A stretch of DNA of 64,000 nucleotides, from contig MU832072.1 of the NCBI GenBank assembly GCA_029204225.1, forward strand, positions 24,575-88,574. The letters run 5' to 3'. Under the pieces are notes generated by a model. The model worked only from the letters and a program-made list of their open reading frames with translations, did not search any database and was not told where the DNA came from. Below are positions 1 through 64,000 of this stretch, piece after piece (position 1 is the first letter of the stretch; each line of letters starts with the position of its first letter). Position numbers and translations under genes: made by a program. This DNA is from Diphasiastrum complanatum (Eukaryota > Streptophyta > Lycopodiopsida > Lycopodiales > Lycopodiaceae).

Positions 1-40
1 GCTTGCGAAGTTCCAGAGCTAGCTCCTTCTCGTATTCTTC

Positions 41-615
41 TCAAGGATCTCTTCCAGAATCCTTGATGATATCATTTAAGTTCTCTAACACATACTCTGG
101 CAATGGATCGGAAAGCCCTAGATGCAATTCAGTACATTGGGTAAAGAATCCTCCTAGCTCTTTCCACGTAGAATCTTCACTCAACTCATACACTACAAGG
201 GAACTACAGTCGGCATTATGTCTAACTTTGAACAGTCTATCTCCCACTAGCAGATGTCTATGGAAATCCCTGGAATAGAAATAATGATAAACCCTTCCAT
301 TTCTACTCAACTGGCAGAAGTCACCTGGTAGAGGTAGCTCTCGCAATCCTAACCCAGTCATAACAATCCAGGCCCAGATCTCGTCCTAATAGCACTTTGA
401 AGTTCTATGGAGCGTGTTGCTACCAAGACCCATGAGTCGTTCATTCTGATGTACACGGATGTTTTGACTCTAAATCCCTCATTATCAGCTTCAGTGGCTA
501 AATCCCCAGCCCTTACAATTCCAATGGTGGTGTCTAATGATATCAGTTCTAGTGAAGCCCATCCAATTATTCTGACTACGGGGCAATACCTCCTTGGGTT
601 GGAGGTGTAGGCCAT
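41..615 (-). pseudogene. Unrecognised coding remnant in two overlapping frames
   Basis: Two minus-strand open frames abut at about 358: one of 85 codons (615 to 358) and one of 106 codons (361 to 41). The second has a composition typical of real protein, with segments such as YHYFYSRDFHRHLLVGDRLF and LVVYELSEDSTWKELGGFF. The end of the first frame reads naturally into the second if one frameshift is allowed, which suggests a single broken coding region. The phrase around DSTWKEL is loosely reminiscent of kelch or F-box-associated repeats, but I cannot assign a family. No promoter, splice sites or start codon can be defended. It may be a fragment of a gene or of a mobile element. Confidence 0.3.
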
Positions 616-2550
616 ATACTAGTTGACTGCTTCTCTGACATGTCAAGCTCTCAATATAACTAACACTCCTCAATCAATAATCATTCACATAAACCTCTAT
701 GCATGTGTGGGCTTCTAACATTTCTAGAAGAGGATAAGAATACAGACATCCCTAGTCCTACCATAATTTAGCAGTGGTAATATGCAGGGCTCTGGAGTTG
801 CTAGGATCTCTGCTAATCTAGTAGCACCAAAGATGGACACAATCCGTTGTTGGTACATTATTTTCAGGCCTGTAAGGACGATGATATACAGATAAGGTGT
901 AGCAGTGTACGGAATATTAGGACCTATGGGAGAGCTTGGACGAAACATTCTCGATGCTTATTGTCATTAGGTAGTGAATCATGGCTGTATTATATGACCC
1001 TTTCCCAAAGTATTCGTTAAGTACACCCCTTCCACGTAAATAGTCATGGGAGCTGTTCAAGTGTAGCGTGCAATTCCCCAACCATCTTGGTTAGTAGATG
1101 GCTGACAGTGAATAGTCAAGAACCGTGTGTTCCAATGGGTTATCTTGACTATTGTGGTTCTAGATGAAGACCGACAATAGGTTTGTTCTTAACTCATGTA
1201 GTGTGTCCAACCACAGTGAGCTTAACCTCACTCCTGTGTTCCAAGTAGACGAGGATGACTTGCTTAATTCATTCATCAGATTCACTCAAGCAAAATTCCT
1301 TAAAGGCTTTCTCCATGCATTTAGACAAAAAACAATCATTCTGAGCAAACTAGCCATCCTGCTAGAGTCTAAAACTATCATCACCTCAAATTACAACTAT
1401 CCTGCATTAAACTTTCTCCTGAGACATAGCAATACACTGTCTACGAGTTCTTTTGGCATGCTATAATCTTTCTTTATGAAGACTATGAAGCTGTAATCAC
1501 TGCTGCAACATCTATGACATACACAATTGCATCATCTATCACAGATTGAATACACAGGTAGCAGAGTGTGAGAACAAAATGAGGAAACTTACATGTGAGG
1601 TTCTCTTCTCAGGTCTCCTCCAGCTCCAGCCCACAGGAAATCAGAGACCAATCATGCAAAGGTTAGGCTTCCGGGAGTGTGTAGTGTTGCTGGAGTTCAC
1701 CTTGTAGACACCAAGAAGTGTTGCTCCTAAGTGCAGACTGGTTGCCAGAATGACTGATAGTCGTGCAGGATCCAAAGTGAGCTCATGCAGTTCATGGACA
1801 ACTTGATATCAGCTTCCTGTGTCTTGTAAGTTTCAATCGACAAAGCAACAGAGGCAACATCCTTCGATTGTTCCATAGCAGACAACAATGACAGCTCTAG
1901 TTCAATGATGGCTCTTCAACTATAATCAGACATACATTCTCAATGGGTCCTCATATCAGTGACGGAGTTAACATTTGCTCAAATCAGTCCTAGGATTTGG
2001 AATTATTCTCACTCAGAATATCGATTGCTAATAGCGATTCCTCACTGGTTTTAGTAGCCTGATAACAAATCTCTCACTCTCTCATAGACCGATGTTTGAT
2101 ATTCAGTATTCAAACATCTGTGGAATGCACTTAATTGGTAGGAATACGTACAAGTCATCATGCATAACTTTCTTATAATCATTGAAAAGTCTATACTCAA
2201 AACTGCATATGGATAAGTGCTTTGATAGGAGTCATCATGAAATTAGTTATCTCATCACTATATAGAAATAGATAAAAGTATACCAAGAATCCATACTTCA
2301 AACATGATGTAAGATCAATACAGACCAGTACTCGTAATACAACCACTTAAATGCATGGTGAGCATTCCCATAGAGATCGATTGAAGGTAATCTCTCAGGT
2401 TTACATCAAAGTAGTGATGTCTGCTCAGGCTCGATAGGTGCTGCTTAACACAATCATGCTCATGTAGGTATTGAAACAATGGTCTCTTCAAATGATCGCA
2501 CCATAAACTGAAACTCGACTGAAAATTGAGTGGTATTCACACTATGAGGA
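616..2550. other. No supported gene
   Basis: I see no recognisable protein or RNA gene here. A 100-codon plus-strand frame at 1164-1466 has no motif I know and no supporting context. The base composition is unremarkable and no long repeat is visible. Confidence 0.5.
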
Positions 2551-2625
2551 TGGTCAATGATGCACATATTCAAGAATGTAGGGAGCATAATCTGGGAGCA
2601 CTTGAATGGTGTCAAAGATAAAAAA
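2551..2625 (+). repeat. CACTA-derived scrap matching 38063-38125
   Basis: This stretch reads in one frame as AHIQECREHNLGALEWCQR and ends in TAA. The DNA at 38063-38125, at the start of the CACTA transposase relic, is nearly the same and reads AHIQECRGHNLGALDHCQRL. The copy is followed directly by a truncated LTR, so it is a displaced or left-behind piece of a CACTA element rather than a gene. Identity was judged by eye over about 65 bases. Confidence 0.6.
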
Positions 2626-3233
2626 TGAGTTTAATCTTACTCCTACTCATCCTTCTCACCCTCCTTATCACTTCAAGGAAAATTTCTCTCTCCAGCATTC
2701 TGCAGAAATACACTATCTTTTAAACAGTCTGTAGAAATACACGTAAAGTCCAAATAGGCAAGCATCGCAAGGAAACGCAAGGAACCTTGCATACGGTCAC
2801 TTACAAAAGAGACTGAAGTGAACCATAAAGCCTTGCTCATGGTCATATGCAAAGGCTCACCGCCAGGAACCGGCAGAGTCTAGCTTACGGTTACTTACAA
2901 AGTGAACTGTAAAGTCTTGCATTACGAAGTCGAAGTAAACCGACTGCAACAAGTTCGCAAGGACTGACATATGAAGACCAACAGAAGGAGTCAACCGCAA
3001 TGAACCGCGACACTGTAGCCTACGGTCCATTGCGATAGCAAACTAGAAGGATGCCAAAGGCACCACCAGACATCGTAAGTTATCACTTACGGTCACCTAC
3101 GAAGTGAACGAACGACAGCTGACCGAAGGGAACCACCAAGGCAACAATTGCAGTTGACACAGTTTCATCTTCACGCCCCTATGGTTAAGTCTCAATTTGA
3201 ATTCATATTTGTAGCAGTAAGCTTAAGGAGAAG
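2626..3233 (+). repeat. Partial LTR copy and residual internal end
   Basis: From about 2626 to 3185 this is a diverged direct copy of the first part of the LTR at 3234-4209, offset by about 610 bp. The shared landmarks, in order, are the tcctactcatcc block, the cagtctgcagaaatac block, the caaggaaccttgc block and the cacagtttcatcttcacg block. Similarity stops near 3185. The remaining bases run to a purine-rich aaggagaag directly before the next LTR, which is where a polypurine tract would sit. The simplest reading is a 5' LTR fused to the last internal bases of an element whose body has been deleted. Confidence 0.55.
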
Positions 3234-4209
3234 TGTTGGAGTTAAATCTTTCTCCTACTCATCCTTTTCGCCCTCCTTATCACTTCAAGATAAATTTCTC
3301 TCTCAAGAATTCTACAAAAATACACTATCTTTTACACAGTCTGCAGAAATACGTGTAGAGTCCAAACATGCAAGATGCTGCAAGGAACCACAAGGAACCT
3401 TGCCTACGGTCACTTATGAAAGAGCCCGAAGTGAATTGTAAAGTCTTGCTTATGGTCATGTGTGAAGACTCACCACCAAGAACTGCCAGAGTTTAGCTTA
3501 TGGTTACTTACGAAGTGAACTGAAGTGAACTGTAAACTCCTGCATTGCGAAGTCGAAGTAAACTGACTGCAACAAGTTCACAAGGACTCACATATGAAGA
3601 CCAATGGAAGGAGTCATCCGCAATGAACCACAACACTTCAACCTACGGTCCATTGTGATAGCAAATTGAAAGAAGCCAAAGGCACCGCCAGACACTGTAA
3701 GTTATCACTTATGGTTGCCTATGAAGTGAATGAATGATAGCTGACCGAAGGAAACCGCCAAGTCAACGATTGCGGTTGACACACAGTTTCATCTTCACGA
3801 CCCTGCGGTCAAACTACAATTGCAACGTCACCACATTTTCATGCTCCTGACGTGTATGAAGGAGATTCTTTTGTTGTACCTCTTCACATCTTCACGATGC
3901 ACCAATAACTGATCTATGGATCATATACAAGGGCTACTAATGATCTTTTAAGTTGTAATTAGAATAACTAAAGGTCTTCTGATAGCTATATAAATATCTT
4001 AACATTTGAAGAGAAGCAGATGATCGATCAATGTATTCACAGAGATCAAATGACCAAAAGTGGGCTTCAAGTAGCTGACTCCTTAGAGTTAGTGATCATT
4101 TTAGAATGAGTAAAGAGTATTTTGAAAGATAGCATTCATTAGTTATTGTAAGTAGGATCACGCGCTTTGCGCGATTGTTTTGTGATCTGATATCGTTGTT
4201 CCTACAACA
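3234..4209 (+). mobile_element. Copia-type LTR, about 976 bp
   Basis: The segment begins TGTTGGAG and ends CCTACAACA, the TG...CA ends with short inverted repeats usual for Ty1/copia LTRs. A purine-rich tract lies directly upstream, which fits a 3' LTR on the plus strand. There is no associated coding region: the neighbouring upstream copy (2626-3233) joins almost immediately. The segment shares the tttacacagtctgcag block with the Copia-1 LTR at 14600, so the two families are probably related. I could not find a convincing target duplication. Confidence 0.6.
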
Positions 4210-5160
4210 CTCTTTTATACAGAAGTGCTATTTTTCATATCAGTTGTATTCATGTTTAATGTTTGAATGCCTCTCAATCTTTCTCACCATTATCAAAACT
4301 TATTTGTCAGAAACAGAGAATAGTATGGTTATCTCAGACATCTAAATCGTTCGTATTCTCTATGGTTGTCTACAATGTAAAAATTACAACAAATAAGGAT
4401 CCTAAAACACTTGAAATGATGAGGAAAATAATAGATTATGATTTCATAAGATTAGCACAAGTTGAACCATCAAAATCCATCAAAAATCTATGCTTGAACC
4501 TCACTAAATGGCCCAAATCCTTGAAGAAGGCTTCACACGTGTGAAAGTACGGCCTCCCACAGTCTGAGTATTGTACACCAGACCTACATTCAATCATATA
4601 ATCATTAGTAATCACAAGTACTCAAACAATTATGAACATAGAGAGCAATTGCACCATTATGAGAGAAAAAACATGAAATTGCTTGATTGATGTTGGTGAG
4701 ATATCATCACCTATATATACATGATCCATCACGGTTTTGGGCAGGTATGAGTAGCCCTAAACCTATCCCTAATGCTAATTTTGGTGGATCTTTCATCCCT
4801 ACCAAGTTAGGATTGGAATCTTGGAAATCCTCAACAATGCAAAAACTACCAAAAATAGCTGCTATTTTTTCTCCCTTGTATCTAAGCATAATTTGGACTC
4901 TTTCCAAAGGTTCTAACACTTAGGTCTACTTGAGAACATCCTTATGAATGGAATCCTATGCTATTTGGCACGTGTGACAAGCCACATCATGACCATCTAA
5001 CTATTTACAAGTCATAAGACCAAAACTAGTCAAGCTAGAATTGTGAATTTTTAACATACAACACCTACTTTGACATCTAAATCAAATTAGAACTACTCTA
5101 ATTCTTAATCTCTAAGTAATCCAAGATCCTTATTCATTAGTTTTCAAATGTTTCATCTAG
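4210..5160. other. No supported gene; possible LTR-like sequence
   Basis: No coding region is recognisable. A minus-strand TATA-like tgtatatatagg lies at about 4717-4728, and a palindromic cacacgtgtg occurs near 4533, both features seen in the copia LTRs elsewhere in this window. The stretch may therefore be an old LTR, but no ends can be placed. Confidence 0.3.
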
Positions 5161-5480
5161 CGAGTAAAAGCTATTACTCGTCATTTTAAATTTTCTTGTC
5201 CATTTCTTTTTTTTCACCATTTTTCTATTACTAGCTAGTTATAACTCGCCTATAGTATTTTATAGCTCATACCATCAGAACATGGACATGTATATACACT
5301 GCTCTATCTTGTACCAGACCGGCGAGTTATAATCTAATTACTCGCCCTCCTATTACTCGCCAAGTTCTCCACTTTACTTGCCACTTTGACAGATCATTTT
5401 GGTCATTTATTAGAATAAGTAGGCAGCTCGACGAGTTATAATCCTATTGCTTGTGCCTGCTATTACTCACCCTGTATAAC
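5161..5480. repeat. Degenerate array of tattactcgcc / ggcgagttata motifs
   Basis: Within about 320 bp the motif actcgcc or its complement ggcgagt recurs around ten times, often next to tatta or ttata (for example near 5176, 5247, 5321, 5338, 5354, 5428 and 5466). Both orientations occur, so short inverted repeats are possible. The spacing is irregular and no clean unit length can be given. Confidence 0.45.
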
Positions 5481-5497
5481 TCACCAACAATGAAAAT

Positions 5498-5800
5498 CTA
5501 GAATCTTTGATAAAGCTTCTTCAATGAATCCCAAACATCCTTTGATGAAGTACTCTTACCAACTTCCTTGAGAAGCTCATTGGTAACATTCATCTTTATC
5601 ATGTGTAGAGTATTTTTGAACCTCTTGTCATACCTCAATTGATCTTGTTGTGTTGCTGGCCTCTCCTCCAAACCTACGATATCCAAAACATCATTCATCT
5701 CAAGAAGTGATTTCATCCTCACTTTTCACAATGAAAAGTTACTTGAGATAAGCCTATCATTGGCTTCCAACATGACTCCATGTAGCAATGACCTGATCCT
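5498..5800 (-). pseudogene. Copia gag fragment
   Basis: The 74-codon minus-strand frame carries the start of a copia Gag domain (DUF4219/UBN2 type): a KVRMKSLLEMNDVLDIVG-like opening follows an in-frame stop, then LRYDKRFKNTLHMIKMNV and DVWDSLKKLYQRF. This matches the layout of the better preserved gag at 8900-9574 (KVRMESLL ... CVKMNVSNDLL ... AWESLKSIY). It ends abruptly at 5498, where unrelated sequence begins, so only the N-terminal third of gag survives. Confidence 0.75.
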
Positions 5801-6505
5801 CTCTTTCAACCTATTTCAATGCACAAAGCACTCCTTTGAAAAACAACAATTGTTTTCAAAAGAAAATCACACAGATATAAAACTTCTCAATTCTCTTCTA
5901 GCACTTATACCAAGCATTCAACACATAGAATAGTGAAGTCTTGATCAACCTATGATCTATCCTCAATCCAATGACTCTTGCCACTTTCTAAGATTGAAAC
6001 ACACTCAAATGAAATTTAGTAGCCTCACAATCTAGAGATCCAGTAAAAATTAGGGTTTTGACAAAATCACAAAAAATTGATTATTTTAAATTCTACTGAT
6101 TGATTACACTCAATAGGTCATTCACTTTTTCTAAGCTTATTCTGTTTAATCAATATCAGACTGATTTAGGATAATGTCGAACTTTTATGGATCAAACAAA
6201 AATTTTTACAAAACTGGAAATTTTCAAAATCCGTTAATTATGGACCAAACTATGAAAATCAATAAAAATATCGGTCATTCAGTTTCACAAGTGCCATCCA
6301 TTATGAAATGTTTTCAAAATATCCAACATTCATCAAACTTGATATGCACTGATTTTTTCAAAAAATCAATTTTTTTTTGTAAATTGCCTAGAGTAGCATC
6401 GGAGACACCGAATCTACGGGTGATTTTAGGTATTACAGAAGTCAGAATGGTGTTAGCCGATATTTTCGCATGGAAAATCGGGCTAATATTGAAGTTTAAG
6501 TTCGC
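5801..6505. other. No supported gene
   Basis: AT-rich sequence between the gag scrap and the LTR at 6506. The upper part may be the leader of the gag scrap. An open 129-codon frame (6174-6563) runs into the LTR and has no recognisable motif. Confidence 0.4.
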
Positions 6506-7207
6506 TGTGAAAGTACTGTACTTTAGGACCATATATGGATCTACAAAAGATCCACAAGAGTGATTGAATGTTTGCTTAACAATCTATCAAAAAACTAGAC
6601 ACAAAAAAGTTGATCTAGATTGGCAATTTGACAAACAACAAGCATTAACAATCAAAAGCATTGATAAACATTGAAATCCGAGCCCACACGTGTGTACTAC
6701 AGGCTGTAGTATGGCCTTCAACCTGAGAAACAAGTAGAAATTGATTTGGTTTCATTTGGATCACAAAAACTCAATGTACATAGTGAACTAGCTTGAGATT
6801 GCTAATGAGCTCCAAAAATTTTCTTTTTTCTCACTATGGAGAGAGGGAATACATAGCAAATTCGACTTCCTTCTTGAAGTTAGGTGGATTTCCAGCATGT
6901 AATAAGGAAGTTAACTCACTCTCCTTGACCTAAAATGAAACCCTTGTCTATTTCCTAGAGTCATGCTTGGTAGATAGCTAGTTGGTCAAATTTTCACCTT
7001 AAATCTAGGATTTAGGTCCTATAAAGTAGGGATGACCACCAAATAGACATGAACAACTCTTTTGACTTGACCTAACCTACATTAGGATGGGTTTCCCATG
7101 TGGCATAATGGCCTCACATGTGTGAGACCCACTTGTGTACACAATTTACACTATTCTACATGGTTTTTGATCAAGCTAGATTTGCCAATTTTTGGCAATT
7201 CTTCACA
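6506..7207 (-). mobile_element. 3' LTR of gag-protease element, copy A
   Basis: Read on the minus strand it starts TGTGAAGAATTGCC at 7207 and ends AGTACTTTCACA at 6506, so it has TG...CA ends with a 6-bp inverted repeat. A purine-rich gaggaggag lies immediately upstream (7208-7216) in the polypurine-tract position. It is closely similar to the LTR at 55880-56528, which lacks about 50 bp present here near 6640-6690. It carries a palindromic cacacgtgtg near 6690. Confidence 0.8.
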
Positions 7208-7417
7208 CTCCTCCTCAAATTTAGCTTGATCTATTCACAACTCTCTTGATAGATGAATGAAAGCTCTTAGAAGTATCTAAAAAATCTAGCTACAAACAAA
7301 GAACTTTTGAGACTCCAATAGAGAATGATGTCCATGAAGGATCTTTCACCACCTCTTAGAGGATCCCTTACAAGATGTTCCATAAATGTGTCTATATACA
7401 TGTAGCACACTTCAAAA

Positions 7418-9574
7418 CTAAACATCATGCCAAGCCATGGATTCCAAGGCATTTTGTGCACTTGAAGATACATCAATTAAAATATTAAGTGCATAAATAA
7501 TGTTGCCAAAGACAACTTGCCTTGCTTGATCCATATGATTGAGCCTTGATGGCTCTATCTTGATACTCAAGATTCTTCTTGGAGTCCTCGGGTCTTGAGC
7601 TTGATCCTCCACTTGACTTGACTCCAAAACATCAATGAATTGAATAATGTGTTGATCCAAAGGTGCTTCTTCAAGTTTACAAATCTTCCACTCTTGAAAG
7701 ATCACATTTCCACCATTGACAAATTCTTTGGTTGAAAACAAGTAGATTCTACAATCTCTACTTGAAGAGCAAAACACTACCATTATTCCTATCATTGAAA
7801 TAGGATAATCTTTGGTCCTTACATTGGAATGATCATGCACAAAGCATGTGGACACAAAGATTTCCAAAGCAAATGATGTTTCATCTTTTATGACTCTATT
7901 CAAACTATTACAAAAATAGTTATCCAATGAAATTGCTTTATCAACAACAAATGTAGATTTCAAAGCATCCCATTTCATTGTCTTGTCATACAAAGTAATA
8001 AACACCATGGATCTTAAAGGTAAGAAACAAGTCACCTCATGTCTACTAATACTTTCCAAAAAGTATTCAAAGATAGTAGACTCTCCAATGCTCACCACCC
8101 TTGCAAGATGCACACTTGAATGGACAATTTGCATGCAATTTGATGACTCGGCCATTGTCATTGAGGACTCCCTTGGAACTATCATGCTTTGAAGCTGATC
8201 CTCAAGATCTTCCTCCTTTTGATGCTCCTCCTCAATGCAAGCAAGATCACACTTTGCCAAGATCTCCTCTTGAGTGATCTCCTCCTTCGCCAAGCTCATT
8301 CTTTCAAAAGCAACACTAGCTTCCAACTTAAACAATCTTCCATGTTTAAATCCCTTTGCAATGCAAACATCATTTTCCAAGATGAAGCAAACACCATGCT
8401 TAAACTGGACATCCAAACCACTCTCTAAGAGTAGACCAACACTAAGCATATTCTTGGTGATTGATGGTACATAAAGGACATTTTCTAGATCCATGCATTT
8501 TGAGGATTCTAGATACAAAGAGATGGTTCCAACACCATCTATCCTACACTCTTCATCATTTGCAGTAAAGACAAACTTTTTAGCATCATTAAATGAGTGT
8601 AAGGTTGAGAAAAAGTCCTTTTCACAAGACATGTGGGAGCTAGCCCCACTGTCGATCCACCAATTGTCTCTTGAATTGCTATTGCTTGTTGGTGAGGATG
8701 TAGATGCCATCAAGAATACATCTACTTCATCCTCCTCCTCCTCCTTTGCAAGGTTTCCTTGTTTGTCCTCCTCCACTTGTGCTCTTAGCCTCTTGTAGCA
8801 TTCAGATGCATAATGCCCCTTCTTTCCACAAAAGAAGCATTTTTGCTTTGACTTGTCCTTTGAGCTTGATGCATCATCCTCTTCTTTGGCCTCCTTTGGA
8901 TGCTTCTTCTTTCCATTGGTCTTCTTTTTGCCCTTGAATGAGAAATTGGCTTTCTCATCACCATCCTGCAAATACAAAGAACTCATCCTAGATTTTGCAT
9001 GGAGCATCCTACACTCTTCAGCCACTAATACACTGTGAAGTTTTTCTATAGTTGGCAAAGTGTCTTGGATGGCAAAACTTTGGACCAAATTTGCAAAGTC
9101 ATCTCCTAGACCATTAAGGACAATTTGTACAAGCTCTCCATCATGAATCTTCTCTCCAATGGAAGCCAACTCCCTATTTAGAGACTTGATTCTGAGTACA
9201 TAATCCTGTGCACTCTCCTCACTTCTCCTCATGCTTTGCAAAATTTGATTTCTAAGCATAAGAACTCTAGAAGTGTTGCTAGACTCATAGATTGATTTTA
9301 AAGACTCCCAAGCCTCTTTAGCATTAGTACAAGCTGATACTTCTCTCAACAAATCATTGCTCACATTCATCTTCACACAATGAAAAGCAAGCCTAGATAT
9401 CTTCTTGTATCTAGCTAACTCCTGTGCACCTAGAGGTTCATCTTCATCTTCAATCAAGAACTCATAAAGGTCTTGGAGCACCAATAGTGACTCCATTCTA
9501 ACCTTCCAAATAGCATAATTTGTAGAATTCAACCTCTCACTAGCTTCTAGAAGGTATGCTCCAGCAGATCTCAT
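7418..9574 (-). CDS. Gag-protease polyprotein of a non-autonomous copia element
   Basis: A single uninterrupted minus-strand frame of 718 codons from the ATG at 9574. I prefer this to the TTG 24 bases upstream because copy B has its ATG at the homologous place. Order of parts: DUF4219/UBN2 Gag domain (about 1-195), a lysine-rich linker, a CCHC zinc knuckle (246-259, CFFCGKKGHYASEC), an acidic linker, and a retropepsin-like protease with WWIDSGASSHM (about 305-315). In an autonomous copia element the pre-integrase zinc motif, integrase, reverse transcriptase and RNase H would follow. Here about 300 residues follow that match none of these, apart from a short VNGGNVIFQE resembling the end of an integrase. 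The same tail is present in copy B, so it belongs to the element family. Probably mobilised in trans, if at all. Confidence 0.85.
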   Translation of the reverse strand: MRSAGAYLLEASERLNSTNYAIWKVRMESLLVLQDLYEFLIEDEDEPLGAQELARYKKISRLAFHCVKMNVSNDLLREVSACTNAKEAWESLKSIYESSNTSRVLMLRNQILQSMRRSEESAQDYVLRIKSLNRELASIGEKIHDGELVQIVLNGLGDDFANLVQSFAIQDTLPTIEKLHSVLVAEECRMLHAKSRMSSLYLQDGDEKANFSFKGKKKTNGKKKHPKEAKEEDDASSSKDKSKQKCFFCGKKGHYASECYKRLRAQVEEDKQGNLAKEEEEDEVDVFLMASTSSPTSNSNSRDNWWIDSGASSHMSCEKDFFSTLHSFNDAKKFVFTANDEECRIDGVGTISLYLESSKCMDLENVLYVPSITKNMLSVGLLLESGLDVQFKHGVCFILENDVCIAKGFKHGRLFKLEASVAFERMSLAKEEITQEEILAKCDLACIEEEHQKEEDLEDQLQSMIVPRESSMTMAESSNCMQIVHSSVHLARVVSIGESTIFEYFLESISRHEVTCFLPLRSMVFITLYDKTMKWDALKSTFVVDKAISLDNYFCNSLNRVIKDETSFALEIFVSTCFVHDHSNVRTKDYPISMIGIMVVFCSSSRDCRIYLFSTKEFVNGGNVIFQEWKICKLEEAPLDQHIIQFIDVLESSQVEDQAQDPRTPRRILSIKIEPSRLNHMDQARQVVFGNIIYALNILIDVSSSAQNALESMAWHDV

Positions 9575-9606
9575 CTTACTAGTGACTTCTACAAACAAGA
9601 AATAGA

Positions 9607-9960
9607 TTTGATTGACTTGAAACTCACAAAGGTCTCACACTTGCAGTGTTTCACTCAAATTTGATTTCTATTCCAAAAAATGGACTTATAATCACAGTTC
9701 TATCACTCCCTCACAAAGCTGGAATGAAGATAAGATGAAGTGAAAACTACTTTCAAACAAATCTTGCCAAGAAATGGATTTGATTGTCTCTAGAAACTCA
9801 CTAAGGTCTCTCTCTTGTAGTTTTTCACTCAAATTAGATTTCTAATCCAACAAATGGACTTATAATCTCAGTTCTAGCACTCCCTCACAAAGTTGGAATG
9901 AAGTTAAGATGATGTGAAATCTACTTACAATCAAATCTTGCCAAATTTGGCTATTTTTGG
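9607..9960 (-). repeat. Tandem duplication of about 178 bp in the element leader
   Basis: The stretch holds two adjacent diverged copies of the same block: actcacaaaggtctca / actcactaaggtctct, then tttcactcaaatt, then aaatggacttataatc, then ctccctcacaaag. The copies start near 9607 and 9785. They lie between the gag start and the primer binding site, so this is an untranslated leader. Copy B is truncated inside the first copy. Confidence 0.7.
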
Positions 9961-10365
9961 ACAAAAAAATGACTTAATCTCTTTCTTCCTTCTTGGTGTA
10001 CTTTCAAGACCTGTTTTTAACCTTAATAGGACTTGAACTCAGCCTAGATTAATTAGATTCCATGAAAGAAATTCAAATCTAATCAATGGCAAATGATCTT
10101 GGTAGATTATCCTAGGATCTACACCAAAAATTACACCAATAGCTCACAAATTGAATTTTTTTGGATCAAATGAATACCATGCATTAAATGCAGGTTCAGA
10201 GGTGCCCACACATGTGGAAAGTACGGATTTGGACCCCTACCAAGTTTGGGATCAAATCTCCTCACCAAAATCAAGATTCTAGCTTGCCCTCTCAATACTA
10301 GCTTTTAGCACCAAAACTTGCTAAAAATGGATTTGCATTAGATCAATGGCTTATGCTCTTGTACT

Positions 10366-10379
10366 TGGCTCTGATACCA
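10366..10379 (-). promoter_or_regulatory. Primer binding site (initiator tRNA-Met type)
   Basis: On the minus strand the sequence is TGGTATCAGAGCCA, the standard plant copia primer binding site complementary to the 3' end of initiator tRNA-Met. It directly follows the LTR end CTTTCACA. This fixes the 3' border of the 5' LTR of copy A at 10380. Confidence 0.85.
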
Positions 10380-10416
10380 TGTGAAAGTATTGTACTTTAG
10401 GACCATAAATGGATGG
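10380..10416 (-). mobile_element. Recognisable end of the 5' LTR, copy A
   Basis: The first 37 bases next to the primer binding site match the end of the 3' LTR at 6506-6542 (tgtgaaagta, then gtactttaggaccat). Beyond 10416 the sequence no longer matches either that LTR or the copy B LTR. Either the rest of the 5' LTR has been replaced, or the element was copied from a chimeric template. Confidence 0.6.
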
Positions 10417-11230
10417 TACACCCACTAGCCATTGACATTGGCGGCTTCTAGGGTGTACAAAAGGGGAAACTTGAATGGCCTCCCTAGGCTTTGACAAAAA
10501 TGACATCTTGGCTAGTTTTGGAAGAGAGCCTTGAATGCACCACTCCCCCACTCTCTTATGGAGGCCACTAGGTGTACTGTCAAATGGGTTGAAGACAAAT
10601 GGCAAAGAGGGCTTGAAGGACATGAAGAATGGCAAGATGGCATTGTGAAGGGGATGCATTGGATTTTTCTATAAGAAGGAGCCAACTCCTTGTATTTCAA
10701 ATGTTAGTACTTGTGCATGTTAGTACTTGTGTATGTTAGTATTTGTATGTTAGTACTTTCAGGAGTTGCTTGCTTGTTTGAGTGTGCTTTGAAGTTAATT
10801 CCATTTTGTGGCTAATTGTTGTGAATGTTAGTTGCTCAATGTCAGTCACTTGCAATGTGGGTTAGTAGTTTAGGAGTGGGTATGTTTGAGAGTTGAGAGT
10901 TGTAGTTGTCTTGGGGGTTGAGAGTGATGTTACGTACTATGCTTGCTTGCTCATATTGAGGAGTTGAGAGATTGTGGTTGTTTGTGTTGATTGCTTGGAC
11001 CTCATTACTAGTGTGAGTTCATAGTTGAGTGCTTCAAATTACTTGGAGATGATGTTTGCTTGCTTTTGTTGAGAGGATTGATGGGTGAGAGTGATTGCAT
11101 GGTGAGGGTTGGTTGGTTGGTTGTAGTCCATTGTCATACTAGTTGGCTTATATCTTGAATGAGTGGGATGGATTGCTTGAGGGCTTGGTGTGAGTGATGG
11201 GTTGCTGATTTTTTTAGCCATTATATCTTT
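10417..11230. other. Unassigned sequence beside the LTR end, with short tandem repeats
   Basis: There is no coding region. At about 10700-10760 four imperfect copies of a 14-19 bp unit (atgttagtacttgtgt) stand in a row. A plus-strand ttctataagaaggag at about 10668 resembles an LTR promoter. From 10760 to 11210 the plus strand is G/T-rich with frequent gttgagag and ttgcttg. It may be an LTR of another family, but I could not place ends. Confidence 0.4.
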
Positions 11231-12282
11231 TTGGCCTACTTTTTTTTTTTTTTTTTTACAGACTTTCGGTTCAGTTTTCTCTTAACAAAACCGTTAGCAT
11301 TTCAATCGCACCCTTCATATTCCAGAAACTTTAATTTTCTTCATTTTGTCTTTTTACACCAATTCGATCGGACACGCGTAAAGTGGAGAAAAATGCATCA
11401 ACATGCCTGGCTCTGATTTTTGCTACAAGGTTCATGACTAGCGTTTCTACGCAACGGCTATCTAATGGCACATTGAGGTAAGGCTCACACTTTTCACAAT
11501 CAATTTATCTTCATGATGCCATTTTTTCATATACGTAGGGTTGTGAACTATACAGATTAGCCATTTGCAAGTTGCTTATGCTATTTGACCTGCCAGACGT
11601 CTAACATTGGTGCGTCTGCCGAGAGTAATTTGATAAGGGAGTATCGTTTGAAAGACGATGGCCTACAATGAAGATGTATTAGAAATTTGCTAGTTGAATG
11701 AGTGTATTGTCAAGACCGTCAACCTTGGTATTGAATGTTGAGGTGGTTAACATCACACAATGATATGTGCTGGTCCCACAAATGAATTGTCAGGGACATT
11801 CTTTTAGTTGATGATTGAATAGCACGTGTTAGATGAGCAATTACTACGAGAAATTGATAGCGAGGATCATAGATGTGGTATTGATCTAGAACGATTATGG
11901 TTGGCATCCTACGGGCCCAACAAATTTATAAGCAATAGCTCCTAACCAGATGAGGACCCTATGCCTACGATCAATCGACTTCTTCACCTGGCTAGGGGTA
12001 CTCTTACATGGGTACCTATCTAGGAAAGGCTATTCAACGAACCATGATGAAAAGGTTAAGATTGAGCATCGTGAATTAGTGGAGATGGTCAAACAAAATT
12101 TGGGAGATAGGTTGGGGAGCACGGGGCAATAGAGAAGGCCATCAGGGTTGGAAGTGGCAAATCCGTTGTTGCTCACGTAGGGCCGAACCGCCATTAGAGG
12201 TGGGGCCCCTTGACCCTTTTAGGACGTTTTGGCTGGACCAACCCCCCATTAAAATAGGCCCTAACAAATGGGCATTGGATTA
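11231..12282. other. No supported gene
   Basis: Starts with a poly-T run (about 11240-11257). The only open frames, for example 11950-12132 plus, have no motif I know. Confidence 0.4.
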
Positions 12283-12629
12283 TGTGAAGAGTTTTTGATC
12301 AGTTAAGATCCAATTCCATAACCTGATCTTTGGTTAAAAATACATCAAATCTACCAATCCTGCCAATGTAGAAAAATCAGCATCTACTCTATGAAAGAGA
12401 TGCAAACTCACTAAGAACCTGATCAACATCAAACATAAGATATAATGAGGTTGTTATCCATACAAAAACAATAAGCTACTATATTGCACATGTGTGGGTC
12501 CAAAAATAACATAAAATAAGCATTCTACACACAAGACAAGATATCACCAATATAGTGCATCAATGGATAGATGAACCCAAGAGAACTCATGTATAAGCAT
12601 GAAGTGAGAAACTAGAGAGAGAATGTGTT
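12283..12629 (-). mobile_element. Truncated LTR, family alpha
   Basis: The lower end is TGTGAAGA at 12283, and the body shares the ccaatgtagaaaaatca, gcattctacacac and atggatagatgaacccaagagaactcatgtataagcatga blocks (interrupted by small changes) with the complete alpha LTRs at 20726-21373 and 52259-52894. It breaks off at 12629, where the gag-like element begins. It is oriented like the other alpha copies. Confidence 0.75.
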
Positions 12630-13412
12630 TGTAGGGAGTGTAGATATAGTCGGTGAGCAGCCCTCCACCTATCAATAAGGGTTAGATCATTGGATAGGTA
12701 CCTAACTATGTCAAGATGCTAGTTTTAGATGCTTCCTACTCTTTTTCCTAACACTATCAGTCTTTAACACTACCCATCCATACACTAACCACACACACAT
12801 CATGATTAATTAGAGTGAAAAATAGAGGAAGAGAGGTAGATAGATAGATAAAAGAAGTAGAGCAAGAGTGAGAGGGGAGGTTAGCTCATTTGCTCATTGT
12901 GCATGCTAATGGAGAAACATTAACTAATGAAACAAGAAACATGGAAACTAGAGAGCAAAAGCAAGACACACAAAGCATTAGCAACTGAATAGCAAATGAG
13001 GATGCTTCTCTCCAAATTTATAGAGTTTTCTCATTCTCATTAAGTATGAAAATGTGATACAAATGGTGCCTTTTTATGGATGGGGAAGGCCCTTGCCCCT
13101 TTCTCCTATTGGCTAGTCCAAGGAAGGTGGGATTGAAATCCACACCCTTCATAAAAAACACAAACTAATCAACGGTGGAGAGAGAAACACACTTCACCTA
13201 CCACCAATTGACTTTGACTAATTAATCAAACTTAGGGACTTAAGTTTAAGCTTAACTTTGGCCTTCTAATATTATTTTTAATTACATGGCCCAAAGTCAA
13301 GTATATGTTCAAAATTATTTATTTACAAGTGCTCATTGGGCCATGGGCTTATACACGTGCAAGATGCCACGACTCTTTATCTATTTACAGAGTGGTGGGA
13401 ATACCCCCAATA
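12630..13412 (-). mobile_element. Putative LTR of the gag-like element, first copy
   Basis: It is closely similar to 54669-55480 on the opposite strand. Shared blocks include gcccatggcccaatgagcac, the gcaagggcctt block, ggttagctca and the cctatcaa..gggttag block. On the minus strand it ends CCCTACA at 12630, as does the other copy, and starts at TATTGGGGG where the other has TGTTGGGGG. The LTR call rests on these ends and on its position after the ORF stop. A second LTR has not been found, so it could also be a conserved 3' non-coding region. Confidence 0.55.
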
Positions 13413-13457
13413 GGGCCCACGGCCTGAAGTAGTGCCGGTCCCTCAGCACTATGGCGC

Positions 13458-14594
13458 TCAATATAGGCTCTTCTTTGTGCGTCTTTGGTGGATGAGGTAG
13501 CTTGTCACGTCCTCCATAAATTCTAATCTTGGTATGTTTTTCTGTTTCTTAGGAGTATAGAAGGACTTATGTACACCAGTGAGCCATGCTTGGTCGATCC
13601 ATTGTTGGAATCTGCTTGGCCATGGATTGCCGAGTAAGGCCGCTCTATAATACATACGCGCGACTGGTAGTTGGTCTTCAACTTTTTCCAAAACCAGGGC
13701 GGTATTGGGATCAAAACATATTGCTGCCAAAAAATCATCCCATTTGGTGAGGACTCCCATCAGAAATTCTAGGTCCCAAGCATAGGTTGTTGTCGCACGG
13801 ACTGTTGGGTTGGGGCAGGTTAGATATTGTTGTGAGAACTAAACGAGAGCCCTCCTGGCATCTAAGTCCGTCTACCACCCGTACTCTAGTTCGATCCTCG
13901 GCCAATTCCTTGTATTCAGTGTGATCGTCTCCAGGGGGGTGTCACACTTCGCCCATTTAGATCTGTGTGGGTAGGAGAGGTAGTGGGCATTTATTCGTAA
14001 TTGCTTGGAATTGATGTACGCCCTGATGGCCGCAGGGTTTTGTTCAAACAGTCTTTTTCGCCATTCTAGTTGAGTGCCTAGAGTTGGAATGTAGGCCACC
14101 AACTCATTTTCCTGGATCTCTTTGATGGTGACAGATAATTGCTAGCCGTCGCATGAGCTTTCGTGTGGAAATTGTGCCAGTTAGGTGTTGATTTCATCCT
14201 CTACCGTTGTGGGCTTTCGGAATGCGTGGCTGGCAGAGATGGATCTTGAGCCTTGGGATGAGGAAGCTTGCGGTTGGTTCGGATTTGCTTGTTTTGTCTA
14301 ATGGGGGAATGTGTCTTGCCCTTCAGTATCCCATTGTGTCTTGGTGCCCTTGATCTTGCGCACTTGATATGTGATCTGGACTTGTGGTGCCCGCTATTGG
14401 TCTGTGTAGCATCGAATGTAGGTGGTGTTGGAATTGCCACCGGGGCTGGTTGATGTTTTTGCTCCATAAATCTCTAACATGCCTTGAGGGCCTGCTTTGC
14501 CTGGGCCATCTCTTGGTTGGCACTTGCACGGTAGTGGTCGAATTCAGGCTGGTAGCTATTCAATGTTTGGCTGTAGACCTACACCTGTTGCCGA
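13458..14594 (-). pseudogene. Unrecognised gag-like protein, first copy (broken)
   Basis: Read in one frame the minus strand gives a coherent but interrupted protein of roughly 370 codons. It has a Gln/Ala-rich N-terminal part with proline-rich and basic stretches (14594-14200), then a more conserved part from ELVAYIPTLGTQLEWRKRLF to the stop near 13458. In-frame TAG codons fall at EYGW*TDLDARRALV* (about 13875 and 13845), with others upstream. The C-terminal 130 residues align well with the open copy at 54160-54620: both have YYRAAL, PW..RFQ.W.DQ.WL.G.HKS and TSYLIHQRR or TTYLIQQRR. The layout suggests a retrotransposon Gag, but there is no zinc knuckle or protease that I can see. Copia-1 is inserted at its upstream end. 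Confidence 0.55.
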
Positions 14595-14599
14595 TAGAG

Positions 14600-14889
14600 T
14601 GTTGGATTATTCTCCTTCTACCAATCGACTAATCGATTTTAATCTTCATTTATTGTTTAACCTAGTTCTGCGGATTTTCCCGTGTGTTTACACAGTCTGC
14701 AGAATTACAAGTTTTTTTACACAGTCTGTAGAATTACACAGAGTTTACGACAGTGTCGCATTTTTTGCCTGACAGAAATCTCGTGTAAAATCACAATGTT
14801 GCATTTTTCGCTTTTTCAAAAGAGCCTCAAATGTTAAAGAAATGACTCTGGCAAAGTGTGGGGCAACCCTAAATGAGATTTGAGGGCAC
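14600..14889 (+). mobile_element. Copia-1 5' LTR, truncated
   Basis: It begins TGTTGGATTATTCTCC and matches 18315-18605 block by block (ctaccaatcgactaatcg, ttttcccgtgtgtttaca, ctctggcaaagtgtggg, aaatgagatttgagggcacc). After gagggcacc the first copy changes into caaatggtcttgctgagag, which is the integrase motif NG(V)AER, while the second continues as LTR. Confidence 0.85.
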
Positions 14890-17090
14890 CCAAATGGTCT
14901 TGCTGAGAGAAAGAACAGAACCTTAGTTGAATCGACAAAGTGCATGTTATCACACGCAACACTTCCGAAGTGCTTCTGGGCTAAAGCTATTTCAACAACA
15001 ACCTATATTCAGAACAGATGTTCCACTAAAGGCCAGACAAAACACCATTCGAAGTTTGAATAGGTACTAAACCTTCTTTATCAAACTTACGAGTTTTTGG
15101 ATGTAGTGCTTTTGCGCAGATTCCTCATGATCTCAGGAAGAAGCTCAACTTCCAGAGTATCAAGTGTGTTTTCATCAGCTACACCACTTCAGATCAAGCC
15201 TACTAGTTGTTCGATCCCATCGAGTCAAAGATATTCACTAGTCGGGATGTCATTTTCATTGAAGAATAGTTTCAAGACCTCAAAGGAAAGGACAGTTCCC
15301 ATGTAGCTGACCTATCAGATTCTCCTGATGCTTTGAACTTTCCAGTTCCTTGGTCAACTATGAAGGTCCTAGCTCCTCTACTCTTGATGAACAAAAAATC
15401 AACGTCCAATCAAAAGATGATCATGTTGCAAATCAGCAACTAATAATTAACTTCTTGTATTCCCCAGACGATATATCAACGAGTCTGCAGCTTATCTTGT
15501 TCAAGAACCAACGTCTATCCAAGAGGCACTTGGTCAGTGTGATTCAGATCTCTGGAAAGAAGCTGTGGATAAAGAGTATTCATCTCTTATCAAGAACCAG
15601 ACGTGGATGATTGTCGAATTACTTGCTAGCAGAAACGTAGTTGATTGCAAATGGATTTTCAAAGTCAAGTACAACACAGATGGAAGCATCAACAGAAGAA
15701 AAGCACGACTTGTAGCCAGAGGTTTTTCTCAGGTATACAACGTCAATTACACTGAGACTTTCAGTCTAGTAGTCAAGCATTTTTCTATTCAACTTTTGCT
15801 ATCATTTGCCGCTGCAGCAGATTTGGAAATACATCAAATGGATGTATAGGCAACATATCTCAATGGAGTCATCGAAGAAGACATTTACATGGTGCAACCC
15901 GAAGGTTATATTATCGAGGGTAAACACAATCATGTGTGTAAACTCCATAAGGCACTTTATGGCTTGAATCAATCTGCTCAAGCATGGTTTCAAAGGATCA
16001 ATACTTTCCTTATTGATCATGGATATACACCTAGCTCTTCAAATTCAAATGTTTACTTCAAAGCAGTGCAACAATCTTTTATCATTATCACTTTGTATGT
16101 GGATGATACATTGCTTTTCAGCAACATTATCGATTTGATAAAAGAAGCCAAGACAATGCTATCTTCCGAATTCGACATGACCAATCTGGGCGAAGCTCAT
16201 TTTTGCCTTGGTATACAAATCCACAGAGAAAGAAAACAGAAGTTGGTCTACATTACACAATAGAGGTACATCTACAACATGTTAGTCAGATATAATATGA
16301 TGAATTGCAAGATAGCTCTCTCACCAATGGAACCGGGTCTTAAATTGTCAAAGGACCAATGTCCCCAAACAATTCATGAGAAGCAGTAGATGCATGATTA
16401 TCCTTACCATTCTATTATAGGATCTCTTATGTACGCCATGATCTATACCAGGCCAAACATAGCTTTTGCAGTCAGCTCTCTCAGTTAGTATATGACTAAT
16501 CCTGGTATAACACATTGGAAGGCTCTTATCAGAGTCACAAGATATCTTCGAGCTACTATGGACTTTTGCATTTGTTATGGAGCAGTCGGCAATGACAAAC
16601 TCAATTTCCTCAGTGGTTACACAGATGCAAGTTGGGCAGGAGATGTAGACACTCGTAAATCTACTTCTGGATTTACATTCTTCCTCAATGGTCCAATTTC
16701 CTGGAGCAGTCGCAAACAATCTTCGATACTCTATCTTCCATTAAATCAGAGTATATCGTAGCCTCTCAAGCTACAAAGGAAGCAATTTGGTTGAGAAACT
16801 TACTCTCAGATATCGGTCTAAATCAATATGCTCCAACGATATTATTTTGTGATAATCAAAGTGCCATCGCTTTATCAGCCAACCCTAGATTTCATTCCAA
16901 GAGTAAGCACATTGAACCGAAGTATCATTTTGTCAGAAGCAAAGTTCTCAACAAAGAGGTCAGATTGCAGTACTGTAGAATGCAAGATATGACAATAGAC
17001 ATTTTTACTAAAGCATTAAGTTTCACTACAAGAATTGCCATGATGTTTGACGGGATTTTTGATGTGAAATCGTGTTTTAATTTTTTTTGA
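14886..17090 (+). pseudogene. Copia-1 integrase (C-terminal), RT and RNase H remnant
   Basis: From 14893 the translation gives the end of the copia integrase core (GLAERKNRTL-like, then KCMLSHATLPKCFWAKAI), then a linker. At 15565 reverse transcriptase follows, with CKWIFKVKYNTDGSINRRKA, ARGFSQV, LHKALYGLNQ and the catalytic YVDD in TLYVDDTLLF (about 16096). RNase H begins near 16600 with GYTDASWAGD and ends near 17040 with IDIFTKAL. Stops interrupt the frame, for example TAG at 15847 (MDV*ATYL, normally MDVKTAFL), 16261 and 16387, and there is a frameshift near 16740. It cannot make a functional Pol. Confidence 0.9.
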
Positions 17091-18302
17091 ATCGACGTGG
17101 GCGTCGAAAAATGTGCTGCTATAAGGTCATTGGAATCCATCATATTTAAAATCCGTCGGAATCCGACGCCAAGCCCAAAACCAACAACCGGCCAGTAAAA
17201 ATGAATCGGAGAATATACCACGTGGACGTCAGATTCCAAAGTCTTTTTTTTTTTTTTTGGTGGACGTCAAAATCCGACGTCCACGTCGCGGGGCCGTCGT
17301 AATCCGACATCCACGTGGGAAAAAAAAACTTGAAAAAGAATTTTCACTTTTTTTTTTGCCACGTGGGTGTCGGATTCCGACGTCCACATGGCCGGACCGT
17401 CGGAATCCGATGTCCACGTGGCAAAAAGAAAATCATGGCAAAAACCAAACATACTCCAATCGACGAAAATTTGAAGTGCATACGAAAGATAAATGATTAC
17501 GAAAAATGACATAGATGAAACAAATTGAAAATAGATAAAGCCATACCTATTTTTGAGTGCATATGCATGTAGCCGGAAAGCGAAGAAGTGCTAGTCATGA
17601 ATGCTTCAATTGATTCTACTATGTTTGTCACTTTGCTTTTGTCCTTTGCTAGGATAGAATTGCTCTCAACTAGAATAGTCATGAGGGCTCCCATTGACAA
17701 TAAATCAGTGAGTTCTCAATGGTCGTTGATAGATTAGCTTTAGATAGCAGTTGCAATTGACAGGAAATCGAAGTGCATACGAAAGATAAATGATTACGAA
17801 AAATGACATAGATGAAACAAATTGAAAATAGATAAAGCCATATCTATTTTTGAGTGCATATGCATGTAGCCGGAAAGCGAAGAAGTGCTAGTCATGAATG
17901 CTTCAACTGATTCTACTATGTTTGTCACTTTGCTTCTGTCCCCCGTCGGAATCCGACATCTGCTTTGTGCTTTTTTTTTTTGCATGGACAAGTGACGTCA
18001 TCCATTTAAAAAGTTGCAGTCTCCAAAATGGGATGTCGGATTCCGACATTTTTATTGGCCGTCGAAATCCGACGTCTGTAAAAAAAAAAATTTCCGGCAA
18101 TTTTTTTTTTTTTGGCAATTTTTAATTTTTTTTTGTGTCGGATTCCGACGTATTATTATGTCGGATTTCGATGGATTATGAATTTTTTTTGAATCTGTTG
18201 GAACCTTGTGTCAGAAATCGCACATTTTGTTGTTGTGTTTGGAGTCACACAGAAGATTTTGTGTAGAACTAAGTTTGAAGGTTAAGGCATTCAAGGATTC
18301 AG
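17091..18302. repeat. Copia-1 3' non-coding region with clustered palindromes
   Basis: About ten copies of a GTCGGAATCCGAC-type palindrome (often extended by acgtccacgtgg) lie between the RNase H stop and the polypurine tract. The clearest are near 17149, 17266, 17292, 17370, 17398, 17944, 18034, 18060, 18137 and 18160. They alternate with poly-T or poly-A runs. A piece of the same material recurs at about 50935-51005. I know no function for it. Confidence 0.75.
17473..17938. repeat. Near-identical 170-bp direct duplication
   Basis: Bases 17473-17642 and 17769-17938 are almost the same (starting gaagtgcatacgaaagataa, ending atgtttgtcactttgctt, with only about three visible changes), with a 296-bp offset. 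The minus strand of both is open and reads VTNIVES.EAFMTSTSSLSG, so the unit could be a captured gene fragment in antisense. The high identity points to a recent duplication. Confidence 0.8.
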
Positions 18303-18314
18303 ATTAAGGGGGAG
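18303..18314 (+). promoter_or_regulatory. Copia-1 polypurine tract
   Basis: The purine run attaagggggag directly precedes the 3' LTR start TGTAAGATTATTCTCC, as required for plus-strand priming. The same tract and LTR start appear on the minus strand at 28985-29020. Confidence 0.8.
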
Positions 18315-19054
18315 TGTAAGATTATTCTCCTTCTACCAATCGACTAATCGATTTTAATCTTCATCCATTGTTTAATCTAGTTCTGTGGATTTTCCCGTGT
18401 GTTTACATAGTCTGCAGAATTGCAAGTGTTTTTACATAGTTTGCAGAATTACACGGAGTTTATGACAATGTCACATTTTTCGCCTGACAGAAATCTCATG
18501 TAAAATCACAGTGTCGCATTTTTCACTTTCTCAAAAGAGCCTCAAATGTTAAGAAAATGACTCTGGCAAAGTGTGGGACAACCCTAAATGAGATTTGAGG
18601 GCACCTTTGCTTTTTCGTCTTTTTCGCGAAAAAATCCGACAGTGTCACCTGTGGCTGTTTTAGTTCATTTATGCAGAGCTACAGTTTTGATTTATTTATG
18701 CAAACAGAATGTTTATGGCCAATTTCACCGCTTATCAACAAGCAATGATAAGGACCGGATGGATGCCAGTTGATCACCAACCAACTGGCGATCGCATTTG
18801 ACAACCTAATTTCTTAGTATAAATAGTTGTTCATATTCATACAGTTGAATCATCTGAAATTCATTGAAAATTAGAATTATCAGAAGCGTTTGAATAGTTA
18901 GCTCTCTCTCTCTCTCTCTCTCAAGCCTACGAGCTTGAACACTCCTGATCATTCTAGCTCATTTCTTAGAGTTATTTTAGAGATTGCTATTGTGCTACTG
19001 CTTATCAGCATTGCATTTAATTCAGACTTTCATTTTAGTTGCTAAGAGATAGCA
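18315..19054 (+). mobile_element. Copia-1 3' LTR, about 740 bp
   Basis: It starts TGTAAGATTATT and, if the target duplication is right, ends GATAGCA at 19054. A TATA box lies at about 18818 (agtataaatagttg), and a (CT)n tract and a TTGAATCAATA-like site follow. The first 290 bp match the truncated 5' LTR. An end a little further downstream, near 19150, cannot be excluded. Confidence 0.7.
18902..18923 (+). repeat. (CT)n microsatellite in the LTR
   Basis: About eleven CT units lie downstream of the LTR TATA box, in what would be the transcribed R/U5 part. Confidence 0.9.
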
Positions 19055-19059
19055 TAGAG

Positions 19060-20180
19060 TACGCGACTTTGATCCGCAACTTATTGTACTCATTTACTTC
19101 TGTTACGTTTTCATATTGAATCAATACTATCCTTCATTGCGTTCAACTTTTGTCTCAAAATGTATGCGTTTCTATATTTCTTCGTGACTAATTCGCGAAC
19201 AATTTGCGACTAATTATTTGTCTGATAATTTTTTATGCTTAAATTGTTTGGCTACGTAATCGCTGTAGTATTGGCAATTTCAAAGTTAGTTACTATAATT
19301 CAAACGTGATTTCTATCACTATTGTCTTGTTTGAAATTGATAGGCATAGTCATACATTGGAAACATGAAGATAGTTTATTCAGCCATGCTCGAAAAGTTT
19401 TCTTTCTATACACACAAATTATTTTCATTCGTTTCTTTTCGAGCTAGACCTATCTTCTACACACCACTTTCCGACCTAGAGGTCCATTTCTGCTTGTGTA
19501 AGAGGCCAATTGGCAGGTGTTGGCTTGCACCAGAAGAATAGTAGCAAAGGTTCTCAGGACAAACTACATTCAAACAGCCTTCAGAACCCTCGCCGACCCA
19601 TCCTTCTCCATAAGAACCCTCGCCGAGCTCTATGAAGTGATAAAATACTGAGATAACCATCTATAAGAGAGGTGAAGATTCTTGAGAAAAAATTTGAATT
19701 TTTTTCAGAAGATTGTCGCATCGACTAGTGACTTGACATGCCAATCACCTGTTCAATCACATACAAGTCATACCGTTCAGTGTTGGGGGCTAGCACAGTC
19801 TCATAGACCACTGTGCTAGGGACGTCCCAGACCCCACCAATTGAGGCCCCGGACCCCACCTGCCCGACACCATCGTTGCCAGCCGTCTTTCACATCAGTT
19901 ATCATCCACGCCACCACTACGTCCACTTTTCTGTTCCATCCCCATTCTATCTCCCATTTCCTCTTGACAATGTAACCCTCATCATGTTCATTTGTTATGT
20001 CCATCTGTTAAATCCATTCCTATTTTTATTTTTATTTTTCCATCCATACTGATCAATATTTTATTTACTCTTTTCTTTTTCTATTGTAAAGAAAAAAAAA
20101 ATCATCAAGACAAGTGGGACACCACAGTTGTACAACCCTTGAAGCAATCAATACATCATGACAATACTGCATTCCAACCA
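19060..20180. other. No supported gene; 9-bp hairpin at 19791-19818
   Basis: No coding region is recognised. At 19791-19818 TAGCACAGT and ACTGTGCTA form a perfect 9-bp inverted repeat with a 10-base loop. The open frame 19813-20052 is C/T-rich low-complexity and is not supported. Confidence 0.4.
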
Positions 20181-20690
20181 TGACTACCGAAAGAGTGGAT
20201 GGCTACGAATAATCAAGGAGTGCAACAAAGTCAAGCAGATCAGGTGCAACAAATGACCAAGAGCCAAGTACTTCAATTTCAGCTATCAGCAAGCTTATGC
20301 TCACACAGTCAAGTTTTTTGAGAAGGACGAATGTACATACTGCTTTGGAGATCATCCAAGTACAAGATGTCCAATCAAGAGTCTGTGCTTTCTACAAAGG
20401 CAAAATGCAGAGCAGAAAGTGTGACAACAAGATACAAGGGTTCAAAGGTCCAAAGAAGAATCAAGCTGACAAAGAGCTCACCCAAGGGATGATGTTAGAA
20501 GATTCATGTGAAGATTTTTCTAACGGATTTCAGATGCTAAAAGATCCTATTAACGAATATCAAGTGACGGAGACGAGCCTCCAAACTACGTTAAAGAGCA
20601 TCGACAAATCACTGAGAAGGAGTTCCAGAATCCATATGTACTGGGAACGCCAATGCCAGAGAAGTTGACAAGTCGCGGACTGGTCAATGA
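20181..20690 (+). pseudogene. Zinc-knuckle protein scrap, probably retroelement
   Basis: At 20332-20370 the plus strand reads CTYCFGDHPSTRC, a CX2CX3HX4C arrangement close to the CCHC zinc knuckle of Gag proteins, followed by PIKSLCFL. It is preceded by a Gln/Ser-rich stretch, as before many Gag knuckles. The frame changes soon after, and the 123-codon frame at 20297-20668 is a different one with no motif. No protease or polymerase follows, because an alpha LTR on the other strand begins at 20726. Confidence 0.4.
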
Positions 20691-20725
20691 GCTAAAACAA
20701 ATCCCAGTGCCTCACCAACATATTT

Positions 20726-21373
20726 TGTGAAGATTTTATAAATTACAAGGATCCAAAAACGTCTATTGATCTTTGGTTTAGAAAGGCAACAACAGAAATA
20801 GCACCATTGGCAATGTAAAAAATCAAGTTCTACTTAATGAAAGAGATGCAAACTCAACAAGATATTGATCAAACAACAAACATATCATAAAATGAAGCTG
20901 ATGTTTGTACAAAAATAGTAAGGTACTGTATTTCACACGTGAGAACCAAATGGACCATAAATCAAAGCATTCTACACACAAGATTGCAAGATATCATCAC
21001 TATAGTGCACCAATGGATAGATGGACCCAAGAGAACTCATGTATAAGCATGAAATGAGATAAGAGAGAGAGAAGATCTATTCTCCCATGCTTGTACACTA
21101 TTCATAACACATCCATGCCTCATTAATGAACTTGGTTTACCTCCATAGAAACTTCTAGATCAAAAAACCTACTACAATATGAACTAGATTCAATGTATCT
21201 AACATTCAAATTTGAATGTGTCCAAACTTGAACTTCTATTTTCCCTCACTTTAAGTGGTAAGTCAAAAACATTTAGACTAAAATAACTTTGAAATGCCTA
21301 TCTCTAAGTCTAAAATGCAAATTGGCCTCAATTGCCAAATACAAAAGATCAAACTAGTTGACAATTTCTCACA
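20726..21373 (-). mobile_element. LTR, family alpha, 648 bp
   Basis: On the minus strand it starts TGTGAGAAATTGTC at 21373 and ends TCTTCACA at 20726. A purine tract gaagagggag lies just above it, and an RNase H tail follows upstream, so it is the 3' LTR of a minus-strand copia element. It shares blocks with the alpha copies at 12283, 31558 and 52259. Confidence 0.8.
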
Positions 21374-21391
21374 CTCCCTCTTCAACTAGTT

Positions 21392-21590
21392 TTAGATAGA
21401 CTTTGAGAATACTCCAAGTGAAGTCCTATTCTTTGTAAACAACTCTTTTTTAAGTGGTTTGGTGAAGATAGCAGCTACACATTCCTTTGAAGACACATGT
21501 TGAAGCTTCACCTCCTTTGCCATGAAAAGGAGTTTTAGATTAGGGCCTTTGGGATCCAACTTATCGAATTTAAGGTAAGACATCTACAGA
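21392..21590 (-). pseudogene. Copia RNase H C-terminal tail (alpha family)
   Basis: The minus frame reads VKLQHVSSKECVAAIFTKPL and then KNRTSLGVFSKS, the end of a copia RNase H region (usually DIFTKAL). The same tail with SSRECVVDKFTKAL occurs at 52890-53050 before another alpha LTR. Everything upstream is missing: at about 21590 the G/A-rich array starts. Confidence 0.85.
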
Positions 21591-22375
21591 AAGGGTATGT
21601 GTTTGGGTTTTAGAGTTTAGGATAAGGTGTTTGGGAAAAAGAGTTTATGGTGAGGGATAAGGCGTCAAAGGAATCAAGATTTTGGATTTGTAGTAAGGGA
21701 TCTAGGTAAATGGATTTGGGATAATGGAGGTTAAAATAACAAATCTAGCGAAAGGGATTTGATAAGGGGCTTTGAAATAAGAGATCTAAGAAAGGGGGCT
21801 TAGGGATCTAGCTTACATGATTTAATTTAAGACATCCAGGGAAAGGGGCTTACTGTTTTGGATTTAGAGTTTAGGATAAAGCATCTAGGGAAAAGAGTTT
21901 TTCATGAGAGGTAAGGAGTCTAGGGCTCAGAATTTCAGATTTGGAGTAAGGGATCTAGGAAAATGGATTTGGAGTAAGGGGCTTTAAGATAATGGATCTA
22001 GGAAAAGGGGGATTTGGAATAAGAGATGTAGGAGGGATTCAGTTTAAAAGATTTAAGATAAGTCATCTAGGAAAAGGGTCTTAGTGTTATGGATTTAGAG
22101 TTTAGGGTAAGGCCTCTAGCTAGGAAAAGAGTTTATGGCGATGGGTAAGGAGCTAGGGATCAGGATTTCAACTTTGGAGTAAGGGATCTAGGGAAATGGA
22201 TTTGGGGTAAGGGGCTTTAAGATAACAGATCTATAAAAAGGGATTTAGGGTAAGGGGCTTTGGGATAAGAGATCTAGTAACTAGGGAATATTGTTTATGG
22301 TGAGGGGTAAGGAGTCTAGAGCTCAAGATTTTGGATTTGGAGTAAGAGACCTAGGCAAATGGATTTGGGAATGTT
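21591..22375 (+). repeat. G/A-rich degenerate tandem array
   Basis: Almost 800 bp of purine-rich plus strand is built from variants of ggatttgggrtaaggggctt, gggatctagg, gttttggatttagagtttagg and gggtaaggagtctaggg. Anchor copies of the taaggagtctaggg type lie near 21651, 21911, 22142 and 22305, so the longer unit varies from about 160 to 260 bp. Single stretches resemble degenerate plant telomere repeats (TTTAGGG), but no perfect run exists. Confidence 0.75.
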
Positions 22376-22448
22376 TGCTGGTAATTGACACGCTTTCGAT
22401 CATTAACCATCCGTTTCACTTATGCTGCTCACCATTTCTTTGATTTTT

Positions 22449-22557
22449 GACATAGTATCAGAGCTCATTTCTGATAACCTATCAATTTTTGACATGTTAT
22501 CAGAGCTCATTTTTGATAACCTACCGATTTCTGACATGGTATCAGAGCAGGTGGTTC
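22449..22557 (+). repeat. Triplicated 42-bp module ending in a primer binding site
   Basis: Three units with an exact 42-bp period start gacatagtatcagagc (22449), gacatgttatcagagc (22491) and gacatggtatcagagc (22533). Each contains ctcattt.tgataacct. The last holds the perfect primer binding site TGGTATCAGAGC at 22537-22548, upstream of a copia gag. The same module stands inverted at 26045-26085. Confidence 0.85.
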
Positions 22558-22680
22558 AGTAATCTGCATTTCTATTGTGAATTATCAATATTGTTTTTTC
22601 CAAGACGTATTTCAACAAGTGCGTAGCCAACAATATTCCGATATCGTCGTTTCTACCAACGATGTCGTTACTATACCAGA

Positions 22681-23010
22681 ATGGATCCATCTTCTAGTTC
22701 ATCTCTGATTGACAAACTCGACGGAGAGAACTACCAACTCTAGAAGTTCAAGATGAGAGTCATTCTACTAGCCAAAGAAATGTGGGACATAGTTGATGGT
22801 ACTGAAGTTTATTACAAAAATACTTCCAAAAGACAATGTGATGTCAGGAACATGAAAAGAAGCTCAAAATATGTTGAGCAAGCTTGGAATGGATTATTAA
22901 CAAGGATTGAGTGTGCCACAAAAAATGTTACGTCATTTTTCAGTCATTCCATGACTACAATGTTAGTTTTGATGCAGATTTTTGGCACAACTGGTAGATT
23001 GGCATGCTAA
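22681..23010 (+). pseudogene. Copia gag N-terminal fragment
   Basis: It begins with ATG at 22681 (MDPSSSSSLIDKLDGENYQL), followed by an in-frame TAG and then KFKMRVILLAKEMWDIVDGT and WNGLLTRIECATKNV, the pattern of copia Gag (DUF4219/UBN2). The primer binding site lies 130 bp upstream. The fragment ends near 23010 and is followed by CACTA-like sequence, so the rest of the element is lost or displaced. Confidence 0.8.
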
Positions 23011-23089
23011 GAATCGATCTACGAATGATGTAATGCAGTTACCAAGTGACACTAGAAAGAGATTTTTCAATTTTTTTTATGGATATACA

Positions 23090-23340
23090 AGTTCATCTTC
23101 TCATGCATGTGGTTTTAGAAATTTCCATTGCTGGCTCCGTGCACACTAGATGGATGTTCTACCTTAGTGTTTTATGAAAGTTCTAAAAGACTTTGTGAGA
23201 CAAAAAGCAAGGCCGAAAGATAGCAGCGTAGAAGGCCTGTTCAAGAATCATTGTCTTGCATCATAGAATATAGCTTGCAAATACACCCAAGCACACCATT
23301 GGTATGGCGAGATGAACAAGATGAACGTGTTAAAGGTGAA
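23090..23340 (+). pseudogene. CACTA transposase scrap (DUF4218 region)
   Basis: Across two frames the plus strand reads AGSVHTRWMFYLSVL and then LKDFVRQKARPKDSSVEG. This is the DUF4218 motif of CACTA (En/Spm) Tnp2 proteins, where a GPV.YRWMYPFER-type phrase is followed by LK.YVRN.ARPEGSIAEGY. The relic at 38930-39010 reads LKGFVRQRPRPEGSMAEG. Frameshifts and stops make it a pseudogene. Confidence 0.7.
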
Positions 23341-25340
23341 TTACCATAAGGAAAAGACGTCATAAAAAAAAATGACAACACTATTACGTGAAGAAATTGG
23401 AACGTTCGTTTTATATAATTGAGAAATAATGGACAAGTGGATTTCAAAGCACGAAGAAGCCAAAAAGGAAGAAAGTGTGGCCTTGAGATGCAGAAAACAA
23501 AATTACTCTTATAGAAGAAGGAACATGACGGTGACTCACCAATCACACGAGAATGACAAGCTGTTAGAACAATTACCTTCTTGATGCACATGTGAATGGA
23601 TTTATGATACTCTCGAGAAAACAATAGAAAATGGTGAACACATGACAAACGAAGAGTGAAAATTCGTTCGCAGTTGTTCATGGCAGGTCAATAATGTTTT
23701 ATTTTTAAAAGGGTGATATGAAATTGTTTATTCTAGGTCTAAATCCTAAGCCCTAATATGTTCAAGATATGTTGTGCTAAATGTTCACGATATGTTGTAC
23801 TAGTACAAAACATACAATGTTATGTGAGCCTATGGATATCACTTTCGTGTTGAGGGTATTAATGTCAACAGATGCATTTTGGTATTATGACAAACTTTCA
23901 ACAAGAGAGTCGATCTAGTGCAAATGACACAAACATCATTTCAGGTTGCCTAGAAGGTAAATTGTTCAAACTTGATGCTTGTGTTGTTGCACCAAGTTGG
24001 ATGTATGAAAAAGAAGCAATTGTCAATGCAAGAGGTATGGCACAAGAGATTGGGGCATCTCTAAATCAACTAGTTTAGTTGAGATATTTTGGCAATTTTG
24101 AGGCCAACATGAAATTTCAACTTAGAGATAGATTTTGTTATGTCAATCGGAATAGAGTGCTGATTTCTCAAGGATAATTGGTTTTGGATTCACTAGATGT
24201 CAAAACTGGTGGTAGAGTGCTTTTCCACTAGTTGGTCTTTTGTAATATTGCTTCTAATTAGTGTTTGATTCATTTACTATTTCCTGATTTTTGAGAATTC
24301 CTATCGGATGTGGAATTATTTTTGCTTGTTAATGGAGGGTTCACTAACATGCAAAAGTCCATAATGTTCAAGGTGTTGGATTCATTTTAATTCAGCTATG
24401 TTTATTGATTCTGTCTTGATTTATCCTGGAGCTTAAACAAGTTATAGCTAAGGATATTTCAATCTAACAAACTGCATGTTGATTGTTGTGGGTTATTTTA
24501 CATTATTCCTCCTGTGGAACCTGCAGTTTGTAAACATAGAATTGAATTGCAAGTAAAATTCTCTGCTAATAAAAAGAAATTGTTGACTGAGATTGGTCAG
24601 AACTGTATCTCCTTAGAGTTAATGTGCCCTGCAAAATAATTCTTCGTATTGTTTTGTGGAACATGTAAAACTTTGGAGATTGCTAGAGTGTTCTTGGTTG
24701 ATGTAAACCCAGTGAAAGAACAATCTGGGTCGGGGAACTGTTGGCCTAATCATGCTTGAAGACTCTGGTGGGTTGTCTTCTCTTAATCCTTGAAATTCTG
24801 TTTCCTGCAAGTGGGACCAGAAGGATGTTATGTGATTCTGTAGCCCTCTCCCAAAATCTTGCCTTCATTTTTTAGGCCTGTTAACAGATTTTGTAGATGT
24901 GTTTGGGAAGACAACATTGGAGACATGAATATGGTCATAATCAAGCCTGATTGGTTGCATGCCAATCGTTCTTTCCCCGTAACACTTGCAGTTTTGTGCA
25001 TGGAAGGCTGCCTCGGACTAATTCCCTGGTTGGCTGGAAAAATCAGAGCGCCACTGTCGAATCAGCTGCCTCTGAACTTCGTGGAGAATTAGCCACAGGA
25101 AAACGCGGCAAATGAAACATTTTCCCAAAGATGGCATCAGTTTGGTTGCAGGCTGGTAACAGATATGTTTCCCAGTGTAGGCTGTAGGTGGACGTGCCAT
25201 AGGATGAAGCTAAAAAGCATTGATGGATCAATGATGGTTCCATCCTTTTTTGCCATCTCTATAATAGGTTCACTGCGCTATCAACGAGGCTGGTGAAGTC
25301 GTTTGAGGTCTTCACAATGGTTGTGACAAAATGTAGCACG
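23341..25340. other. No supported gene
   Basis: Unassigned sequence. One plus-strand frame (23872-24078) contains GCLEGKLFKLDACVV, loosely like the pre-integrase part of copia Pol, and could be a scrap of one. A frame at 24859-25092 has no motif I know. Confidence 0.35.
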
Positions 25341-25355
25341 TGATCCTACGTGAGA

Positions 25356-25357
<2 letters not shown>

Positions 25358-25396
<39 letters not shown>
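25358..25396 (+). repeat. (TC)n microsatellite
   Basis: About nineteen TC units. An ATG follows 7 bases later (25400), with a 56-codon frame beginning MVVVVEKLSGGKRDGGLL and a possible splice donor (ATAG/GTATAAG) near 25540. CT tracts are common in plant 5' untranslated regions, so a first exon is possible but unproved. Confidence 0.85.
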
Positions 25397-25398
<2 letters not shown>

Positions 25399-26044
25399 CT
25401 ATGGTGGTCGTGGTTGAGAAGCTTTCTGGAGGCAAGAGGGATGGCGGGCTATTGCGTTTTGTGTGGCCACCCTTAACTCATTGTTTAGCTAGTAAACTCC
25501 TAGGGTTTCTTGCATACATAAGCCTTCATCCTTGCATAGGTATAAGCATGTTTTTTTTCCTTTTATAAGGTAAGAGACTAAGCTTTTCGCTTGATGCAAT
25601 AAAGTTTTGATGGGAATTTGTGATTAGCTAGTACTATTTGTTTAGTATATTAGTATGGGTTGATTGATTGCACTATGAATCTTAGTCCAGTTCTAATCAC
25701 GGTTAAGGTTGTCGTTGGTTTGATAAGGTGATTTCTTTTTTTTTTAAATCCATCTAACCTGATAATTGAGAATGCCGATTCTCTAGACCTTGATAGTGAA
25801 AATGGGTGAAGGGATAATTTTTGCCTGGATTTAATCCTAACTAACAATTTTAGAACTAGGTTCATAAATTTGGGATTAATGGCAAAAATATCGTTTGCAA
25901 GAAGGGGGTATTTGACAAGTACCCATCGATTGGAATTTGATTTCCGAGTACCGTACTTTGGAGTAGCATTACTCCCAGTGAAATGAGTTAAATAAGGTTC
26001 ATAGAGTTTTTAAATCTATATATCTTTTTGACTGATGAATTTGT

Positions 26045-26085
26045 CGAAAATCGGTAGGTTATCAGAAATGAGCTCTGATACCAAA
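26045..26085 (-). repeat. Inverted copy of the primer-binding-site module
   Basis: The minus strand reads tggtatcagagctcatttct then gataacctaccgatttt, matching the 42-bp module triplicated at 22449-22557. It probably marks the leader of a lost minus-strand retroelement. Confidence 0.7.
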
Positions 26086-26233
26086 ATAGTATTGTTGTTA
26101 TAAAAATTGATGCATAACCCTAGCAAAAATGGGTGTCTAAATCCTTCTTAACAGTATAATTTATTTAGGGTTTATGCATACTTGAACAATGACGTAACAC
26201 TATTAGAACTCCATTTATACGTAACGTGTAAGT

Positions 26234-26850
26234 TTAGAAAGAAAAGTGTTGTTGCCAGTAAAAAAAAAGATGCTCTTGGATACAAGGGAGTGTCAGCTTC
26301 TTTGTGTTAAAATATCTCATTTTCATCATCGATATGCAACTCTTCACTTTCATCCTTGTTCTCTCCACCCATTGAGTGTGCATGTTCATTGTCAGTGTGG
26401 GTTGTAAAATATGATTCAAACATGTCATAGCTTCTTCTATTTGTTTCATTCTTTGTTCTCTTAGTTGTATCAAGACTTTTCTTTGATTGGAATTCAATAT
26501 GGACAGATCGAGACCCTCTAATGACATTCAATGGTTTGCCTAAACAAGCCGACATAAAATGTGTCATTTGAATAAGTCAATGGAAACCTAAATATTCTAA
26601 TATTCAAAAAATTCAAGCAAACCTCAATCTCTTCTAGATTTAATGTTTGATCATCCACTCTACTTTCACACTTCGACAAGTGTTCATTGAAAATGTGTCT
26701 TTGGCACATTGCTTGTCCGTTGCATTTGACGCAAGTGCGACACGTTCATTTTTTATAATAGTAATCCTACAAAAAATTGCAATCATGTTTTTTCTCGCAA
26801 AAATCGATAATAGTTGACACAAAGTTGTAGAAACATTATTAAAAAACAAT
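26234..26850 (-). other. Possible coding remnant with a Cys/His cluster
   Basis: In one minus-strand frame (about 26737-26665) the translation reads CVKCNGQAMC, then HIFNEHLSKC, a Cys/His spacing reminiscent of a BED-type zinc finger of hAT transposases. Further on, an acidic frame (26567-26307) reads DMFESYFTT. Neither part is long enough to name. Could be a hAT relic. Confidence 0.2.
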
Positions 26851-28959
26851 TATACGATAATGAATAATTCAGGTGATGATGTATGCAAGCTAGGTATTTT
26901 GGCCACTATCGTTAATGTCTTTTGTTTTTCCATTCTTACAAATTTTATAAATGATGATCTACAATTGTTTAGATACAGAATTGCAAATCAAAATGTTGTC
27001 TAGCTTGATGAACAACATCTAGTAGAAAGTTTGTATGAGGCTGTCTTTTTAGAGCATGTATGACCCATAGAAGGGACTAATTACGTGATGTATTTTAATC
27101 TTTACCAATTTGATATACTTAGTAACATTGTCGATATTGAAAATACAAGTCACTTAGATGATTGATGTTCTCATCATCCATAGGTTTTTTATTGATGTTT
27201 AAACATATATTGCAAATGTTTCAAGTTGTATTTAAAATTTTGCTTGCTCAAGATATTTTCCAGAAATTGGTAACATTTGAAATACATGTTACCAAAGCAT
27301 TTCAATTATCCAACATCCGCAGATATTCTCATTTATTTTATTACTTTGTTAATTTTTTGGTCCATTGTGTAGGTTGCAAGTCTATTGCATTTTTTAAGAC
27401 ATTTTTGCATCATTGTTGCATGCATGTCTATTCTATTACTTTGCTATATTTTTTGTGGACACAACCATGAGTGGTAGTGGTAGCATCCGTCGTAGGAGCA
27501 GGTCAACATATGAAAATTACACTGCTGGGCCTAGTAGGATCCATGTCATTCGAACAAAGGGCGACAATTCTGAATCTATTGACCACACAAGAAGGCGCCA
27601 CATGTGGACCTTCATCTTCACCTCCTAGATTCAAGTCTACTTCCAACCCTAACTACAATCTGAATGCCGAAGGGGATGTAGTGAGAGATGAAAAGAAAAC
27701 AATTTTTATTAATAAATTGCATTTGTTATGTTCCCGTTATTTTGACCACCATGGAGAATCAAAATTCAAGATTATGCATGAGACATGAGACATGAGACAT
27801 GAGTTGGACATGAGACATAAAGTCTCACAACATTATGCAATATATATGATTTTCTTTAATAATTTTGGTTTACTGTTCAAATTTCAATGATTTGTGAGTA
27901 AATCTAATGTTTTCATATGTTTGAAACACATTGTATGCTTTGTAATTATTTTCATTATAGAATATATGCTTTAAATTGATATTCACTAAGTCAATTAAAA
28001 AATGAAGTTGTTCTTATTCAAGAGTATATGTTTCTATTTGATATTCACTTAGTTAATTCAAGAGTTCACTGATTTTTTATTCTTGTTCCCATGATGAAAC
28101 AACAATTTAATTGAGTAATAATGTTACTATTATGACCTTCTCTTAGGTGTAATAAGATTAGAGTAATGCCATCCAGAAGTATTCCAATATTTACTTTTTA
28201 AATCTTAGGTAGATTTTTTGACATAGTTTCTGTCAAATCCTTCGACATTCCGAAATGTGAAGAAATTTTTTTTACTATTGTACGTCGCAAAACATGACGG
28301 AAACCAGTGACCACCAGAGTGTGTTGTTGTGCTATCTTTAGATGATTTGCAGAAAAGTTCTATCTTAATTTTAATTCAATATAACTTTGTAATTTAATTT
28401 CAACCATAAATTTTTTGTTGATTTGGCAATCATATCTTAGTTTTTTTCCCAAAAGTCTTAGTTTGCACATATGAAGAGGACTTGCAATCATAAGAACTTT
28501 CAATAAACAATCAAAGATCATGCATACTCATCAAGTAACAACCGAGATGGCCAAAAATTGAAGCAAAAGAACTACTTGGGTGTCATTGACAAGAACGAAG
28601 TAGTTGATCAACAATTCATTTTGCGAAGGTGCTTGCTTATACAGTTAGAGGAGACGTCATTGCATCATAAGTACATCATCCTATGGATACAACCAAGAAT
28701 TTGTATCTAGACCTCAATTCACCTACATAGAAATGTTGATTCCTCTCATCTCACACAATCGAAGAGCAGCTTTTGAGTGAACTCCTAGACTTGTTAGACA
28801 TTCTTTGCTCGTTATTAGGCATGAGAAAAAATTCTTTTCCACTACGTTGTCCGATATGTCGTAGCCACCTGTTGAACAATTCCCGAGACTATGTAAAAAC
28901 ATGAATAAAACTTTGGATGCCAAGCTAACCAACCAAACCAACCCCTAAAGATTAAAGAT
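26851..28959. other. No supported gene
   Basis: AT-rich sequence without recognised genes. The frame 27471-27788 (106 codons) is open but matches nothing I know. A short string at about 28563-28650 (QKNYLGVIDKNEVVD) is vaguely like the DUF4216 part of CACTA proteins. Confidence 0.35.
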
Positions 28960-29115
28960 CGATTATTCGGGTGAATCACTCCAAAAGTAGAATAATCCAA
29001 CACTCTCCCTTAATCTGAATCCATGAATGCTTTGACTTTCAAACTTAGTGAAAATATCTGCTGCCATATTTTGCGTTCGAAAGTGCTGCAATTTCATCTT
29101 TTTGTCGAGAACTTT
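28960..29115 (-). pseudogene. Copia-1-type RNase H tail, polypurine tract and LTR start
   Basis: On the minus strand a RNase H end with MAADIFTKFES (29070-29035) is followed by the tract attaagggagag and the LTR start TGTTGGATTATTC. This is the same arrangement as Copia-1 at 16985-18330, but here the LTR follows closely, without the palindrome-rich insert. The LTR diverges from Copia-1 after about 15 bp. Confidence 0.75.
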
Positions 29116-30885
29116 GCTTATGACATAGTGCTATTTATTTATTCTGAGAATATATTAGTGAGTTTCTTTATTTTAATTAAGCCAACTTGGAAGGTCATTA
29201 GTATTATCCAATGACCTTGGAAATATCACATGAATGGTTAACCAACTTGTTTTCCAATTTATGGTTTCTCTTCCTTGGCTAATCAATAATCCTTTTCTAT
29301 TTATGCAAGTCAATTTTACTAAGAAGTAACACATTCTATGGCCAATAAAGAAAATCTTCAAATAAGTGATCTATGTAAATGTGTTGGAACATTAACTATA
29401 TTAAGTTACATTGATGTAGGTCGTATCTGGAGTGATATGACCTATTGGAAACTCATGTAGTTTCCTATTGAAAGGGAGAGAGGCAGGGTAATAGAAATGT
29501 TATCTAAGAAAAACATCTATAATGTAGATTCTAGGAAGAATTTATAATATGTACAGATCATTAAGGACCTGTTTTGAAACTAAGAATCGATAGGATATTG
29601 AGAATTTTTTAAGTATTCTTGTTCAAATCTAGTTAGAAGATGTAAGGAAAGAAAAATTAGAAAACATTTTGTAATGGAAGAGATATTGATTATGAATCCG
29701 ATCGATTTGTACCAAAACTAGCAAAAAATAATTTGTTGATACTTGTTCCTTGTGGGTTGAGATCAGCTTGAACTTAATAAGAACTAGGATTTATGAGTTT
29801 ATGCAAGGAATGAAATTCCCTCTTAACAATATATTGTTTTGCAATAATCTTTGATCAAAATTTTGGTCACAAAATAGCATTCTTTGAGAAAGATTTTCTC
29901 TTAAAATTAACTAGGTTATAACATTCTCAGTTAAAAGTGTGTTGTTTACAGATTATGTGAGATTTGTAGAGATGTGCTATCATGTAGTGAATCATTGTGA
30001 TATGATAAATTCTTTGTACAAATTTTTAGTCTTGTGGATCTACAATGTGTTTCTTGGATTGAGTTCGTATGCATGCATAAACTAGTCGATAAAACATAGG
30101 CATATTGATGAGAATTATTAGGAGACAATTACTCGCAGGTTAATAATGATATCTCAATGAGAACTACTTATTGGCCTAGGATGGATTTAGAACCAAATTG
30201 AATGTGGTGTTTTGAAATTGGGCTCACACCTAAAGATTCAAAAATTTCTAAATCAGGTACAACTAACCAAATTAAGAGTGTTACTTCTGAATCAGTTGTT
30301 TGAATCTACAGAGTAAGATCATTTATTGATATTGTAGTTTATATGTATTGCTTATAAGTCGCAATCTTATGAGCCATTTTGGATTCATTCAAAGGGTCAT
30401 GTGCATAGAATACACGAGAACTTTTGGCTTCATTTTTTTTCCGAATGTAAAAAGATGGAATGTTATCCCGAAAACTCGAATAGAGTTGGATAGTTGATAG
30501 TAACCAAATGTCAGAACTTCACATAATGAAGTTTCAATAAATCTTAAGTTATTCTAGATTAGAACTTAAGAGTAATAGAATCTAGATGCATTCTAGAATA
30601 TTGGACCTTAACTTTAAAATGACACTTTGTGTCATGACTAGTGTAAGGAAATTTTGTGGATTACAATTCTTATATACGGATTGTAAGTGAGTGTTTAAGT
30701 CCAAAAATTTCCTTGTGGAAAGGACTTTTTAGAGTAACTCATATCTCATCTAAGAATACTAATATTCGCATCTTTTATAATCAAGTATGGAATAAAGATC
30801 TAATGAATCATAGTTCAGATCCTAGTTTATACTTGATCATTAGGAGGAGACTTCAAGGATGGGTTACCGTGGACGAATAAACAAG
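29116..30885. other. No supported gene
   Basis: Sequence upstream of a gypsy integrase remnant, in the position where gypsy reverse transcriptase and RNase H would lie, but I cannot read either. Frames of up to 74 codons carry no motif. Confidence 0.35.
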
Positions 30886-31475
30886 ATGATGTGATGTAAT
30901 TTGGGTAGTTGTCAACTGTCTTACCAAATTGGATACATTTATTTTAGTAAAGGCCATCGTAAAAGCTTTTGATTTAGCTCAGATATTTGTACAATATCTA
31001 TTTAGGCTTCACAAATTACCAAGTGACATTGTGAGTGATCGTGATCCGAATCTCACTGATTACTTTTGGTCGGCCGTATTTGCTAAACCAGATACAACAT
31101 TGAGCTTGAGTTCTTTTGATTATCTCGAAATGGATGGCTAGACTTAAAGAATTAATCAGACAATGGAACAAATGCTTCGGGCATATGTTTCTTAACAACA
31201 ATCTCATTGGGAGAAATACTTTCTCTTGATTGAGAGCATTCAGATACCAGTTTTAGGTTGTATATGCTTATATACAGTTTTGAACCTAGATCTCCCATTG
31301 CAGTTGAAACTCGATCGATCAAGTTTCAAAACATAGCGGATTTCCTACATGACATGCAAGAAGTACTACACATGTGAGAATGTCCAATGTGCCCAAGATA
31401 GAGACAGACATTATGCTAATCTAAAAAGATCACCTTAAGATCCACTTGATTTTGACAAGGAACCACTATAACACA
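30886..31475 (+). pseudogene. Ty3/gypsy integrase remnant
   Basis: The translation reads IWVVVNCLTKLDTFILVKAI, then LFRLHKLPSDIVSDRDPNLT, FWSAVF, NQTMEQMLRAYVS and HWEKYFLLIE. This is the typical gypsy integrase core (usually VDRLTKSAHFIP, LHGLP..IVSDRD, FW..L and NQ.LEQ.LR). Further on, IADFLHDMQEVL and AQDRDRHYA follow, as in the integrase C-terminal region. In-frame stops after EMDG and elsewhere make it a relic. It ends before the alpha LTR at 31558. Confidence 0.85.
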
Positions 31476-31545
31476 CTCTATAATTGAGACACCTCCATAT
31501 TACTCACTAGAATTGGCTTCTCCTCCAAATATAGCCTGCAACAAA

Positions 31546-31557
31546 GCTCTAATACCA
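31546..31557 (-). promoter_or_regulatory. Primer binding site variant
   Basis: The minus strand reads TGGTATTAGAGC directly after the LTR end CTTTTCATA. It differs by one base from the standard TGGTATCAGAGC. It marks the adjacent LTR as a 5' LTR of a minus-strand element whose body below is gone. Confidence 0.75.
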
Positions 31558-32196
31558 TATGAAAAGATTAGATCACAAAGATCTAATTTCTCCCTTTGAT
31601 CTTTAGCTAATTTGGAGAGCACATCTAGCCTCAGTACCAATGTAGAAATCATGCATCACACATAGAAGATGAAAACTCAACAAAAACTTGTCATAAAAAC
31701 TTAGATATAATATGCTACTATCCATATCCGTACAACAGCCATACAATATCAGTAATCACATGTGTGGATTCATATACATAAGATAAACAACATTCTCCAC
31801 ACAAAATTTCACTATATCACCACCAAGATGCAAGAGATTAATGTAGACCAAAAGAGATATCTTCCATAAGAATGAATGAGTAAAAAATAAAAGAGCTAAA
31901 TTAATCCCATGCTTGTATGCCTATTTATATTAGCCTCTTGACTATTTAGATGATTTTGCCTAAGCTTATTAACTTATAAAAGTTTTTAGGTACTTGCCAA
32001 AACCTAGATCTAACTTGACTAGATTCAATGTATCTCTTCTAACCAATTAGGGTAGGTCCAAATCCTACCTAATCCACCTACATACTTAATATTTTTAGTC
32101 CTTATTGACATAAAGAAATGTATCCCTAAGTTGAAAATTCACTTTGGCCTCCAAATTACCAAATTAGACAACTTAACTAGTTGACGATTTTTCACA
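31558..32196 (-). mobile_element. LTR, family alpha, about 639 bp (5' LTR)
   Basis: The ends are TGTGAAAAATCG (minus, at 32196) and TTTTCATA (31558), and the body shares caatgtagaaa, cattctccacacaaaa and ttgactaga...caatgtatct blocks with other alpha LTRs. The mutated end (CATA for CACA) suggests age. Confidence 0.7.
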
Positions 32197-33800
32197 CTTA
32201 TCACTGTCTACTTATTTACTATAGTTTAAAATGTAGAAAGTAGAAAGTTCTTCTTGTAACCACTCACTTAGAGCTAAACACATCATTTACAAGCATTGAT
32301 TAGATGATAAACTTTGTTATTTTCTATATCAAAGTGTAGGATCAGAATAAGAAAAAAAACATCAAAATTAAAATCAATACAGAGAGTGAGAGCAGTCGAA
32401 GACAATAGAGAGGTTGACTTATCTATCAATTGTATCTTCGATCAACTGAAGTAGCATAGTAGGATCATAGCGCTCAACACACAACTATTGTGAACCTCAT
32501 CGGTCACATGATTCCTTTCATGATCTGATCGCAATAGCTTCAATTCACAAATTCTCTATTATCTATGTATGTGTTAATCATATGATGAATGCTCTCATGT
32601 TCCTTCTCTCTCTAAATCTGACATGTTCATATTCCATAGATTAACGTAGAATATCAGTAGAAGAATGCATGGCTATCATAGATGCCTAAATTATTCGCAC
32701 ACTTCATGGTTGTCATTGACACCTATGTATGATATATCATTACCTAGCGATTTTACTGAACATTGAACGATCCTATATTAAGTAAAATTATTATTTTCTT
32801 CTTGAGGAGAACCCGCTACGTCATGGAATATCCCCAATGTTAGAGGATAGGATTAAGTTCTTCAAAAAATAAAGTATTACCAATTCTATACAAAGGGCCA
32901 TGCTGAAGTAGGGGGAAAACAGTTTATGAGGATACATTAGGCTAACGTTCTTAGTTTGATAGATAAAAGTAGCGGATGGCTAGAATTCATTATTTTAATA
33001 TGGCTCATTTTCTCTACTTAGCTCATCATTATGACTTGAGAGACCTTATGCATATTGTAGTTGTTTAAGAAAGGATATGGAGCTCATCAATTGGGCTTTG
33101 CTCCCTTCATTAAAGATTTGGATTCACTTCACAAGGTGGAGGCTTGAACTTCATGGATTGCCAAAGAAGGGATTGCCAAATTTGACTAAACAAAATAAAC
33201 ATTCATGATCTGGAATAAAGACTATATTCAAAGGGTAAGGGAATTTGTGAGGTTACAATAGGTAAATGTGATTGGTTTGGCATTCAATATAGAACAGATG
33301 GAAGGAACCCACACTTTCATTTGGTTGATATCTGAAAGTTTATTCATTGTTATGACTTGTAGAGGCCTCCATGTATTGCGTGTCCTTTTCTTAAAAACTT
33401 TCTAGAGCTCATCAATTGGACTCTACCCCCATCCTCCATCTTTTGGTCTAGGCTTATAGAATGTTGTGCATTTTTGGACTAGTGTTCTTTCTTTTGTATG
33501 TCCTCATTTTGCTTTGCATATTTGAGTGACCTCAAGGACACAAAGGATGATCTCATGCAGAAAGAGAGTCCTAACCAATCCACCACTTTTGGAGAAATTG
33601 GTTTCAGGCTTTCTTGAAAGTTGTATCATATATACTTTATTTCACTTACAACACATTAGAAATTTACATACATACATACATATATATATACATATATAAT
33701 GCTTATATTCAAAATCGGAGCTTGGTGGGAGAACATTTTTATCATACCAACAAGTTATCAGCCTTTATAAGTTCATGAGTACTGATAACAAGTAGCGGAG
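32197..33800. other. No supported gene; 3' flank of the FBL3-like gene
   Basis: No coding region is recognised. At about 33105 and 33415 the phrase gagctcatcaattgg recurs, so an old repeat is likely. A (TACA/TATA)n stretch lies at about 33664-33700. The last 100 bp before 33801 are probably the 3' untranslated region of the gene. Confidence 0.45.
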
Positions 33801-36800
33801 TTATTCCATCCACTGAAACCTGCAGCCTCGACGTTCCAATCCATTAATCGCATTCCACGACAAAAAAGGCCTCAAATACGATGATAGCTTCACTTTCTTC
33901 AAGCTCCCGCAGTGCAAGAGTGTAGCTGCAATATTGCACTCATTCAATATTACGATTTGCACATGGACAAGCTTCAACTTCTCGATGTAATTCATCTTCC
34001 CGATACTCTTTAATCCCGCATTAGTCACCGCACAATAGGATAGATTTATCTGCAAGGGCACCCACTTATTCACGTCAACAAAAGTGAAATGCTGATAGAT
34101 AGATAGCAAACCAAATAGCCATCAGCAAAAGCAAAATTATAAGGCAGATCAAGTATAGATAGATAGACAGCAGCACAAGTTTAAGCAGCTGATTAGACAC
34201 CCCCCATTTCAACAGGTAAAACTGGCGACAATTCGCATTTTTTGCATGGAATGTAGCTGCTTATAATTTGAAGCCTTGAACCTTGCGGAGGTTTACGCAA
34301 AATTGACTGATGGCTAGAACGCCATCGTCGTCAATACCAGTACAACGCTTTATTTCCAACTTGACGAGACGCGTACATCCGGCGGCAACATATGAAATCC
34401 CGGCTGATGAAATAAGTGCACATCCTCGTAATTCCAGTTGTTCCAATTCTCCCAATAGCGAGATAGACTGCATAGCTCTATCAGTGATATTCATACAATA
34501 AGAAAGATTCAGAACTCTCAGCTCCTTGCAGCCTTTACATAGTGCAGCAACTCCAAAATCACCAATTCCCCAAGATCTGGTATCAAAAAGGACATATAAA
34601 TTTCCTGAACTAGCTGCAGTTATGCAATGGTTGGTCGAGGCACTTCAATGATTTTTCAAACCAAATTTTCTGTGCTTTATAGAAAGGCGTCAAAAAGGAA
34701 AAGCAAATTCACAACTGTTAACTATTAACATGTGACATCAGTTTGAAGTGCACCTATAAAGATCAACTTCTCGTAGACTGTAACAGTTTGCACCAAGTTG
34801 TGCAAGGCCTCTATCGGAAATATTTTGGCATAAGCCAATTCTTAGACTTGTGAGCTTTGTGCAGTGCAACAATGACATCAAGCCTGCACAAATTTATGAT
34901 AAACATTATAATTAACGATCAATTTGTAAAAGGTACGGCAAGGGTTCTCAAATCTCAATGCATGTGAAATTTTGAGATAACTGTGAAATTAGAACCTTTG
35001 TCATTGATATCACATTCGGTAAGGTCTATTTCCTGTAAATGTGGACACCCCTGGCCGAGAAAGGCCAGACCAGTCTCACTTATCAGGTTACAAGCCTCCA
35101 TCTTCAGACTGACAAGGCCTTTACAACAGGCTCCGATTGAAAACAGCGTATGGTCAGAGAGTTGTCGGCAGCACGTGAGATCAATCGCCTGGAGTGATCT
35201 CGCGCAACCTCTCGTAATGGCAGCAATTCCGAGGTCGTCAACCCCCTTGCATTTGCTCAAGCTTAAGCCTTTCAGCTTATTACAACCGTTTCCTAAAAAG
35301 CATAACCCATTTCTCGAAACTTCGCATCCGTCTAACTTGATAAACTGAAGGTAGTCGAACATGTGGAATGTTGCAAGTACCTTTGCTGTCATCTTTCACA
35401 ACAAGGCGAAAACGTAAGCAAAACGTCGGTGAAGCGAGAGATATTTTACTGATAAGATAACAGCATGCTAGCAAAGCTCAGTAGGTAGAGATATATTCAG
35501 TCCAGAGCTTCGAACTTTTTACATTCCACTAAATAAAGCAAGCAGAGACGAGGGTAACAGTTCACGAGAAACTCTCTATGTGGTTGCGTTATTGTTCTCG
35601 TTTTAAAGTTATTTGTGCTCCCGGTGAACAGTATGAAATTTAAACTGATTACAGAAAGTGTCAGTACTGTAAAACACTAATTAAATAAGCTATTTGTAAC
35701 AAGTTTAGTATGGGTTTATGCTAATTACATAAAGTCTTAGTACCTGCAAACATTAACAAAGCTATTTGCACAGAGATTTATTCTCGGTGAGAAATATGAA
35801 ATTTGACCTAATTATAGAAAGTAGTCGTACCGCCATATTTTGAGCTATCTATTTGTAGAAAGTTTATACCGGTGAACAATATGATAGCATGAGCTGCTGA
35901 AGCGATGATCCAGTGGAAAGATTCGACAATCCAACATCACTCACATTTGGGCACCTGGACAAATCAAGTTTCTAAAGAAACGAGAACATAATCCAACCAT
36001 AGCTTTAGTCAATATGCGATCGCTTGTAGTAAGGACTAAACTCAATGCAACGCGTATCTTCTGCTAGACAATGAGTGGTCTTACCAACAACATCTTGCAG
36101 CCAGCACGCAGATAGTCCAGGCCTCTATCACTTATGTTGTTGCAAGAAACGAGATGAAGATTTTCGAGATAGCTCAGAGATGCGACAGCTGCTAGACCTT
36201 CGTCAGTGACCTGGAGGACCGGCAAAATGATTGCGTCAGTCGGGGGGGGAGAGAGAGAGTGAGAGAGCGACAGAGAACAATGGGGGGCAGAGAGAGAGAG
36301 AGAGAGAGAGAGAGACCACGGTGTAAGAGACGTCTAGAGTGTGAAGCTGCTTGCAATTGGCAGCCAGACTGACTATGGCAATATCTGAGATACCCAGGCA
36401 CCCTCTTAAGTTCAGAAGAGAGAGTTTCTTGCAACGAGCACCCAAGTAGACTAAAGCCGTATCTGATATCTCATAGCATCCTATCAGCTTCAAACACTGA
36501 AGGTTACTGAGCTGCGAAAGAGCTACAACCCCGAAATCTCTCACACTGGAGCAGTAACTAAGGTCTACGTCCCATAAACGGACGCATTTTCGAGCTATGA
36601 TATCAAGGGCGGCGTCGCTGAAGCCTCTAGTCCTGGTTAGGTTGATAGATAGCAGACGAGCACCCAGGTATTCGGCAGTAAATGCTATACATTGGTCGTT
36701 AATCTGGACACAGGAAGATAGATCCAGATACATAATATTAGGATATCGCTCCAGAATTTTGGTAAGCAATGTAGCATTTGAGAGTCTTATACCGGTCCTG

Positions 36801-36910
36801 CTAATTGCTTCTAGTCGATAGAAGTGTCGACACACTAGGCGCCAGGCCTGCTTATCATACTTGTCCTTCACATGTTGAAAAATGTTGAGTAGGACGTCGT
36901 GATCATCCAT
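33801..36910 (-). CDS. FBL3: F-box/LRR-repeat protein, FBL3-like (seven exons)
   Basis: Probably the substrate-recognition subunit of an SCF ubiquitin ligase. Exons, in coding order: 36910-36320, 36210-36085, 35971-35870, 35392-34996, 34883-34754, 34576-34282, 34049-33801. They sum to 1890 bp (629 residues plus stop); all introns are GT...AG and the reading phase is kept throughout. The start is the ATG at 36910. The F-box occupies about residues 1-38 (DVLLNIFQHV, WRLVCRHFYRLE), followed by cysteine-containing leucine-rich repeats to the end (LDLSSC, LKLIGCYEISD, LSLSKCKGVDDLG, IDLTCCRQLSD and others). It ends RRGCRFQWME. Length and repeat pattern match plant F-box/LRR-repeat protein 3 (the At5g01720 family, about 665 residues); orthology is inferred. 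No break is visible. Intron 1 (109 bp) contains a microsatellite. Confidence 0.93.
36289..36315 (-). repeat. (CT)n microsatellite in intron 1 of the FBL3-like gene
   Basis: About thirteen CT units on the coding strand start four bases after the splice donor and fill a quarter of the 109-bp intron. Length changes could affect splicing. Confidence 0.9.
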
Positions 36911-38022
36911 TTGCTGCAAATTCTATCTACAATTTGTTCACCATACAAGATCTGCAGCTCCTTTGATAGCGAAGCAGTGAATCATTTGAAAGAAGGAGGC
37001 CAGACTCAAATTCATGAAGCACAGAAGATGAGGGAATCAATAAAATAGAAAGAGATGCCGCAGAGGTAAGATAAGAAGAGCAATTCACATTGTCGCATCT
37101 GTGATTGATGATGCACTCCCTGCCAATACTGCTCTATCGATGTGTTTCTTTCGAAATATGGTGTATACGTTTTGCGAAATTTGACTGCAGGACTGCTTAT
37201 GGACAGATTTTGGGTTTTGTTCAATATCCAAGCACCTCTTTTCCGTAGCGATGACGGTTGGAAAGAGAGATGTTAGTGAATGTACTGTATTATGACCTGT
37301 ACATGCAAGAAGCATCATCAAACCTTGTATAAACCGTTGAAGCCAGCAAGAAATTCAATCTATGAAACCTTTTCTATAATATGCCCCTCTTTAAAAACAG
37401 TCCTAAAGTAGGTCTTTCTTATAATTGTTAGTATTATTATATTTATTTTTTGTTTTGTTGCTGTGTTGTAATGATATCCTAAAAGATTAGGTGTCTTTGA
37501 GCATGAAAATCATTCTTTTGATTCTCTAATACTAAATGTTTGTTTTTAGTTTCTCCTCACAATAGTGGTGAAGCTATAATTGTGAAGATTTGCTGAAAGA
37601 CAAGGTGTTAATATTGGTAAAGCTATTGTGATGATTTGCTAAAAGACAAGGTGTCAATCTCATGTGGCGACTTAGATTATTTTTGAGAGCACATTGGCAA
37701 GACTCGAGTTTCTATTCTATGTACTTGTTGCTTTTTGGATCCAAGCAAGATCAAAGTCATTTGTACTTTGTTTTCAGTCTACAAGCCATACTATGTACTG
37801 TTCCACACGTGAGTGGGTTGTACTTTATGTTCGATTAATGATTAAAGGTTGCTCTTGATTGCTAGATGCTAATTTGTTGATCTAGATCTCAAAATCTAGT
37901 GTCGAGTTTGCATTGTTTTTATGATCAATCAATCAATCACTCTTCTCACGGCATGCACCCATTCAAGGTCCAAGTACTATACTTTCATAGAAGAGATTAT
38001 CAATATTTCATGAACTTCCACA
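36911..38022. other. Upstream region of the FBL3-like gene; no other gene
   Basis: 36911 to about 37330 is probably the 5' untranslated region and promoter, but I see no convincing TATA box. Two adjacent 45-49 bp copies of a block with gatttgctgaaagacaaggtgt lie at about 37569-37662. The rest is AT-rich and unassigned. Confidence 0.45.
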
Positions 38023-39115
38023 TTGGGAGAAATTGTTGATAAACCATCTTTTGGACCCAATGCACATATTCAAGAATGTAGGGGGCACAATTTGGGAGCA
38101 CTTGACCACTGCCAAAGATTAAAAAGCGACACGAGACAACTTAAAAGAAATAGAAAAGATGGCCGATTTATGTCCACAAATGGTTCAAAATTCAATTGTC
38201 CTCCCAAAGGCTCCATGGATCTTCTCGAGGAGAGAAGAGAGGATTGTAAAGAAGGCAATAGTCTCATTTCGAACTCCAACAGGACACATGCTATGCCTAA
38301 AGGGTGCCTTCACAAGGGACAACAAGCTAAGTGGACTAAAGTCTCATGATTGGCATAAATTTTTACAAGTTGGCATGTTTTTGACATTGGCTAGATCTCA
38401 TGAATATTACAATTTATAGCATGTTTTGTCTCATGATCTCATTGCACATATATGTATCTCAATAATCATATTGGTTTTATGTATGCAGTTTGTGCTTCCC
38501 TTGGTGCTGAGAGGGTTTTTGATGGAGGAGCTAAGGAGTGCAATCTACAAACTCAGTGATTTGTTGAGGTATGATCAATGTGAATCACATTATTTTTTCT
38601 TGAGATGATGATCTAACTAATGCATATAATATTGTTGTTTACTTTTCTTATAAAGATATATTTCATCCAAGGAGATACCGCTAGTATCCAATGAGACAGC
38701 AAAACAAAGCTCCATCGAGGCAATGTGTTTGATCAAGATCAAGCACTTTTCCACATCCATTCTCACCATTCAAATGCATCTCATTGTGATTTGGCGGATG
38801 AGGTGGCCATTGTTCGTATATCATCTACTTTTGTCAACTGCCTATTTTTAGTCCATCCTAGACTACTGGTAAAATTGTGGTTACGACATTCTCTCATTGA
38901 TCCATATTATCAATACAAGCATTGTCCATAGCCAATGGATGTTTTTCTTGGAACGATTCATGAAAACCTTGAAAGGCTTTGTAAGACAAAGACCAAGGCC
39001 TGAGGGTAGCATGGCGGAAGGGTGACTAGTGCAAGAATCCATGGTTTATATCACAGAGTTCCTTGCTCATAGTGATCCTTTGATTCCTCATCTCTGGGAT
39101 AATAAGGATGATGAT
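38023..39115 (+). pseudogene. CACTA transposase relic (Tnp2, DUF4218) with introns
   Basis: Reads AHIQECRGHNLGALDHC (38060), then PKAPWIFSRREERIVKKA and GHMLCLKG...NKLSGLKSHDWHKFLQ up to 38368. An intron (38369-38488) follows, then FVLPLVLRGFL to 38568, a second intron (38569-38655), then YISSKEIPLV and SILTIQMHLIV. After a frameshift come LADEVAIV, then QWMFFLERFMKTLKGFVRQ and RPEGSMAEG (about 39000). These are in order the motifs of the DUF4218 region of plant CACTA Tnp2: GLKSHDCH, LLPLALRG, MVHL..HL.DE, RWMYPFER and ARPEGSIAEGY. Both introns keep GT...AG and join in frame. Frameshifts and a TGA after AEG show decay. Terminal repeats were not found. Confidence 0.8.
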
Positions 39116-40308
39116 GAGCGTGTGCCAAATTTTACATTCCATGCTAAAACCAGAAAAATATAATCGAATCATCAAACAACCACAAAATGGTTCACAAAAT
39201 TTATTCATCCAAATTAAAGGTGAAACACCTACTTGAATGATGATCAATTTACCGAAAACCAACTGGTTGTCGACCTCTTGATTCCACAGCAAATCTGCTC
39301 ACACATTGCCACTCCAACGTCTCGATTGGTGGCACTGATACCAATAAAACGTCCCCCAGGACTCCAAACTGAGATAGAGCATCTAGAATACCAAGGGAGA
39401 ATATAGTAGATGAAACCGTCCCAACAAAACCTAGATCCCATACCAATCTAGCCCCTTAGCAATCCAGAAGATAGGCAAACCACAAGAAAAGTGCTTCATA
39501 GTCTGACAACCCATGCACTGAATACACATGGAAGCACTCTAACTGACCATGCCAATCTCCCATGCATGTCCACTACATGTAAGTACCCCTAATCCATAGT
39601 AGCTAGGACCTATGCAATAGAACAGTGCATGTACATCCTATCCCATACTAGGATGCAACACACATGCTAATACCGCATGCTGGTAGTCACCTAATCCCAT
39701 GGTCCTACTCAACTACTATCCAGATTAGGCCCAGTCCCTACGTCCAAGGCACTCCCTAATGGTCCAAACCCCCATTAGGGCCATGACATTATGGAGTATT
39801 TTATTGAGAGACAGGGTGATCCACGCCGTTTTCCTTGTATAATGATTCCTAGTAAGCACTTTGTGGATTGTCAATGAAATGGGAAACCAGAAAAATTGGC
39901 TATGAGGAATTAGAATGGAATGTTCTATGCTAAAGAGGTCCATGCATGCCATTTGCAAGTGTTACTGCTTACAGGTCTTCTGTTTAGTTTGTTTGCTTTG
40001 TAATTGAAGCTAGGAAAACTATAAATGGAATTAGGCATGCAAAATGAAATTGAAAAGGAATACCAGTATGAGGGTAATGCAAATGCTCATAGAATTCTAT
40101 TTTTCATGTGAGCTTTGGGAATGAGGCTAGCAAGGCTGTAAATAGCAGTAAGTTTGCATGCTAACTTTTATCCATGCAAGGCTATTTGCCAACAGTTTAT
40201 TGCTCACAGTTATTTCTCTATGCTTGTAAAGCTTTGTGAATGAAGCATGCAAGAGATGTGAATAGAAGTGTTGACGTAAAACAAGAATGAAGAACAACTG
40301 TAATTGAA
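39116..40308. other. No supported gene
   Basis: Unassigned sequence between the CACTA relic and the methyltransferase relic. N-terminal exons of the latter may lie here, but I cannot recognise them. From about 39960 to 40260 short blocks such as gcatgcaa and tttgtgaatgaagc recur loosely. Confidence 0.35.
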
Positions 40309-40310
40309 TG

Positions 40311-41282
40311 TATTTAGTACTTTGGATTGCCGATATACCATATGGATTTCAGATGAAGGAATCATTAAATGATGATTCTCCTTTCAAACTCACTGAAATC
40401 CATAGTTTCATGCAATGGTTTCTTGAAATCACAACATCTTCTATTTGGAGAGTTGTTATTTTTCATTCCTCTTGGCAATCAGCTTCAATACATAAAGCTT
40501 TATTAACTTTCTGTAATGCAAGAATTGAAAATACTGTGTGGTAATTCTTTAAGTTCGTGAATTATTAATTCGTATTTTAATTCAAAGTTTTATTCTAAAT
40601 TTAGTATAAGCAACAATGTTAACTTAAACAGTTTAAATTTTTTTAGTTATTTTAACTGTAATGTTTCTTTTCAGGTACAAGCCCAATGTCAGAAACTCGG
40701 GAGGAGTGCGACTTTGCAATGAAATAGAATATATAACCATTGGTTATTATTCTTTGGATGGCAAGCGCTCGATGCTTCATTACAACACCTCCGGACTGAC
40801 AAGTTTTGACAACTTGTTCCAATATCCAGCCGTGACAAAAAAAATTTAAAAATCCAATGACGAGTTCCGTGGCCACAACAATTAATTAATCATTTAATGG
40901 ATATTTTTTCTCACCTAGCTGATTGGGTTTTGGACTTATTTAGCAGTAGCGGCACTATGAGCGCACGTGCTGTTCAGAAAGGCAGGCATGTTGCTGCAAT
41001 AGATTTAGATTCCAATCTAGTTGATTTTGTAAAAATGAGAATGAAATCTGATTCGGTTTTTCCAGGTGAACTGGCTGAAAGAGTTCAGACAACGAGGACT
41101 CAGTAATTTCCTTGTCCAAATAACCCCAACCTCCTGCTAGCGGGAAAGTGGGTGATACAGGGGAGTTTGCTGATGTCCTAGTTGAGGACTATAATGTGGT
41201 TACAGTTGTCGACGAAATTGTGGAAGAGGTGCCAGTTGGAAATAATTTTATTTGCAATAATTTAATGTTTAGATATATGTAA
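40311..41282 (+). pseudogene. Beta-class N4/N6 DNA methyltransferase pseudogene
   Basis: Motif order is that of beta-class amino-methyltransferases (N6_N4_Mtase). Motif IV reads ADIPYGF (40329-40349; usual DPPY). After a splice at 40540/40675 (GT...AG, 134-bp intron, phase kept) comes WYKPNVRNSGGV. NEIEYITIGYYS and FQYPAVTKKI follow, then a motif X-like PWPQQLINHLMDIFS, and motif I VLDLFSSSGT (40924-40956; usual FSGSGT), with GRHVAAIDLD after it. An acidic tail (EDYNVVTVVDEIVEEVP) runs to TAA at 41282. Frameshifts near 40848, 40870 and 41075 and an in-frame TAA near 41120 break it, and two catalytic motifs are altered. It would methylate an exocyclic amine of cytosine or adenine in DNA if intact. 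Possible exon start at a TTTAG acceptor at 40317. A mobile-element origin or a dead host gene are both possible. Confidence 0.8.
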
Positions 41283-42068
41283 AGATTTAAAAACTAATTA
41301 AAATTTTTGTCATAATTTAAAAAAATATTTTTCTTGATGCAAGAATTGTAGTTTAAAAAACTTTTAAAATTTAAAAAAAAATTAAAACTTTTGTTTAAAA
41401 TAAGCAAAAAGTTTTATTTTAGTTATTCTAGTGGTTGTGTGTCTAATGATTTTATTTTGAATAGTATTATTATTTCATATAAGCTAATTTGCAGTTATTA
41501 ATAAAAATCTATAAGCAAAATTTTAGTAGGTTGATTAATTTTCTTGCAAAATACAACATTTTTTTAGCATTACAATATCTTTATTTGAAGCATTTTAAAT
41601 ATGGGTATGTTTTGAAAAAAAAAAAACTAGGTCTCCATGTCATTTCTCTTTTTTTTGTCATCGTGTTTTGTCGGAAAAGTGTCCATAGTTTGCATTTCAA
41701 CCTTGGGGATCCAACTCTATTTCGACCTTGTAATTTTGTTTCAATTCAACCTTGTAATCTAGATTTGATTTGATTTGACCAAAGATATAATTTATTTTGA
41801 CCTAGTATTTTGACCGAGTATTTTTTATCTGACCTTGGAGTCTAATTTATTTTGATCTTGGATTTGACTCTGATCCATTTCAAGTTTGAAGGACTAATTT
41901 TATTTCAAAATTTTTATCAAAGTTTTGTAGACTAGTCTATTTATAAATATGTACAAGTATTTGCAACAAGTCCACATTACTTTTGATGTTATCAGATATA
42001 AAAATCCAACAAGTAGTTATACTAAAATTAAAATTATATCACTCTCGATTTTGTTAGATGAGTTAGGA

Positions 42069-42322
42069 AGGATAATAAACAATTTGTCATTCTCCTATTA
42101 AAGGAGCCACAACCTCCTACGGTTAGGAAGATTGGCAACACAAAAAATTTGTCACATGTTTTAGTTCAAGGCTACAACGTTTTGATATAAAAAGCTAAAA
42201 CAAAGGAGGCAACAACTATACTTGCTAATGCTCTTGTTGAAAAAGAGAAAGAGCCAAATGATGGTGATTTTTGGATTGCATGGTTTATATTTCTCTTTGT
42301 GTTGGCTTACACATATTAATGC
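42069..42322 (+). other. Possible exon remnant downstream of the methyltransferase relic
   Basis: One plus-strand frame, broken by a single TAA, reads DNKQFVILLLKEPQPPTVRK, then NLSHVLVQGYNVL, and after the stop ATTILANALVEKEKEPNDGD and FWIAW. The composition looks protein-like. It may be a further piece of the same gene as 40311-41282, or an independent fragment. I do not recognise a domain. Confidence 0.3.
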
Positions 42323-44800
42323 TTGTTGAATATAATTTGCAAGGTATAGAATTTCATAGACTTCAAAATATAAAATCAAAACCAATAAAAGAATCATTTA
42401 TGAAAAAAAAAACATAGATGTAAGATCAGTCACAATTATGTTTTTGATGATCATTAGGATGATTGGCTTGCACATGAAACTGTGAATGCATGTAAACATG
42501 TTGCCCTAATTCTTTAGTAGTGCATTCACATCTTGGATATGTTGTGGAATCAAGAATCAACAACAATAGAATTTAGTAGCTTTTGCTCTTTTCTTTTAAT
42601 GAAACATTGCTCTTAATAAGGGATGCATCAACACCGTAGAGTGTTTCATGTACTTCTTGATATGCATGTTCCATTTGCATTTTTCTCATTGTGAAGTATG
42701 ACAAAGTTGATTGTGAATTAAGGTCCCTTGTCCTTGACAACTTTTTAGTGCCAAAAATATCTTCTTTATCATAGAAAAACATTTATGTATAATTTTCTCA
42801 CAAATTGAATCTATTCCTGCCCTTTCACTCACACCCACGACTAAATAAGAGTTGAGAAAAAGAAACAAATTTGGCTACTGTTTTGTAGCTCGAAATGCTT
42901 AGTTAACTAAAGTAATCAAGAACAAAAGGTTTTTTTTTTTTTTAAGGGGGGGAGTGGGGGGGTGTCAACTTTGTGGAATTGAGAATTGAGCGAGTAGTAC
43001 AGGCTACTTAATCTTAATAAGTATGTACATATGGCATGTAATGGTTTGCATACATATGTTAAATGATGTATATGTCACCCCTTCATGCTGTAGAAATGGT
43101 ATAAGTGCCAAATATGGTACACTATAAGTAGCATCCAAGAGGGTGCTCGAAAAACAAATAAGCCAAATTTTGTTAGATTCAACATTTCACCTCTTTGTTT
43201 TAGATTTGTAGGTAACCATTTATGGATTTGGCTAACTTTAAGTCTGATAAAAAAATCTAATTGCTGATAAATATTATGTAAGTGTATTTTTTGCAAAATG
43301 TAAACGAAAAGTTTATTAAGTAGTAGCTTCCATATTCAATCCATAGAATTAAGTTTAAATTTACGTTGCACAATGCAAGTTCCCTCTAGAAGTTTGAGGA
43401 CTCCTAAGGTGAGGATTCAAATTTCAGGAATGCTGACGAGTGTGAGATTCCAAGAGCAAGCCATTTTGGGGAACTGGTCCCCATTTCATTTTTCATGTGT
43501 TTTGTTTTCCTAGCCCTAGGGCCCTGTTTTGAGAATAATTTTCCATTCACTTGGGTACTCACCAGAATCTTCGGAAACGCGAGATAGATGCTTGTGACTC
43601 GTGAGAGACCTGGAGCGGCTGTGCCGGTGTGCAGCTACGAGGGAGGGAGGGACCCCGGACGACGATGTCGTCCCCCGTCGTCTATTCAATGTCAGAATGC
43701 CTGAGATCTGCGCTACGAACCAAAACTATACACTACATAATACCTTGTAGTTTACCACTCTTGAACCTGCCACATCTGACTTTGTACTTTTGCACCCGTC
43801 TCGTAATAAATAAGATTTCACCGATTGGCGGAGTAGCGCGTTCGGACGCGTGCCAACTTCACAGCAAGGGATGGCAATAGCCAGTGCGACCGTGCGTACC
43901 GTTAGCTTTCTCAGCATGCTTCGGTTTGGGTTCCTTGGCTTCCTTAAAGAATGCAATTAAGACTCAAGAGTGTTGCAGGCAACATCAGAATTATTGTTGA
44001 TACAATACTTACTGATGTGTTAGAACTTGTGTGAAATACTGCTGTTCGCCAGCAACAATGCAACAGCTTTTTCAGCGTTTTCGCACTTTTGCTACGAAAG
44101 TATATGGGCCAGTAGCTGTTCACCCTGTTCTTAGAAACGAACCTGGTATATTACAGCTTTAATAATACAAGTCACAACCCCTTACCTCTTTCCGTAGGAA
44201 CGAAAATATACCAGAATCGATATCCTGCAATACTGTACCCGTCAAATTCCAATTTCTTAGAACAGGATTCGACAACTCGCACGCGTATACACAAGTGCAA
44301 GATACTTTATGAGAGAGCCATGAGTGATGACTACCAGGAATAAACACTCATTCTTACAACTACTACACACATTCAGTTTGCCATATATGGTAGTCGTAAC
44401 TTCAAAGGAATGATGACATCCAGGTAGTGGCTTATGCACATAGATGATCTTTGAAAATTGATGATGTGCAAAACATAGAAGCAGATTGGATTGCGAATTC
44501 CACACACACTGCAATGATAGGGTTGGGCTCACACCCATCCAAGAGTGAATAATTATATATCATGGCAAGATGGTGCTATAACATATGTTTCCCTTTAGAT
44601 AGGTGCGATACCACCAGAGTCACTGGAGAGGCGTATTTAAAACAAATTGCTTTTGTGATGGCTTCATATTATAGCTGCAACATGCAAACACATTTTGACA
44701 TGATTTAAAAAAATTACTAGTAAATTTTCATTTTTTTGAGCATTTTGTGTTCCACTACACTCTTTCATAGCACAACTAGAGAAAGAGCTATTTGCGAGAA
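42323..44800. other. No supported gene; two weak exon candidates
   Basis: A GC-richer patch at 43560-43700 precedes an 83-codon frame that contains an internal ATG at 43664 (MSSPVVYSMSECLRSALR). At 44058-44160 a short frame reads MQQLFQRFRTFATKVYGPVA, with a mitochondrial-presequence-like character. The cctgttcttagaaa block at 44126 recurs inverted near 44255. None of these is enough for a gene call. A poly-T and poly-G patch lies at 42931-42962. Confidence 0.3.
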
Positions 44801-44806
44801 CGTTTA

Positions 44807-44808
<2 letters not shown>

Positions 44809-44892
<84 letters not shown>
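44809..44892 (+). repeat. Compound microsatellite (GT)n(GA)n
   Basis: About 18 GT units run straight into about 24 GA units. The open frames on both strands here are low-complexity artefacts. Confidence 0.95.
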
Positions 44893-44894
<2 letters not shown>

Positions 44895-45540
44895 CCATGT
44901 ATCACTCTTATAGGCACACACATTCTTGTGGTTTATCTTTTCTCCCTATGGTGAACTCTCTCATTAATGATTTGAGGTAGTATATTCGTTTAGTTTTTCA
45001 ATTCTTTCCATGCAAGAAACAAGAGACATATAAGCAAGAAACAAGAAACATATAAGCATGAAAGTTGACCATATTGTTATATAGTGCATAGTTCTTTGTG
45101 ATAATGCATCTTGTGTGGCACAAAAATATTGGTCATCATCCATAATTTGTGTGCATGTTGCAACTATGTAATTTTGAAGATTGAATTCGTGAACAAGAAG
45201 AAAACGTGGTGAGTGATCCATCAAGCAAACACAATCACGCACTAAAATCTGATATCTATGATATTGAAGGATGTCATATGTAACAATGGGCAAATAATCT
45301 AAGTCACACAAGTGAGCTCTACTTTTGGAAGCCCTGGAGAGGGTCCTCAACATTTTGTGAGTAAATTTTTGTGTGAGCTTTGTGAGTTTCTTTCTTGTCA
45401 CGATTTAACAAAAAGATAGCACATGGTTTGCTACTTTTTTTATGGCACTACTTGAATGTTTATTATTAAGAATTTTAGTTTGGTATAGTTAATAAAATCC
45501 CAAACTAATAAAGTTTTGAGTTTTATTTATTTTTGTCTCA

Positions 45541-45700
45541 AAAGATGGCACGCCAGCATGCCATCTTTCGAGTCTACAAACAAAAAATCTATTTCATTTA
45601 GCACGTTGGCATGCTCTTTTTGAAGGCTACAACTTTTATTTTTTCTAACCATTTCACTTAGCACGTCAACGTGCTATATTTGAAGGCTACAAAAATTGTA
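45541..45700. repeat. Three tandem units, each with a palindrome
   Basis: AAAGATGGCA (45541-45550) and TGCCATCTTT (45559-45568) form a perfect 10-bp inverted repeat. The same block recurs as gcacgttggcatgct (45601) and gcacgtcaacgtgct (45661), each followed by tttgaaggctacaa and separated by exactly 60 bp. The third contains the palindrome AGCACGT-CA-ACGTGCT. Confidence 0.75.
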
Positions 45701-46382
45701 CTTTGAAATGATATTGTACTCATAATTTGGTTCTCATATGTGTTACAAAACCTTTTTTATTTTATAATTTGAATTTTTCAACCTGTCAAATCTGTAATGT
45801 ATCCACAAAAACATGATGTAATACCTAAAAAATGGATATTGTTCATGACATTTATGGTTTGATACATGAATTGCCACAGAGACTACACAATTTAGTACTT
45901 GCATTATCACATAGACTATATAGTTTGTTTTACATGAGAAAGTTGAGTGGTCGTGAATGATTCAGATGATATAGTGGCTCATGCTATGGCATCCAAGTCT
46001 TTTGTGATGTTGGAAAATGAAAAGCCAATTTGAATACGTGACAAAAAAGAAAAAAAAAAAGTGGACACAATACCACGGAAGAAAGGTGTGTTAGAGATTG
46101 TCGTAACACCTATCAAGAGACATTGTGAGGATTATTAGTAGTACAAAGTGGATACAACCAAGGTCACTTCCAAAGTTGTCCCACATTGAGGTTATCACAA
46201 GCGACATGCTTATTTACATTGAAATCCATTGAAATTTTTGCATCTAGTCAATATCTTCTTGTAGTTGGAGATAGGATGCAATCAATATTACATGGCATGC
46301 CATGTGCTACATAATCAATGTCAACCACTTGCAGCAATAAGACATTCTGGTTACATCGCGGCAATTTGCGAAAAATAGTTTT
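45701..46382. other. No supported gene
   Basis: AT-rich unassigned sequence upstream of the transposase-like relic. No motif or repeat of note was seen. Confidence 0.4.
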
Positions 46383-49300
46383 TTGATAAAGACCGGCAAC
46401 AATAAGCACTTGGTTTTATGCAAGCAAACAAGGATCTACTCTTTTCCAAGTGACAATCAAAGATGCCAATGCAAGCGGAGCAATATCATCCAATATGGGT
46501 TGCAGTGGGTCCTGCAACACATTAGGGGTGGGATGATGTTGGCTGATTCTGACGAATTCCTAAGATACTCGGCCAGAGCTAACCAAGAGCACCTCTCACT
46601 TTAGACGGAGGAGGTCTCTAAGAAGATGAGAGGAACAAAGACTGAGAGTTGAGTATGAGAGCCAAGGAATACTAGTTAGTATTGTCAAGTAGAAACTGTG
46701 TAAGCCTCATGGTGAATCCCGAAAGATGGAATGACCATGTAGGAACTAGTATTTCTAGGCAAAGTAATAAATGCAAGTAGACCTCTTTTAAAGAAAGCAG
46801 AGTGAGCCACCTTTTGATGGTGACCTCTAGTGGAGAGCATAATTCCACTTGTAATTTGTGAAATGTGGAAATGCCACTAGGATGTCACCTAAGGAGCTCT
46901 CTTGTTTATTTAAGAAACTCCCTCAATATCAAAAAGACCCTTTAAGGAATGCCATGATAGAAAAATATCAAAATAAAAAAAATAATATTGTTTATTTGCT
47001 TGCCCCCACCACTCCCGAGGCCTCTCCAACTCCCAATGATCTAACCACAGTGTCTATAGTCACAGTTAAGAACTGTAAACAGTTCGCAGTATAACTTGAC
47101 TAAATTCAAAAATATTCCCTCCATTGGTTACGAAAAGGTCAATATTTTTACTGGATCTAGAATATGACTGTCATCCCCAAATTCGAATCAGGAAAAATAG
47201 CAAAATGTTTACATATGCATTCCTTCCACGAGAATGGAAATATGGGTGCCATCTCCAATTATGAACGCGATCATCACATTGGAATGCAAATATGAGTGCC
47301 AACTACCTATTGGAATGAAAAAATGAGCGGCATTTCCAAATTTGAATCAAGCATACAAGCATGGGAGATTGGATTAATCGTACAGAGATATAATCAAAGA
47401 TGAGTATTTTGTTTTGCTTCATAGAATCTGGTCATAGTACTTTGATGCAATTGATTACTCTATTGTTTTTTTTATGATGACATTGTATCATCTACATGTG
47501 GATATCCCTATTGATTTGGCACCTTTGCAGAGAAGAGGAGGCAAAGGAATTCAAATATCTGTTGAGGATCGTTCTCGTTACAGGGCAGAAGGGAAAAAAA
47601 CTTGGAATTGTGGATAGATGGAACATTATATCCACAAGATCCAAGCACTTTGACACATCTCACATTCTTCTCAATAACTCATTTAGTTACATGGATATGC
47701 AATGGGCATAGTGGATTACTAGGATATTGTGAAAGATTGCAAAACCATGGAAAACAACTTTATATGAATAAAGTTCACTTTTTAGAAGGTGAGTTAATTC
47801 AAATATCCTCTTATTGTCAGAATAGAGATTGTCATCTCCAAAAGACGTTAGAAGAAAATGAACAACTTAAAAAAAATAATGAATCATTATAGAAGATAAC
47901 AATCAATATCAAATCAGAACTAGAGCAAATGCAATCAATCCTACAATCTATTCATATTGAAAACTTGCAATTATTGAAGGATGTAGGATTGTCAAAGAAG
48001 AAGGCTGAAAGTAAGAAGCGAAAGTGACAAAGTTGCAAGGATATTCAAACGCTTTCAAAAGGAGGTTATCGAAATAGAAGGATCCGTGCATTCAAGTAAG
48101 CATATTCTGATTCTTGTAGGTTTTTCAATGACATTTGGATTTAATTTTAGCTATGGTGATATTCTGTTAACTATCTGTTTTTTTTGCAGATCTGCATTAG
48201 TAGCTCCTCGGAATATTAAAGACAATGCTTCACTAGGAATGTCATTGGGCACAATATTGACAGGCATCCACCGAGCGTATCATGATGAACAATAGGAGTT
48301 CAAATGTAAAGTGTAAAATAATAGAGTCTTGGATGGTGGACATTCAAAAAATTTTAGATAAGACTATAGTTCAGGGTGCTTGTGATTTTGCAGATATTAG
48401 TAGAGAAGCATATGCAACAATATTTAAACTAATTAGAGAAGCTTTTAAGCAAGTTCAAATTAGAAAAGTCCCAATCCCTAGAACATATCACTTGAAGAAA
48501 GAGAGAGATACATAAAACATAGGTATGCATAAGATCATTGGAACTCCATTTCATATTGAGGAGGTGTATGAAACTGATGGAAGATTGATATTCTATATTT
48601 CATCTAACTACTTATTTGTTGATCTAAATTACTTGCTAAGATACATCGTCACATTCTATGAGATAACCTATGAAAATGTGAATGGCAAAATAATCATAGT
48701 ACTTAAGTTAGATGAGTCAGAAATTGTGAAAGGGCAGAAGATGGAGAGGGTTAGTATAACTCTCATGAATGGTGCTCTATCACAAACAGAGGACCAAGAA
48801 GATTTCAGAGTCAGTGTCCAGTCAAAAAACGATATATGGTGGTTGGCAGCGTTCAGGTAACTAGCCTCATTATTTCATTACATTCATTGAATAGTATTAA
48901 TTCATTGTTAACTAAGTTTGATTAATTCTTTGGACATGTGCTGAAGGAGGATCATGATATATTATCATGGATATTCTCAAGGACATCTTATCTTAGGATC
49001 ATCAAGGACCATATGGATGGAGGACTTCTCAATGTTCCAGGAGTTGGAGACTTCAATTTGAATGGCACTTAGCAGGTGATTTGAAAACATTGAAATGTAT
49101 GTATAATGTCTCTCACGGTGCTACATTAAAACACCCAAAATGGCAAAAGATGTTATTAGGAGTACATGAATTACTAGAGAATATGCAGATCCAAACTGGA
49201 AGCCTGTACTGTCTATCCCCTTGAAAATTGTGCATGTTTGCACTCTTCATGCAGAAGTTAGATTAATAGAAAAGATCATTTATCTTCATATAGTTTTTTG

Positions 49301-50060
49301 CTTGTAAGCCAGCATCATTAGCAAAGGGAGCTATCTCTCGATTAGATGATGTTTTATCAAAAGCAAGACTTCAGAAGGGACATGTCAAAATTCAAAAAGA
49401 TGTCAGGAAAGAATGGGAACATGCCAACTAAGCCAAGCATAGGAGGAGCAAAAGCACGTCATTTCCTATCAAATCATACTGGTAAGGCTTCTAATATTCA
49501 ACACTCAATCTGGACAGATATTATTGCTGCCACTCAGGACTTCAAGAAAGACGACAAAACCATAGTACTAAAAGTTGATGTATGAAAGAAGCTTGATAGT
49601 ATGATTGCTTTTTTAAGAAAAGATAAATACTCTGATATTGATAGGAAAGCTGTCCAAAGGACTTGTGTCGATTTTGTTAATGCAGTATCAAAAGCATGGG
49701 GAGAAGATTACATCACTCATTACGTGGTTAGTATCTTCAAGATGCTTTCAATTTTCATATATATTTAGATCCCAACATAAGACTAACATTATGATTTTGA
49801 CATATGCAACACATACTAAGAGATCATAAATCATTTTTTGTAAACACATATGGAAGCATGAGTGTATGGTCATCACAAGGGATGGAGAAGTCACATTGGC
49901 AAGCACGAGTAGCATTTCATTGAAATACACAACATGGAGGAACCAATGAAAAACAAAACTACATTTGTTCAGAAGGTTGCAGATTTGATTCTAACCTAGG
50001 TAGGGCAGGCCAGAAATGAACTCACAGACAAGGTTTACAATTTGGTAGAAGGCTACAAAA
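46383..50060 (+). pseudogene. Unrecognised DDE-transposase-like gene, degraded
   Basis: Plus-strand coding pieces follow one another for 3.6 kb. They are CLFKKLPQYQKDPLRNAMIE (46886), WIDGTLYPQDPSTLTHLT (47611), a coiled coil (ENEQLKKNNESL, 47855-47890), and after an intron at 48096-48189 SALVAPRNIKDNASLGMSLG. Then come AYATIFKLIREAF, IVLKLDESEIVKGQ (48700), a likely donor at 48858, DHDILSWIFSRTSYLRIIKD and VPGVGDF (48950-49050), WHLAGDLKTLKCMYN (49070), LKIVHVCTLHAEVRLIEKI (49220), DYITHYV (49715) and WSSQGMEKSHWQARVAF then QHGG (49865). Acidic residues at 48711, 49078 and 49885 stand where a D, D, E triad would be in an RNase H-fold transposase. That is inference from layout only. Several stops (48513 TAA, 49582 TGA) and frameshifts show decay. 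No terminal inverted repeats were found. The family is unknown to me. Confidence 0.5.
47160..47350. repeat. Degenerate 55-70 bp repeat inside the relic
   Basis: Four loose copies of aaatatgagtgccatctccaaatt occur near 47162, 47227, 47286 and 47325. They lie between two coding pieces and could be intron sequence. Confidence 0.45.
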
Positions 50061-50934
50061 TACAAGGTTCATGCTACACATAAGAGTGTTTAAAATCTAA
50101 ATCCTAAACCCTAATACCATTAGAAGAGTTTGATGTAATGTTATATTCTTTGTAGATAATGTTTTTAAGGCCATGCTTGTGGTTGCTTTTTGACTAATGA
50201 TTTATAGATTTGTAAGATTGACGTCCAGACTAGCGATGGACAGATTGGATCTACTTACAAATTAGTGGTCCTATAGTACTATAAATGCACAAAAATAGAC
50301 AACTAGAAGGTGCCCAGATATGTCAATAATCAACGATTTCAGGGCTTGTAGATCTACGACTGTCAAGAGCCTAATACATGGCTTACTTTCCAGCAACCTA
50401 CAGTTAGGAAAATGCCCTACAGACAAGTGACGGATTGTTAGGAGATAGTGTTGTTAGGAAAGCATGTAAAACCAGCCGTAGGTAGGGCAACATGATTGGG
50501 TAAGTACATGTTGTAGAATAGACAAGAACTGCAACCAAAGGCTTAGAACAAATTACCTAGATTATGATTACAGATTTATCGGCTACACTGTTATTTCGCT
50601 TCCACGGGGGCCGCTACCGTACAAGTAATTGTATCGTCAAAGATCTAAATTATGGCCATGACTTTGTGGCTGCATTGAGATAGTATACAATACAAAAGAA
50701 AGAGAAAACAAAATATACAATACAAGGAAGATAATATACAAGAAAAAGTTACAAAGAAAGAAATCTTAGTTGCACATAACAAAACGAAAGAATCGTATTT
50801 GGAATGAGACAAATGAAATTGATAGAGTTGAGAAGAAGTGCCAAAAGTTGATCTCCAACAATCTCCTACAAGAATAAAAAATGAGAAAACCCTAGGAAAA
50901 ATAACGTGACTTTGAGAATTCAGTCACGAACGTT

Positions 50935-51005
50935 GGATTCTGACATCTATATTATTTGTCGGAATCCGACGTCCGCTTTATGCTTTTTTTTTTATGCACG
51001 GACAG
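50935..51005 (+). repeat. Fragment of Copia-1 3' non-coding region
   Basis: gtcggaatccgacgtccgctttatgc, interrupted here only for length, and the following poly-T and gcacggacagatgac match 17944-18000 (gtcggaatccgaca, tctgctttgtgc, then poly-T, then gcatggacaagtgac). No coding part accompanies it. Confidence 0.75.
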
Positions 51006-52258
51006 ATGACATATGTTGTTTGATCATTCATGTGCAATCACAACACCTCATAAGATCCTTGTAAGGTGTGTTGGAAAGTTCACACGTGCCAAATCTTCAC
51101 AACCTAAACCAAAACTTGTTGACGGGAGAATCTCTACCCAAATATATAGAGAGTAGAATCATGTGCATGAACTCATGCAATCTACATGCAATCCAAGGTC
51201 ACAGCTTCCATGTGATCGACATAAATACAATAGTCACAAGTACATGCACTACTCCGTATGTCTCAATGAGAGTATCTATTAAGGTCATTAGTCACAAACT
51301 GACCTTGACATGGAATTAAATCGAGGCATAACCAGTTGATGAGTATCAATTTGAAAACCAAGATCAAATTTTGTCCGAGAGTTGTAACGATCATGATAAG
51401 TGTCAAAATAAAAAGATTATTACTGAGCGGACCTCTATAGTGACAACTTACATTTGGAGTACAATCCGATTGGCAAGAATCACATCTCATTCCAATAATT
51501 AGAAGTTAGGACCATATTTTTGATAATCTAATTGGAATCACTTTTGAACATCAAGAGACTGGAGAATATCTTTGTAGAATACCACTTGGGAAGTTGCTGG
51601 TGACATAATTATTGCTGCATATTAAAGTGTATATAACAACAACATCTTCGAGGAGCAATATGTTGATAATCTTTATAATAACCGAAATAAAGATGGTTTA
51701 TTCAAATATCAACACAATAATGGCCTTTTTGAACATTATGGTGATGTAAATATCACTAGAATGGATTCAAATATGGAAGACACATTTATCTGACTTGGAG
51801 CAGCACTACTTTGGATTATCAAGAAGTGTTCCAAGCATCTTGTTTATAGAAGAAATCAATGGATTTGTGTGAATCCATCTTCATCAAGACATGGTCACTA
51901 ATCTGGTTTCTACCAATGAACCGAGAGAAAATCCAAATTCCTTCTTGTTGGATGAAATGAAGAAGACACTAGCATTAGATCAATACAACAACATGAAGCT
52001 AAAAGAATTGGATAACCTAGTATCCAATCAAGGAAGATACTGAGGAAGAAGACTATCGAATGTCTTGTTCCTTGGATCATGTCAACCCATGTAGAACTAA
52101 TGCAACTTAAGAAAATCTTGTGTTTTATCAATCTCTTCTCAGTGATCTTATAAAAATCTATGGGGGCAATTTGTAGATCAAAAGTTATTCTATAGAAGAC
52201 TTGCTACAACCTTGTTCTATAACAATAAGCTAGAAACTGAACTTGAGGAAGTGATTTT
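51006..52258. other. No supported gene
   Basis: Unassigned. A frame at 51068-51319 has no motif. From 51540 to 52140 the plus strand has a protein-like texture with many stops, but I cannot name it. Confidence 0.35.
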
Positions 52259-52894
52259 TGTGAAGGATTTCAGATCATTATGATCCAATCCACTTGAAAG
52301 ATCTTTGGTTAGAAAGAGAAATACACTACCAATCTCACCAATGTAGAAAAATCAACATCTACACACAAAATGAGATGCAAACACCGATAGAACTTGATCA
52401 AACTTGAATGAAATGATTATGTACTATTGATGTCCATACAAAACCAGCAAGCTACTGTCATTCACTTGTGTGAAATCGAAAATAGCATTTATGAATCATT
52501 CTACACATAAAATTGCATGCAATCACCAATGGATAGTAGAACCCAAGAGAACTATGTATAAGCATGAAATGAGATAGAGAAGAGAGAATATCACTCTCTC
52601 CACGAGTTACATTCATTTATAATAGGTCCAAACCCTATTTGGCCACTTGGCTTTCCCTCCAAAATGATAACCCTACTATTTTTGGGTCTAGATTCAATGT
52701 ACCCAACTATTCAAATTTGAATTTCCCAAAACTCGCCTCTAAACTTTCTCACACTTTTAAAAAGTGTTTATTTAAATGACATTTAGACTAATGAACTTTG
52801 AAAAGTCAATCTCTAAGTCTAAAACAAGCTTTGGCCTCAATATGCCAAATATGAAAATATCGACATAATGATCAAACTAGTTGAATCTTTCACA
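52259..52894 (-). mobile_element. LTR, family alpha, 636 bp (3' LTR)
   Basis: On the minus strand it starts TGTGAAAGATTC at 52894 and ends CCTTCACA at 52259. The tract gaagagggag lies immediately above. It matches the alpha LTR at 20726-21373 and belongs to the pol remnant that follows. Confidence 0.85.
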
Positions 52895-52899
52895 CTCCC

Positions 52900-54185
52900 T
52901 CTTCAACTAGTTTTAGCATAGACTTTGATAACACTCCAAATGAAGTCCTATGCTTCATGAACAAGTCCTTTCCCAATGCTTTGGTGAATTTATCAACTAC
53001 ACATTCCCTTGAAGACACATGTTGAAGCTCCACCTCCTTTGCAATAACTTGCTCCCTCACAAAATGTTGCAATATCATTTCAATGAGACACGAAGAATCA
53101 CATAGAATGTAAATGAAATGATTCCTCCATGCTATCAACTCTGAACTCTCTAGAAAAATACAGCAACCAAATAATAAATGTGAGTGATCAACTTTTGCTT
53201 GCATGTTTCTCTAGTTGAAGCCCTTTGAGATCAACCTCTTGATCATCAACTTGGCCATCAAAGTCATTGCTTTGTTTTCGAGATCCATTACTTGATTTTA
53301 CTGCAAGATAACATCCATCCACTTGAATAGCTCCATGTACACAAGAAGATCCTCCAAAAGATGTTCTACTCTTCATAAGAGCTTGATACTCAAATCCATT
53401 GCTTGGATCCACTCCTCTTCTTTCCTTGCTTGATCTACACTTGTAGGCTCATCAAAAGAGATAGTAAAGCAACATAATTTCCAAAAACTATTTGCTTACC
53501 CTTTGATCATATGTGAGCCTTGAAGGTACTTGTCTTTCCCTTGTTGTTCTCCTTGGCTTTTGACTTGATGAAGGTCCATCATCATCGCCATCCAAAGTAT
53601 GATCCTTTTCTAAGCATCAAGAATGTTAGATCCATCCACACTACCATCAATCATTCTTGAAGACACTTTTGGAATGTTTCCTCATAAAAAATGACATCTC
53701 TACCAATAATCACTTTGCTAGTAGAAGGAATGTAAACCTTGTAGGCAAAACTCACCTCACTATATCCAACAAAAATACCTCTTCTTGAAGATGGATCCTC
53801 CTTGGTCCTATCATCAAGAGTAATGTTGTCATAGCATGTGCATCCAAAAGCTCTTAGAAAGTTGACACTTGGCCTCCTCTTGAATAAGATCTCAAAAGGT
53901 GTCCTTCCATCCAAAATAGCCCTCGGCCACCTATTGCACAAGAAATTGGCACACACCAAAGCTTGATCCCAAAATGGTTTGTCAAGATTAGCACTTAGCT
54001 TTATCACTTTCACATAAAGTCCTATTCTTGCTTTCAGCCACTCCATTTTGTTGTGGGGTCCTTGATGTTGTATACTCCCTCTTGTTCCCATGCTCATCAC
54101 AAAAGGCCTTGAACTTGGTAGATATGTACTCACCACCATTGTCACTCTGGACAAGATCACACTTCAGAATTTCAATTGGCCGGTC
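52900..54185 (-). pseudogene. Copia integrase and RNase H remnant (alpha family)
   Basis: From 54185 downwards the minus strand reads SDNGGEYISTKFKAFCDEHG, TPQQNGVAES and KPFWDQALVCANFLCNR, then FGCTCYD and RDVIFYEE (53690), the C-terminal half of copia integrase. It contains a frameshift near 54010. RNase H then survives only as its tail: LQHVSSRECVVDKFTKALGK (53045). The whole reverse transcriptase, which should lie between about 53640 and 53210, is missing. The upstream border is the junction with the gag-like element, which reads on the opposite strand. Confidence 0.85.
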
Positions 54186-54623
54186 ATACAATCAGAATAT
54201 GGGTGGACTACGGATGTAGACGCCAGAAGGGCTCTCACCGCATTCGCCAACCAGTACATCAATTGCCCTGATCTCACAGTCCACGCGATAGCCACTTACG
54301 TCCGGGACTTAGAACATCTGATGGGGATCAAAACTAAATGGGACAATTTTCTCCCATCCATATTCTTTGAAGTTAATAAGGTGCTACCTTCAAACAAAAT
54401 CAAAGATCAACTGCCAATAGCTCGTGTCTATTATCGAGCTGCGCTTCAAGGTGATCCATGGACACGCCGATTCCAAACATGGGTCGACCAAGATTGGCTG
54501 CAGGGGGCCCACAAGTCTCTTCACACGCCAAAAGTCTTGAAGAAATTGGGCTGCCTCAACTTTATGGAGGAGGTCACCACCTACCTCATCCAGCAAAGGC
54601 GGGCGAAGAAAACGCTCTACTAA
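54153..54623 (+). CDS. Unrecognised gag-like protein, second copy (open, 5'-truncated)
   Basis: About 155 codons are open up to TAA at 54623 and align with the broken copy at 13458-13900: LQNFNWPVIQSEYGW, DARRALTAFANQYINCPDLT, YVRDLEHLMGIKTKWDNF, IARVYYRAALQGDPWTRRFQ, TWVDQDWLQGAHKSLHTPK and TTYLIQQRRAKKTLY. The N-terminal half, present in the first copy, is absent because the element is joined to copia integrase at about 54150-54185. The upstream ATG at 54090 lies in the copia part. The conservation of one frame in two diverged copies shows this was a protein. Function is unknown; the setting suggests a retrotransposon Gag. Confidence 0.55.
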   Translation, partial: KITLQNFNWPVIQSEYGWTTDVDARRALTAFANQYINCPDLTVHAIATYVRDLEHLMGIKTKWDNFLPSIFFEVNKVLPSNKIKDQLPIARVYYRAALQGDPWTRRFQTWVDQDWLQGAHKSLHTPKVLKKLGCLNFMEEVTTYLIQQRRAKKTLY

Positions 54624-54668
54624 ACCGGCAGAGTGCCGAGGGACCGGCACTACTTCAGGCCTGGGTCA

Positions 54669-55480
54669 TGTTGGGGGTATTCCTAACAAAGTATAAATAA
54701 ATAAAATCATTCAATGTTGCGAGGGCATGGCATCCTGTGCATGTAAGCCCATGGCCCAATGAGCACGCAAGTAAAGTTGTAAATAAAATAAACTTGACTT
54801 GGGCCTTGGAATTAAAATAAAACTAGAGGCCCAAAGTCATTTTTAAACTTAGAGATTATTTTTTAGAGTTGGATTCAAATTGGGACTCACATGAATCTTG
54901 TGATTACCAATGTACTTTTTGTGGACCCTTGGATCAAGTTGGGCCCAAGATGAATGGATAAGATCATTGTGAATATTAGCCAATAGGATTGAGGGGCAAG
55001 GGCCTTCCCTGTTTTACTAAAAGGCACCATTTGTACACTATTTTTATGCTTAATAAGAAGGAAGAAACTCTACCAATTTTCGAGGAGAAGCATCCTCATT
55101 TGCAATTCAATGCTTGCTATTGCTCTTGTTGTTTTCTATTGCTTTCAAGTTCATGCTTTTTGGTTTCAATAGTTTATGTTTCTCCTTTAGCAAGTACAAT
55201 GTGCATTTGAGCTAACCTCCACCGTCCCTCTATCTCTCTCTTCTATCTTCTTTTTCCTCCATCTTATCTAATCATCCCCTTCCTTTCACCTACAATCATG
55301 ATGAATGTTAGTGAAGATGAGTAGAGTTAAGGGAGAGTAGTTTTAGTGGTGAGTAGAGTTAAGGGAAAAAGTAGGAAACTAACTAAAAATAGCATCTATG
55401 CATAGTTAGGTACCTATCCAGTGATCTAACCCTTGTTGATAGGCGGGAGGGCTATACTACGCAAGATCTTCGACCCTACA
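54669..55480 (+). mobile_element. Putative LTR of the gag-like element, second copy
   Basis: It starts TGTTGGGGGTATTCC 46 bases after the stop and ends CGACCCTACA, so the ends form an imperfect TGTTGGG/CCCTACA inverted repeat. It matches 12630-13412 in order on the opposite strand. A transcription start cannot be placed. Confidence 0.55.
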
Positions 55481-55569
55481 ATAATTCATAGTTCAATCTT
55501 CTCATTCACTTGGAGAAATTAGTGATAGACAATCTTTTTACTGAATCAGGACGAAAGCCATACTGATAA

Positions 55570-55573
<4 letters not shown>

Positions 55574-55623
<50 letters not shown>
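55574..55623. repeat. (TA)n microsatellite
   Basis: About 25 TA units, a self-complementary tract that could form a cruciform. It lies between the end of the gag-like element and the LTR of copy B. Confidence 0.95.
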
Positions 55624-55626
<3 letters not shown>

Positions 55627-55879
55627 CAACAAGAGGACGCTTGCTAAACAAGTATAGATCGTATTCATGAATTTTTTTAGGGAGAGCAAGGACATGCATA
55701 CAACGATGTTAGGGCAAATCCATGCCATACTAACCCATGGACCCGAATAACAGGCCGTGTAATGGTGTCAAGACCCTTGAGCATATCCATGCTTTCCAAG
55801 GGTGCTCAAGCTCAATTCCTAGTTTCATTCCTAGTGTAAACTTGAAAGGGCAAGTGTGAAATTTGCGTAGTTATTTATT
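55624..55879. other. Unassigned spacer
   Basis: Nothing recognisable lies between the TA tract and the LTR of copy B. Confidence 0.4.
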
Positions 55880-56528
55880 TAAAAGTACTGTACTTTAGGA
55901 CCATAAATGGATCTACAAAACATCCATAAGAGTGGATGCTTGCTTAACAATCTATCAAAACACTAGACACAAAAAAGTTGATCTAGATTGGCAATTTGAC
56001 AAAGAACACACGTGCGTACTACAGGCTGTAGTACAGCCTTCAACCTGAGAAACAAGTAGAAATTGATTTGGTTTCATTTGGATCACAAAAAATCAGTGTA
56101 CATAGTGAACTAGCTTGAGATTGCCAATAAGCTCCAAAAATATTCTGTCTTCTCACTATGGGAGCTTCGAATACATAGCCAATTCGACTTCCTTCTTGAA
56201 GTTAGGTGGATTTCCAGCATGTAATAAGGAAGTTAACTCACCCTTCTTGCCCTAAAATGAAACCCTAGCCTAGATCCTAGAGTTTTGCTTGGTAGGTAGC
56301 TAGTTGGTCAAATTTTCAGCTTAAACTTAGGTGTAGGTCCTATAAAGTAGAGATGACCACCAAATAGACATGACCAACTCTCTTGACTTGAACTAACCTA
56401 CATTAGGAGTGAGTTTCCACATGGCATCTTGGCCTCACATGTGTGGAATCCACTTTTGTACAAAATTTACACTATTCTTCATGGTTTTTGATCAAGCTAG
56501 ATTTGCCAATTTTTGGCAATTCTTCACA
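55880..56528 (-). mobile_element. 3' LTR of gag-protease element, copy B
   Basis: On the minus strand it starts TGTGAAGAATTGCC at 56528 and is closely similar to 6506-7207. The lower end has lost its terminal TGTG (it reads aaaagtactgtacttt). About 50 bp present in copy A are missing. The purine tract above it has changed from gaggaggag to gagaaggag. Confidence 0.8.
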
Positions 56529-57013
56529 CTCCTTCTCAAATTTAGCTTGGTCTATCTACAACCCTCTCGCTAGATGAATGAATGCTTTTAGAAGTGTCTA
56601 AAAAATCCAACTACAAACAAGGAACTTTTGAGACTCCAATAGAGAATGATGTCCATGAAGGATCTTTCACCACCTCTTAAAGGATCCCTTACAAGATGTT
56701 CCACAAATGTGTCTATATACATGTAGCACACATCAAAAACTATACATCATGCCAAGCCATGGATTTCAAGGCAATTTTTGCACTTGAAGATACATCAATT
56801 AGAATATTAAGTGCATAAATAATGTTGCCAAAGACAACTTGCCTTGCTTGATCCATATGATTGAGCCTTGATGGCTCCATCTTGATACTCAAGGTTCAGG
56901 CTTGGAGTCCTTGGGTCTTGAGCTTGCTCCTCCACTTGACTTGACTCCAAACCATCAATGAATTGAATAAGGTGTTGATACAAAGGTGCTTCTTCAAGTT
57001 TACAAATCTTCCA

Positions 57014-58871
57014 CTATTGAAAGATCACATTTCCACCATTGACAACTTCTTTGATGGAAAACAAGTAGATTCTACAATCTTTACTTGAAGAGCAAAACAC
57101 TACCATTATTCCTATCATTGAAATAGGATAATCTTTGGTCCTTACATTGGAATAATCATGCTCAAAGCATGTGGACCCAAAGATTTCCAATACAAATGAT
57201 GTTTCATCTTTTATGACACTATTCAAACTATTACAAAAATAGTTACAAATGGAGATTTGAAAGCATCTAATTTCATTGTCTTGTCATAAAGAGTACTAAA
57301 CACCATAGATCTTAAAGATAAGCAACAAGTCACTTCATGTCTACTAATACTATCCAACAAGTACTCAAAGATAGTAGACTCTCCAATGCTCACCATCCTT
57401 GCAAGATGCACACTTGAATGGAAAATTTGCATGCAATTTGATGAATCGACTATTGTCATTGAGGACTCTCTTGGAACTCTCATGCTTTGAGGCTGATTCT
57501 CAGGATCTTCCTCCTTTCGATACTCCTCCTCAATGCAAGCAAGATCACACTTTGCCAAGATCTCCTCTTGAGTGATGTCCTCCTTTGCCAAGCTCATTCT
57601 TTCAAAAGCAACACGAGCTTCCAACTTAAACAATCTTCCATGTTTAATTCCCTTTGCAATGCAAACATATTCTTCAAGATGAAACAAACACCATGCTTAA
57701 AGTGGACATCCAAACCACTTTCTAAGAGTAGACCAACACTAGGCATATTCTTGGTGATTGATGGTACATAAAGGACATTTTCTAGATCCATGCATTTTGA
57801 GGATTCTAGACACAAAGAGATGGTGCCAACACCATCTATCCTACACTCTTCATCATTTGCAGTAAAGACAAGCTTTTTAGCATTATTGAATGAGTGTAAG
57901 ATTGAGAAAAAGTCCTTTTCACAAGACATGTGGGAGCTAGCCCTACTATCGATCCACCAATTGTTTCTTGAATTGCTATTGCTTGTTGGTGAGGATGTAG
58001 ATGTCATCAAGAATACATCCACTTCATCCTCATCCTCCTCATTTGCATGGTTTTCTTTTTTGTCCTCCTTCACTTGTGCTCTTAGCCTCTTGTAGCATTC
58101 AGATACATAATGCCCCTTATTTCCACACAAGAAGCATTTCTGCTTTGACTTGTCCTTTCAGCTTGATGCATCATCCTCTTCTTTGGCCTCCTTTGGATGC
58201 TTCTTCTTTCCATTGGTCTTATTTTTGCCCTTGAATGAGAAATTGGCTTTCTCATCACCATCCTGCAAAGACCAAGAACTCATTCTAGATTTTGCATGGA
58301 GCATCCTACACTCTTCAGCCACTAATACATTGTGAAGTTTTGCTATAGTTGGCAAAGTGTCTTGGATGGCAAAACTTTGGACCAAATTTGCAAAGTCATC
58401 TCCTAGACCATTAAGGACAATTTGTACAAGCTCTCCATCATGAATCTTCTCTCCAATGGAAGCCAACTCCCTATTTAGAAACTTGATTCTAAGCACATAA
58501 TCCTGTGCACTCTCCTCACTTCTTCTCATGCTTTGCAAAATCTGATATCTAAGCATGAGGACTCTAGAAGTGTTGATAGATTCATAGATTGATTCTAAAG
58601 AATCTCAAGCCTCTTTAGCACGAGTACATGTTGATACTTCTCTCAACAAATCATTGCTCACATTCATCTTCACACAATGAAGTGCAAGCCTAGATCTCTT
58701 CTTGTATCTAGCTAATTCCTGTGCACCTAGAGATTCATCTTCATCTTCAATCAAGAACTCATAAAGGTCTTGGAGCACCAAAAGTGACTCCATCCTAACC
58801 TTCCAAATAGCATAATTTGTAGAATTCAATCTCTCACTAGATTTTAGAAGGTATGCTCCAGCTGATCCCAT
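57014..58871 (-). pseudogene. Gag-protease polyprotein, copy B (broken)
   Basis: It follows copy A along its length, from MGSAGAYLLKSSERLNSTNY at 58871 to the NGGNVIFQ region at 57014 and beyond. Breaks are a TGA in place of the Trp of AWESLKSIYE (about 58605), a TGA in place of Ser before the zinc knuckle (58157), a frameshift near 57680 and further shifts near 57225 and 57014. The knuckle has changed to CGNKGHYVSEC (58130). The protease motif reads WWIDSRASSHMS, so the catalytic DSG is DSR. The extra C-terminal region unique to this family is present (KEDITQEEILAKCDLACIEE and following), and no integrase or reverse transcriptase occurs here either. The element is cut at 58980 in its leader. 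Confidence 0.85.
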
Positions 58872-58980
58872 CTTACTAGTGACTTCTACAAATTAGAAAT
58901 AGATTTGATTGACTTGAAACTCACAAAGGTCTCACACTTGTAGTGTTTCACTCAAATTTGATTTCTAATCCAACAAATGG

Positions 58981-60520
58981 TACATGACACTGGATCAAGT
59001 TTCTTCTCAGATCAGATGGTATTTGGGCATAGCAGAGACATCCAAACACACATAGGTTTTTAAGGCTTGGTTTGTGACCTTAAAAGGCTTCAAATGGAGT
59101 TTTGGAGCCAACTATCTTCATATTGGAATAATTTTATAGATAAAAGGCTATGGAAATTGCTTCAGCCTAAAATTTCTTGGGTAACTGAGCATTGGACATC
59201 ATGGATCATGTAGCTTTCAGTAATTTCCTAGGTAACTGAGCATTGTACATCATGGATCATGTAGCTTCTAGCAATGTTTGATTCTTTCGCTCAGCTACGC
59301 CATTTTGCTATGGAGTGTAGTTGGCTGTGAACTGATGGTGCATGCCACATGATGATAGATAGTCTGCCATTTCATCAGACATGTACTCTCCTCCTGAATT
59401 AGACCACATGATCTTGATTCTCTGACCAGTTTGAGTCTCAGCAAACTATTTGAAATCTCTGAAACAGTTGAATGCTTCAGACTTGTTCTTTATGAACATG
59501 ATTCTGGTGAATTGGGAAATGTCATCAATAAATGTGATGAGATATAGAACTTGACCCAAAGAGAGCACGCTCATAGGACCACATAAGTCACTATGAATTA
59601 GTGACAAAATGGACTTTGCTCTTTTGGGTTGTCCTCTTTAGAATTTTGTTCTAGGTTATTTTCCTAGTAAGCACATTTCACAGACAATCTGATTTGCTAT
59701 GGAGACAACATTAATATTCATGTCCTTGACCTTACTACTGTCATGCATGTACAAAATAGACCTCATGTTTAAATGACCCAATCTTTGATGCCAAACATGA
59801 GCTTCAGAGTTACTCACAGAAATTGCATAATTGTGACTCAAGATATACAGATTTCTTTCTCTGTGTGCAAAGAGTCATTAGAATTTCCATCAACAATAGT
59901 ACATTGGCTAGCAGTAAACAAAACTCTATAGCCTTGATCAGTGATCTTGCTTATGGAGTATAAATTCTTTGTTAACTTGGTCATGTGAAGTACATTGTCT
60001 AACTGTCTAGTGATGCCATCAGGGAACTATAGTCCAATGGAGCCTTGGCCTTCGACTTTGTGTGAGCTTGAGTCTCCAAAGAAAATGTACTTTGATTCTA
60101 TGGATGTGAGAGTAGAGAATAGGTTCTTACATGGCGTCATGTGCTATGAAGCACCTGAATCGAAATACCATTCGCAAGCATCTTTACTTGGTTGATTTTG
60201 TACCATCAACGTCTTCTCATCTTCTTGGGAATTTCTAACAGAGTCATAACCTCCTTCTTGGTGCTGTTGCATCTTCTTCCTCGCTTCATTGTGCTTGAGG
60301 ATCCAAAAATCCTTGATGTCGTGATTAGATCTCTTGCAGTATCTACAAAAGAGTTTGGTCTTGGATAATTGTTGTTGTCTATGTTGTTGTGGTTGTTGCG
60401 TTGAATATGGTTGCTCCACCTTGGTCTTATTATCCTTGAAGTTCTTCTTCTTGGACTGCTACTTATTAGAGTACAGGGCCATTGACTTGGTACTCATTGT
60501 AGATAAGCTCTTTTTCCTAA
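58981..60520 (-). pseudogene. Copia gag-protease-integrase remnant
   Basis: From 60419 the minus strand gives a Gln-rich stretch and a zinc knuckle CRYCKRSNHDIKDFW, whose last Cys is Phe. Protease WYFDSGAS (60150) follows, then the pre-integrase HVWHQRLGHLN...CEMCLLGK (59800-59656), and a decayed integrase core with SNSGGEYMSDEM (about 59400) and NGVAERKNQTLLEA (about 59290). In-frame stops are frequent. A 51-bp in-frame duplication occurs at 59180-59282. The fragment joins the leader of copy B at 58980/58981. The front of gag is missing. Confidence 0.8.
59180..59282 (-). repeat. In-frame 51-bp tandem duplication in integrase
   Basis: gtaactgagcatt.gacatcatggatcatgtagct occurs at 59181 and 59232, offset by exactly 51 bp (17 codons), giving SMMYNAQLP then SMMSNAQLP on the minus strand. 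Confidence 0.85.
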
Positions 60521-60546
60521 AAGGACAATCATTAATTAAAGGTAGG

Positions 60547-61216
60547 TGTACTTTCTGGTTTCCCACGTGTGAAACCCTGTTTGAGTATGGACTCCAACCT
60601 GAAAATCAAGTACACATAGATAGAACCTCAAAACAATCAAAACAAATGTAGACAAATGGAGAGAATCACTCAAAATTGCTTCCAAAACCAAGATTGGTGT
60701 CTCACAATGATTATGGCCAAATGTGGCTCTATATATACAATAAGTGGGAGCTCGTGGTACTGATCATCCCTTTGACTACACATGTGTGAAGGTGCTTTGT
60801 CATATGGTGATTCATCATGCAAAACTGACACTTGGACAAAACCTTCTATTTTGAGCACTTTTGGTCCATTTTCCTTCTATATGGAGATCTACTTGGAAAT
60901 CTTCTAGAAGTCAAAATTCGTGTATTTCAGCTTATTCCACACATGTGAGCTGTCCTCTACACATGGGATATGACACCTAACCAAAGGATGTGGCTCATGC
61001 AATCAATAGATTGATGACATGTGTCATATGTCTAGAAAACTAGTTTTTGGCCATTTTAGCCACTAGAACTTGAATTAAATCATATGTACAACATATATGA
61101 TTATGGTACATGACAAGTACACTAGTTTCACATGTGGGAACAGGCTCCACACATGTGTGTTTATCTATATACAAGATTTTTTTGCCTCTACCAAGCTTAT
61201 TTTTGCATTTTTCACA
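60547..61216 (-). mobile_element. Copia 3' LTR, about 670 bp
   Basis: On the minus strand it starts TGTGAAAAATGC at 61216, preceded by the tract ttttgaggaggag. A TATA-like attgtatatatagag lies at 60739-60725. The lower end at 60547 (AAAGTACA) is inferred from the TG...CA rule. It belongs to the RT/RNase H fragment above it. Confidence 0.65.
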
Positions 61217-61231
61217 CTCCTCCTCAAAAAT

Positions 61232-62150
61232 CTAGCTTGGTAAATCTAGCATAGATCTATCTATAACTCCAAGAGCCAATCTTAATTTTATAAATGGATC
61301 TTTAGGCAATGCCTTGGTGAGTATATCAGCAATGCAATTTGATGATGAAACATGAATAAGCTTGATCTCCTTTGCTTGCACTTTCTCCATCGCGAAATGA
61401 TGTGCAATCTCGATGTGCTTTGTTCGAGCTTGGAAGACTGGATTGTTTGCAGCTTGTTGAGCTGCTTGGTTATCACAATATATGCATGGAATTTCTTCAT
61501 CCTTGATCACATGTAGCTCCTCCAAAAACCTTTTAAGCCAAAGCACGTCCTTTGTTGTTGTTGTCATAGCTTTATATTCAGATTCTGTTGATGAAAGAGA
61601 GATGTTATCTTGCTTTTTAGAAAGCCAAGATGTAGCTCCTCCACATAAGAATGTAGCAAATGCACTTATGGATCTTCTATCTATCTTGTCACCTGCAAAA
61701 CTTGAGTCCGAATATGCTCTCAAACAAATATTAGTCCTTTCATAAACTATGCCAAAGTCTTTTGTAGCCGAGATGTACCTTAACACCCTTTTTGCTCCTT
61801 TCCAATGACATATTAATGGACTTTGCATGTATTGACTCAACTTGCCAACACAAAAACTAAGATCTGGTCTAGTGATGGTTAAGTATATCAAGGAACCAAT
61901 AATCATTCTATAGGTAGTGATGTCCTCAAAGGATGCTTCATCACTTTCCTTAAAAACTTTTACAATTAGTTCCATAGAAGTTTCAACTCCTTTACAATCA
62001 ATCATGCCAAATCTTGCTAAGATTGATCCAGCATACTTAGATTGACATATGAAGGTAAAATCATTACTTCTAGTGACTTCTATGACATAATTTCTAGAAT
62101 TCACATGTGTGGGGAATGTCCACAAGAGTGATTGCTCTTGATTAAGCTTT
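61232..62150 (-). pseudogene. Copia RT C-terminus and RNase H, leader-joined fragment
   Basis: The frame of 309 codons is open from 62161 to 61232. It has FTFICQSKYAGSILARFGM, the YRMIIGSLIYLTITRPDLSF motif, RVLRYISATKDFGIVY, then the RNase H YSDSSFAGD, SISAFATFLCGGATSWLSKK, SLSSTESEYKAM, CDNQAA, RTKHIEIAHHF and DILTKALPKD. The first 30 codons do not look like reverse transcriptase. They read like a leader or gag start joined to the RT end at about gaagtcactag (62070), a sequence also found at the gag start of copy A. So a large internal deletion is likely, leaving an intact but non-functional frame. Confidence 0.85.
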
Positions 62151-62164
62151 GTGATTGGCACTAT

Positions 62165-62861
62165 AACCTGATTCTAGATTGATCAACAAGATCTAGTTTA
62201 GAAGAAATGGCTAATTCACAATCTAGCATGCTAATCAATAGAATATAATAGCAATGAATCAAAGAATGAATAAAAGTACAAGATTTCAGTGTATGAGCAT
62301 TAGCCTCAACACGAGTTAGAGAGATAACATGCAATATTTGTTTAGATCCAAAATGGCATGAGATAGCTACAAAACTTTGGTTCTTCATCATTGATTGTGT
62401 GGAGAGCTACACATATTTATGGAGATTGAGGTAGCTTGAGGTAGAACCACATCCATCCATTCCAAAATGACATCTAAAGTGACATCTAGAGTCTATGTGA
62501 CATTTGTCACTTGTCATGCATGAAATTCTACCAACTTTTTACAAGTGTACTAGTTCTAACTAGAAATGTCCAAATCATCATGCATGTGTCCATTACAGTT
62601 TGTGCATCTTGCATGTCACTATGGATCACTTACAATTAATGCATGTGAATTGCCACGAGTTTCTACAAGCATAATCATGCTAATTCTATGTCTACAAACT
62701 ATATGCAAGTTGCATTTATCAAACTAGATAATACATAACCATGTAGCTCGAGTTCTATGTAGGCCAAACTTGGCATTTTGCATTAATGAGCTACATACTT
62801 GCATGGTACAACATTTGTAGCAAGCCAAGAAATCAATGTGGATTGTTTTTCAATTTTAACA
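62165..62861 (-). mobile_element. Copia 3' LTR of the edge element, about 700 bp
   Basis: On the minus strand it starts TGTTAAAATTG at 62861, preceded by aagaggag. A TATA-like ccataaatatgtgtagc lies at about 62424-62408. The lower border near 62165 is where the next fragment starts and is approximate. Confidence 0.6.
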
Positions 62862-62969
62862 CTCCTCTTAAAAATGATCTATATTGATTTGAACATGGAT
62901 CTTGATATAACTCCAAGGTTGGCTCTATGCTTGTTGAAGGAACTTTTGCTCAAAGGTTTGGTGAGCATA

Positions 62970-64000
62970 TCAGCAATGCAAGATGATGTGTCGATGTGCT
63001 CCCAATTTGATTTCACCTCCAATGAGCTTCTCTCTCACGAAGTGATGTGCAACTTCGATATGCTTGCTCCTTTCATGGAATATTGCGTTGTTGGCAAGGG
63101 CTTGAGCTGAAATGTTGTCACACATGATCACAGATATATCTTCTTCCATAATTATCTTTAGCTCCACTAGTAACCTCTTGATCCAAAGCACTTCCTTTGT
63201 TGTTGTAGTGAGCGCCTTGTACTTAGTTTCACATGATGAGAGTGATACAGTATCTTGCTTTTTGGAAGGCCAAGATATCAAGTTTCCTCCAAGATATATG
63301 ACATAAGCACTTGTAGATTTTTGATCTGCTCTATCACTTGCAAAATCCAAGTCAGAATACCAATAATAGAAAGATCTTCACTTTTATACAATAAACCAAA
63401 ATCAAAAGTTGAAGATATATATCTAAGCACTCTCTTGGCCATTTTCCCTAATGATAAACTGAAGGATTTTGCATAGCCTGGCTCAACTTATGAACACTAA
63501 AGCTTATGTCAGGTCTAGTTATTGTGATCCAAATTAAGGAGCCTATAAGACTTCTAAAAACTGTGATGTCCTCGAAGGATCTTTCATCACCTTTGTTACA
63601 GTCCTTTAAATTTTGCTCCATAGGTGTTTCTATACTCTTACAATTCAACATATTGAACTTTTTTAATATTGAAAAGAGCATACTTAGATTGACATACAAA
63701 GATTTATCTTTAATAAAGTCAATCTCTAATCCTAGAATATAGTGAATTTTTTCAAGATCTTGCATCTTGAAACTCTTTTCCAAGTGCAATCTTGGTTTCC
63801 TCAACTACCTTGATACAACTTCCTGTCAGAATGATATCATCAACATAAATAAGAAGTATGACAATATCTTTATCAAAAAACTTGACATATAAGGAAGGAT
63901 CATAGTTACTAAGATTAAATCCTAGTGACTCAAGAAAGGTGTTAAGTCGAGAATACCATGACCTTGGAGCTTGCTTTAATCCATATAAACTTTTGAAGAG
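62970..64000 (-). pseudogene. Copia RT and RNase H, running off the window
   Basis: From the edge the minus strand reads LFKSLYGLKQAP, then the catalytic YVDDIILTGS (63847 downwards). A frame break comes near 63805, then FKMQDLEKIHYILGLEIDFI and FRSLIGSLIWITITRPDISF. After another break (about 63440-63350) RNase H follows, with SDRADQKSTSAYVIYLGG and SLSSCETKYKALTTTTKEVL, CDNISAQALANNAIF, RSKHIEVAHHFVREKL. The frame ends early at 62970, before the usual DIFTKAL motif. The upstream part lies outside the window. Confidence 0.85.

What the first reader, a model, noticed from the sequence alone, without database searches (positions are those of the whole stretch)
40311..41282. Decayed beta-class N4/N6 DNA methyltransferase gene with a spliceosomal intron in a plant genome
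Motif IV (DIPY), the KPNVRNSGG block, a motif X-like block and motif I (DLFSSSGT) appear in the beta-class order, and a phase-matched GT...AG intron joins the first two. Such enzymes are bacterial in origin. N4-cytosine methyltransferases are known in liverworts, but I know of no described copy lying among transposons in a vascular plant. Altered motifs IV and I and frameshifts show that this copy is dead, so the question is what living relatives exist.
Basis: partly seen in the sequence, partly recalled or inferred. Interest (0 to 1): 0.8.

Follow-up and report, generated by a model that had tools for sequence, protein, structure and literature searches.

The report
Plant transposon carrying a DNA methylase
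The decayed gene is a broken piece of a very common jumping gene in this plant that carries its own bacterial-type DNA-marking enzyme, an arrangement reported before in algae, and it also carries rows of a repeated palindromic DNA site that the enzyme may read.

Summary
Window 40320-41667 is a frameshifted relic whose motif I block hits Pfam N6_N4_Mtase just above cut-off, with a GT-AG intron at the same place in 11 of 11 copies printed. It is the right end of a high-copy TIR DNA transposon (full pairs about 6.5-9.4 kb; TIR AACACGATGAC...GTCATCATGTT; 4-bp target duplication), with a DUF7869 transposase-like gene on one strand and a multi-exon methylase gene divergent from it. 242 methylase places were scored in the 1.74 Gb genome. 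Motif IV 'DIPY' is not decay: 9 of 9 subfamily A and B exons read have it; the C and D copies read lack that stretch. The methylase exon is under purifying selection between four subfamilies. The architecture is known: a Sola-1 transposon with a ParB-methylase gene opposite the transposase in a brown alga (PMC12477816), which cites green and red algal cases. New here: a land plant, and an iterated palindrome CTATGCTNAGCATAG (10-13 exact cores in three elements, about 0 expected; 4012 genome sites) between the two genes and in introns. I propose the element's own protein reads it. Unproven.

The parts
40320..41667 (+). Whole relic: right-hand part of the transposon, truncated on the left inside the motif IV exon
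   Evidence: blastn against fetched elements, longest pieces 81-82% identity; pairwise alignment 84.7% over 1347 aligned columns; no match to the four E elements between 21374 and 40318
40320..40540 (+). Exon with motif IV (IADIPYGF), left-truncated
   Evidence: tblastn of sister exon, 79% over 73 aa; frame open
40541..40674 (+). Spliceosomal-type intron, GT...AG, splitting a Trp codon
   Evidence: same site in 11 of 11 printed copies
40675..40849 (+). Next exon, first piece (YKPNVRNSGG..., motif X-like), ends at a premature stop after a 1-base insertion
40861..41106 (+). Same exon, second piece, motif I (DLFSSSGT; DLFSGSGTT in sister copies)
   Evidence: PF01555 27.9 bits; 150 scored genome matches of 1655 candidates
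41091..41237 (+). C-terminal tail of the methylase ORF in a third frame
   Evidence: tblastn 84% over 49 aa
41277..41667 (+). 3' non-coding part and right terminus of the element
   Evidence: blastn 81-84% to the right ends of E17a/E17b, E9 and E16
41657..41667 (+). Right terminal inverted repeat, GTCATCGTGTT (GTCATCATGTT in sister copies)
   Evidence: right-end search ends at the terminal base in 39 of 40 listed matches

Best explanation
The feature is the broken right end of a Sola-like cut-and-paste DNA transposon. The fuller form has short terminal inverted repeats, a transposase-like gene with a DUF7869 domain on the left strand, and, head to head with it, a multi-exon gene for a beta-class N4-cytosine or N6-adenine DNA methylase. 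SHOWN: element ends, target duplications, gene pair, high copy number, intron, purifying selection on both genes, and an array of a 15-base palindrome (CTATGCTNAGCATAG) between the genes and in introns. INFERRED: the methylase protein binds the palindrome array of its own element as a dimer and methylates it or DNA near it, marking element copies. The mark would either keep the divergent promoter from silencing by the host's 5-methylcytosine system or time transposase expression, as Dam does for some bacterial transposons (recalled). Copies outlive this function and decay by C-to-T change.
For: Ends: left-end search starts at base 1 in 40 of 40 listed matches, right-end search ends at the last base in 39 of 40. 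TSD: exact 4 bp in 4 of 7 independent insertions (AACT, TTAA, TCAA, GTAG), 3 of 4 bases in 2, 2 of 4 in 1. Layout: 5 of 6 methylase-DUF7869 pairs within 12 kb are divergent at 5.3-6.5 kb (two of the five are one segmental duplicate); 20 of 40 right ends have a scored methylase place 0.7-1.3 kb inside on the same strand; 7 of 40 left ends have DUF7869 1.3-1.8 kb inside on the opposite strand. DUF7869 93 and 166 bits. Selection on the motif I exon between subfamilies: dN/dS 0.08-0.24; pN/pS 0.21-0.40, bootstrap upper limits at most 0.50; transposase pN/pS 0.22-0.27. Array: 13, 10, 10 exact ATGCTNAGCAT cores in three elements against 0.025, 0, 0 in shuffles; information confined to about 16 bases; 4012 genome sites, 0 for the reversed pattern; found in A, B, C and D loci; none in 4 of 4 stretches upstream of a second DUF7869 family, where no methylase match was seen. 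Precedent for the gene pair in Ectocarpus.
Against: Nothing here shows binding, methylation or transcription. The ParB-like domain that would do the binding is not supported: no Pfam or NCBIfam match, no meaningful PHROGs match, no hhalign match, score not above shuffles, poor AlphaFold model. Motif IV has Ile where the phage relatives aligned have Pro, so activity is not assured; the C and D copies read have lost motif IV altogether. The array could be read by the transposase or a host factor. Only 3 of the 15 first listed site clusters on C1 lie within 10 kb of a methylase place I had scored, though only about a seventh of the rough candidates were scored. The single C element read has only 2 exact cores, and L009, another C locus of 3.2 kb, has none.
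Confidence: 0.55

Rival explanations
1. Transposon-borne, but the methylase is passenger cargo: a captured gene copied along with the element and of no use to it.
For: PMC12477816 speaks of accessory genes in giant transposons (passages); many copies here carry stops or have lost the motif IV stretch.
Against: Purifying selection on the motif I exon across four subfamilies, in the range of or somewhat weaker than that on the transposase; cargo would drift towards dN/dS 1, as copies do within subfamilies (0.24-1.02).
Confidence: 0.1
2. The protein is a DNA-binding regulator that has lost catalysis (DIPY instead of DPPY); it binds the palindrome array and represses or coordinates the two divergent promoters without methylating.
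For: Ile for Pro at motif IV in 9 of 9 A and B exons printed against DPPY in the four phage enzymes aligned; palindromic array, often spaced by about four helical turns, between divergent genes.
Against: The SAM-binding motif I FSGSGTT is among the best conserved blocks; NIPY/NLPY-type motif IV is active in rRNA adenine dimethylases (recalled).
Confidence: 0.2
3. The array is a binding site of the transposase or a host factor, and the methylase acts elsewhere or without sequence preference.
For: Internal repeats bound by transposases are common (recalled); the main array lies beside the transposase gene's 5' side.
Against: In E17b all 16 sites (up to one mismatch) lie more than 2 kb from either end, some inside the methylase gene's introns by my exon reading; the second DUF7869 family lacks the site in 4 of 4 upstream stretches.
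Confidence: 0.2
4. A host gene family, or recent bacterial or phage contamination.
For: The domain is bacterial in origin; phage relatives exist.
Against: Shared intron, element ends and target duplications, scored places on all of C1-C23; listed phage matches only 24-32% identical (12 of 183 rows, 12 of 37); no relative in one scan of bacterial and archaeal genomes, which tests close relatives only.
Confidence: 0.02

Closest known systems
Sola1-1_Ec32, Sola-1 transposon of the brown alga Ectocarpus (PMC12477816; passages read)
   Same: High-copy DNA transposon; accessory gene on the strand opposite to the transposase; product with a DNA methylase domain predicted to make N4-methylcytosine or N6-methyladenine
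   Different: 21.5 kb and an 1104-aa product against about 8-9 kb here; ParB-like domain reported there, not confirmed here; the word 'palindrom' does not occur in that paper's main text; sequences could not be compared. Copy number does not set them apart: their table gives 1989 copies, 2 intact, for Sola-1
Green and red algal transposon methylases (Iyer et al. 2011; Petroll et al. 2025; cited in PMC12477816, seen only in its reference list)
   Same: Said there to be similar proteins in transposons
   Different: Not examined
M.PhiCh1-I of Natrialba phage PhiCh1 (ParB_N match 23.7 bits, under its cut-off of 26.3, plus N6_N4_Mtase 122 bits)
   Same: Aligns with 97% of the joined plant methylase at 24% identity; same motif order
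   Different: Motif IV DPPY, motif I DPFAGSGST; N-terminal ParB_N detectable; a phage gene
Bdelloid rotifer N4CMT (PMC8885841; abstract and passages)
   Same: Permuted N6_N4_Mtase with introns in a eukaryote
   Different: A host gene with a chromodomain, reported to mark and silence transposons; not part of one
DNMT-bearing retrotransposons of Symbiodinium and Klebsormidium (PMC5890265; abstract and passages)
   Same: Transposable elements that carry their own DNA methylase
   Different: C5-cytosine enzymes in retrotransposons, not an amino-methylase in a DNA transposon

Membership tests
Sola DNA transposon superfamily | 4-bp target site duplication (PMC10741241, passage) | tested here: met
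   exact in 4 of 7 independent insertions, 3 of 4 bases in 2, 2 of 4 in 1
Sola DNA transposon superfamily | Terminal inverted repeats of 11-1124 bp and size mostly 2-9 kb | tested here: met
   11-bp TIR; seven of eight left-right pairs are 6.3-9.2 kb apart start to start, one is a deletion derivative of about 1.5 kb
Sola DNA transposon superfamily | DDD transposase | tested here: inconclusive
   DUF7869 with conserved LQLDN and HTHxxIDQ blocks suggests an RNase H core by eye; AlphaFold model failed (pLDDT 32)
Sola DNA transposon superfamily | Sequence homology to a known Sola1 transposase | not testable with these tools
   no Repbase or eukaryote protein set held
Sola-1 elements with ParB-methylase gene (Ectocarpus type) | Methylase gene on the strand opposite to the transposase | tested here: met
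   5 of 6 pairs divergent, 4 of them independent; four stretches read
Sola-1 elements with ParB-methylase gene (Ectocarpus type) | ParB-like domain in the methylase protein | tested here: inconclusive
   GGIHSLQA...EEAKLLAWDHN resembles ParB by eye; no profile hit, hhalign probability 0.2%, AlphaFold pLDDT 41
N6_N4_Mtase (PF01555), permuted beta class | Profile match over motif IV to motif I in that order | tested here: met
   window piece 27.9 bits; joined exons of a sister copy 51 bits, positions 3-217 of 221; CcrM is the best NCBIfam match, far under its own cut-off, and the best solved-structure match
N6_N4_Mtase (PF01555), permuted beta class | Catalytic motif IV [DSN]PP[YFW] (recalled) | tested here: not met
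   DIPY in 9 of 9 A and B exons printed, aligned to DPPY of phage enzymes; stretch missing in the C and D copies read
Liverwort N4-cytosine methylases | Orthology | not testable with these tools
   no plant proteomes held

The most novel reading that the evidence does not exclude
A eukaryotic DNA transposon carries a complete self-marking system: a methylase with a DNA-binding part and a dedicated, helically phased array of palindromic parS-like sites in its divergent promoter, so that each element labels itself with a non-host DNA modification (4mC or 6mA) in a land plant and thereby escapes or manipulates host silencing.
Probability: 0.33. Interest if true: 0.85.

Novelty: new variant of a known kind. 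Interest (0 to 1): 0.64.

Why it matters
If right, hundreds of copies, perhaps over a thousand, of a selfish element have spread a bacterial-type amino-methylase through a land plant genome, with its methylase kept by selection. That makes the disputed question of 4mC/6mA in plant nuclear DNA testable at named sites, offers a plausible source from which plants could gain such enzymes, and gives a defined candidate palindrome for an element-encoded epigenetic mark.

Tried and rejected
Contamination and stray host gene: rejected. Passenger cargo: disfavoured by selection. Motif IV change as decay of this copy: rejected for A and B. AlphaFold of the DUF7869 protein (A1, pLDDT 32) and of the ParB-like exon (A4, pLDDT 41) gave unusable models, so no fold search was run. 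ParB identity: hmmscan, hhalign and hmmsearch with a profile of seven phage ParB stretches gave nothing above chance (PDB profile search none). Prokaryote collection: 46 pattern stretches, none a relative. Viral contigs: one weak match, 43 residues at 40%. Near-identical copies on C7/C11 and C12/C18 are no evidence of recent transposition, because the match runs on through the ends of the stretches compared. Site-pair pattern in viral contigs: 0. Literature: ten searches in all, of which I saw listings, and passages of eight papers; DUF7869 gives 0 papers. In those listings I saw no report of this gene pair in a land plant or of the palindrome array, but most journals and all bioRxiv are outside the library. 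The species name (a 23-chromosome lycophyte such as Diphasiastrum complanatum) is a recalled guess from contig sizes and was not tested.

Control weaknesses: element boundaries were set on E17, E9 and E16, so only the other four insertions test the TSD with boundaries fixed beforehand (1 exact, 2 with 3 of 4 bases, 1 with 2 of 4). The two C17 copies are one segmental duplicate (98.9% over 12.4 kb) and the C1:38.72 and C1:34.49 copies show identical flanks; each was counted once for the TSD. In some searches only 150 of 1605, 1655 and 2954 rough candidates were scored. Subfamily labels A-D are mine, from similarity; the transposase copies used for selection (L041-L049) were not each shown to sit beside a methylase. 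dS between subfamilies is close to saturation. Stretches flanking the three elements hold 0, 0 and 1 exact cores but 2, 2 and 1 with up to one mismatch, more than the shuffles suggest. Shuffles keep dinucleotides but not local duplication; the fall of information outside 16 bases is the control for that, and some neighbouring units do share flanking letters. In the D elements sites also lie downstream of the methylase (L018 7680, 7854). The upstream stretches of the second family are 4.2-4.6 kb each and one holds Copia-like open frames by eye, so absence there is limited evidence.

Full report
1. The observation. The motif I ORF, 40861-41106, matches PF01555 at 27.9 bits (cut-off 26.7). Joined exons of a sister copy cover 3-217 of the 221 profile positions with 51 bits, and CcrM is the best NCBIfam relative (38 bits, far under its own cut-off) and best solved-structure relative, so the beta-class order is real. 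The intron is at one place in 11 of 11 copies printed. The copy is dead: a 1-base insertion, deletions of 17 and 7 bases, a left truncation and a changed motif I.

2. It is a repeat. In the plant's own genome (1.74 Gb; C23 is 42.5 Mb and C24 10.9 Mb long, so 23 large contigs if they are numbered by size; LEAFY-domain matches present) the profile and the window protein each give 150 scored matches out of about 1600 rough candidates, 242 distinct places together after merging neighbours, on all of C1-C23. The counts are lower bounds, and some places are duplicates on small contigs.

3. The element. Copies share sequence far upstream of the methylase, including, on the other strand, a gene with DUF7869 (93 bits; 166 bits). 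Two of its conserved blocks, LQLDN and HTHxxIDQ, look by eye like parts of a DDE/D catalytic core. Four paired places (E17a, E17b, E16, E9; three independent) show sharp ends: 5'-AACACGATGAC...GTCATCATGTT-3', flanked by 4-bp duplications AACT, TTAA, TCAA; the left repeat of E16 has lost 6 bases. Genome searches with the ends stop at the same terminal base in 40 of 40 (left) and 39 of 40 (right) listed matches, of 1074 and 902 rough candidates. Five further end pairs were read: GTAG exact; TGGA/TAGA (the same flanks in a second place); ATCA/ATCG; TACG/TAAT for a deletion derivative of about 1.5 kb. Taken as independent insertions: 4 of 7 exact, 2 with three of four bases, 1 with two of four.

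4. Layout statistics. Of six methylase-DUF7869 pairs within 12 kb (242 methylase and 150 DUF7869 places compared), five are divergent with DUF7869 5.3-6.5 kb upstream; two of these are one segmental duplicate. The sixth is same-strand and involves a different DUF7869 group. Twenty of 40 right ends have a scored methylase place 0.68-1.26 kb inside, all 20 on the same strand; seven of 40 left ends have DUF7869 1.28-1.77 kb inside, all seven on the opposite strand; eight left-right pairs agree in strand.

5. Was the methylase useful to the element? I told four subfamilies (A-D) apart by similarity. Between them, dN/dS of the motif I exon is 0.08-0.24 with dS 0.85-2.88 (one pair saturated); uncorrected pN/pS is 0.21-0.40, with 95% bootstrap upper limits at most 0.50, against 0.22-0.27 for the transposase domain. 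Within subfamilies dN/dS is 0.24-1.02, as expected for copies that decay after insertion. dS is close to saturation, so exact values are soft. A limit: motif IV could be read only in A and B, where 9 of 9 exons have DIPYGF. In nine C and D loci no motif IV-like word was found; in L018 and L019 (D) the exon is missing and in L020 (C) it is cut (by eye), so those copies cannot make a complete enzyme. Copies of A decay mainly by C-to-T change (6.2% per site on either strand against at most 1.6% for any other change), most in CG and CHG contexts (34 of 341 and 35 of 367; CHH 76 of 1652), which fits host 5-methylcytosine.

6. A new feature. The most over-represented words free of A/T runs in three elements form one palindrome, CTATGCTNAGCATAG. 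Exact cores ATGCTNAGCAT: 13, 10, 10 per element against means of 0.025, 0 and 0 in 40 shuffles each; 0, 0 and 1 in their flanks (2, 2 and 1 with up to one mismatch); 0 in the 64-kb window. In E17b they fill 3528-4522 between the two genes, with others (up to one mismatch) at 5148, 6262 and 6904-7041 in the methylase gene's non-coding parts by my exon reading, and none in the transposase half. Spacing of 40-42 bases, about four helical turns, is the commonest (8 of 19 gaps up to 100 bases in the genome listing of 50 places). Information falls to 0.5 bits or less outside some 16 bases. The same palindrome is the top one with one central base in D elements (5 in L018, 4 in L019) and is tied for top with 2 in the one C element, L020; B loci L006 and L008 hold 3 and 4; L009, a C locus, holds none in 3.2 kb. 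The genome holds 4012 sites and none of the reversed pattern. Four stretches upstream of a second DUF7869 family, without a methylase match there, hold none, even with one mismatch. The link to methylase places was direct for only 3 of 15 listed clusters; most methylase candidates were not scored.

7. How it may work. Shown: a transposon with two divergent genes under constraint and a conserved palindrome array. Inferred: the methylase protein reads the array and marks its own element. A ParB-like domain, which would make the binding idea natural, looks present by eye but failed every test.

8. Compared with what is known. PMC12477816 (passages) reports a 21.5-kb Sola-1 element of Ectocarpus (1989 copies, 2 intact, in its Table 1) with, opposite the transposase, a gene for a ParB-like plus N4/N6 methylase protein. 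[quoted passage not shown] The self-marking idea itself is thus in print. PMC10741241 (passage) gives Sola: DDD transposase, 4-bp TSD, TIR from 11 bp, mostly 2-9 kb, found in moss, not common in flowering plants. The plant element fits the TSD, TIR and size; the DDD core was inconclusive and homology to Sola1 transposase could not be tested. PMC12704722 (passages) reports ParB-N6_N4_Mtase fusions as frequent in phages; PhiCh1 here looks like one, with a ParB_N match slightly under its cut-off. So this is a land plant form of a known algal kind, with a feature, the palindrome array, that I did not see described in the listings.

The probability of the novel case was lowered from 0.35 to 0.33 and that of passenger cargo raised from 0.08 to 0.1, because the C and D copies read lack motif IV.

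Noticed in passing
L044-L046, L066-L069 (C19, C15, C237, C14): A second DUF7869 family (HTHEDIDQVF type; by my sorting on profile start, 86 of the 150 scored DUF7869 places are outside the methylase-linked group) without the palindrome array and without a methylase match in the 4 upstream stretches read; possibly another Sola-like lineage.
   Followed up: partly
L018, L019 (C24), L020 (C2): Subfamily D and C copies that have lost or cut the motif IV exon; in D the loss is shared by both elements read, so it may be a non-autonomous lineage.
   Followed up: partly
window 7418-9634 (-), 53651-54160 (-), 57594-58154 (-): Copia-type gag-pol pieces; the first is a 738-aa open frame with gag, Pol_BBD and SH3 matches.
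   Followed up: no
window 36236-36919 (-): A 227-aa open frame with an F-box match (2.8e-7) and weak LRR, perhaps part of a host gene.
   Followed up: no
window 46922-48250: 93% match to DNA just right of the E17a element: another repeat family.
   Followed up: no
G000 C554 and C813; C7:40889501 and C11:49378026; C12 and C18: Identical or 99% identical stretches on different contigs: unmerged haplotypes, misjoins or segmental duplications; copy counts may be inflated.
   Followed up: partly
C24:5.14-5.57 Mb and C22:12.24-12.35 Mb: Local clusters of methylase copies, four of them in steps of about 4.5 kb (C22:12333634, 12338167, 12342734, 12347135): perhaps a tandem array.
   Followed up: no
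L027-L028 (C16): The E16 stretch holds extra partial copies of the ParB-like and methylase region on both sides of the element, a nested or rearranged insertion.
   Followed up: no
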